DNA of 64,000 nt from Polytrichum commune (lineage: Eukaryota > Streptophyta > Polytrichopsida > Polytrichales > Polytrichaceae). The notes beneath the pieces were generated by a model. That model was given only the letters and a program-made list of their open reading frames with translations. It was not told the origin of the DNA and searched no databases. The DNA is taken from assembly GCA_950295325.1 (NCBI GenBank), contig OX485808.1, forward strand, positions 23,146,527 to 23,210,526. The letters run 5' to 3'. The position numbers were made by a program, and so were the translations under genes. Each line of letters starts with the position of its first letter. Within the stretch, counting starts at the first letter, position 1. Below are positions 1 to 64,000 of this stretch, piece by piece.

Positions 1-235
1 ATCCCAATCGTGTCCATAGCCATGTGTCGTGTACTTTTTGGAGTTCGTGTTTTGATATATTGTTCATTGTCAAAGTGAAGAGCCTTGTGCTCATTGGATG
101 ATCATAGAAGTTAGGTCCTCCTAGTTGTGTGGACAATCGAATCTATAAACATTGCCATATTTCGAGGTTGTAGTCTGATTTCTTGGAACACATGTCTTTA
201 TGGTGTCCGAGCTTAGATCCACACCTAACCCGATA
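1..235 (-). mobile_element. Family-1 MITE remnant (copy A), cut by the window edge
   Basis: This stretch matches, in reverse orientation, the internal part of a repeat family seen many times in the window (for example 17661-18035, 37540-37902, 46098-46522, 51579-52153). Shared blocks include a reverse form of 'cactttgataatgaataag' and a 'cttagatccacacctaacc' block also found near 51895. The terminal repeat is missing on the left because the window starts here, and the right end is diverged near 235. Confidence 0.6.
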
Positions 236-238
236 CGA

Positions 239-440
239 CTTAGGGCCAGTTCACACTGGGTCCCAAGTCCTTAAGTCTCAAGTCACTTGAGGTCAACCCG
301 TGCGATCTTAACCGTTGAGAGCATGGAAGTTGGGACTTACCACTTCACACATGGTCCCAAGTCTTAAGTCCCAAGTATGATATGGATGCCCACGTGGCAA
401 GACTTTTTGGAGGCGAGGCTTGGGACTTGTGTTGAGAGTA
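239..440. repeat. Possible Tourist-like left end, unpaired
   Basis: The sequence at 243 begins TTAGGGCCAGTTCACAC, resembling the TTA-GGGCC terminus of the complete element at 62860-63370. The block 'tcccaagtc' and its variants recur internally around 261 and 354. No matching right terminus was found, so this is only a possible truncated element. Confidence 0.3.
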
Positions 441-591
441 ATTATTATACTTACTCCTTCTCTCTCTCAACATATCGCCAATAATTTATCCATCTGTGCT
501 TAATTTGGGTTTTCACATACCGTAATCACTCGTTTGGATAACCCGTTTGCTAAGTATTCTCAAACCATTGCACTTGTGACAACTTGCTCAA

Positions 592-743
592 CCACTACAT
601 TAATCAAGTCCCTTTCTCGACATGCATTACTTGCCATAGTTTATCACTCAATCTTCCTTTCCCTTGGCCACTACATTAATCAAGTCCCTTTCTCGACATA
701 CATTACTTGCCATAGTTTCTCACTCAATCTTCCTTTCCCTTGG
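592..743. repeat. Direct tandem duplication, 76 bp x 2
   Basis: Two head-to-tail copies (592-667 and 668-743) starting 'ccactacattaatcaag' differ at only a couple of bases. The near identity implies a recent local duplication. No coding potential is evident. Confidence 0.9.
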
Positions 744-3700
744 CCATCGCCTATAAGTTTGTCATTCCATCACATGCTTATAACTTGCAATCCTCTTACC
801 ACACATACAACATAAACAATTGCTCTCAACTCCATACACGCATGATGTCCAACGTAGACTTGCCACATTCAATCTACTTTGAGTTGTGTAAGATTACAAT
901 TAGTTTCATGTTCCAAAACACCAAGACAATTCCACCAAAGGCTCGTTCATTTACTCTCAATGTCAAAACCTAATTGGTTTGAGAATACGAATCACTCGCT
1001 TCTTAAAGTCTATTTGTCACGCCTTGAGTTCCCTATTTGGGAATAGCTTATCACTATGATCTCAATCTCTAAGCTTTGGTAATCAAGAAGTCATGTACCT
1101 ATCCTACGCTAAGACCATACCAGATATTTGCTTGTGGAAAATAGCATGTCTTCTTCTTGGGATAGCCTCCCTCTTGTAGAAGACAATCAAGGGGGCATTG
1201 GTTAGGCCTGGCAGCTGTCTTTGAGCGGCTATAGCCTCCACTTCTTTCTCTAAATAAGAAATTAACCACAAATTTGTGGATCAAAGGCAACTATTTTGAA
1301 AATGGCATGCTCGAACTAGGCGATAGCCAACAAATGTGGTTTGCACTTGTGCTAAGATAATATTTTCATCATGAAGTTTGCATGTGCAATGAATATTTTA
1401 ATTTATGAAGGAAAACAACATCCATTTAAAGTGACGATTTCAAGCTTTCACTTCACTACACTATGTATAAATGCACAAACTTAACAAATATATGGACCTA
1501 TGCAACCCATAGTTGCATGTTGCTTATCGTACCGGTACCGAGATACGGGCGTTATTTTTTCTTTTCTTTTCTATTATGTTGCTTTTCGTACACGTAGCAC
1601 GTGGGTGCACAAATAGCATACTAATTGCGGCTTTGGGTTACAAAATATACATAGGTTTAGAGTATTATTTTTACTAGAAATGTAGATGTATTATGCCTTG
1701 TAGAACGTTGGTACGTAAGTCTACACCAAGGGCAAACATATGTAAAATTTTATAGGCAATTAGGCCAGGCTTAACCTGGATATGATTATCCAACATTTGC
1801 ACAATTCATCCAATCTATGGATGGTTCATCCACCGTCATCGCGCATTGCCAACCCAAGACCCTGGATTTAGGGTTTGGTTTTGAGGTTTTGGAAGGGCAA
1901 GGGGAGGTCTAGAATAAAGGTTATCATTGAGGGAGATACGGGGGAAGGTTCACCACTTGGATGTAGCAGAAGATGAAGTGTTGTTTTCCTATGAATATTT
2001 GAGGCATGTTTTTTGTAATTTTTATTTTGTGTAAAAAAATGTTATGATACTGCCTTTGTGTATTGATTTTGTATGTATATAGACTTCTTGCTATTTCTTA
2101 GTTAAGATCCACCCAAAATTATGTATATGGACATTGATTTGAAAAATTTTGACGCAAATGAGTCGTGCTTTTTTGAGGGTCCACCTATTGGGCATATGCA
2201 TAATATACAAGTAACTTATTTCTTGGAAATTTATTTCCATAAGTGATGTTGTGTGAAGGAGGGTAGTTGGGTGGAAATTGATTGCCCAAAGTTAATAAAG
2301 ACGCGGACCTCTCAATAAACACGTGATTCGTCAACATCACGTGATGGAACATGAATGAACGTGTGTGAAGTTTGGTAGGTGAATTTTAGAAGCGACAAAG
2401 AACAAGTCAATGCACGATTTGGAAAGATTGAAGTAGATTGAAGTATTGATCCACTTGTGTTGTGAGAGCACATGTTATGCCGTTTGGAGCATGTGTATGT
2501 CAAATCATACGGTCATGTCCTTTCAATGTAAACATGGTAAGCTTTCGTTGTTTCACAATGATACGGCTTTCACATAGTCACATTTCACAAGACTACGGAT
2601 TTTGTGGCCCGGGTACTATCATCACAATTTGGCCCAATTGGAGGAGAAGGTGAATTTTACAACATCATTCGAGATTAATTTTGGTAAATACACCTATAAT
2701 AGTTCTTCTAAGCATCGTATAATTATTACTATTGTTATTATCATCTTAATTTTTGTTGGGTCTTTCTTGTAATCAAAATATAAATTAATATTGATTGTGA
2801 TGTTGAAGGGGAGTGATCAATTGAGGGCAAGATCTAGAAGCTTAGTGGTTGAAGGGATTCACCATGAAAATGCAAATCTTACAAATAATTTCCTTATTAT
2901 TATAATTTTCTTTTTTCTTTTTTCTTTTTTCCTTATGAATTTCAAGAACACGGATGGTGACAATTGTTGGAGTGAGGAAGCCACATATAGATGATAGTTC
3001 ATATTTTTCAAATAAACACGGATACATCAATCCAAAATGTGATGATTTCAACCAAACTCAATGATTTGTTGTGATGCTTTTGGCAATTTCATCCGTGGAA
3101 AACTGACAAAGCCTACAATATCACAATCTAATCTTCTTTTGCCTAAAAAATAGGGATTCTCCTAATGTCTAAATTTTGGTTATCTAACCCCGAACCTTCT
3201 ATAACAATATCGGATTCTATGTGTTTGTGCCATACTCACATGTTTGTTATTTGCCACAAGGTGATGCTACATGTGTACAAATTTTGCTGACCACACGTGA
3301 TGTGGTTCGCATCATATTATCATGCATACTAGTTGTAGAGTCCAAACTAAAACTTGGTACGATGGCTCAGCGAGCATAACCCGGGTTCACATAACCCTTG
3401 AGACCAACATCTGCTTCCCATGTGACATATCCCTAATTCAAGTTGTCGCATGTATTGTCTCCCTTTGTTTATCTAGAGATGAAAACACTGATTGCCATAA
3501 CATTTACCCGATCAGTGTAAACTTTTACCCGCAATTATGTTTCGAACAGTTTCAAACACGATGTAGGATGAACTCGTGGTCAAACAACAAATATGTCAAT
3601 ATGACTAGATTAACAAAGGCAGGCGAGTTTGTCACGGATAGAGACATGCTCTAAACAAAGCAAACTTGTCGAGTCTAAAATTTGAGATCTCATCTATTAT

Positions 3701-4027
3701 AGCTTATGTCACATGCATGGTTGCTTCTAGGGACTTACTTATTGACAAATGCATGAAATTCGTATAGCCAAACTCGACAATCCATTTACACCCCAAATAA
3801 ACACATGTTTTTCATTGTTCTCGTGACAAACTCCATAGCTTCGCATGGTTTCAAGTATTAGTTTAACGAGAGATGTATTGTAGATGAATCACACCCTTAG
3901 AAATTGTGGGTGGCACTCATGTAAGTTGTAGGTCAAAGTATGGGGACGGCTTATAGTCAACACAACTCTAATGTCAGTAGTTGAGCTTTGGCAATAGCAT
4001 AAAGTGTGAATACGAAATTAACACATA
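744..4027. other. Gene-free AT-rich stretch
   Basis: No recognisable gene, RNA or bounded element was found. Open frames here are short, lack family resemblance and show no splice-supported extension. Local T-rich and A-rich tracts occur, for example 2905-2935. Confidence 0.6.
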
Positions 4028-4563
4028 CTCCCTCCGTTTCATATCAAAAGTTACATTTGGACATAATTTGCGTTACAAAACAAAAGATACGTTTGGTGAA
4101 ATTTCTTGCAAACTTCGTCAAACGAATTGGAATGTTGCTATAAACAATGTAAATGTTGTTGCTGATGAACTACCAAGTCAATCAACTAACAATTTACACT
4201 TATTTAACAATTGATATTTGAACATCAACACGGTTTTATGTGTATCATTCGTCAATGGTGATGAACGGGCGTGTTGCCTTCAACAAATTCACGAGCATTC
4301 CTAATGATTTCTGCCAAACAACGCAAAGTGTGAGGAAGTTCGCCCCTGCGCTGCAACGCTGCCTTTCCCATGTGTGGAATCTTATAGTGGTTCGATGAAA
4401 TTGGCGTTAAAAAAAATTTGATTTTTTTTTGGACACCCCTAGCTCACCGGAAAGTGCTTAGTGAGAGCTATACAACGCACACAATTTCGTGCTAAAAATG
4501 CGAAAAATGACCTTAATCCCACATATTTAGTGAAACGTAACTTTTGATATGAAACGGAGGGAG
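4028..4563. mobile_element. Stowaway MITE (Tc1/mariner-type), 536 bp
   Basis: The ends are perfect inverted copies of a 26-bp terminus beginning CTCCCTCCGTTTCATATC, with the inverse ending at 4563. The element is flanked by TA on both sides (4026-4027 and 4564-4565). CTCCCTCCGT termini with a TA target duplication are the classic Stowaway hallmark. It has no coding capacity and would have needed a mariner-like transposase in trans. The perfect termini suggest fairly recent movement. Confidence 0.93.
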
Positions 4564-4565
4564 TA

Positions 4566-5812
4566 ATAATTTACGATCGATTAAATGTCGTGATTTAACC
4601 ACGACCACGAGCACTTTGTGCAGTGTAAACAGGCCGGGCGTTCCTTATGGGTTAAGAAGGCGGTGGTGACAGCCTAGTATCCGAATCAAGTCCAAAGATC
4701 GCATGTCGAGCTATGGCGAAGAAGAAGAGACAAGAAGTAAGAACTTCGAACAAGACAAGGGATCAAGTGGGCCTCCCCAAGGACCCTTCCCACTTACGTT
4801 CCGATCCATTCCTTTTAGGTAACTTGTCACATTCCATCACGTGCTCCCTTGCGTATTGAAAGCACCTCGCCCCTCTTCAAAAGCATCTCACAACTAAGCC
4901 CCAATGTGCGGGATGGATGAGGAACAACCGTGATAAGCATCGTCCAAGGCCAAAAGCCGTTCTTTCTTTATTTCCCCATCCATATCTAGGTAACTTGTTG
5001 GATTCATTTGTAAAGGAAAAGCCTACGAAACCATGCATATCGTCCAAACCCTAAGTTTACGAGGACTCATACATAGGTCTTTTTACTGCATGAATGACTG
5101 AGCACAAAGAGTGAGGTTGGGTTGTTTAAAAGTGGTTTTGTAGCTTGTCCTATTACGATGGGTGGGCCAAGCTAGCCTTGCATAGGCTGAGATCCAAGAT
5201 TTGGGATCGTGGGTCCTGCTGGCATACCCTATTCAAGTTCCTAAAGTTCTCTCAAAGTTTGAGAGGTGGAAAGAGGAGGTCCCCAAAGTTTCACCCAACT
5301 TTCAAAATGGGTTCCAATGCACGATGAGCGAAACGAGCTCACAATAGAAACCTTTCTCAAAGAAGGATCAAACTCACGGTCTCATTCCTCTTTGAGGGAC
5401 TTTACGGATAACTCTATCACGGTCCAAATTCATGCCAAATTTGCCTTGAGGCTATGAAATTTGGATCATTTTCTACGGCCCCTTCGATTTTGTCCAATAT
5501 GGGAGCATTTGGATGTCCCTATCGCATTATGCCAAGACAATTTATTTTGAGAAACCCCAACCCAACCTACCCTTGCAACTGATCCATTGTAGCCTCCTAT
5601 CTTAACCACAATGTAGTAGTTGTAACGTACCTCGTTAAACTGTTCATAGACAATAAACAAACATTTAATTGACAAGAGGCTCACCTCCCAACCTGGAGAC
5701 ACATACAAAAAACATAACATGTGTTCTCCTTCCCCCGAGCCCAATCTACACATAGTATCCATAAGATACTTTCAGAAGTCTCAAGTCTTTCTATACATAG
5801 ACTGAAGTCTCC
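4566..5812. other. Gene-free stretch between two MITEs
   Basis: No gene or bounded element recognised. Short open frames have no family resemblance. Confidence 0.5.
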
Positions 5813-5815
5813 TTA

Positions 5816-6209
5816 GAGCATCCTCAGTCGGTCTAGGTAAAGCTCACTGCAAACCAAGACCTATCTTGCTTAAAATTGCTCAAAATTTAGAGGGAGTGCA
5901 CCAAATCTTGCTTAAAATGGACAGATCCTCCCACACTCCCTCTAAATGTCAAAAATTTGGAGGGAGTGTGCGAGGATCTTTCCATTTTAAAGCAAGATTT
6001 GGTGCACTCCCTCTAAATTTTGAAAATGTGGTGTTTTCAATGAGGGATTTCACCTACGTCAAATTTTTACAATTCTTTTTTCTTGAGAAATATCTCACGT
6101 TTATTTAGGTGTGCTTCTAATGATGGTAATTTCAGTTTCTAATTTTAGGTCAGTCAAAAGATAGGTTTTGGTTTGCAGTGAGCTTTACCTAGACCGACTG
6201 AGGATGCTC
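5816..6209. mobile_element. Hairpin MITE, PIF/Harbinger-like (TTA target), 394 bp
   Basis: Terminal inverted repeats of about 51 bp start GAGCATCCTCAGTCGG on the left and are mirrored to 6209 with one mismatch noted. TTA flanks both ends (5813-5815 and 6210-6212), the target duplication typical of PIF/Harbinger/Tourist elements. A second, inner inverted repeat (5882-6021, arms about 65 bp, loop of a few bases) lies inside the element. Transcription on either strand would give a long, nearly perfect hairpin. Confidence 0.9.
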
Positions 6210-6212
6210 TTA

Positions 6213-7430
6213 TCTACATGCGTATATCTCTTTCACTTTGCTTTCCATAGATAAGAGTCATCCAACCGCTCGTCCCTCGACTTCCCATCCATCCACGTTT
6301 CTTAGCCTTGCACATTCATCCATGCGATTTATTTCCATCCTCAACAATACATTTCCAAATTAGTCCATTTCAGTAGCCCACCCTACGGACTAGTTGGTGA
6401 CCCCTCAACCCGTTGCTAAAATTGACTCAACCATTGGGCCAAAGTAATTGGATGATTTTAGCCCATGTCACTTCCACCAAGTTTGCATTGCATGTTTACG
6501 AACCAATTCTCCAAAGGCAAAGAGAGAACTACCTCTAACCGTTGAATATTACTATAGATCCCATCATCATGAGATTGTTTTGTAATGACGGTAAGAAAAG
6601 AAAAAGAAAAAATAACGCCCACATAGGATAATGATGGTGTACTCAACCTACAACTCTTCCTTCGAGGGGAAACAATCATCACTATGGAGACGTTGGAAGG
6701 AATAAACTTGAAAGGGAGTATTCTAGTGGTTGGACTATTTAGGGGAGGGGAGGGGGCACGAGACAATCCTCATGGTTCCCAATTGCTCCATATGGGGATG
6801 AGATAATTCTTGATATGATCCAACGGTTAGAGGTTGCCTTTGCAATTGGTAATGCCCGTGATATGGTTAGGCACATTAGAGTCTCCACATTATTGTAACC
6901 ATGCCAAAATCCCATAATGGAACCACATTAAGATCCTCAAAGTGCAAGAAAGGGATGAGTTTGTTGTGGCCTCAACTTCATAACTACCATTTTTGGGGGT
7001 CATAATTGGGTTTATTCAAATGGGGCAACCAAGATTGGAGAGAGAGATGAATTTAAAATATCCTATTCATCTTTGGTTCATTTAACCATGTGATTTTAGG
7101 TGAACTTGAAGTGACATGTGAGGTAGTTGCATGTGGCAAAGGGTTACTCCTCACAATAAGTAGATGCTTGGGAAATGAAAGATAGTTGTATGCATGTACA
7201 TAAGGGACAAACCTTCAGTTTTCAAGAGGACTTATACTTACACTAGTACATATAAGTTTAAACTTACACCATGTGGCCAAGGAATGCTTCATTTTCATCA
7301 TGACGTGGACCCCCTTGTCGTGGGAGAGGGGTACAAAGGTTACTTATACCCAAAAGCAACATTGAACCAAAAACTAACAATATGTACATACAATCATACA
7401 ATTTGAGGTTGCAATTGCATAGCAATTATA
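6213..7430. other. Gene-free stretch
   Basis: No coding, RNA or bounded repeat feature recognised. Confidence 0.5.
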
Positions 7431-7436
7431 CGTAGT

Positions 7437-8470
7437 GTTGGTTTTGGGTGTGTTTACCTTGCCTAGTGCTAAATGAATCAAGTTCCAATTTCATACCAAC
7501 AAACAAAACAATAAAGAACAAGGAGCCCTTCGTAATGAATAATTTCGACCAACTCAACCTCCACTCCCATACCCATAGTTCCTACACCAATGTGCCACAT
7601 GGGCTAACGCGCACATGAGCAATGAGCACCTAAAACCAACAAGATGTATGACAATCATACGATTGGGGGCTTCAAATGCACAACAATTTTTAAATATTAG
7701 TGTCAAGGGTTTAGGTTTTGTTTTGGTTTTGGTCATACCTTACCTTATTTTAGTATGACCTAATGAATCAAAATTTGGTTTCATAGCATGGGATTCAATA
7801 AACAAACAATCAATCAAACGAGGATTCCTTTCATGATAAATAACATGGACCCAACTCAATTGTGACCCCCATCCACACCCATACATAGCAGTGTCTCCCC
7901 AAACATGCCATGTGGACAAAAATAGCGTTGGTTTTGAGTGTGTTTACCTTACACGATGCTAATGAATTGAGTTCCAATTCATAGCATGAGACCCAAAAAG
8001 AAGAAGAAGAAAAAGAAGAAGAAGAAATGGAGCCCTACACAATGAAGACTCCATTTCAACCGGCTCAACCACCAATCCTACATGCATAGTTCATGCACCA
8101 ATGTGCCACATAAGCTTATGCCACATGAGCAGTGACCACTTAAAACTAACAAGATGTATGACGATCATACAATCAAGGGAGGGGGGGGGGGCTTCAAATG
8201 CACACCAATCCTATATGTTGGTGTTAAGAATTGAGGTTATGTGTTGGTTTTGGATATGGCATACCTTATCCTAGTGTGACCTAATGAATCAAATTCTGAT
8301 TTCATAGCACGCGAACCAACAAATAAACAACCAACCAACTAACCAACCAACCAAACAAACAATCAAATGAGGATCCTTTTCGAGATGAAGAACTTCGACC
8401 CACCTTAATCGCCACCCGTCCACACCCTTTTACCATATATAGTAGTGCCTCCCCAAACACGCCACGTGGA
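7437..8470. repeat. Tandem array of about 490-bp units, each made of two related half-units
   Basis: The block 'ttggttttgggtgtgtttacc' near 7439 recurs as 'ttggttttgagtgtgtttacc' near 7930. The order of landmarks (ccaatgtgccacat, acaagatgtatgac, gggcttcaaatgcac, tgacctaatgaatcaaa, cccaaacatgcca) is the same in both units. Within each unit the two halves are also related. The second unit carries an 11-base G run (about 8180) and a long C run (8475-8488). The array ends about 200 bp upstream of the putative methyltransferase core promoter. Confidence 0.8.
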
Positions 8471-8694
8471 CAACCCCCCCCCCCCCCTCACCCACCCAAC
8501 CCCACCTTGATTTGCCATGTGAGCAAACGCTCCCAATGGCCACTCATAGGTTCCCAACCGCCCACTTCTCTCCCTCGTTCCTTGCACGTGTTTCATATTC
8601 TTAGGCAGCTTGGCTAAAACGCAGGCAAAATTCTTTGTGACGAAGGCGGGACCCACCACCGCCAGAGAGAGAGGGACCCACCTCCCACTGTGGC

Positions 8695-8704
8695 CTATAA
8701 TAAG
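8695..8704 (+). promoter_or_regulatory. Candidate TATA box of the SABATH methyltransferase
   Basis: TATAATAAGG lies 30-40 bp upstream of a pyrimidine- and CA-rich stretch that looks like a plant 5' leader. It is the best core-promoter candidate upstream of the leader donor at 8988. Position and composition are the only support. Confidence 0.4.
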
Positions 8705-8724
8705 GAGCTCATTCCGAAATCCCA

Positions 8725-8910
8725 CCAGCACAAATCCTTTCCATGTGCACAGAGCTCATCATTCCTAGCCCACCGGAAACATTCATCATATATCTCAGAG
8801 TCCACACACACATCGTATGATTTGACTCGCTTCCGTTCTTTCATTCATTGCGTGATGATCTCCTCTCTCCACAAAATCATAGTGCTTGCATTGATTGGTT
8901 CATTCATCCC

Positions 8911-8941
<31 letters not shown>

Positions 8942-8987
8942 ACATCACCAAGTGCTCCAACTTCATCCAATCTGCAACAATCCTGAG
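8725..8987 (+). other. Putative 5' leader exon with an upstream ORF
   Basis: The stretch ends CCTGAG followed by GTAGGC, a good plant donor at 8988. It holds a (TCA)n trinucleotide tract from 8912 to about 8940. An ATG near 8853 opens a roughly 43-codon frame starting MISSLHKIIVLALIGSF, hydrophobic like a signal peptide and followed by a serine run. That frame stops right at the donor (8984-8986). I read it as an upstream ORF in an untranslated leader, not as part of the methyltransferase. Confidence 0.4.
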
Positions 8988-10379
8988 GTAGGCATCCAGC
9001 TTAGTACCGGTTTTTTTGATCATCAATGTTATGTCAAGCATTTAGATCCGAGAGAGATGGAGCATCGCCACATTTTGATTGGGAGTCTTGGTTCTCAAGA
9101 TCGACACAGATTTGAGACAGATATGTTTTTCAGATACTACCTTAGGTGTTGATGATGATGATGGGCGAGTTTTAATATTGCAGAGGTGAAGAAGAAGTGG
9201 AAAATTAGGCTGTGGAAGGTAATGTAGATTTTTTTGAATTTTTGACTTTTTTGGTTTGTTTGTGAGAAGTGTGGGATCCTTGAGGGAGGTTTGGAGAGAG
9301 AGAGAGAGAGAGAGAGAGAGATCAATAAATTTACGAATCCTTTAAGGTGTTGTTGATGATAGGTAATGTAGATGTTTGTAATTGTTGTAGAGGTTTGAGC
9401 ACAGGTGTTGGTTGGTGTGCAGGTTTAGTGGGATAAGTTGAGTTTGATAGGAGACAGGTGGAGGGAACGCTTTTTCTTGAGGTGTTTGACATTACATCAT
9501 TTTGTGATGTGGAATTTTGTAGTGTAGTGGTTTTGTTTGTCAAGTTTGGTCGTAAAGTGTGTGGGGTCCTTGGGGAGGTTGTAGAGGGTTAAAGCTCAGG
9601 TGTTGAAGCTGGTGTGCAGGTTTAGTGGGATAAGTTCAGTATGATGGGTTCCAAGTGTGTGGGACTGGAGGCTCGTGTAAAAAAAGAGAGACAGAGATGG
9701 AGAGATCAATTATCTCAGATGTTGGTGGGATTGGACGTAGAGTTTGAATGGGGTCAGTAGGGTGAGGGGTGGATTTGGAAGGAAAAAATGATGAGATTTT
9801 TGTTTCTGAATCGTGTGGGATGATTCTCGAGGATGTTGTGGAAAAGTGAGGTCAAGAAGCTCAGGTACAGTTGGGTGTGAGGAGGAATAACACTTGTGAC
9901 AGTAATTTGCTGTGATGATTTTGGGAGGTTGTGTGATTTTGGTGCTTTTGTCAAGAGAGATCAAGCTTGGGTGTTGATGATGATGTTGTGCAGTTTTGCT
10001 GGCATGCTTGCTCTGCTTGATTAATTGCAGACATGAACTTTTCAAAACATCACTATGTTTGGCAATCTATGTTGATGATGATGTTGTAATACTCACTCAT
10101 TACAAAGATGCTTATCCTCACCCTCATCCAAACTGCCTCCGAGCTTTGTAATCCCTTCAGCAGTATAGTAGCTTTCAGTAGCATTGAATTTCATTTCCTG
10201 CAAATTTTTTTTTGGGGGGGTCAAGTTTGAGACATGTCTGCTTCTACTACGAATCACTCATTGCGAAGCCCCTCCTCATCCAACCTGTCTCCGAGTTTTG
10301 TAATTCCTTCAGTACAGGCTAAGCTTTGAGTTAGAATTGATTTTACCTCGAGGTTTGGGTTAAGTTTACCATTTTTCAG
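8988..10379 (+). other. Putative leader intron of the SABATH gene
   Basis: The donor GTAGGC is at 8988. An acceptor ATTTTTCAG at 10371-10379 lies 12 bp before the methyltransferase ATG. The interval holds diverged internal repeats. A block containing 'gtgcaggtttagtgggataag' occurs near 9417 and again near 9616. A second block, 'ctccgagcttttgtaatccc'-like, occurs near 10139 and again near 10290, at about 160-bp spacing. A (GA)n run lies at 9293-9320. Minus-strand frames here have no family resemblance. Confidence 0.45.
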
Positions 10380-10391
10380 ACATTTTGAGAC

Positions 10392-13300
10392 ATGGGGTCC
10401 CAAATGCGGTCACCGAAGCCACCGACCTCCACAGCTACAACTGAACCCATGGTAAAGAAGAAACTGGAGAAAATCATATCCATGAATGGTGGCGATGGCG
10501 AGTGCAGCTACAACCGTATGTCCGTAGTGCAAGAGTACGCATTGCACGGCCTGCAACCGTTTTTCTCTGAGGCCGTGCATCAGATGACATTACCCCACCA
10601 ACCACAACATCAAAACGACCAAAATCAGTTACATGAAGAAATCCCCTGTCTACGGTTAGCAGACTTTGGAAGCTCCACGGGTCGTAACGCATTTCTGTAC
10701 ATGGAGTTCCTGGTGTCCCGCATCCGCCAAGAGTACAAGCACCGGAACCTGCACATGCCTGAAGTCCAGGTTTTCTTCAACGACCTTCCCGGGAACGATT
10801 TCAACAGCATGTTTGGGCTGTTGCCCCCCACCAAGTATGAGGATGGTGAAAGTGGCCGAATCCGAGATTACTTCGCAGCTGGGGTGCCAGGATCGTTTTA
10901 TGGCAGGTTGTTCCCCAAGGAGAGCTTGCACTTCGCTGTTTCCATCCATTGCTTGCATTGGATCTCCCAGGTACATTCAAATTCTATCTTGATTTTTTAC
11001 CATCATCACATTCCCGAACCCTTGGCCCTCACTTTTTGCATCAACTGTTTTTTTCCAGTGCACAACTTTCGAAGCAACAGACATGCATTGTGGGGTTGAT
11101 TGTGAAAAATCTGTTCTTTGCACAATGTGGTGGTTGAATTGGAGGTTGTGTGATTGTGGTCTCGGAAGATGACAGAAACTTTGTATATCCATTCGCTAAC
11201 CCTCTCTCACTGCATCAACTATACGAGTGCACAAATTCGATGCATCCAATCCGTAATCCTCTCAGTGCATCAACTTTTTGAGTGCAGATGTTTTGAAGTA
11301 CACACGCATGTAGGGTTAATTGGGAAAATATTTTCTTTGCACAGAGTGGTGGTTATATTGGAGGTTGTATGATTGCAGTCTCCGGAGATGACAGAAACTT
11401 GTATGCATCTATTTCCTAGCCCTCTCTGACTCACTGCAACTTTTTGAGTGCACAAATTTCGAAGCAGACAGGAATTGAAGTGAATAGTAACTAACTGCAG
11501 GTTTGCCATGTTTGGACACTAAAAATCATGGAGGGTTAAGAGATTCCTTCTTTCTTTCTATCTTCCCACAGTCTGGGGTCATTGTTGATTCGGAGATGTG
11601 TCCATTTTCTCTTGGAATCAAGGAATTTTTGGGTGGAAATTTTCACCGAGGAAATGGGTGTATCATGTCGGAGCTGAAAATCCTGTGCACAATGTGATAA
11701 TGTGGGACTCCGAGTGCAGGAGCTTGGGTTTCAAGTAAATTACAAGCTGTGTAGGCTTTAAGATTTCGGAAATGTGTGTTCATTTCGTTTAGGAATTGAG
11801 AATTTCTTTTGGGTGTAGAAACAGTGGAATCTGCATGTCAAAATCTGGAAACTCTGCACAATGTAGACTTCTGTAGATTGAGAAATTTGGGAAATTCATT
11901 TGCAAGCTGTAGAGTTTGGAAATGTTTGTGGCGCCCAATGGACTTATTATCCTCAAACTCATTTTGGCATGCCCTCATGAGGTCCTAAAAGGTCCTAAAT
12001 TGAGTTTGGCCCTCAAATGAAACCTCACGAAATAGGTTTCTCTTCATTCAAATTCAAACACCACATGTGGAAAGAAAGAGATTGTTGACATCAAATTCAA
12101 GACAACCAGTGGAATATCATACTTAGGGGAATGTGAGGGAATTTTGAGATTTTGTGATTTGAGGAAGTTTTTGGTTTGACATGTGTTTTCGATGACTTTC
12201 TGCAGATCCCAACTGAAGTAACAGACCCCGGGTCACCGCTCTACAACCGAGGCTCATGTTGGATCATGGGGGGGAAGCTTTCCATCGCACAAGCATACGC
12301 TGAGCAGAGCAAGAGTGACTTCCAAAAGTTTTTGCATTGCAGGCAAGTGGAATTGGCGTCCGGTGGAATTCTCTACTGTTACATGTCAGGGCGCACGGAT
12401 TTCCCTGACCCCACAAACCAAACCAAACCCGAGCGCCGTCACCGCTTCCTTGCCGGCCCTGATTTCGAAGATACTTGGGACGATCTCATTGCTGAGGTCA
12501 GCATTAGAAAATATTACAACCCCCTACAGCTCTACAAATTAAATTTGTTGTTGGTTTTGCAAATGCCCTTGAATTGTTGCATTTGAAGGGTTCCATCTTG
12601 TTTTGCTCTCCAAATTGAATATGTTGATGTTGCTGATCCTTTGCAAAGCTCTTGAATCCTTCTGAAAGGCTCCATCATGCTTTGCTCTCCAAATGGAATT
12701 TGTTGACTTTGGTAATTGTTTTGTGATTGCCCTTGCACTCTTGCGAAGGTTTTTTTCATCAAAACAGTTGGTTATGCTTTGGAAATGGCTTTGTGTTCTT
12801 CTGAAGTGTACCATCTTGGTTTTGCCCTCCAAACTGAATTTGTTGATTTCGGTAATTGTATTGCGATTGCCCTAGGATTCTTCTGAAGGGTTCACTCTAT
12901 CTTGTTATGCTCTTGGAATCGCATAATGATTCTCCTAATTCTTCTGCAACCAAAACTCTAGATGAATTGTTGGGAGACATTATTAACCTTGTCAATGTGT
13001 TTGTTTTCCTTTTCAGGGGATTGTGACGGAAGAGACGAGGGATGCTTTCAACTTACCACTATACTGTTTGGCGGTGGAGGAGATCCAAGAATCAATTGCA
13101 AAGACGGGCGGGTTCGAAGTCATAAGGTTGGAAGTGTTGGAGGACCTCCCGCTGTGCCCCGACGAAATGCGGATGAATCTGCTGCAAAACCCGAAGAAAT
13201 GCGCCAAATACTACTCGTCGTGGGTGCGGTCCCTCATCGAGCCGCTCATGACGGCGCACATGGGCTCTGAATGCACGGATGCGTGGTTCGTGCGCCACGA

Positions 13301-13409
13301 ACGACGAATTGCCGCGCGCTGTCGGGCGATGCTCGGAGACACCCAAGCCCAAGAAGACTACAAATTCTTCAGCGCCGATTTCATGCTCGTTGGGTTGCGA
13401 AGGTTGTGA
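10392..13409 (+). CDS. SABATH-family S-adenosylmethionine-dependent carboxyl methyltransferase
   Basis: The gene has three coding exons: 10392-10970, 12206-12496 and 13017-13409. Both introns are GT-AG in phase 0, giving 420 residues. SABATH enzymes transfer a methyl group from SAM to the carboxyl of small acids (salicylate, jasmonate, IAA, benzoates) or to a nitrogen, usually in the cytosol. Visible family marks are MNGGDGECSY (31-40) with Gln47, the SAM motif ADFGSSTG (90-97), FFNDLPGNDFN (128-138), VPGSFYGRLFP (165-175) and SIHCLHWISQ (184-193). The last holds the His-Trp pair that contacts the substrate carboxylate in characterised members. Exon 2 carries the YNRGSCWI-type block and exon 3 ends FMLVGLRRL. 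The usual Asn of the N-terminal SAM site (xNSxxQ) is read here as Met43. The start is the first ATG after the leader acceptor. The family call is firm; the substrate cannot be told from sequence. Confidence 0.95.
10971..12205 (+). repeat. SABATH intron 1 with degenerate tandem repeats
   Basis: A roughly 180-230-bp unit recurs: 'gagtgcacaa' followed by 'ttcgaag', 'tttgcacaatgtggtggtt', 'ggaggttgtgtgattg' and 'gatgacagaaact'. Copies begin near 11050, 11275 and 11450 (partial). Further partial hits occur at about 11220. The copies are clearly diverged, so the array is old. Confidence 0.7.
12497..13016 (+). repeat. SABATH intron 2 with a degenerate tandem repeat of about 80 bp
   Basis: The block 'ccatcttgttttgctctcc' occurs at 12592, as a variant at 12671, as a weak copy near 12750, as 'ccatcttggttttgccctcc' at 12810, and as a partial copy near 12895. 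Spacing is 60-85 bp. Most of this 520-bp intron is repeat. Confidence 0.75.
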
Positions 13410-13996
13410 TTCTTCATCTGCATCCTCAAAGCTCAAATTCGAGACCTTGAATCTCTCTTAGGTCCATGTACAACGGGTTTATTAGTGAATGTGGTCTTGA
13501 AGCATGAAGATTGGTTAATGATGCCTGGGGTTACTCATCATAGTCATCTTCTTGTGGCAACTCATCGTCTTCAGATTTCTTGTACTTCGTCGGTCGTCCA
13601 AGGCATCGGTGACTCTCAGCAAATTAGGACAAATCTGTAATTTATCACAGAATGTACTTTTCACTCATAATTCTTTTCGGAGCTGAATTTTCTCCTTTGT
13701 AATTCTTCCACCTACCAACAAAAAAGCAACTGCAATACACGCTCTATATATCTTTGTTCCTTCTCTTCAGTATCGGCCATTTGTCTTTTGTCAGTCTGCC
13801 AGCATTTCTGGAAGAGGCAAAAATGTCGGTGAAAGTTTTGCATTCGGAGTTTGCATCTATGCATTCGGAGTCTTCAATCAATGTGTAAATTCCATGAGTT
13901 ATAAAAATGAATATGAGGTGCACAACTTCACATGCACTAAGAATGTCTTCACTTTCCGGAGCTAAATTCCTCCTCCGGATTCTTTTGCCAACAAGA

Positions 13997-14333
13997 CTAC
14001 ACTGAATATGATATTTAGTGTCCCCAATTCCAATTGTCTTGCTCAATACTATTTGTAAACCGCAGTATGTCATCAACACTAAATGTTAACCCAACATTAT
14101 TTGTCATTCCTTGTAATTTTTTTGGAAGATTATAGAGTTACAGTGTTGTACTTACTGTCACCTACCAAGTGATTTTTCATCCAAATTTCATCACAAGTTG
14201 CTGACAAGAGAAGGCGGGGTTTTGGCCAATGGATGAACTCATCCATCAGCCATGACAGTATTTGTTCACTCATTCATAACAAGTGTCATCCAAAAAGTTA
14301 CCATAGTGACATAAAATACCATATTTAGTGTAG
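13997..14333. mobile_element. Non-autonomous inverted-repeat element, copy 1 (about 337 bp)
   Basis: The left end CTACACTGAATATG and the inverse of the right end CTACACTAAATATG match. The body is clearly related to 62839-63728 (landmarks 'tgttaaccc', 'tttgtcattccttgtaa', 'ggccaatggatgaactcatcc', 'ccatagtgacataaaatacca'). A CACT terminus recalls CACTA elements. I could not identify a convincing target duplication, so the superfamily is left open. Confidence 0.7.
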
Positions 14334-16138
14334 CAATTGCAATACAATTATTATATTAGCATGGATCCATGCCGTCCCAGTCTGTTGCTCCCGTGCATAT
14401 GAACTAATATTTTGGATAAACTCAACTCCAGTCGCCATGCACATATGCAATCATATGCCCATGCCCATATGTACCCGCTTTATCCATGTAGGTCCATGCC
14501 ATACCTATTTGCCATATGCATGTATACATATGCCCATGCTTATAACCCCCCCCCCCCCCCCCACCCTCCCAAAAGGCCCATCACCATGATTCCACTTTAA
14601 GATTAAAAATGATTTTTCTTTTCTTTTCTTTTAATTAAATTAATCTACTTAGTCCTACTACATGTTCCCACCTTAGTTCTATGTGAGCCACCTCATGTTA
14701 GTTCCCACCTTTCCATATTTGTTTCCTCTTTCTTTTAAATTAACATTGTTGTTTAGAATGTTAGTTTAAGATTTAAGAAGCTAAGAATACGGAGTGTGTG
14801 ATTAATAAGAAAACTAGACAAAAATGGGAGGGTCGTGATGAAAACTACGATTTTATTTGTCACAGTAGGTGTAGATAGGAGATTGGCTAGTTTTTCATGC
14901 TTATTCACTAACAATATCAAATCCCACATTCCACAATTCAATCAACAAGCATGGAATGGTTCGAACCTTCACTGGTAGCATGGTGCTTAGCCACCTTTAT
15001 TCTTGTGATTTTGCGATCAAGGTGAAACTCGTGGTGTCTTTAAAGTTGTTGCTAAATTTATTTTCCGATTAGTTGAAAGATGTTTGTTAGATTTGGTTTG
15101 GTTTTACTTCCTTTGAAAATTTAGTTTTGATTAAGTTAAACGTTATACCCCTAAGGTTAAAAATAAAGTAAACGGATGATTTTCATTTAATATTTGACGG
15201 CAATTAAGTCTAAATAAATATCAGTCAAACTAATCTAGAAGTGTTGACATAAAAAGTTAGAAATCATTGCCAAATAATTAATGCGGCAACTCGAAGAAAA
15301 TCCCTTTTGCGGGTTTCAAAGGAAAAATATGCGGCTTCCCAAAGGAACCGTTTGTGCAGGTTCCAGGGAAAAATTGGCCTAGTAGTTAGTATTGGTTGGA
15401 GGTTGTTGGGGGAGTTAAAAAGAAGGAAAAAATCGCTTTGGAGGGGGTTATCTAGAAACTTCCTCCAAGGAGAGAATAAGGGGAAGACATGAGAGAGGGA
15501 AAAATGAGTAGTATTGAATTGGTTTATCATTATTATTAAATAATTATTGTTAGAAGGTATGGCGATAAAATATTTCTTGCTTATGCAATTTTTGTGCTAG
15601 ATTGTGAAGTTGATGTGCTGAAATATTGAATAGTGACCAAATTTATACTTGATGTGTCCAAAATGATCACTTAATGTTTGAAAATAATATTGGAGCCAAA
15701 ATTTCATTATTTGATATGAAGATTTGGGGGTTAAACATGAATATTAATCTAGAGAAATGAAGTTGCTAGGTGATCTAAAGAATGCTAAACGATGTAATTT
15801 ATTTCGGTTAAGACGTATAACATTTGTAAGTCAAATAATTTGCAGCCAAGTATCCCATGTTGTGAGGAAGTTGTTGGCTCTTGCCATTAAGTTGGGTTAC
15901 CTTTGGTTCATGGTTTTACTTTTGGTTACCGACTTTGGTCTTTGGGTTACTTTACACGTATTGTTGAGTCTTCTTTCGAGTCTTTTCTTCTTAGCTCCTC
16001 TCTGAAGCATGGCCTGGGGTCATTGAGGTGTATCAAGCTGCTATGAATGGAACATTGCAATTTGATGAAAAAAGGGGAAAAATAAAATTAGCAATAAGAT
16101 TTTGGTCTATTTTGTCCCACAAAAATTCTCTATAATCA
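14334..16138. other. Gene-free AT-rich stretch with a poly-C tract
   Basis: No gene recognised. A run of about 16 C residues begins near 14547. The rest is AT-rich with no bounded element. Confidence 0.5.
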
Positions 16139-16715
16139 TTGAATGAAAGCATACAAGAGAAATTTTGGACCTTTGTACACTTCAAACTTGTAATGAAGTT
16201 GCAAACACAATTTTACAGCATGCATGCATTTGCACAAGTGACAAAATGCAAAAAGGTTGATAAAATTTGGTCTAGTTTGACATCATATAATTCATTGCTA
16301 GTGAGAGATCCAACTATTCACGTTGTATTGGGTGCCAACTATTCTTACATTTTGATGAATCTCAATTCATGATTGTAGCAAAGGAGCCAAATAATAAAGG
16401 AGGATGATTCACATATTGAAGATGAATTTAGACATGTACTTCATCTATCCCAGTTTCATTCAAAAGTTTTTCTCAACTTGTGAGTTTTTAGCAATGGAAT
16501 TCATTGTATTATGGCACATAATGCATGGGAAAAAACATGGACCGACTTTAGTATGCTTCATACTTGTTATGGCAACCACAGTTTATAGCATGCATGCACT
16601 CAAACAAGTGATATGATGCATAGGGGCTCATAGAATTTGAGGATTTTGACATCAATTGATCAATTGCTACTGACAAATTCAACTGTTGATCACATTGTTT
16701 TGAATAGGGTGGTAT
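16139..16715. repeat. Old direct duplication, about 190 bp at 390-bp spacing
   Basis: The block around 16150-16335 ('cagcatgcatgca', 'caagtgac', 'ttgacatca', 'tccaactattcacgttg') recurs in diverged form at 16528-16705 ('tagcatgcatgca', 'caagtgat', 'ttgacatca', 'ttcaactgttgatcac'). It carries no coding signal. Confidence 0.55.
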
Positions 16716-17204
16716 ACATGATGGTCAAGCCAAGTGATTTTGCTAATGTGTTTACTCCTTATTGGATACAAGGAGTGCCTACAAGGAGTGTATCCTTAAT
16801 TATCCCAATTTGTGAGTGAGGGTTAATAGCAAGTGTAGGAAATTAGTGGCGATACTAAATTTCTTTACGCTATGAAATTAGTGCCACCATATTAGTGTTC
16901 ATCCAAACACTATTCACTGAAAATACTATTCTTAACAACACTATTCACTGAAAGTATCGGCACTTATAACTGTTCACTAACAAGCATGTGTTTCCATAAA
17001 AAATAAATTAATCACTCTACAAACACCTTAGAGCATGCACTAATTTTTTTGAAATATATGGTAAATAAGCAGGTAGTCATAAATTTAATGCCATCCAATA
17101 AAAATGTAAGCCCTTGGTAACTTTGAGATTTGGCTAAATAGTGTGTGCTTTGGGAATTAGTACCACCCTCACTAATTGGGATACTCAATGTAGTGTCCAT
17201 CACC

Positions 17205-17660
17205 TAGAATTGATAACCATGCCATGGTTTGACCACTACGCCTGATAATGAATACTCGTCACCTTGTATCTACTGTAGGAAGCAACAACTTGCACCCAAT
17301 ATCTATCTCATTGCTACTGCAAAGCAGCAGATGCTTACATGTTTATTTTTATTGGATACAAGAAAGCACATTATCACCTAAAAATGATGACTTTGCCACA
17401 ATATGACCCCTACATGTAGTAATGGACACATGTCACCCCGCCATCAATTATAGTAGGCACACGGGTACGTACCTCACTGCTACCACCACTCAATAGGTGT
17501 TGCCATGTCTACACGTTATTGAATACAAGGAGGCACATTAACACTTGGAGTTGATGACCTTGCCACGATTTGACCCCTACATCCAATAATGGACACTTAT
17601 CGTCTTGGCATTGATTGTAGTAGGCATTGGGTACGTACCTCATTGCTACCACAACTCAAA
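17205..17660. repeat. Tandem repeat, about 165 bp x 3, last unit cut by a MITE
   Basis: Units start near 17210, 17382 and 17545 with 'ttgatgaccttgccacgatttgacccctac' variants, followed by 'aatggacac', 'gtaggca' and 'gggtacgtacctcattgctacc'. The third unit runs directly into the MITE that begins at 17661. Confidence 0.8.
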
Positions 17661-18034
17661 AGGTAGACAACCCTTATTCGGTTACTTTTTCTTATTAGGA
17701 CACCTATATTTGAGTGGTATGTGGTTTGGTGTGGCTCCACGAATGAATACCAAAAAAATTGTCATGTATTATAAAACACACGATTGCGTGCCCAAAATAT
17801 GATAACCATTATGTGTTCAATAGTCAACATAATTGGTGGACATATATATATGACTATTTAATGAGCATGAGAATCTTCACTTTGATAATGAATAAGACAT
17901 TCATATGAGCTCCAAAAATTATGAGGAAAGGGGCTATGACTTCTATTTGGATTTGCTAACTATGTTGTGCTAATTGTGTGTTTCTAAAAGAAGTGGGCTA
18001 GTTGGGAAAAGTAACTATCAAAGACCCATCCACC

Positions 18035-18035
<1 letters not shown>
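17661..18035 (+). mobile_element. Family-1 MITE (copy B), ending inside the stop codon of the reductase gene
   Basis: The left end AGGTAGACAACCCTTATTCGG and the right end AAGACCCATCCACCT belong to the family whose consensus terminus is AGGTAGATGGGTCTT. Its internal blocks ('gagtggtatgtggtttggtg', 'ctttgataatgaataagac', 'tttggatttgctaac') match copies at 37540-37902 and 46098-46522. The right flank TA (18036-18037) fits the family's TA target. The left flank TA is not preserved. On the minus strand this TA plus the first element base spells the TAA stop of the neighbouring gene. Confidence 0.85.
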
Positions 18036-21598
<3,563 letters not shown>

Positions 21599-21794
21599 TG
21601 CTGCACCTGTTCACCCCCATCAACTAGCCTTCATAAATCCATATACTAGCAGAAGCCAAAACCACCACACGAATCCAAATTACATTCCCAAGATCTTGGA
21701 AGCAAGACTTCCCGGTCAAGAATTTTCTCAAACTAGAGCACACACAGCATTTTCAACCCTGGAGAGGAACATGTGGTCATCGTCTGCCAAGAAA

Positions 21795-22025
21795 CTAAAT
21801 AACCATAGTAGCCAATAATTCCATCCTCGGCTCAATAGTCATCAACATGATTGGTGGGGCCTGTATGACCATTTGATGAGCTCGAGAATTTTCACTCTGG
21901 TAAATGAATAAGATATTCATATGAGCTACGAAATCAATGAGGCAAATGGCTATGAACACGACAATTCGGAATCGGCATTCATCTCGCACTAATTGTGTGT
22001 TTCGCATCCTTGGAAGAAGTTGGTG
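21795..22025 (+). mobile_element. Family-1 MITE remnant (copy D), about 200 bp upstream of the reductase start
   Basis: The blocks 'caatagtcatcaacatgattgg', 'tgatgagctcgagaattttcact' and 'ctcgcactaattgtgtgtttc' match the internal parts of copies at 17.8 kb, 37.7 kb and 46.3 kb. Terminal repeats were not found. With copies B and C, three members of one family sit at the 5' side, inside, and at the 3' end of one gene. Confidence 0.65.
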
Positions 22026-22377
22026 CGGAGCTAAAAGTGTCCATTGAATTTCAAGCCTGCTCACGTTAGGTCCACCCAACACGAACTTCCGTATTCAAAA
22101 TTCAACCTCTTAGGTTGCTGAGCTCCTGCACCTGAAGCACTAGCACAGGAACTCTGATGAACATTGGTATCTAAATTATGACAACCCTAATTCTCATTCT
22201 CTCTCTCCCCCTCTCTACTAACTTAACTTAGGTGTAGGAGCTTCTGAAGCTTAAACCCTGCTCATAGACTGCCACACCACCTGCATGTCCCATGCAAAGT
22301 GAGCTGCAATGAAAAGTAGGTCGATGAAAAGTCCAATGATGTACACCTCTCATCTGCCAAAGGTATCATGTCACTTA

Positions 22378-25300
22378 CAGTCCTACCTCTTTAATATGAC
22401 ACGTTTGGGAAACGAGAAAAAGGCCATATTATCGAGGTGTCACATATTCAATAATATGACAAATTGGACCTGGTTGTCACAATAATGAGGTACTTCATAA
22501 AAACACACTTGAGATATTTTGCCATATATAAAAATGAGTATTCTTTCAAATGTATTACAAATATGCAAATTCTCTTCACTAAACCTATGTGGACTTGAAG
22601 AAGGAATCAATAGTCCGCTGATGTTGCCACTTCAAGTTAGCAACAAATATCTTATTAAGCTTCTCTATTATGCCCTGCAATTTCATCAGATCTGCGGGAG
22701 TGAAGTCTAATGAATTGTCCATAAAAAATGTAGCTAATAGCTGAGCATGTTGTTGAGCATCCGTCAGTTTCACAATAGGTGGAGGTCTCTCATCAACATC
22801 TAAAGGGTTTACGGTCTCAGCAGTAAGGTCCAAACTAGCTGGCTCTATTCTCTGTCCTAAGGCCATATCAACCAGCTTTGACATGCAATATTCAGCCTCA
22901 ATGATGTCTTCACCTTCCATTACCACATACTCTTTAAATGGCATCTCATCTAATCCAAGCTGCAGTTTTGATCAGTCTCGATTTTTCTCTTTGGTCCTCA
23001 TTAGCAAAGTGTGCACTCCAATCAGGTGGCAAAATTCCTGATTTTCTCCAACAGCTTCGAATAATCTGAGGATCCATATCTGTCCAAACTTTATAGCTCC
23101 AGAGAATTGTTTGTTTAACGTTGGGTACAATTTTTCTCAAATCCTGTTGCTGATCTAAATCAAACTGCGATAAAACCCATTCAAGCAACTTGAACTTGTA
23201 TCGCAATTTGAAAGCAACAATTATGCCTTGGTCCAACGGTTGCACTACACTAATGCAATTCGGAGGCAGAAAAACAATTGTCACATTTGTCATGGGTAAT
23301 GCCGTAAAACCTGACAATTGTTTCTGTTGCACACCAGACAAGGAATGACATGAAGCATTGTCCATAATCAGCAGGATATTACGATCTTATCTTTTGAAAT
23401 GGTTGCTAAGCTTTTGCATCCAAGTCTCAAAAATATATGACCTCATCCATGCAGTAGTATTTGCATGCCAATACACAATGTCGGAAGGACTCCATCGACC
23501 AAAGCATCTTAGTCGTTGTGACTTGTGAATTACCAAGAGTTTCAGTTTGTCTGTACTTGTGGAATTCACTGCAAATGCTAAACTAAACCAATCCTTCTGT
23601 ATCTTCTTGCCCTTCACCTTTCCTTGTGCAAGAGTTTTGGCTAGTTGTGCACGAAAATACAAGCCTATCTCATCCAGAATATAAACATCTTCATGTTTGT
23701 ATGTTGCTAACAGTACAGGCATTTGATTCATTGCTTGAGCAACAACTTCTGCATTAGCTTCATCACTCTCTCCATGAAAGTTGACCCTACAAATCAAAGC
23801 AAAGGGTTAATTTACTCACTCAAAAAAATACCAAAAATCTTATGACTTTTGATGCAACAACTTCTAAAACTTATTTCTGAATCTGGTGCCTATTCTTAAA
23901 CTTCTCAAGCCACCCATTTGAAAACTTGAATGATTCATATCTGCTCACAAATTCTGCAGTGACTTCAGTTTGCTCCAGAAATGCTTCTTTGAATTTCTTG
24001 GCCTTGCTAACCAAATGCTCATCTGAAACCAATCCATCTTTACTACGACTCTGCAAATTTATCATATCAATTCAGAGGTTGACCCCAAGCAACATCAAAC
24101 TCAAAAGCATAGAGTCATAAGAACAACATTAATATCAAACTGAGATTTAGATAAAGATATGGACCTGTTTGAACCAGGTTAATATAGCACTCTCAAGCTC
24201 TGGATATACTGGTGCCTTCTCTCGCTTCATATCTTTGAGGTTGTCACCAGCCTCCAAGATCCTTGTAGAGTTCTTAAGAATCTAAGAGATAGTGTTTCTC
24301 TTAACTTCATTCCCCTTGTGCCTCTTATTAAAATCAATTGCTATCATTTGTTGAGTCCAATTGGGATTTTATCGGTGAATTTGTACTAGCTCTCTCTTCT
24401 CAAATAGAGTTAAATTTGTTCTCTTTCTCTTCCCATCTAGTTCCATCCTGAAAGTGACAACAATATACCACAATGAAATTATGAAACTGCAATTCAGACT
24501 TCACCCTTTAAACTATTGTAACTCAGTTGATATACATTGAAATTGAATGAGACTACAACCAAAAGAAGCACAGTGAAAACAACTTTCCAACAAGATCCAA
24601 AACAGAGTAATCGGATTAGAACTCACCTCACAAATTGCAAAATCAAATGGTTGTCTTGAAATTAGTATCTAGAACTTGAGCAATTTTCAAATCCATACAT
24701 CTCTGCCAATACACATTTGAAATTGAGCAAAACAACCACCAAAAGAAGCGAAATCTTCATAGCTTTCCAAAAATGTAAAGAAGGGTGTAATTGGATAAGA
24801 ATTGACCTCACAAATTGCAAAACCAAATCGATCAATTTCTGGATTAGGCGACCTTCATATGCTCATAACTTTGTCTATACAACTCGGAATTAAGCAAGAC
24901 TACCACCAAAAGAAGCAAAATTTCAATAGCTTTCCAACAATATGCAAAACACATCAATCAAATAAAATTTGATCTAAAAACCTCGAATCCAGATTGTGGA
25001 TGTTAGTTTAGGGTTTAGGGTAAGAACTGCTTCGAAAAAGACACCAGCTAATGAGTGTTGTGAGTGTGAGTAGGGTTTAAGAAAGAGAACCTAGTTCCCA
25101 TGGTTCTCATGTTTATTTCATCATTTTATATTTAAACTTCCTTAATCCAAACTTCATATGTATAAGATTTATGAATTTAAAATAAATTATGTATTTATGT
25201 ATATATAAGTGTGTGGGACCCACCATATAAATGCATTTATTACCTCTATAATATGACATTTGGGGGGTCTAGGAGTGTCGTATTAACATTGTCATAGTCG

Positions 25301-25403
25301 TAGTATAGAGGTAGATTTGAACTAGGAAGTTTGGTTTACAAAATTTGTGTCATAATATCGAGGTTGTCGTATTATCGAGTGTCGTATTAAAGAGGTAGGA
25401 CTT
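22378..25403 (-). mobile_element. pogo/Tigger-type DNA transposon, about 3.0 kb, both ends present
   Basis: The left end CAGTCCTACCTCTTTAATATG and the inverse of the right end AAGTCCTACCTCTTTAATACG match except at two bases. TA flanks both ends (22376-22377 and 25404-25405), as for Tc1/mariner/pogo elements. Variants of 'aatatgaca' and 'cgtattatcgag' recur just inside both ends as subterminal repeats (22395-22460 and 25250-25385). The interior carries a decayed transposase on the minus strand. Matching ends with a coding-length interior make this an autonomous-type but now inactive copy. Confidence 0.92.
22585..24446 (-). pseudogene. Tigger/pogo DDE transposase, broken
   Basis: Reading on the minus strand from the ATG at 24446, a helix-turn-helix N-terminal part (MELDGKRKRTNLTLFEKREL...) is followed by a likely donor at 24165-24163 and an acceptor before 24050. 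Next comes a CENP-B-like DNA-binding part ending near FKNRHQIQK, then the DDE_1 catalytic core. The three acidic positions are visible: the Asp of YILDEIGLYF, the Asp of LLIMDNASCHS and the Asp of VQPLDQGI. Breaks are in-frame stops in the first exon (after VQIHR and after NTIS), an in-frame TAA between the first and second catalytic blocks (23387-23389), and a frame change near 22945 before the acidic C-terminal part. The exact intron between 23871 and 23790 is unclear. It cuts and pastes TA-flanked elements in intact relatives; this copy should be dead. Confidence 0.88.
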
Positions 25404-25405
25404 TA

Positions 25406-26357
25406 CTGGTTTGTGGGCCTATAATGGACTCCTTCAACTTCACATCCACTTTTGGCTGTAGAAGGGGATCATAGATTGCCTCATCCAATTAGCAAGTGTG
25501 AATCGTGAGGATTGTTGTTTCAAGTGTCAAAATTGGAGTTGAAATGCAAAAGTTATAAGAGGTTAAAGTGAGGATTCTTCATTATGTCACAACAATCATA
25601 AGCCTAATAAAATAAATCTATTTCTTGTTTCTTTATTTCTTGTTTCTGTGCAAACGGAGAAGAAGTACTACCCGGAATAGCCAAAATAACTGCCAATCAT
25701 ATATATATATACACACATCATCAAATAGAAAGATTTTTTTTATAAAGACAAATATATTTGGCCAGCGATGAAGGCTAAACAATTGCAACGAGTGGACTCT
25801 ATACAGTAATGCATGCGGTCCTCACTAATACTCCACAAAAATATTAATGGCCGCAGGCCGAAGGCTCTTTGTAGCCTTCCCAATTGTGTTAACACTCTTA
25901 AACCTAACAATGTTTCTTTTCTAAGGATGTAATCCAATTGCATTGTAACATGTGTATGTTTGGTGTTACATTCTTAAACCTTAAAGGATGCGGGGGTACA
26001 ATGTACGACATACATACACAATGTCTACAAGCCTCACCAAGTCTTAAAATTGTACTCATACGTGACATTGATGAACAAAGTACTAAGTGTGCATTGACAT
26101 GCACACCACTCAAATTGTGTATTTGAACCCAAATTCTCAACCAAAATTAAGTTAACTATGGATAGGTCACTTTTGACACAATTGACCAAATATACAACGA
26201 TGTAGTTCAAGTACATGTTTTTTGTGCTTGGGGAGGCCTAGGAGGGTGCAGTCTTCATACCATGTACATATTAATGTGGCCCATGGATTTGGAAAGGGGT
26301 TTTAATTGAAGCATTAACGTACATAGTATAGTTAACCATGCACATCATTTAGAGTTC
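25406..26357. other. Gene-free stretch
   Basis: No coding or bounded repeat feature recognised. A short (TA)n/(CA)n run lies near 25700-25720. Confidence 0.5.
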
Positions 26358-26365
26358 CAATGAAC

Positions 26366-26925
26366 CACGGGTAGGTCACTTAGTGCATTTTAAAAACAAC
26401 GTGCGGCATAATATAGAGAGGATTAAAATCATTTGAAATAAAAATTATAAAGGAATTCCAAATAATGAAGGGGCCATTAAATGTAGACAATCCCATTATA
26501 AGTAAGTTAGATGGACATAAAATGTGGGCCATTATTTTTTTGTAAAATTAATATAGGGGCTGAAGATAAGGATCCTAGAAGGTATGTTTAGTATGTTTGC
26601 TATGGTCTCCTATGTGTTTTCTTCATAACTTTGTTTGCAATGATATTATTGTTTGCACCCTTCTTTGTTTTCATGGTTTCCCTTAACACTCGTCAATGCG
26701 TTAGGAAGTAGATTAGCTTTTATTACTTAAAAGGAATATAGAGTACAAAAAATTGCAGTGACTTGGACAATATAAGTAATGGAAGGGTGCAAACAAATGG
26801 GCCATTTTTGAAATTTAAGTAATTATAGGGAGGCTTTAATTTAGCCCTTGAAGGTAAATAGCCCCAAAACAAAAAACCCCAACCGCACGTGGTGGACAAA
26901 AATGCCTTAGAGTGACCTACCCGTG
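26366..26925. mobile_element. Non-autonomous hAT element (copy 1), 560 bp
   Basis: Perfect 15-bp inverted ends CACGGGTAGGTCACT are flanked by an exact 8-bp target duplication CAATGAAC (26358-26365 and 26926-26933). An 8-bp duplication with CA-starting termini is the hAT signature. Most of its body is nearly identical to 46654-47155, although the two copies have different middle segments. No transposase is encoded. Confidence 0.93.
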
Positions 26926-26933
26926 CAATGAAC

Positions 26934-27766
26934 ACAAAAGTCCTAGGTGTAAAAGAGAAGGGAAGACTTGTCACGAAGTTCAAATCCGGATGAAGAAGAG
27001 ATGCGGGGCCAAGATAAACAAGTCAAGCAAGAGTAGAACGGTAGCACCTACCTACAACGGCCGCATGACAGAATATGGAACCAAGGTCATTATCAACTTT
27101 GATTTTTGGTTTTGTGCAGATGACCTATTGCGTTGTGTTGGAGGCTCTAAGGTTAAGTGGGTTCACGATTGGCCTCCTCTTTCAAATGTCTGGCCTATTG
27201 CATGTGGGACACATCTCACAAAATCAGAGATTCTTTTTCTACAGGAAGCAAGATTTCAATTGCAAACTGAAGATAAAGACGATACAGGAAAAAATGTGTC
27301 CTTCCTACACTCAAAGCAACTAGATAGTGATGTGCAACCATCTGACGGTGATATGCACCCCACAAAGCGATTGGGAAGAACCATTCAGCGTAATCATAAT
27401 GCGCCTACAGTTGACCACCGCAACAAATGGGAGACAACACGGAACTTGAACGCAGTCGTTGATTTTGTTGTCGTTATTCCATACCCTGGCTATGGTAGAG
27501 TGATAACTTTGATCTCTAGTATCTTTCCCAACCAAAAGGTCTATTGAATCACAATTTCGGATTATCCTGCTTGTACTTGTGAAGACTTTATCACCGTGAG
27601 TACGGCTGCACTTGGTAGTAGGAAATCTTGGGTAAACTGCAAGCATTTATATTATGTCTTTAGGTTTATTTGCAAGGCAAACTTAGAGAACGACAAATAT
27701 ATACATGCACCAAGTCTGACTTTTGATGAAGTGAAGTTACTTCTTGTAGGTAGCAATCTATAAGAT
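26934..27766 (+). pseudogene. SWIM zinc-finger protein fragment, interrupted by a stop
   Basis: One frame stays open from 26912 to a TGA at 27545-27547. The same frame then reads ITISDYPACTCEDF and, 25 residues on, WVNCKHLYYVFRF before stopping at 27764. C-x-C-xn-C-x-H is the SWIM zinc-finger pattern found in MULE transposases and in many plant proteins. Upstream, the frame holds conserved-looking stretches (FADDLLRCVGG-like, KWVHDWPPLSNVWPIACGTHLTKSEI) with no domain I can name. The in-frame TGA, absence of a proper start and the hAT insertion immediately upstream suggest a dead copy. An unseen intron removing the TGA is the alternative. Confidence 0.6.
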
Positions 27767-29118
27767 TTTTTGTATTTGTCTTGTAGTAGATAGTGAAACC
27801 ATTTATGTTCAGAGGTGGATATAGAATTTTCAATTGGAGTAGATGCCACATACCTTAAATTCTAATTGCTTTATGGTGGAAATTGTTTATGGCACTTCAA
27901 GGACCACTCAAATCATTTGTAAAATTATAAACATGAAATAAATATATAAGAAAAGGCTGAATTTAGCCTCACAATATTGTAGGGTGAAATGTTACTATGC
28001 TACAAATGAATCTTGAGAGAGCTCCTCAGTTCTAAGAAACACTTAACCACATCCAAACAACATTGTAAAATTGTTTGTTACATATCTCCAAATGAACCTT
28101 CAAGGTATTCTTTGGTTCCAAAACACATTAAACCAACCTCTGGGATAGTTAACAAAGTTTTTGCAATCAATAAAGCAAATAATTTTTGTAAATAATTTTT
28201 TTAAATAAGCAAAAAAAATCATTCATTTTTTCAAAACATCTTTAGCAATGTCCAAAGAAAGTTTTTTTTGGATAAATGGTGAATGAATGATGAATGAATG
28301 ATATGGATGATATGGATGATGAATGAATGATATGGATGAATTTCATTTGTTTATCAAATCTCTCGTGGTGAAATCTTCTTGTTGTGGGAGATGTTGTTTT
28401 TCAATAATTTTGATTTATACAACAATTGATTGAAAATTTTATTATTGTGAATAAAACTTTTGTAATTTTTTTGATTTTGTAATTTTGACATTACTATATT
28501 TATGCCTGAGAATATTCTTTATTACTTTAACATGTCTATTTCTAATATAAATCATTGCACTAAGCGCTCAAAACTAGTTGCTTATTGTCCAACGCTCAAT
28601 GCTCGTTGGTCCCCGCTCACACTCTAGCACCATTGTAGGCACAGAGGGGTGCCGAAGTGGGTCCCTTGCACACTTAAGGGTTAACTCCAAGCCTTGTCAT
28701 ATACCACTCAAATATAAGGGCTTGCACTATACTAGTGTTTTGAATAAGGTATACATACCTTAGTTCAAGAGGAATCTAGAATTTTAAAACTTTAAAGGAC
28801 CGATGGTATGTTTATACATGATACGTGATGATTTATATGAACACTCAACAAGTGTTGAATTGATACTTATTTGGTATGAGGCAGTAAATCATATTCAACA
28901 CAACATGTTATATAAAGAAGTGAAAAGAAAGTCATATGTAACTTCGATGGTTAGATAGATGTGCTATGTATATGAGTCTAGGTCATTTGTACGAGTTCAA
29001 ATCTTCCATTCATTGTGCAAGCGCACACAAATATATATACGATCCCACTAGAATAATGCATTTGATGAATGGACTAGTTTTAGATATGGTCAATTTGGAC
29101 ACTTTAGTTAAAAAACCA
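27767..29118. other. Gene-free stretch with a short minisatellite
   Basis: No gene recognised. An imperfect 'gatgaatgaatgatatg' repeat spans about 28276-28340. The remainder is AT-rich. Confidence 0.5.
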
Positions 29119-29395
29119 AGAAGTGTCCTCAACCCTAAATGCTCAAGCCTTTAGATTCCATTTTCGGGCATTTCCAACACTAGTGCTTCAAATTTTTGTT
29201 ATGTAGCAAAATATATATTGTTTTCTTGAAATCCAATTGTACGGATGTGAACTAGATTACCATACATATATTCTTGCTATGAAAATTTGAAGTCAATCGG
29301 ACCACATTTGATAGATCAGATTGACCGATGAACAAGGCCTTCATTTGAGGACAACTAGAGAAAACTCTGATTTTCTTGTTTCATGACTATACATC
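29119..29395. repeat. Dispersed repeat, partner of 44285-44575
   Basis: Shared landmarks in the same order are 'gctcaagcctt', 'ttccattttt', 'gtgcttcaaattttt', 'cggatgtgaac', 'ttgaagtcaatcggaccaca' and 'ttgtttcatgac'. The boundaries are not sharp and no terminal repeat is visible, so the element type is unknown. Confidence 0.65.
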
Positions 29396-29529
29396 AAGCT
29401 CATTGGTTCTTTAAGAATCAATGAAGGTGTGACCATGACATGATGTGATACACATTGATAACAACGTTAATGTCACATGCCACTTGCTAGAGATCCGATG
29501 AAACATGCATGCAATTGAATTTTGTATCC

Positions 29530-30385
29530 ATTTAAATCATGGCAAGTAAAGACAACTTTTGGCAAAAGTTCATCTCTGACCAAAGTCATCTCTGTGGCTC
29601 CCAAAGGCTCAAGTTTGGCCATAAACCCTTAACCCTAATCTTAATCATGCATTTGAATTTAAGTTCATAGTTGGTTCTTCTATAGACAAACCATTGGTCA
29701 AGTCTACAAATCTTGTATTTGTCCAAGTCATGGCAAGTAAGGAGAACTTTTGTTCATTGTTTGCCTCCGACCAATATCATCTCCATGACTCTCAAGGCTC
29801 AAGTGCAACCATAATCCTTAAACCATTAAGTATACTCATAGTTAATTCTTCCATAGACAAGTCATTGGTCAAGTCTACAAAATCTTGTATCTGTTCAAGT
29901 CATGGCAAGTAAGGAGAACTTTTGCACAATGGCTGTCTCCCACCAATGTCATCTCCATGCTTCTCAAGGCTCAAGTTTGGCCTTAAACCCAAAACCCTAT
30001 ATCTTAATCATGCAATTGAAACAACGGCCATAGTTCATTCTTCTATAGACAAGCCGTTGGTCAAGTCTACAAATCTTGTATTTGCTCAAGTCACAACAAG
30101 CAAGGATACCTTTTGCACAATGTTTGTTTCCCACTAATGTCATCTCCATGCTTCTCAAGGCTCAAGTTTGGCCTTAAACCCAAAACCCTATATCTTAATC
30201 ATGCAATTGAAACAACAGCCATAGTTCATTCTTCTATAGACAAGCCGTTGGTCAAGTCTACAAATCTTGTATTTGCTCAAGTCACGACAAGCGAGGATAC
30301 CTTTTGCTCAATGTTTGTCTCCAACCAACGTCATTCTCCGCGCCTCTCAAGACTCGAGTTCCATCATAAACCCTAAACCCCAAAT
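29530..30385. repeat. Tandem array, about 175-192-bp units, roughly 4.5 copies
   Basis: Each unit contains 'caagtcatggcaagtaagg', 'cttttgcacaatg', 'catctccatgcttctcaaggctcaagtttgg' and 'ttcttctatagacaa'. Unit landmarks fall near 29536, 29721, 29896, 30088 and 30280. The last two full units are almost identical, while earlier ones are more diverged. The array ends about 50 bp from the stop codon of the aldo-keto reductase, so it probably overlaps that gene's 3' UTR. Confidence 0.88.
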
Positions 30386-30432
30386 CCTTTGGTTTTCGTA
30401 AAACCGGAGCTAAATTGTGTTGACGATGCATT

Positions 30433-35545
<5,113 letters not shown>

Positions 35546-35650
35546 CCCTGCTACTAACTGAAGAGTTTTCCAAGTTCCGAGCACACACTGATGTGTGTAG
35601 AAAGATTCGCTGAAATGTTCATTTGTGGGATGTGGGTTGGAGATTATGAG

Positions 35651-35660
35651 CCCTTTTATA
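35651..35660 (-). promoter_or_regulatory. TATA box of the aldo-keto reductase
   Basis: On the minus strand the sequence reads TATAAAAGGG, about 105 bp upstream of the ATG at 35545. Distance and context suit a plant core promoter, placing transcription start near 35620. Confidence 0.65.
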
Positions 35661-35699
35661 TCAAATCCGGATGCTTCGGGCCTGGGATGAGGATCGAGA

Positions 35700-37287
35700 A
35701 ATTGTGAGAAAGTACTTGGGAAGTTGTCAGGGTGGGGAAAGAGCAGCGAAAATTGAAGTCATTTATAAACAACCCGCTTCCTCCAACAACGAATCGTTGT
35801 GGCAGCTTAGGCTTATTGTATTCCGAGTCTAAAGTTGACTTGGTTTGGACCGATGTCCACTGGCCAGGTGGAAATCAATTCTTTTGACTCTAAGAATCGA
35901 TGACATAAGGTTGACCTGGAAACGATGTTTACTTGTTTTTATAAGTATATGCATGAATTGGCTGCACAATGCATCATGAAGAATGCCACATGATGAGACT
36001 TAATGAGTGTAAGTTATGGTTATTTTTTAATGGCTTTTGGTTTATTTCACCCAAATTTTAAGGTGGCGGTAGGTTACAATTTTCTTTTTTCTTTAGGGGG
36101 CACTACCATGACATATGTCATTAAAAAAAATCGTGTCCAAATGAACCATGGTCTATGGTTGTAGGTGCTTCTAAGTTTACTGTTGTTTTGATTGGAACCG
36201 TCATTTTCACTCCGTTTGACTACAAAGAGAGTGATATTAGGTTAAATTCATCAATAAAATAAAAGGTATGTATTTCGGCACTAATGGTATCCATGGATAG
36301 TAACCATCACCACTCCAGTAGCCACTAGGTAGACACTAAGTAGCCATTGGGTAGCTAGTTTTATGTCATGGGCATACATTTTGGGTGCATAGTGACTATT
36401 GGGTTGTATTTTAAGCACAACTATTGTGGGACGGTAGCAACTTACTGTAGAGGACAATGTACATAGAACCCTAAATCATGTACCCTTGACGCCATTGCCA
36501 TCTCCCTCCGCTCTCTTGTTGCTATTCTTCCTCCCTCCTTCTCCTTGCTACACGTGGTGTTGGTACTTTTGGTCGTGCTAGTGAAGGTGTTGGTGTTCTT
36601 GGTCATAGCTCATTTACACTGTCCACCGAAGATATGTTCAAGGTAATTTACAACGAAGATGACAATTAGGTTGACCTCGCGAATAGATTGCCTTTTTACC
36701 CATGCAAATTACCCAGGGCAAAAATCAGATCACAAAAACTTATGATTTTGTCTGTTCATCCATATAGCAATCACAATTAAAATAAAATAAAATAAATCTT
36801 GTATTTTGTTGTTGTGGTGATAGATATTCAAAATGGTGTGGGATGTAAATAAATTAGGGCATATTGGTTTACATTCTCCACTGATTTAGACACTTTGCTA
36901 TTCTGTGATATTCCTGTATTGAAATCTCTAAATAAAATCAGAAGAAATAGCTTCCCACAAATTCTACAATTTAGTGTGAAAAAAAGAAGTTCATGCCAAA
37001 TCTGATATGCAACTATGGTATCTAACGAAACAGCTCAACAATGAATACGATTATGATGATACAAGATTGGTTGAGAACTGCTCAATCTTTATTCTGAATT
37101 TTTCTTGAAACTGTTGTACACAAATTCTGTGGAACCTCACCCTCAGATGCTAATTTCCAAAGCCTTCCAAGGAGTCCATTCCAATTAGCAGAACTCAAAA
37201 TCCTGTTGTATCAAGCTCCATGGAAGGAAATGTCACCAAATAATTGCTGTTTGTATATACGTTATGTAGATACTAAACCTCTCCCTT
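35700..37287. other. Gene-free spacer between aldo-keto reductase and DUF4079 gene
   Basis: Only short frames without family resemblance. The left part holds the reductase promoter; the right part would hold the 3' UTR of the neighbouring gene. Confidence 0.5.
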
Positions 37288-40200
37288 TCAAGGGAATTTG
37301 GTGAACTCAAAAACCTTCAACACGATCTCCCAGCCAGTCGGGATTTGCCATGCAAAGAGCAAGAGGTTGACAGTGTTAAAGGCAATGTGGAGACTTCGGG
37401 CCGTTTCATTTCCTTTCTGCATGGGTGGGACAAGAGCTGCAGCAAGGGCCCACAGAACCGTAATACCTGCGGAAAAAAACCCATCCCAACACTTTTCAAA
37501 AATGTCTCTTGAGATGATGTGAGCACTTCATGAGGTATAAGGTAGACAATTCTTATTTGGTTACTTTTCTTTATCAGACACCTAAATTTGAGTGATATGT
37601 GGTTAGGTGTGGCTCCAAAAATGGATACCAAAAAGACGTGTGTTCAAAAGAGATTGAACTACATGCTCAAAATATGATAATCGTTCTAGACTGAATAGTC
37701 AACACAATTAGGAGGGACCTAGATGACCATGTAATGAGCACGGAAATATTCACTTTGATAATTAACAAGCTCCGAAAATTATGAGCAAAGTGGCTTCTGC
37801 CTCAATAACAGTTTGCTAACCATCTCACACTAATCATGTGTTTCAAATCCTCGGAGAAGTAGGCTAGTTGGAAAAAGCAACCACTCAAGACCCATCTACC
37901 TTAGAGGAGAATCAATTATGAAGATTTTATGATGTAGCTTCTGGAGGTCAAAGACAGTTTCGACAGCTATGTATGGGAAAAACAAATTACTAAGAAACAA
38001 TTATATTTTAGTAGGATCTGATTGTTTGACATCGAGAGTCCCATTGTAGGATGGTTATACCATCAAGGGTTAACCTCTAAAGGCCTGGGGATTCCAGCTT
38101 GGATTAAAGATGTGTTATAGAATATGAATTGGAAACCTTATTTAGGAAGTAGCTAATCAGAGAAAGTTGTGAAGGGTGACTTTAGACTACTACATCCATA
38201 AGGTTAGAATAAGGATCATTGTCCCTGATCTCCACCAAACTATTTTTGAAGCAATTTTTTCTCCAAAAGAAAAGTAAAATTTCAAGATATATCAACATGA
38301 CTTGATCTTTAGTTAAAATGGCTAGAGTTCCATAACTTGGTGAGGAACAGCTAGAAATTTTTCATGTCACCTTTCCCATATCATAAATTTTGTGAGAAAG
38401 AAAAATGAAGGGTTCCAAGCATCATAAAACAAAAATTCGTCTATACATAATTTCAATAGGTTTGTCTGAGGCTGTGTAAAACTTTACTAGTTCCAAGTGC
38501 GAGGAGGAACAAACAAAGAAAAAAAAAATCTTTGAGATGTTAGTATTGTAAACATACCAACGCCAGCGTAGAGATGGGGTCCAGGGAAAAGCTTCCCAGT
38601 CCTCAAGTAGGTGTTGACTGCTCCACTCACGGAGAAGAGAACCCCACTTCCCAGCAAGATGGAGCCCCAGTTGAAATGGCGATCTCGGAACCCACCCTTC
38701 ACCAGAACCTTCCTCTCCTGCATGGATTCCAAGACAAAATGAGCATCCCACCTCAAAAAAAGAAACAAAAAGATATGGTAAAAGCCATTGTCAACAAGTG
38801 GTTTGAAGTGACAGCAATAATTATACATGTTCCAGGTGAGATGGGATCCCTTCAAATGGGCGCATTAGAAGTGGGGGAGAAAAAAAAAAAAAAAAAAAAA
38901 AAAAAACTCCAACATTTAAACTCTGCACTAAGTGCATTTCAAGTTTACAATTTAGCCATGTGGCCAGGAACACTTCACTTTTGTCGACCTGCTTTGGCTT
39001 CAGAGCAATTCTTTCTCATAATACTAGTTGACAAGCATGTATAGGTATGGAAGTGATCCTGAATGTAGATATAGAATAACTAGATTGAAGCTCAAACAGT
39101 TATTAAAGTTCGTTAATTAAATTTTTTAATCTTTGCAGAAACAACACTTGACACAAGAGTAATTTTTTGTAAAATAAATGTTGCAATGTTGGCGGGCATT
39201 TTATGTTTGCTTCTTGTGGATAGGATGTGGCAGATGTGAGATAGGGTTAGCAGATGAGCTTTGGTATGATGATAATTTTGTGACACGGATGAACTTACCA
39301 TCATGACACTTTGCAATAATAGATGTGAATAGATGTGAATCCTACATACCTCGCTGAGCGCCTTTATCTGGGCCTCAAGTGGAGAGGGTGCTGTTTGGCC
39401 CTCAGCCGTGACTGGCACCTGCTTCTTCAAAGCATTGATGTCATCCTGGATTGTTCGCACACGCCTCCACTGCCAACCCAAGTAGCCTGCGTACCCAGTG
39501 GCCACAAAGAGAGAGATCATCACTATTGGGTGGATGAGTGAGAAAATACGGCCTTCAAGTATCCCAAATTCACCACCGGCAGCATATGCATCCTGCACCA
39601 CAAAAACATGTAACACATAAGATTATCATTTCTTAACCCCAAGCTCCGGAAGCATCTCTTCATGCAAATACAGGAAATAAATACACAACAAATTTGCAAA
39701 CATAGCATTACTCAGCAATGTGGGCCTCCGGAATATAACAATCAAATGTTGGGAGCTTGGTTTAAATCTAAAGTCTCCCTGTATAGCTTTCCAAGCATCC
39801 AATTGTTATATTCTGAGGGTCCACTAAACGAGCACTAAGTGTTGAGTAATGTTATGAAACATGTAACACGTCGGGTTTACTTAATTAAAAACCCCAAGTT
39901 CTAAACAATTGAGAGAAACTTCAAGCAGTATCACAAGTGTCAAACACCACCACCTAGGTTAAGCAGTAAAGGCATGTAACCCCTAGGGTTGCACAACCTA
40001 AAAGGTTTTTACGACCCTATTTTTTTAAGGTGCTTTTGAGAAGGGCATGACGATGCATATGATGTGTCACATCAAAGTGTGTTCTTCAACTACCTATCAT
40101 ATTTTGTAGGCCAAATTTGGAGAACTTCCTCTAGAATTACACATTCTCAAGCTCACTATAGACTTTCAACAATGGCTCGCCCACCTATCCCCCTCTTGGT

Positions 40201-43058
40201 TAGTCACTAAAGTAGCCTCACTTTCCTCACACCTGGCCAAATAGGGATTTAACACCTGGCACAAATCAACAACCATGTGGAAGACATCATGGGGTCTATC
40301 TCACTGGGACATCCCTGACAACCCAACCGCATTTAAAATAACATATGATGATATAAAGGAGGCCTTTCTTGCTAAAGAGTGGAACTCTTTGCATCTCTCA
40401 AGATAGAAACTAGATTACTTCCACCTCAAGGATTTTCTCAAATACGAATGTGAATTGTACTTGACGCAACCATTGACACCACCACAATGCAAGATCATTG
40501 CCACTTCCAGCACCTCAAACCATAGATTAGCCATTGAAATTGGTCGATGGTCAACTATCCCTATCTCTAGAGATACTAGACTATGCCACTTTTGCTCTTA
40601 TAATGCAGTTGAAAAATGAGACACATTTCGTGTTGGAATGTCCCTATATAAGCCCATTAGAGATAAGTTTCCATCACTATTTGAGAATGCAGTCCTAGGG
40701 AGCCTCAAGTCTTTCTTTCAATTGGACCACCAAGTTGACAATAGCCTCTATCTCACGGAGGCTACAGCACTCCCCCCCCCATCTACCACTCTAGAGAATT
40801 AGCTGGTTTAAAACAATCATGATGTACTTTCAATCCCTCTAGCCTTTTCAACTTGCTGGACTTTAAAATCAATTTCATAAGTAAGTAAGTAAAATTTTAA
40901 CTATAAATGCAAGAAAATAATTTAAATTTTAAATTTTTTCCTTAGATTGGAAACTAGATACCTAGGGGAGTCTAGATGGTGACCCCTACTTTAGAAAGCT
41001 TTGCTCTCTGAGCAGTTTTAAAAACATCGACATTTGAGAATGTGAACCTTTTCCTAATGTAGACACAAATGGGTATCAACATATGGACTCCTCTCAATAG
41101 CCGCCCTCTATATAGGCATGTGTCTTACTCCTCTTTGTATAAAAACCAATCATCAATTCAGTAGAAGCATAACTATAATATAAAACCATGTTGTGTGGGC
41201 CTAAGAAATCACTAAGCGTGGGCTCGAATATTACAGGCTCGATTTCACTGTTCCATAATGAATCTGACAGCCTAGAGCAGGTGTGACAATTTGTAGAAAT
41301 AATAAAGCATGCTTTCTTGAAGTTGAATACTCTTTGATTTCAGTGTGAATCTGACAGCCCAGCTGGGGAGCGACAATTCGTTCACAGAGAACAATGGCTT
41401 CCCTGAAGTAGAAAGCTCAATAATATTCTAGGAAAAAATTAAGAAAATTTTAAAAATAGGACGGCTCTTTTAAAGAGAAATTGCCCATACCAGGCACGTA
41501 CCTGGACAGTTAGGAGGAAGGGGGTGATGGAAGCTGTGGTCGCCAGCAGAGCTCGTTGCAGGAAGAAATTTGACTTGTCAGCTGCACTTTTGAGCTCAAT
41601 TTCTGATTCCGGATTAGTTGAGGTGGTTGTTTCAATTGAAGAAGTATCATGGGCACAAGTGATGGAAACCTGTGACTTCGCCCAGGTCCTTGCAAGACTA
41701 CTTCGCAAAGTAGGCGATTTACGCAAGCTCGGCCTCCGGTTGCCAAGGGCAGCTTGAGCCTGCCAAACCAATGTGATCACACAAAACACCATCACAAACG
41801 ACTAAATGCATGTATCATTTTTTTTCACTAATTTCATACTGATTCAATCTCATTAACCTAAACTTCAACATGGAACCCATGTCTACCAAATATAGGGTTG
41901 TCATTTGTATCTTTTGTTTTCGATGCTTGGTAGTTGCCAGACCTTAAAGGTTTGCATTATGCATTAAATCAATGGTTGAATGATTCATGTAGCTGGATGT
42001 TGAGCCATTAGCATTGAGAATCAATGTGATCACAGAACATCACAACCACTAAATTCTTTCATATAGCAACGATGCTTTACAAACAAAGCACTACACAACC
42101 CATATAGAAAAAATTAAGTTCATAAATAGAATAAAGAACATTGTTGCCCGAAGGATAGGCATGAAGGGAGCAGTTCCTTCAAGACTCATTGTGCAGGAAG
42201 AAGCTGAATGATGCATGTGTCTGCAGGCACATTCAATGATCTCAAAAAGGCTTTTCTTGCTAAAGGGTAAAACTCTTTCCAACTCTCGGAGGAAAACTAC
42301 AGTACATCCACCTCAAGACTTTTTTCAAATACAAATGTGTGTCGTACTTGAAGCAACCATTGACAACACCACAACACAAGATCATTGTTGCTTACTACAC
42401 CTCGAATCATAGACTTGCCATTGAAATTGGACAATGGTTGGCTATCCCTATCTCTAGAGATAACAGATTATGCCACTTCTACTCTTGTAATGTAGTTGAA
42501 AATGAGGCACACTTTGTGTTGGAGTGTCCCATGTATAATTCCAATAGAGTTAAGTTTCAATCAGCGTTTGATAAAGTAGTCTTAGGGAGTCTCAAGTCTT
42601 TCTTTCAATTGGACCATAAGTCAATATTAAGCCTCTATCTCACGGGACTTAACCGGTTTGACACCAACCTGATGTACTTTTAGTCCCGCAGACCTTTTGG
42701 CTTCCTGGACTTTGAAACAATTTCGTTTCATTGCAAAACTTTGGGGCAACAAAGAATTGGACCTTTCCTGTGTGTTCACCAATGAAGCCTTTCTATCTAC
42801 CCTCGCATTGGTTGAAGCGACTCAAACAATTCTCCAAACTCTAAAAACATAGAAACAAAAAAAGATAACATAAGTACAAAATGGGTACACAAAAATAGAA
42901 ACCACACGCAAAATTTCTCTTGAGGGACGTTATTAAGTGAGCCAACTTACAAGAAGGGAGGAGGGAGCTGCCGCCCTGGAGCTGCTGCTCACCGACACTT
43001 CACTCGCTCCCAATAAACCCACACAAGCTCCCGTGGCTGCCACCATAGCTGCTGCCAT
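37288..43058 (-). CDS. Chloroplast DUF4079 membrane protein
   Basis: There are five minus-strand exons: 42951-43058, 41502-41759, 39350-39592, 38558-38717 and 37288-37466. All are GT-AG with matching phases, giving 315 residues. DUF4079 proteins are conserved in cyanobacteria and plastids and are thought to sit in thylakoid or other plastid membranes; their role is unknown. The first 60 residues are rich in Ala, Ser and Arg with few acids, like a transit peptide. A hydrophobic stretch ALLATTASITPFLLTV then leads to DAYAAGGEFG. Four further membrane segments follow: around IHPIVMISLFVATGYAGYLGW, WGSILLGSGVLFSVSGAV, YAGVGITVLWALAAALV and AFNTVNLLLFAWQI. The soluble loop QWRRVRTIQDDINALKKQ between the first and second looks helical. 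The gene is spread over 5.8 kb because of transposon fragments in its introns. Confidence 0.88.
37540..37902 (+). mobile_element. Family-1 MITE (copy E) in DUF4079 intron 4
   Basis: The termini AGGTAGACAATTCTTATTTGG and AAGACCCATCTACCT are inverted partners and TA flanks both ends (37538-37539 and 37903-37904). At 363 bp this is one of the two best-preserved members and defines the family boundaries. Confidence 0.88.
38880..38906. repeat. Poly-A tract, about 27 bp
   Basis: A run of A on the plus strand (poly-T in the transcript of the surrounding gene) lies in intron 3 of the DUF4079 gene. No attached retroposon was recognised. Confidence 0.8.
39719..39830. repeat. Short inverted repeat, arms about 34 bp
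   Basis: 'gtgggcctccggaatataac' near 39719 is mirrored by 'gttatattctgagggtccac' ending near 39830, separated by about 45 bp. It may be a remnant foldback element in intron 2 of the DUF4079 gene. Confidence 0.6.
40345..40885 (+). pseudogene. LINE reverse-transcriptase 3' fragment, copy 1 (antisense in intron)
   Basis: Decayed plus-strand coding sequence related to copy 2 at 42205-42725. It encodes the zinc-knuckle-like end of non-LTR reverse transcriptases (C-x2-C-xn-H-x4-C), seen as LCHFCSYNA and then THFVLECP after a frame change near 40615. It is followed by 'ttgctggactttaaaatcaa' and a short (taag)n tail near 40876, typical of a LINE 3' end. It lies in intron 2 of the DUF4079 gene. Confidence 0.6.
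42205..42725 (+). pseudogene. LINE reverse-transcriptase 3' fragment, copy 2 (antisense in intron)
   Basis: An open frame (42339-42683) encodes LAIEIGQWLAIPISRDNR, LCHFYSCNVVENEAHFVLEC and KSFFQLDHKS. The C-x4-C-x7-H-x4-C spacing and the VENEAHFVLECP phrase are typical of the C-terminal zinc-binding end of LINE reverse transcriptases. The polymerase domain is absent, so this is a 5'-truncated insertion. It lies in intron 1 of the DUF4079 gene, opposite to its transcription. Confidence 0.65.
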
Positions 43059-43110
43059 GTTGCCCCCACCACCCTCAACCTCCAACTTAGCTTGCCCTTG
43101 TAATCAAGAT

Positions 43111-43990
43111 TACCTGCAAAATCAAGACACGCCTTCTTTGTTGGAGCTCTCTCAAAGTGAGAAAGCTTTGGAAGAATAAAGGGTGTCTATAAATTGGAGA
43201 AAAGAGAAGGAGTGACAAATGCAAATGTGTGGGCTAAGCGAGAAAACAAGCTCAAACCACCAAGACCACCTTCCGAAACAATACCTGCAAATCAAGACAT
43301 ACCTTCTCTGTTGGAGCGCTCCAAGACTGAGCTTGGGAAGGAATAGGATGTCTAAATTGGAGAAAAGAGAAGAAGAAGAATGACGGATGCAAATGTGTGG
43401 GTTAACCCAGACAGAAGAGGGCAATCCATATCTGGGGAGACTCAGAGTGCAGTGATTGAAGTGACACTAACGAATAAGCCCCAACCCACAAGACCACTCC
43501 TCCCCTATAAACGCCTGCAAATCCAGACACACCAGGTGCAGATACCAGGGCTAATTTCAAATTGAGGAGAAAGAGCAGATACAAGTCCCAACCAAGAAAC
43601 TAAGACCACCTTCCCAATCCAAATCAATACCTGCAACTCAATAGACACCTTCTTTGTTGGAGCTCTCAAGGTGCAAGCATTGGGCTAAGAGTGTGGTCCA
43701 ATGTAAAATGCGAAAGGAAGCACAAGGCACCATGACAATGCAATCATGAGGGCTAACCCAGAAACAATGGGACACTGCAAATTGAGAGAGAGAGAGAGCA
43801 CAGTGATTCAAATGACACTGACAAACAAGCCTAAAGCTCCGACCTACCAACACCATCTTCCCAATCAATAAATAAATAAATACCTGCAAATAAAGGCACG
43901 CCTTCTTTGTTGTTGTTGCTGTTGGTTGGAGCTGTAAAAGTGAGAGAAACGCGGAGCCCGTCCGAAGCTTGGGCTAGGAACGGAGTCCCT
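43111..43990 (-). repeat. Tandemly repeated upstream region of the DUF4079 gene, five units
   Basis: The block 'acctgcaaatcaagacac' followed by 'ccttctttgttggagct' recurs near 43111, 43281, 43511, 43629 and 43881, with 'aattggagaaaagagaag' and 'gcaaatgtgtgggctaa' between. Spacing is irregular (about 117-252 bp). On the minus strand each unit carries TTTGCAGGTA, an acceptor and donor back to back. The array begins about 55 bp upstream of the start codon, so it covers promoter or leader sequence. Confidence 0.8.
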
Positions 43991-44284
43991 TCCAAGTAAG
44001 AGAAGGGAGAAGAAGGGACAATGCAAATGGAAGAATGTGTGTGGCTAACTTGACTTGGATTTAGAAGCGAAGGCTGCAATTAGCGGAGAGTGGAGTGAAG
44101 GAAAAGTGGGGTGAATTTGGCGAGGCAGAGTTGCGAGATGAGTGGCTAAGGAGAGGATAGGAGAGCAGCTACTCGTCCCCACCTCCATGAGACTGGGTGG
44201 AGGCATGCACACTGCACACGCTCCCAAAAAGGAGAAAAGCAAAGAGAGAGAAAAAAAGAGAAAGAGAAGGGGAAGAGAAGCGGA

Positions 44285-44575
44285 GCCTTAACCCTTCACC
44301 CCTAACATGCTCAAGCCTTCACATTCCATTTTTAGGCAAGGACAACACCAATGCTTCAAATTTTAGTCATGTAGCACATAAGAGTCTATTTTCTTGATTT
44401 CTAACCGCACGGATGTGAACCAGACTATCAATATTTTTTGTCAAAAAATTTTGAAGTCAATCGGACCACATTTGCTAGGTCAGTTTGACATGTGAACATG
44501 TCCTTCATCAGGGGGGGCAGTTCGAAAAAAGTTTGAGATTTTTTGTTTCATGACCATTTCAGTCAGACCACAAAT
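44285..44575. repeat. Dispersed repeat, partner of 29119-29395
   Basis: It carries the same ordered landmarks as the copy at 29.1 kb, including 'ttgaagtcaatcggaccaca'. The type is unknown. Confidence 0.65.
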
Positions 44576-44967
44576 TTTTCATGGCTGGAAACTTTGTCAT
44601 AATATATTTTGTGGCTGACAAGTGAGCCGCTCCTAGAAAATAGGGTTTTTTTTATGAAATTTAGATGAAGTCTGTCACCCTCAAAGTTGAAGGGTTACAT
44701 GAGGACATTTTCGGATATTTTTTGACTAGGAGTAAGCAACATGTGCACTAAAAAAAATCCAAATCCATCCAGTTCAATGGTGCATAATTGTCACCTTGTC
44801 TTAAGGGGGGGGGGAGGACCCCACCCAAACTGGACATCATATGTGCAGGATATTGGCTCCTAAATTTGGCTCCTAGATTTGGGTAGCTCATGGGACCGCT
44901 TCTCAAAACAAGCAATTCCAAACTAACTAAAAAAAATCCTACATGCTTGGAGTATGGGGTTGTTATA

Positions 44968-45451
44968 CACCCTAAACTCCATAATATCAACCTCCATAAT
45001 GTCACACACTCTCTAATATCCTGAAACCCTAGGGAACGGATGTGCGTAGTTCAAATCTCACTCCTTACTGTCACATTCCTCTTCCTTATATCTCAAAATT
45101 TGTCATTAATGCAAACCACCCAAGAAGTCAACCCACACCCTCACATTGCGCCATGTGTCAACATGTGGAGTGTCACCTTCTTATTCTTATTCTTCTTCTT
45201 CTTATGCCACATGTTGAATGTTGGTGCATGCGTCCACCACATCGCCTAGGAAGGCCAAGTGGAGTGGACCACACTAGCATAAATGACAAGGTAATGAATT
45301 CAAATTGTCCTCACATCTCCTTTGTGTTATTCCATAATGTCACATGCTACATTGATTCTATATTATCACGCATCCATGTTAATACAACAAAACCCCGTAA
45401 TATCACATGCACTTTGGTTGCCACAAGTATGATACTACGGAGTTTAGAGTG
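44968..45451. mobile_element. pogo-like MITE with TA target, 484 bp
   Basis: The left end CACCCTAAACTCCATAATATCA and the inverse of the right end CACTCTAAACTCCGTAGTATCA match at all but three positions. TA flanks both sides (44966-44967 and 45452-45453). Internal 'ccataatgtcacatgc' and 'cgtaatatcacatgc' repeats resemble the subterminal motifs of the 22.4-25.4-kb transposon. It may be mobilised by a related transposase; the outer TIR differs from that element, so it is not a simple deletion derivative. Confidence 0.8.
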
Positions 45452-45453
45452 TA

Positions 45454-46095
45454 TGTTGTTTTGACCCACTCATAGTGGGCACCACCCTACACATAGATTG
45501 CCACCTGGATCGGTCAGTATCCTAGTGTTTTCAAATCCAACCAGTTACGTGTTGACAACTTTCAATTTTTCTTTATTAAATTGAAGTATATTCACAAATT
45601 CCTCTAAAATTATGGGAAAGGTTCCCAAAAAGCCTTGAACTTCAACTAGTTATTTCTCAAAACTCCACTGGTTCATCTATAACTAGCAACCACTTCTCCC
45701 CATTCATTGGGATGTGGGGTCTCAATATGCAACCATATACACAATTTATATGGGCTTTGCCTAGTTCATATATCGTATTTTGTATACTTATGTGTTTGAA
45801 ATCTAATTATATATATTACCAAGGAGAAAATAAGAAGTTACTCATACGTATCGATAATTAAAATACAACATATGAATTTGCACCCAAGGGCACCCAAGTT
45901 ACATATTTGAAGTCTTCAATAACATCAAAGAGTTTAAGTACTTTAATAGTGCACTTGAAGAATAAGTTGATTTTAGGTGGAATCACTTTGACATGATTAG
46001 CTAGAAAGTATGTAACTCAAGTTTTTTGCTTGGAGAGGCCCAATTTGGACCTCTTAGACGCTTAGAGGTTAAGTTGGCTTTTTCCCTTCCTCCTC
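45454..46095. other. Gene-free stretch
   Basis: No coding or bounded repeat feature recognised. Confidence 0.5.
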
Positions 46096-46097
46096 TA

Positions 46098-46522
46098 AGA
46101 TATAGATGGGTCTTAAATGGTTACTTTTCATATTAGGACACATGTATTTGAGTGGTATGTGGTTTGGTGTGGCTTCAAGAATGGATACCAAAAAGACATG
46201 TGTCTTGAGAGAGTTTGGACTATGTGTGGAGAATATGCTAGCCATTCTAAGTTCATTAGTCAACATAATTGTGTCATGGACTTATATGATCACTTAATGA
46301 GCATGAGAATTTTCACATTGACGATAATGAATAAGACAATCATATGAGTTCCAAAAATCATGAGAAAAGTGGCTATGGCCCGATTTGGATTTGCTAACGA
46401 TCTTGATTGATAATGTGTTCATATCCTAGAACAAGTTGGCTAGTCAGGAAAAAGTAAATAAATAATGCTAGTAATACTAGTAGTAGTAATAATAATAATA
46501 ATCAGTTGAGGCCCATCTACCT
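46098..46522 (+). mobile_element. Family-1 MITE (copy F), 425 bp
   Basis: The termini AGATATAGATGGGTCTT and AGGCCCATCTACCT are inverted partners and TA flanks both ends (46096-46097 and 46523-46524). A (TAA)n-like expansion lies at about 46466-46502 just inside the right end. The internal blocks match copies B and E. Confidence 0.85.
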
Positions 46523-46653
46523 TACTTTGGAGAGAGTGAATTATCGCATACAAGCGTACCTCTCATCTATCCAACATTAAAACTTGACCCTTTATGGGTT
46601 TATTGTTGATTCATCTCAAATCAAATGACTTGGATTAGATTGATTCCGGTGGG

Positions 46654-47155
46654 CATGGGTAGATCACTTAGTGCATTTTAAAAACGACGTGAGGCATAAT
46701 ATAGAGAGGATTAAAATCATTTGAAATAAAAATTATAAAGGAATTCCAAATAATGAAGGGGCCATTAAATGTAGACAATCCCATTATAAGTAAGTTAGAT
46801 GGACATAAAACGTGGGTCATTATTTTTTGTAAAATTAATATAGGGGCTGAAGATAAGGATCCTAGAAGGTATGTTTAGTATGGTATGTAAATGGGTTTAG
46901 GACTCACGGGGATGGATGATAATCAAGATTTCCGTCTGTCCAAAATTATTTAAAAGGAATATAGAGTACAAAAAATTGCAGTGACTTGGACAATATAAGT
47001 AATGAAAGGGTGCAAACAAATGGGCCATTTTTTAAATTTAAGTAATTATAGGGAGGCTTTAATTCAGCCCTTGACGGTAAATAGCCCCAAAACAAAACAA
47101 AAAAACCCCCAGCCGCACGTGGTGCACAAAAATGCCTTAGAGTGATCTACCCGTG
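46654..47155. mobile_element. Non-autonomous hAT element (copy 2), 502 bp
   Basis: The ends CATGGGTAGATCACT and the inverse of AGTGATCTACCCGTG differ at one base. The exact 8-bp target duplication is CCGGTGGG (46646-46653 and 47156-47163). The body is nearly identical to 26366-26925 except for a replaced middle segment (46882-46950 here, 26600-26725 there). Confidence 0.93.
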
Positions 47156-47219
47156 CCGGTGGGTCTTTAAAGCTAATTTTGGTGTCAAGTCAACTAAAAG
47201 TAGAAACTTCCAAGATGCA

Positions 47220-47590
47220 GATAGATACATAGAAACTCCGGTCCCTTTTTTAGCAAGGGGCCGGCGTGAATAAAGTGTCCGTTCGTAATGCCAATGACCC
47301 GATGCCCACTGGACAAGGGGACATTGGGACAATACTACTCTCCCCTTTCGAGGATGGACACTATAGTGACACACTATACTAGTTCCTAGCTAGCCACTAG
47401 TGCCTTGAAGATACCGGACATGGTATCCCCCCAAAGGGCTTTGAGGTACCCATACAACAAGGTCCAAGACCCCCCACCATAGTTGGGTGGACTAAGGTGG
47501 TGAGCACCACGCCGGCATGGGGAATAGAACCCACAACCTCCTCATTGGGGGCCATGAGCCCTAACCACCAAGCCAAGGCCCGTGATGCCC
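47220..47590 (-). mobile_element. tRNA-derived SINE, 371 bp
   Basis: An exact 13-bp target duplication (CTTCCAAGATGCA, 47207-47219 and 47591-47603) brackets the element. On the minus strand it starts GGGCATCACGGGCC. It then shows a polymerase III A-box-like TTGGCTTGGTGGTTAG and a B-box-like GGTTCTATTCC, spaced as in tRNA genes. The rest is unrelated sequence, and the 3' end is 'tatgtatctatc' rather than a plain poly-A. It lies close to the right end of the hAT copy. Confidence 0.75.
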
Positions 47591-47668
47591 CTTCCAAGAT
47601 GCACACTATGTCAGGGCTTTTATGTTGGATGGATGAGATGTATGTTCGTATTCAATAAATTCCCCCTT

Positions 47669-47671
<3 letters not shown>

Positions 47672-47728
<57 letters not shown>
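47672..47728. repeat. (CT)n microsatellite, about 28 units
   Basis: An uninterrupted CT run. Its length suggests a polymorphic locus. Confidence 0.98.
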
Positions 47729-47733
<5 letters not shown>

Positions 47734-48019
47734 GGATTCGAACATCAAAACGTTCCCAAGGGTGTAGGTAAGTGTAAACATGCCTCTACATGTGAATCAA
47801 AATAAGGCATGTGGATGGGTGTCATTCAATTCATTTTTCATGTTCTTCAACTTCTACCGATTAGATTAAAGCAAGGAAACTTGTGTTGCATTAGCAATCT
47901 ATGATGAAGCATCAACAACAACAACAAATTTGGATTGGACATTAAAACTCTCTTGAAGCAATTATGAGCACGATTATCATAAGCGTGTCGTGTGTTGATT
48001 CTATAATAATACTTCCCCC

Positions 48020-48215
48020 CTTCCCTTTTTTGTTTTTGATGAGGACTATTGAGTCCAAAATGGTTGATATGTTATGAGCACGCAGTCCAATCTCTTTTAA
48101 ACACATGTCTTGTTGAGTTCCGTTCTTAGATCTAACCTAACAACACAACACAACACTCAAATATAGGTGTTTGATTAAGATAAATAACCAAATAAGTCTT
48201 ACATACTTTAGGCAT
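48020..48215 (-). mobile_element. Family-1 MITE remnant (copy G)
   Basis: In reverse orientation it carries 'cactcaaatataggtgtttg', 'ccaaataagtcttacatact' and then TA, matching the left-end block of copies E and F. Only about half of the element remains. Confidence 0.6.
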
Positions 48216-51200
48216 AACTTAATTCATTCTAGTCCAAAAAATCACCTCATGCCATCGTGTCATTATGTGGAAACTCTCCATCGATGGTGTGGAGATGGAA
48301 TCTAGGCATGACACGTTCAATCTTACTTTACCCGATCACTCATCCAAGAGTAAAAGGGTAATTAGAACTCGTCAATATGTTCATCCATGAAAGCACAATG
48401 TCATCCATAATTATCATATTATGTCCACGAGCTTATCAATTATGATTGATAAGCAACTCATCATCCTCTCTTCATTTGTTGGTTATCTAGTTCATAAGTG
48501 TTATTGGTCATTTGTACCTTCGGTTGAGGTTCAATTAGGCATAAACTAATTATTCTATGCAAAAACATAAAGGCTACATGTTATCATGCGATAATGAAGC
48601 GATTGGTTGGAGCCTTTGAAAGATGATGCAAAAATTGAAATTAGGAAAAGACATGTCCAATTTGACCTCACATACCCATATATTACTTGAATAGTGCATT
48701 GCTAGTAATCAATTTAGAATGTTTTGCAAGGGCATTATCTTGAATACTTTAGGAAGAAAATGTAATTGAAGCTTGTAAATATGTTGCTAATAGTATATGC
48801 TTCAACATACACAATGTTTCAACCCATAATGAATATGGGGTTACATTACCAAGATGTTGCAACCCAACTCCACACCTTAGCTTGTGTGCGCAGCTTGTTG
48901 TGTGCCAATGGCATCCACCAATATTGAGCAGGTTTTAAAATTGGCACCAAACCCCCACCAGTTATATATTAGGGCGGTTCTTTAAGTTTATAACCGTGGT
49001 TATCAATTTTTCAAATAACCAGACTTCATTCATAAACCATGGTTCTCATAAAAACAAAACATGATAAATTAACCTTCTAATAGACCACCAAATTTTTTGT
49101 CGCTTCTCTCAAGATGACCACACGATCTTTCCCAAAAAATAATTAAATATTGGGACCGGAGGTTCATTTATTGCAAAAACTCTCAAAACCCTAGAAGCAA
49201 AGGTTCTTTGCTTCTAATTTGTCTCTGAAAATTGGAACCGGAGGTTAGTAACAAAATCAAATACATGCCCAACATTGGTAACCACTACCTATGTGTGTAT
49301 GATGGGGTCTCCGATGTCACCAACCATGCATAGTTCAAGACCACGCAAGAGTCATTCCTTAACTCTTTTTTAAGCATTAAAATTAACATGCATGACATAT
49401 CAGAGAGGGGGGATATCGATTGGGAGGTGCCAGAAAAACATGTGGGACAAAATGTAAGGCCCCATATTGTCTTTGGACATAAAAATTATAAATATATTCG
49501 AAGCAAGTAGGGTCCAATACATCCATTTAGAAATTATTTGTATAACATCTTAAAATTTAAAATATTTGTCAAATTTTTGGAATATTTTATAATAGGAATA
49601 TATCTTAGCCCCCTATAAATACCCATTATTATCACATGATATAAACAAAAATACATATAATACACCTCACAAGCTAAGCCTATGTCATGCTTGCCTCCAC
49701 CAATTTGCTACATGCCAGAAGGTGCACGTCATCCACCCGATGCATGTTCTTAGAGACATACCCCGATTTCTTCATAAGCTACCATTACCACTTTGGAACA
49801 AACTCAAAATCACAACATCCGGACACTTTGTATGGGAGTTTTGGACACACCCCTATTGAATTTATTGGCTAATGAGGCCAAAGAACCTCATTCATCCACC
49901 TTTGTGCAGGACCCCAACCCCTTTATGTAGATTAATCTTGAGCCCATGGATTCAAAAGATATGGATTCAAAACGAACATGTTAGTTTTCCATTTTCTATT
50001 AGGCATACAAACAATAACCATGTCATTTGGATCGATCGTCGATTGAGATAATAAAAATAAAAATAATGACTAAGTTGGCTTAAATTTCTTTTAGTTTACT
50101 AGGCGGCAATACCTTACTTGCCAACAACATGCTACAACAATCTTGCCACATGTCATGCTTACCTCCACCAATCCTACAATGCAAAGTGTGCCAATGATTG
50201 AGGTGGCCAATACCAAGCCAACACGTTCCTTTTTCCAGAAATACTTTAATCCTCAAAGTCCCCTAAAGTGGGTCAATAATCCCAGTGGCCAAGCATCTTC
50301 CTAGAGTGGATCTATTCACAATTTTCGTCGTTTTCAATGTGGATACCGACTTCGCATTTGATAGGACCTAAGCTAGATGATTATTGTTCCTTACTAGTAT
50401 GGGTCCATGCCGTCCAGGTCTTTTGTGCCCATGCAAATAACATATCATTTTTTTTACCATGGTCCCCTTGCCTTTTCAAAATGATGGGGAATGGTGGGGT
50501 GACAACCTCACCACCACCAACACGTTGTCCATTGTATATGGATTATGATGAGTGGGGGGGGGGTGGAGATTTCCTTTGTGCACTATATACATGTGAGGAG
50601 TAAGTTATGGGAAGAACCTTACCAACAAGGGTGAACAACGATTATTCATGCATGAAAACCTCAAGGATTTTGCTAGAATTTTGTAAAATGTAGGCTTGGC
50701 AAATTTATGGATGAACCTACTTCTAATCATATGAATAATATTCGTGATGAGTTCGAAATCTTAAAATGCAAATGGCTTCCATCCCACAACGATCATCACT
50801 TAGACTCTCTCGTAGATTTGAATGAAAAATGTAGGGTAGGCTTGATTTCAAACACTCAAACTAGATGCCATGCAAGCTTTGAGGTTACGTTGTCTAATCT
50901 CATAACCATTTGGTGCTTGAGGTGACACTCCAAGATCAAGGAAGTGGGTGACTTCTCTATACCATAATTCAAGGGGGGGGGGGGGGTAAAGTAAACAATA
51001 AAAAATACAATTTGTTTTGGGGGGAAAGGTGGGTATACCCTAAGGCCTCTATAAGGTTTCTCACTTGTCATCCCCTCCTCAAGTCACAATTCAATGACTT
51101 TGTCAATACAAAGTCATTTATGAGCATATATTCAAGGAATATCAATTGTTTTTCAATTGCTTATATTGTGTATACATAATTGAGACAATTTACTCGAGGA

Positions 51201-51575
51201 GTTCAATTTTTTTGGACACATACATAAACTATTACATAGTCCACAAATTTTATATAGTCTCTTTTTGGTAGTGATTTTTTTTTTTTGTATATAGGAGCTC
51301 CTTAATAAGGGGTCATGCATGTGTCTCCGATTCTCAAAGAAGAGTGCCCCCCCTGCCAATCTAAGTAAGTATAAGGTCTTCATGATTGGAGGGCCTCAAG
51401 GAGATGGCACTAAAATGGTTATGTTTAGTATTCACCTTTGAACCTCCCCGGTCCTCAAGGGTTACCCAAACCATAATAGTGTCAAGATGGGTAATGAGCT
51501 AACTAGCTCTCAATAGGAAACTCTCTCAAAGAGAGACCGAACTTGCAAGTTTGGTTCCTCTTTGAGGTACTTTGT
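48216..51575. other. Gene-free stretch of 3.4 kb
   Basis: No gene was recognised. Homopolymer G runs occur at about 50553-50562 and 50975-50987. Related 'gtcatgcttacctccaccaat' blocks near 49685 and 50155 hint at an old duplication. No ends or coding domains were found. Confidence 0.5.
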
Positions 51576-51578
51576 GCA

Positions 51579-52153
51579 CAAGGTGGATGTATGTTTTTCG
51601 GATATTTTTTTTCTCTCTGCATCTACTTCTTGTAGGATATGAAACACACGATTTAGTGTGAGATAATTAGCAAATCCAAATCATGCCAATGATCATTTGC
51701 CTCATATTATTTTCTTGAGCTCACATGCATGAATATCTTGTTCATTATCAAAGTGAAGGTTCTTGTGCTCATTAAATGGTCAACTGGGGGTTGTCTAGGT
51801 CCCCGGATTATGTTCACTATTGAACCTAGAATGGTCAATCAATTTTGAGCACTTAGTCCAATCTTTTTCATAACATATTTTTTTTGGTGTCCGTTCTTAG
51901 ATCCACACCTAGCCACATATCACTCAAACATATCAATCAAGAGCCAACACAATTGGGGGAACTAATATAACCATGTAATGAGCATGAGAATATTCACTTT
52001 GATAATAAATAAGACATTTGCATGAGCTCCAAACATTATGACTTGGAAAGTGACTACGGCCTTGATTTGGATTTGCTAACCATCTTGTACACATCACATG
52101 TTCCATATCCTAGAAGAATCGAGCTAGTCGGAATTTAAGAAATAAGAAATAAG
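51579..52153. mobile_element. Two family-1 MITE copies (H reverse, I forward) joined tail to tail
   Basis: H starts AGGTGGATGTATG at 51579 and runs in reverse through 'gcaaatccaaatcatgcc' to 'caaacatatcaatcaag' near 51950. I then runs forward ('caacacaattggggg', 'ctttgataataaataagac', 'tttggatttgctaaccatc') to 'gaccatc' and TA near 52153. Together they form a large imperfect inverted repeat. Confidence 0.65.
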
Positions 52154-52890
52154 ACCATCTAAGCTAGACAAGCCTAATTTAGTCACTTCTCATAATTGGA
52201 CACTTATATTTGAGTGGTATGTGGTATGACTTGGCTTCAAGAATGGACATTGGAAATAAATATATTTAAAACATATTAGACTGCGTATTAAAATACGATA
52301 ACCATTCTATATAGACTGAATAGTCACCAAATTGGGGGGGGGGGGATCTATACGACCATTTAATGAGCACACAAATCTTCACTTTGATAATGCATAAGAT
52401 ACTCATACGAGCTCCAATAATACTGAGGAAAGTGGTTACAACCTCAATATGGAGTTGCTTAAGCTAGGTGGATCTTAAGTGGCTCAGTTTCTCAATCAAA
52501 CCCCTATACATATTCGGTGAGAATCAAAGAGCAAAACATCATAAATACATGTATTGAAATGGAAGATTGGACTACATCTTCAAATACAAAACAAGTACTC
52601 TACACTCAACAGTGAATCCGCGTATGGGAAGACCTATGCATCCAACGAAGAAACCAACAAAGATTTCACTTCCAATAACCATAACTAAATCAGCAAGGGA
52701 GGTTCGATTTTCAATACGATTTTTGCATACTTTTCATCATAGATTTGCAAACGCAACACGCGTTTTGTATGTGTACATCGAATCGGTAGAAGTTGGAGAA
52801 GACGGGGGAAAAAAACCGAACCAAATAGCACCCACATTCCTTCTCATCTCGTACTAATCGTGTGTTTTCCACATCTTCGCAAAATTGGGC
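52154..52890 (+). mobile_element. Family-1 MITE copies J and K in direct order
   Basis: J begins AGCTAGACAAGCC after TA and runs through 'gagtggtatgtggtatg' and 'ctttgataatgcataagat' to a TA near 52462. K then begins with a second left-type end ('ggtggatcttaagtggc') and finishes with 'ctcgtactaatcgtgtgtttt' near 52865. The middle of K (about 52560-52830) is unlike the family and holds a short open frame without recognisable relatives. Confidence 0.55.
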
Positions 52891-52893
52891 TTA

Positions 52894-53386
52894 GGTAGAA
52901 ATACCATAACCCATTAACCACCCTCTAGCCGTGCACTAGACCACCGTCACAATGGTGAAGTGCCATTTCCAAAACCGATCATGGCTCGGCGACAACTTCA
53001 ATGCGTGTACACTTAGTGTAGCCAATGGGAGTCAAGTGTTAATGTACTCATGACGTAACCGATTTAGATGATGTTCTGTATGGAAATGCAGATTACCCGG
53101 TAATCTGCAAATCCATGATGGGCAGGTGCTAAAACTGGAGGCCTCACATAGGCCCAACTTTGCTCCTAATGATGTTCGGTGTAGGGAAAATCTAGTGAAC
53201 AAGTAGGGGGTTGGACAACTTTCCACTTTGAAAAATTGTAGCGTTTTTTGTATAGGGCAAAAAAATATGAAACAACTTGCATTCTTCATGAATCCTTCTC
53301 GTCTATCTTGGAAAATTATCTCATGATTGTCAGACCAGATCTTCAATGCGAATCACCTTATTTTCACGGGTTATGGTATTTCTACC
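52894..53386. mobile_element. Harbinger-like MITE (TTA target), 493 bp, just upstream of glyoxalase I
   Basis: Perfect 19-bp inverted ends GGTAGAAATACCATAACCC are flanked by TTA on both sides (52891-52893 and 53387-53389). It ends about 250 bp upstream of the glyoxalase start codon, within or next to that promoter. Confidence 0.85.
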
Positions 53387-53529
53387 TTAGTGGTGGTGGT
53401 GGGGGGGAGAAAGGTAACCATTTAACGCCCCCTTGTGTTTATCCATGTAGATTATTCCTGACGTGGGACGACGCCACTTGGCCTCTCCTCGCCCCTCTCG
53501 CCATCGATCGCCTCACCCCCGTCCCGTGG

Positions 53530-53793
53530 ATGTTCGCTTCGGTGAGCTCTTCGGCTTCGGCGCCCTCATCAACCTCTCCTCTCCACTCCTCTCCTCTCCT
53601 CTCCTCATCTCATTCCCCCAATCTGCCCTCCTGCCATGGCTATGGCGACGACGGCCTCCTCTCTCCTCCGCGCCCTCCCCCACCCCGCTTCTTCCTCCTC
53701 CTCCTCTTCCGCTTCTGCCCTCTCCCTCCGTCGCCTCTCCGCTTTCGCCCCTTCCTCCATCCGCGGCCACGCTCTCCGCCTCTCCTCCAGTAA
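53530..53793 (+). promoter_or_regulatory. Overlapping upstream ORF in the glyoxalase I leader
   Basis: An ATG at 53530 opens a frame (MFASVSSSASAPSS...) that runs past the main ATG at 53636 in another frame. On unspliced sequence it ends only at 53793, just beyond the exon 1 donor. If transcription starts upstream of 53530, this frame would compete with the main start. A TCTCC-type pentanucleotide repeat lies in the leader at about 53576-53607. Confidence 0.4.
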
Positions 53794-56700
53794 GAATTCC
53801 ATTTCCCCCTCCCCCCCCCCCCCAAATCTCTCTCTGTCTCTGTCTCTCTCTCTTCTCCTTTGGCATTCATTCCTCTTATCACCTAACTTCACTCAACTGC
53901 TCTTAAGCTGCACGTCGAATTCTGCTCAGGATCACGAATTTTGGTTTCTTATCTTGTGTTTTACAGATTTTTGCACTCTTTCTCTATCAATGTGAACATA
54001 AGCTACGCATTCCTCCAGCGATGTTAGTTGATTGTTAGTTGTGTGAAGTGAAGTGTTTTTAGGTTGGGCGTGGAGTCCTCTCTGTTCGGCTCAGGATGAC
54101 GGGTTTTAGATTCTTTTTGTTCCTTATTTAAGGATTCTAGCTTTCTTTCGCTACCGCTTGTGAAGATAACCTACGCATACCTTTAGTGATAGTTGTGTGA
54201 AGTGAAGTGTTCTTAGGCGGGACGTGGAATTTTTCTCTGTTCTGCTCAGGATGATGAATTGTAGTGCATCTTACCGTTTTTTGGCTGTCTGTCTTTGTCA
54301 CTGTGGATGTATTTTACGCATGCCTCTAGTGACGTTAGTTGTTTGATGTGACGTGCTGTGTGTTGCTTGAAGTGAAGTGCTGTTAGGTTGGGCGTGGAAT
54401 GTTCTCTGTTCTGCTCAGGATGATGAAATATAGATTCTTACCTTCCATTTGACCGATTTTGGCTTTCTTTCTTTATCACTGCGAACATAACCTACGCGTT
54501 TCTCTAGTGACGGTAGTTGTTTGTGAACATAATCTCTACGCATTCCTCTAGTGACGTTAGTTTTTTGAAGTTAAGTGATCTTAGGTTGGACGTGGAATTC
54601 TCTATGCTGTGCTAAGGATGTTGCATTTTACGGGCATGTCTGCATCTTCGATTCTTACCTTTCATTCTTCCACATTCGTTTTCTGTTATCACTGTGAAAG
54701 AGAATTCCACTATTGACTTGAGTTGCTTGAAGTGAAGTGCTCTTAGGTTGGACGTGAAATCTCTCTGTTCTGCTTAGGGTGATGGATTTAGATTCTGACC
54801 TTCCATTTTGCCATTTCTTTGTCCTTATTCACTTCAACATAAACTACGCATTCGTCTGGTGTCGTTAGTTGCTTAAAGTGAAGTTCTCTTAGGTTGGACA
54901 TAAAGAGCGATGGATTTTGCGGACACATTTGCACCGTAGATTTGTTACCGTCCATTCTGCCATATTCCTTTTTCTTTATCAGCGTGAAGATAACCTACAC
55001 ATTCCTCTAGTGACGTGAGCTGAGCGAAGTGAAGGGAAGTGAAATTCTGACCTTCCTTCTGCCATTTTCTTTTTCTTTCTCCATCACTTCAACACAACTT
55101 ATGCATTTCTCTAGTGACGTTAGTTGTTTGTAGTGAACTCTATGTTTGACGTGGAATCCTCTCTGTTCTGCTCAGGATGATGAATTTTGCGGACATATTT
55201 GCATCTTGGATTGTTACTCTCCATTCTGCCATATTCGCTTTTTCAATAAATCAGTGCGAAGATAGGCTACTCACTCCTGTAGTGACTTGAGCTGAGTGAA
55301 GTGATGTGAAGATTTTTTAGGTTGGACGTTGGGACCTCTCTGTTTCGTTCAGGATGATGAATTTGGTGGACAAATGTGCATTTTAGAGTCTGGTCTTCCA
55401 TCTGCCGCATTCATTTTCTTTATCACTTTGAGGATAACCTATCCATTCCCCTAGTAATGTCAGTTGAGTGAAGTGGAGTTCTCTAAGGTGGGATCTGGAA
55501 ACCTCTCTTTTCTGAATTTCGTGGGCATGTATGCATTTTAGATTCTGACCTTCCATCTACTATATTCGTTCTCTTTAACCTAGGCACTCCTAGTGGCGGT
55601 AGTTGCATTGAAGTGAGGCGCTCCTAGGTTGGACGTGGATGCTGCTGCGGATGAATGATTTGAACGTTGGCATATATATATATTTGCATTGTGCATACTT
55701 GCATTCATCCTTACATGTTCCCGGGCATTGGGACTGTAGATGGTGGATCTAGGCACCAGAAATGCTTGCGGACACACACTCATGTAGTGCATGCATCAAG
55801 TCAGACACCGGTGCAACTCGTGCAACGGAGGCTGATAGCATTGCTGGCGTTGGCTGGCTCATCATTCTCCTTCTTGCCATTGGACCTTTTGGCTGGTTAG
55901 GAGTCTGCATATGCATCAAATTATGTTATGTTGATCTTGCCAGCTGCAGTCCGTGATTGGAAACCCACGTGCATTATAAAATTCCAATATTAGATTCATA
56001 GCCTTATCCACATCCACACATTACCTTTCGTTTCTGTGAACGAGACTACAGTAAATCACAGTACGCATCAATCTTAATGCACATTAATTCCTCTGTTAGA
56101 TGTTGGCTAGGAAAGTTGATAAAATGCATGACTTTTTTTTGTAATAATATTGCAGCCCTGCATGGCCGGGGTTTAAGATTTAGGTTTAATACTGCCGAGA
56201 TTGGCTTGTGGACATTGCCGCTCACATTCTGTAGGCAGTCACATAAGTGCCAAGTGTTACAGAGGATTACAGAAAATTGGGAGGGCTTACTTTCAAGAAT
56301 GCTAAGGTCTAACATACTTAAGTCAGTGTGGACATGAATATGCAGACTTACATAGTCAATTTCAAATACAAGTGATGTATGGAGTAGGATCCAATTATGG
56401 TGGCATGGTGTTGTAGAGGATGAAACTTTATCTTTTCATTAAATAGCAGGCACCTAATTATAGCACTTAATGGTCATTAGGTGCTGTAAACGGGAATTGA
56501 CATTGAGCTCTTTCTTGTGGTGGTTATGTCCATAGGTAGACAAATACCAGGGCTTCCAGGTCTATCACAGTTTCTTCAAGGTAAAAATGGGAGTATAATG
56601 GCATCAGCTGCTTCAGCTGAAACCACAACAAATGAAGAGAACCTCCTAGAGTTTGCTAAGAAAGATGATCGACGAATGCTTCATGTTGTCTACCGCGTTG

Positions 56701-59700
56701 GTGATCTTGATAAAACTATCAAGTACGGTGTTTCTTGTCCATTCTCTTAATTACTGTTCTCCATCCATTTCAATTTCCAATGTTGTTCTGTTTCTATGGT
56801 TTTGCTATAAACAAATTCACATCTAAAACGCAAGCATTGCAGTATATCGTGCAAGTTTTGTCAGTTTGTTTTATCATATACAAACATGTGATGAGGGGAT
56901 TAAAAATAAAACTTAGCCAGAGCTTGATGTGTGCAGATTCTACACAGAATGCCTGGGGATGAAGCTTCTTAGGAGGAGGGATATTCCTGAAGAGCAGTAC
57001 ACAAATGCATTTCTTGGTTATGGGCCAGAAGACACTAACTTTGTCGTGGAGTTGACATATAGTAAGTTCTTTTGTGCCATCTGTCACTGTGCTTCATAGT
57101 TCTGAATTTATGAGGTTGCCATATTGTTTGGAGCGTGTGGATCTCTGACTTACAGCTTAGAATGTACACATTTTTGCAAGGATTGCAGCATCTTATGCTA
57201 CTGCGTCAAAATAGAGTAGGAATGGCATCCTGAACATGTTTTCTTTTTTCTTTTTTTTAATAGAGTGCGTGTGAGTCATCAAACTAATGCTGTTGTGTGG
57301 TTCAGATTATGGCGTGGACAAGTATGATATTGGGACAGGATTTGGGCATTTTGGGATTGCAGTGGAGGATGTAAGTTTGACTCCATTGCATATTTGGTTG
57401 AGGTTCGAAGTCAGAATTCGGTAATATGTGGCGATTGTGACACAATGTTCTACATGATTAAGCTGAATTCAGAGTAACGCACACTTAGCCTGAAAACATC
57501 AGGTGAAGTGGTTGATTCCGGTTGGTCATTATAAGGCACTGTTGGCCTGTCATAAGTAGGGTTGAGAAAAATAATTGAAAGGATTTTCACTCATGAGTGT
57601 ACTGTGCATAAATTAAACTATTTGGATTTGAATGCTTTTACAAGCATTGAAGGTTATTCAGTCACCACTGTGGTGAAGGTCTGTTTCATGTCTTCTTACT
57701 ATAGATTTTAATTGTCTTCCACCACTGCAGGTCCAGAAGATTGTGGATCTTGTAAAGGCAAAGGGTGGGAAAGTCACAAGGGAACCTGGTCCTGTAAAGG
57801 GTGGCAAGTCAATAATTGCCTTTATTGAGGACCCTGATGGTTACAAGTTTGAGCTCATCCAGAGGCCCTCTACTCCTGAGCCTCTCTGCCAGGTCATGCT
57901 TCGAGTTGGTGATCTTGATCGTGCAGTGCAGTTCTATGAGAAGGTACTGTATCTGTATGTTGTGGTTTGGTAAGCATGTGCATGTCTTTGTTTGAGATTG
58001 ACTTACGGGCATGGTTAGAGCCTGATATTTTAGTGCTTCAAGATATTATTATCATGTTTCAAGCTCCCTGCCAAGTCTTTGTAGGTTAGCCACCCATCCA
58101 GAGAAACTGCTTTGGACTCCCAATTCAACGAGGGACACTGATGTTGTTGACTCCCAGTAAGTTGGAGCAAAGTGAAGGCAAAGACATTGTTTGGGGACCT
58201 GAAAGTACATATAAGTGTTATTGATGACTGCATATGCAACTATTGAGAATACAGACCTTTCTTATTTTGTTATTCCTGGAACTGGTCAACACTTATGGAC
58301 CTCACTCACCTTGACCTGGACAGGCCTTCGGGATGAAGGAATTTCGGCGACGGGATAACCCTGATCAGAAGGTTAGAACGAATCTTCATTGTGTTGAGCT
58401 CTGTCCAGAAATCCAAGGTTTTGATAATTTGTTTGATTTCACTCCATCTCATTTACTTGAATATATATTGATGAATGATAAATGATAAATGATCAATATC
58501 AAATCCTAGATCACCAGCTTTTATCCATTCCCATGGCTTGTGTTGGTTTGTTCATGGGGAAACTGGACAGTGAATATGACGACATGAACTCTTCGTTTTT
58601 TTCAGTATACACTTTCCATGGTGGGCTATGGCGATGATGAAATGAAGACAACAGTCTTGGAGCTCACATACAATTATGGTGTAACAGAGTATACCAAGGG
58701 GAATGCATATGGGCAGGTATGAGTCTTCTTTGGCATCTCTTTGGTTTCTTACAAAGATGAGAAGCAGTCTTCACTGATGGCCACATTTAGTTTTAGCAAT
58801 CCCTTCAGAATATCACATAAAAAAATCCTGAGTTCTGATTTTAAAGTTCTATGACATGACATGTACTTAGTAAGCAACATGGAAAGCAGCGCAATGCTTG
58901 GAAGTGACATGGGTATGAATTTGTTTTGGTAGAGGTGTACATGGCAGGTCATGTGACACTTGCCTGTATTGACATAATTCTCTTGTATGATCTTCCAGTC
59001 TATGCGCTTTTTATTAGTGCCAATGCTGTAAATGTTTTTTCCAGCATTACTTGTGTTTCCGTCATGTGCTAATTACTGACGCTTGATTTTCAATGGTCAG
59101 ATTGCTATTGGCACGAATGATGTTTATAAAACTGCAGATGCCATCAAGGCATGTGGAGGCAAAATTGTTCGTGAGGCGGGTCCTCTTCCCGGGATCAACA
59201 CCAAAATCACAGCTATCCTAGACCCTGAGGGATGGAAGTCGGCAAGTGACCACTACCCTCAAATATAGCTTCGACTCTTAAACAAATTTCAACATTTTCT
59301 CTGATTGAAGACTTGTTTCTCTAGAAATTTTCAAAGCTGATGTGCAGTTACACCCTAGTTGCTTACCATCTTTGTCTACGGTGGATGGTTATATGCAAGA
59401 TTCAAAGAATCTTGTTTCCTACTTGCAAAGAGCAGCAATATGTGGTTTGTACTAACAAGGGAAGAGCCATTAATGACAAGATCCAACTGCCCGCACGATT
59501 CTAGAGTTTTCTTTTTGCTTACTACTGCCAACCTCCTCCTTCCTCATATTCTGTAACCTTTCTGTGGAAGTATTGTTATCTTTAGTGCTAATTGCACTGC
59601 ACATTGTGAGCAGACATTGCATGAATACAAGTTGTATGTTCATAACAGACTCTCTGCACTGTATACAGGTGTTTGTGGACAATGAGGATTTTGCTAAGGA

Positions 59701-59710
59701 ACTGGAGTAG
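53636..59710 (+). CDS. GLX1: Glyoxalase I (lactoylglutathione lyase), two-domain, chloroplast-targeted
   Basis: There are nine exons: 53636-53789, 56536-56722, 56937-57061, 57306-57370, 57731-57943, 58324-58371, 58606-58716, 59101-59241 and 59669-59710. They total 1086 nt, 361 residues. The enzyme isomerises the methylglyoxal-glutathione hemithioacetal to S-lactoylglutathione, the first step of methylglyoxal detoxification. Residues 1 to about 75 form a Ser/Ala/Arg-rich transit peptide. Domain 1 has all four metal ligands: His101 (LHVVYRV), Glu152 (VVELTYNYG), His170 (GFGHFGI) and Glu218 (YKFELIQR). Domain 2 (from about 229) repeats the fold but has Gln in place of the His ligands (LCQVMLR and GQIAIGTND), so probably only the first site is active, as in plant relatives. 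The last intron uses a GC donor (TCG|GCAAGT), which preserves the expected GWKSVFVDN junction and the end FAKELE. Gene family relationship is certain; plastid location is inferred. Confidence 0.96.
53920..55645 (+). repeat. Degenerate minisatellite in glyoxalase I intron 1, about 11 copies of a 100-195-bp unit
   Basis: The unit reads roughly 'tgaagtgaagtgctcttagg', 'ttggacgtggaatcctctctg', 'ttctgctcaggatgatgaa', 'gcatcttagattcttacc', 'ttccattctgccatattc', 'tttctttatcactgtgaa' and 'acctacgcattcctctagtg'. Occurrences of the 'gaagtgaagtg' part fall near 54043, 54198, 54369, 54564, 54728, 54876, 55030, 55130, 55298, 55470 and 55605. It takes up well over half of the 2.7-kb first intron. The copies are diverged and contain many indels. 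Confidence 0.9.
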
Positions 59711-59860
59711 GAGCTTGAGCAAGAGTTGGCTGGAGTCTTTCAACCTGAACTGGAATATTACAATTTTGCTGCTGTGGAGTCACTGTTTACATTGTTCCCA
59801 ACTTCCAAATATCATGGGCCGCATCTTTTTTCCATGAGAATTTGGTAGACCTCATCAGGC

Positions 59861-59866
59861 AATAAA
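59861..59866 (+). terminator. Candidate polyadenylation signal of glyoxalase I
   Basis: AATAAA lies about 150 bp after the stop codon, followed by a T-rich stretch. Distance and sequence suit a plant near-upstream element. Confidence 0.5.
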
Positions 59867-60400
59867 TATTGGTTATAGCAGCCTTGTAACATTTGTGACA
59901 ATATTGTAAATCATTTCAATGTTGGTGACTGGTATATATATATCAACTGCCTTCGGTATTGCAAAACCATTTGTTTCTGGTCCCCTTTTGCTTGATTCTG
60001 TTTAAAGCCTGGATTTCCTCTGTGGTACTGGCGGTCACAACATATAGCTTCTCCTTCCACACTTTTGTGGCAGTCAGTGTAGAGGCATCTTCATATAGCA
60101 CAAAGACCTGCTATTGTTGCATCCCGAATTCAGACCTTTGGTGTATTCTGTTAATTATTCCAAACCACCTCGGCAGGGACAGGTCTTCCATCTCTGTTTG
60201 AATTCAAGCCAATTGATACTTGTGAAGCTGCTGCTGAAGATTGGGACCTTGAATGAGAATTGTGGTCAAGGGGTAATTCGAGCAAATCTTACAATCTCAC
60301 CAACAAAATCACAGGCTGCTGCAATCAGGTACGAGCTATCCTCCATAGAACAAGAAAAAGAAAAAGAAAAAAGAATAAGTCACGGAGTCTAGTTGAGGAT

Positions 60401-60500
60401 GCTGACCTGAGGAGGTGACTAAGTGTCGCCAGATGGTTTGAGGGTGACTTGCTGACCTGAGGAGGTGACTAAATGTCGCCAGATGGTTTGAGGGTGACTT
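60401..60500. repeat. Tandem duplication, 50 bp x 2
   Basis: Two copies starting 'gctgacctgaggaggtgact' (60401 and 60451) differ at one base. It lies downstream of the glyoxalase gene, after an 'aaaaag' run at about 60352-60372. Confidence 0.95.
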
Positions 60501-62170
60501 TCTTCAGAGTGACGGGTTTAGGGTGAAGCAGGGATCACCATCGCCTCAACTTATTGCTCCTTGAAACTCTGTCCTGGGTTGCATTGACAGGTGGCCATCC
60601 TTGTTATTAGTTTTCTCACCATTATTGGGAATGGGACGACCTATTTATGATAGATTTTGGTCCCCTTGTGACAGCCTGGAAGGGTATCTCGGGTGGTTCT
60701 TATATTCCATGTGGTATATATGCACTTACTGGGTGGTGGCTGCAGTATGTAGTAAATGTGTCACTCACAAACCCAACATGGTATGTAAGCAGTGGAAATA
60801 ATCATGAGCCTGTGTGGAAGAATTCCTGGGAACCTGTCAACTTGTTGGAACAAACTTGAGGCTTTTTTAAGGGTGCACATCATTTGTTAATGGATTACTT
60901 GAAATCTAAGCTGAATCTCACGCTTTTCTCAATTATTGGCTTCTTGAGTGGGTCAATCTGCATGGGTTTGGAGGCTCGTGGCATCAGGCAAGTGTGGATG
61001 GTGGTTTTGTGATGTTCAGTGCTGACATTATTCTATGTCTGGTTTAGGCATCGGAGTTGGCTTTGTATGTAGAGGTATCGGGGAGCTTAATGTGGACAAC
61101 ACCTCTTAATCGGGCTCCTATTTCTTGACGTGCTATACGGCAAGACTCGTGGTTATGAATGCACACCAAAGCTTCGAAAACACATGTGTTACAATTAGAT
61201 TGGAGTATTGCTCCAAATAAATCGCCCATAATATTAACACAATACCACAAAGGGCCTGTGTGATCTTCCCTTCGGCCACCCACTACTTTTAATATTTCTC
61301 ATTGCATTTGATCTCTGATTCTCAACCTTGAAATGACACTCGCTAAATGGATTCCACATTTCCAGATCCAGTTCGACGGCGGAACTCGTCTTTGGAGTTG
61401 GAAGTGTCGAAAAGGAGGCCACATACATCAACAACCGGTGGGGAAAAGCTCAATACCAAGTATGTACCCGTACTCCAAGTTAGGCATTTCGGGCTCATGT
61501 TTTGAAACCCCCCAAAACGAGCCATTTGGCCTTTCCATTGCACTTTCGTCGTCACTTTTAGGGCCACGTCGTGCAATTGTTGTAGCTTGCGATCGACTTC
61601 AATGGCCCACTCCAAGCCTTCGCTTGTCGGCTTGTAGTACTTGGCGAGCGGTAAAAGGGGGAGGCATGGTCCTCACATCTTGGAATACTCTATCTTGTGT
61701 AATTATTCAAGAGATAAAGATACAAGCCCGACCCGGCCTCTCCCTCCCACCCACCCACCCGCCCGGCCATATATATATGCACATATATTCCCCGATCTCC
61801 ATTATTCAAGTCCCCAAATATCTAAAGAAATATCTACCGTGTAACCACCACCCTCCGTGGGTCAAACTCCCCACTAGCGCTCGCATTTAGAAAGATATGT
61901 ACCACGCCGGGGCCGGGTGGGCCTCCCTCGGGTGGTGCATGCGGAAAGGTCCCACTTCTATATCCAAAAGAGGATGAGCAACAAGGACGCCCGCCCAATG
62001 GGAGCGCGGCCCAAAGCGCCTAAAAATGCTTTGATATGTGTATATGTATGTGTGTGTATGTGTGTATATGTATATGTATATGTTTATCTCGGGGGTCGAC
62101 AATGTTTATTGTATACGAACTCCACCACACCCCGGGAATCTTTCACCCCGCCGGTGGGGTGGAAAATGAA
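60501..62170. other. Gene-poor stretch with unrecognised open frames and a (TG/TA)n tract
   Basis: An open minus-strand frame (about 61343-61640, LEWAIEVDRKLQQLHDV...) and an overlapping plus-strand frame (61333-61890) show no domain I recognise. A (TG)n/(TA)n microsatellite lies at about 62035-62085. No splice-supported gene could be built. Confidence 0.4.
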
Positions 62171-62174
62171 AATT

Positions 62175-62705
62175 CAAGTAAGGGCCGCTTTACACCTAGA
62201 GGCCGGGCCAATTCCCCTCGAGGCCGATTGCATGAAATTCCAGCCCATTTTGGGTTGGAGGCCGGCTTCAACTACACATTACCAGTAAGATTATAACATG
62301 GGCCAATTTCCCCATTTGTAAAGGCCTTAGGGCCAAGAAGCCAAGCCGATTCAATAAATCTAGCATAATCCAACAGATCTAGCATAATCTAACATAGAAC
62401 CGTTCAAATTTCCACATTATCCAACGGATCTGGTTTGTTGAGAAAAATCATATTTTATTGAAATATGTTTTTTTATTGAAATCTAACAATGGCCCTCCAT
62501 TTTGGGTGCACCCAATTCAACGAGCTCGGGCCCTGTCATACCACGCATTTCTTGATTAAAAATTTCATACCACCAAATCGGCCCGGCCGTCATGTGTAAA
62601 GGGGTTGGGGCTAATTTCAACCTTTTAGCCAATCACAAGTGAGGATTTCAAGCCTCTTACACAACGAATTGGCCCGGCCTCTAGGTGTAAAGCAACCATT
62701 AGTAT
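62175..62705. mobile_element. GGGCC-ended MITE, about 530 bp
   Basis: A block of about 25 bp, 'gctttacacctagaggccgg' and onward to 'gccaattc', near 62181 is mirrored as 'cggcctctaggtgtaaagc' near 62668-62690. The outermost bases (AGGGCC against ATGGTT) have diverged. TAA on the left and TTA on the right flank it, so the target duplication is not exact. It is probably a Tourist/Harbinger-type element. Confidence 0.7.
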
Positions 62706-62838
62706 GTGGCGAGCTTGTACACTGGTTCCTTGGAGGCAAAGGTTTAGGCATCCAACAAGGAACGAGTGTATGGGTTGGTTGGTTCGCCCAAACTTGTCGA
62801 GTAGGTGGTGAAGAGGATGCAATGTAATGTTGGATAAG

Positions 62839-63728
62839 CTACACTACATATGATAATTAGGGCCGCTTCACACACGAGACGAAGAGCCCGTGACCATTAC
62901 TACACTTCAAGCACTCTCATTGGTGGGAAAGGCGGAGCCGGTCCAAGTTCACTTCACACCGCACTTGAGGGACCAATGGAGTGTGTGAATGCAAGATGGA
63001 GGATGTAAAGTCGACGTGGTTTCATACATGGCATCGAATGGATCGTGTTTCATGGTCACTCTTTTGTATTGTTTTTAGAATCCGCCTCTTGGAGGTAGAA
63101 CTAACACAAAAACAGGAGACCGATCCACTCTGAACGCTCACAACCATTTGATTTTATTCTATTTTATCATGCGCGAGGGCCCGCGTGAATAGAAATTCAT
63201 TGAAATAGCATATGGTTGAGGGCCCGGTCGCATATGACTTCACACTACACTTGAGGGTTTGTGACTACACTACATGATGTTGGAGGTGCCTTGGGACAGC
63301 CTTTGGACACTTTCTTTTGGGCTCTCACAATTTCATGGTCACGGCTCTTGGCTCATGTGTGAAGTGGCCCTTAGTGTCACCGCTTCCTTATTGTCTTTGC
63401 TCCATACTAATTATAAACTGCCGTATAGTGTCACCAACACTGAATGTTAACCCGACGTTGTTTGTCATTCCTTGTAAAAAATTTAGGGAGATTGTAGATT
63501 TACAGTGTTGCAATTTACTGTCACTTACCAAGTGGTTTTTCATCCAAACTTCAATCATCCATGACAACATTTCATCACAAATTGATGACAAGAGAAAGGT
63601 CGGGGTTTGGCCAATGGATGAACTCATCCATCATGCATTTGGTCACTTATTCATACGAAGTATCATCCGAAAAGATACCATAGTGACATAAAATACCATA
63701 TGACACTAAACATCACGGTTTAGTGTAC
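62839..63728. mobile_element. Inverted-repeat element, copy 2, split by a nested Tourist-like MITE
   Basis: The left piece CTACACTACATATGATAATTA (62839-62859) and the right piece from TTAGTGTCACCGC (63371) onward align with copy 1 at 13997-14333. The right end is 'cggtttagtgtac'. Everything between is a separate MITE. Confidence 0.75.
62860..63370. mobile_element. Tourist/PIF-Harbinger-like MITE, 511 bp, nested
   Basis: The left end GGGCCGCTTCACACACGAG and the inverse of the right end GGGCCACTTCACACATGAG are partners, and the similarity extends for about 38 bp to 'cgtgaccat'. An exact TTA duplication flanks it (62857-62859 and 63371-63373). Removing the element and one TTA restores a sequence colinear with copy 1 of the host element, so the boundaries are confirmed. 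Confidence 0.93.
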
Positions 63729-63987
63729 CATTGGAAAGATATGCCTTGCTTTTGGGGTTTGGGGTTGGATTGAATCACTCCTCGTGGCTTGCATGGCCTA
63801 GCGACCTTGAAGTTGCTCCCTTCTTGAGGCTTAAGTTAATCCATTGTGGATGAGAACCCAAAAAAACGCACATGTTAGTTCTATAGGTCTCGGTAGTATG
63901 TTTGTAGGCGGAGCTATTTGCCTTACCATCATCGAATCCAAGTGCGCCATGTGTTTGTGGTAGTGCCATTTCCATCAATGTGGTCGT

Positions 63988-64000
63988 TAAGGTAGATGGG
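63988..64000 (+). mobile_element. Left terminus of another family-1 MITE at the window edge
   Basis: The window ends TA followed by AGGTAGATGGG, the exact family-1 terminus. The body lies beyond the window. Confidence 0.6.

Follow-up and report, generated by a model that had tools for sequence, protein, structure and literature searches.

In the 64,000-nucleotide stretch of Polytrichum commune DNA analysed here (the window), a putative double-bond reductase gene on the minus strand runs at its 3' end directly into a MITE. This arrangement raises the question of which bases of the stop codon belong to the gene and which to the element, and of what the insertion may have meant for the length of the protein and for the 3' end of the transcript.

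The gene itself is intact: five exons splice into an open frame of 345 amino acids on the minus strand, separated by four GT-AG introns of 171, 856, 676 and 823 bp. The acceptor of exon 2 is the sole AG that keeps the frame open within the searched 21277-21141, and the other exon borders were set by eye. The exons obtained by splicing of the open frame are as follows.

21368..21598, minus strand: exon 1 (coding part), with the start codon at 21598
21019..21196, minus strand: exon 2
19996..20162, minus strand: exon 3
19237..19319, minus strand: exon 4
18035..18413, minus strand: exon 5, the terminal exon (coding part)

Pfam domains ADH_N_2 and ADH_zinc_N were found in the translation, together with near full-length similarity to solved plant enzymes (4hfj, E 6.1e-121; 2j3h, E 9.4e-105), and the top PDB relatives carry the names allyl alcohol dehydrogenase, pulegone reductase, 2-alkenal reductase and double bond reductase. 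These similarities point to a plant double-bond reductase / 2-alkenal reductase (medium-chain dehydrogenase) as the gene product.

Read directly from the sequence, the minus-strand end of the frame is GCT GCA GAT TAA. Plus-strand positions 18030-18040 read CCACCTTAATC, which on the minus strand gives GAT at 18040-18038 and TAA at 18037-18035, then GGTGG; beyond this TAA the minus strand continues GGTGGATGGGTC, and the sequence after the stop at this MITE-bearing locus is AGGTGGATGGG. The element and its two-ended reference copies were delimited by BLAST within the window and by comparison of termini.

18035..18037, minus strand: stop codon TAA of the reductase; its TA (18036-18037) is the host target dinucleotide and its final A (18035) is the terminal base of the MITE
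17661..18035, plus strand: MITE copy B, 375 bp, of a TA-target family, with termini AGGTAGAC... and ...CATCCACCT
37540..37901, plus strand: two-ended reference copy E, with TA/A at both ends
46098..46522, plus strand: two-ended reference copy F, with TA/A at both ends and a microsatellite near its right end

Copy B aligned with copy E at 71.7% identity (17660-18037 versus 37539-37903, E 7e-54) and with copy F at 77.4% (17680-18017 versus 46119-46460, E 6.5e-67). The gene-side terminus of B, TA followed by AGGTGGATGGGTCTT, agrees with the right terminus of E at 14 of its first 15 bases. Read inward, the ends of E are TA followed by AGGTAGACAATTC and TA followed by AGGTAGATGGGTC, and those of F are TA followed by AGATATAGATGGG and TA followed by AGGTAGATGGGCC. 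With high confidence, the TAA of the reductase is two-thirds host DNA (TA) and one-third MITE (A); this confidence covers the make-up of the stop codon, and the alternatives weighed below partly address separate sub-questions, so that their probabilities do not sum to one with it. The raw sequence, the intact 345-aa frame and the TA/A termini of E and F agree here with the initial annotation, which had composed the stop of the target TA and the first MITE base A and had matched the gene-side end of B to the TA-flanked ends of the other two copies. The region it gave for the event, 17661..18050, divides into the element (17661-18035) and 15 bases that belong to the gene (18036-18050).

These bases would be explained if a TA-targeting MITE had landed on a TA lying right at the end of the reading frame of the reductase. 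The gene would have kept its own TA and would read straight into the MITE, whose first base, A, would halt translation at TAA. Transcription would then enter the 375-bp MITE, the probable source of most or even the whole of the 3' UTR and a possible location of the poly(A) site; in a later step the TA on the far side would have decayed or the flank would have been replaced by rearrangement.

The assignment of the last A to the element was examined across the family. An nhmmer profile built from five window copies, including B, gave 17 hits in the window at E up to 1, whereas the reversed control had no hit; 10 of the 17 fell below 1e-20, and five of these ten strong hits are the copies that seeded the profile, so that they are hits by construction. 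Among 12 termini, the dinucleotide outside the element was TA in 10 (the exceptions being the far side of B, with AA, and the terminus at 51.58 kb, with CA), TA making up 6.3% of the dinucleotides of the window, and the first element base was A in all 12. Three of these 12 termini (51.58, 48.2 and 52.46 kb) were chosen by eye; a further one, at 63990, sits against the window edge and shows only 11 element bases. A scan for TAAGGTRGA at one mismatch returned 44 matches versus 27.6 expected, so single matches without an attached copy mean little; an exact match at 53381 (minus strand) was left out of the terminus count. The terminal inverted repeats of B are present but degenerate, with the outermost 15 bases matching at 9 of 15. 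Its best local block scores 26, whereas 500 shuffles average 14.7 and never exceed 24, and the corresponding score of copy E, given without shuffling, is 24. With a TA duplication on both sides of E and F, the sole two-ended copies besides B (where TA stands on one side), with terminal inverted repeats and with multiple short non-coding copies, the family fits a TA-target MITE family of Tc1/mariner type in the broad sense; we do not assign it to a superfamily.

A three-base TAA/TTA target, as in Tourist or PIF/Harbinger elements, would make the whole stop codon host DNA, to which the MITE supplies nothing. TAA is read inward at 10 of the 12 termini, so that at any single end the A is indistinguishable from a target base. 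Tourist and PIF-Harbinger MITEs create a 3-bp TWA direct duplication, and with such a duplication one end would show TAA and the other TTA when both are followed inward; E and F, however, read TAA inward at both ends, and B reads AAA and TAA. A 3-bp TAA duplication therefore does not fit, the duplicated site being TA and the A being part of the element. On the evidence of the two-ended copies we rejected both a Tourist-type target and membership in Tourist / PIF-Harbinger, and we consider it highly improbable that the stop codon is host DNA throughout. Stowaway membership was likewise rejected: the Stowaway terminal motif is CTCCCTCCGT, and a CTCCC start is absent from all twelve MITE termini.

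Interrupted pieces of a pogo/Tc5-like transposase (DDE_1 twice and HTH_Tnp_Tc5, in separate open frames) lie on the minus strand at 22949-24071, about 4.5 kb from the MITE. Within this one window no transposase with MITE-like ends was found, the inverted repeats listed for 22000-25400 having no AGGT start and TAAGGTRGA having no match within one mismatch at 19765-26502, around the pieces; a pairing of the MITE with this transposase thus finds no support from within the window. A 22-nt inverted repeat, 95% complementary, at 22381-22402 and 25379-25400 brackets the pogo/Tc5-like pieces and may represent the ends of that element, the searched stretch stopping at 25400.

To place the stop codon relative to those of related enzymes, we compared protein ends among 22 PDB relatives at E up to 1e-50 and among the 11 best-scoring of these. 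The C-terminal residue is identical to that of the reductase in 7 of the best 11 and in 8 of all 22. Within the best 11, 4hfj, 4mkr and 4wgg extend 8 residues beyond this point, which we take to be a purification tag, and 7e4d extends 3 beyond; among the more distant relatives that differ, six are 3 residues shorter and the others are 1, 3, 8 and 8 residues longer. The stop thus sits where close relatives mostly have theirs, as had been claimed from the length of the C-terminus, and the different end residue in 14 of the 22 counts against our best explanation. Given that the protein shares its end point with most close relatives, the enzyme probably came through the insertion unharmed, its length being observed and its activity presumed.

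The far side of the element gives a less simple picture, in which two features are involved.

17659..17660, plus strand: far-side dinucleotide of B, AA where TA is expected; the sister array unit has CTCAATAGG there
17340..17660, plus strand: two diverged units (79% identical) of a tandem array of about 167 bp, found by BLAST and reaching up to the far border of the MITE

Weaker traces of the unit of about 167 bp were found near 17200 and 16750; the array was found by BLAST and was not reported by Tandem Repeats Finder. A probable short separate element with ends like GTATCCCAATTAGTGAGGGTGG was noted by eye at 16790-17190, inserted in the same array. Where the flank of B reads CTCAAA and then the element, the sister unit reads CTCAATAGGTG. 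Because the sister unit has a TA at the position of the far flank, a TA probably stood there once and has since lost its T. The description of B as a TA-flanked element therefore holds for the gene side and fails for the far side, where AA (17659-17660) leaves the copy with only one intact TA.

When the flanks were joined across B, the frame ended in ...VRVAADY-stop or ...VRVAADYELW-stop, depending on registration, and in neither case does the present codon become TAA or TAG. This could mean that the gene first stopped a little further downstream, or that the far flank now present is not original. The earlier proposal that the insertion fell at or just before the original stop is thus plausible from the protein length and unconfirmed by the flanks, which place the stop 1 or 4 codons later, so that a stop moved by a few codons has to be weighed seriously as an alternative. 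By this account the MITE made a new, slightly earlier stop: the ancestor would have read GAT TAT TGA, one residue longer, or would have been four residues longer, and the incoming A turned TAT into TAA. The longer ending, ...VRVAADYELW-stop, follows if the far dinucleotide is the mutated AA, and ...VRVAADY-stop follows if the far TA lost its T by deletion; this latter registration is the one backed by the CTCAATAGG of the sister array unit. The present end, shared by 7 of the 11 best PDB relatives, nevertheless makes a same-end ancestor somewhat likelier a priori, and the flank from which the longer endings are read may not be original. We rate an earlier stop made by the MITE as not far short of an even chance.

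The array also bears on whether the two flanks of B were ever neighbours. Its homology stops almost exactly at the MITE border, while the sister unit has TA exactly at that border and continues past it with array sequence. An abrupt end of this kind is not predicted by a single clean insertion and counts against our best explanation; either the MITE hit an existing seam at which the array met the end of the gene exactly, or the seam itself arose by a rearrangement in which the MITE took part. Copy B would then be a junction produced by recombination between a MITE in the array and one on the gene side (or by deletion at the element end), with flanks that had never been adjacent, and the differing flanking dinucleotides are consistent with this. 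Against such an origin, the identity of B to the other copies has no clear switch: of four segments, three are closest to E or F and one to the 48-kb piece. As there are few copies, this comparison has low power to reveal a chimeric B, and the consensus identities in it include each copy itself. On balance we think a junction rather unlikely, and we retain insertion at a TA at the end of the reading frame as the preferred explanation.

At 375 bp, the MITE is long enough to contain much or all of a 3' UTR measuring a few hundred bases; derivation of the 3' UTR and poly(A) site of the reductase from the element is plausible. A scan with a list of 15 poly(A)-like hexamers found 7 on the transcript strand of the MITE versus a mean of 3.2 (sd 2.5) in tiles of equal length; 10.6% of 1022 tiles reach 7, so the enrichment is not significant. 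The functional 3' end could instead lie beyond the MITE in the repeat array, with the element forming only part of the 3' UTR. This fits the absence of a significant hexamer density in the MITE and the distribution of exact AATAAA, which on the transcript strand (scanned over 17201-18035) is confined to the array (17353 and 17347), about 680 nt past the stop. Variants of AATAAA do occur inside the MITE, however (AATAAG twice, ATTAAA, AATATA and others), and degenerate poly(A) signals are often used by plant genes, which weighs against a 3' end in the array; we treat such a 3' end as a tentative possibility, somewhat on the doubtful side.

Two further copies of the family lie within or close to the gene.

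18526..18707, minus strand: truncated same-family copy in intron 4, inverted relative to B, with TA at its intact end (18524-18525), identified by BLAST, profile and terminus comparison
21821..22036, plus strand: partial same-family copy about 220 bp upstream of the start codon, in the orientation of B, identified by BLAST and profile

On the transcript strand, a duplex of B and the intron 4 copy was predicted at -173.9 kcal/mol versus a shuffle mean of -65.1 (sd 5.6, lowest -78.5; 60 mononucleotide shuffles, intron copy only). In a predicted fold of a 1,047-nt stretch of the pre-mRNA, computed without a shuffle control, 139 pairs join the two copies. The pre-mRNA could accordingly form a hairpin with terminal exon 5 in its loop. 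Intron 4 also contains, at 18884-19174, an inverted repeat with 94-nt arms (78% complementary) that apparently belongs to another MITE family, and a stretch CTTTCAAATTTTTTGGG near 20270 in intron 2, noted by eye, resembles it.

MITEs at the 3' ends of plant genes are known from earlier work. Across 19 Arabidopsis thaliana accessions, one study counts 2647 MITEs that span multiple gene sub-regions and finds 2308 of them in the last exon, straddling CDS and 3' UTR; Tc1/mariner is the biggest class (793) among the last-CDS/3' UTR MITEs (PMC5454002). The count there is given as annotation overlap, whereas at the present locus the exact codon is resolved, with one base coming from the element. In rice, 1,182 genes are reported to have MITEs in their 3' UTRs, and one such element, the Ghd2 sMITE, represses translation (PMC5338036). 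The reductase locus resembles Ghd2 in the association of a MITE with the 3' end of a plant gene; in Ghd2 the element lies inside the 3' UTR, and translational repression and OsDCL3a dependence were tested, whereas here the case is read from sequence and the stop codon, too, is touched by the element. The Brassica element BRAMI-1, a TA-flanked Stowaway MITE, shares with our element a TA target site and genic insertion, and its insertions were compared with empty sites (PMC3626606). It differs in being assigned to Stowaway by its authors, and in the available text of that study stop codons appear just as coordinates in a figure legend (PMC3626606). By title and start of abstract in the open-licence literature, searched on terms other than the gene name, we found no TA-target element that rebuilds TAA at a stop, which is not proof of absence from print. 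The kind of event is already described, and the locus is a clear, well-resolved instance of it, with an unsurprising mechanism, and not a new phenomenon.

Its value lies in being a base-resolved case of a transposon end taken up into a stop codon while the length of the protein changed little, if at all. The case suggests a rule that could be counted genome-wide, namely that a TA target together with a first element base of A or G preserves TAA/TAG stops. A wider reading would make this a stop-healing family: with a TA target and A at both element ends, TAA would be rebuilt from any TAA/TAG stop in either orientation, and selection would hence tolerate the insertions. Stops would then be preferred landing sites at which genes are handed new 3' ends, and here the intron copy would in addition enclose the terminal exon in a hairpin. 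We consider this wider reading improbable.

Several other features were recorded elsewhere in the window. On the minus strand at about 4541-4575, TA is followed by CTCCCTCCGTTTCATATCAAAAG, which we take to resemble a Stowaway end. About 20 kb apart, 26366-26874 and 46654-47097 share, at 97% identity, ungapped pieces 175 and 153 nt long, and given this identity they are probably much younger than the MITE copies. At 54033-55540 there is a degenerate direct repeat cluster with families of six 70-nt and five 83-nt copies, e.g. TATGTTTGACGTGGAATCCTCTCTGTTC.
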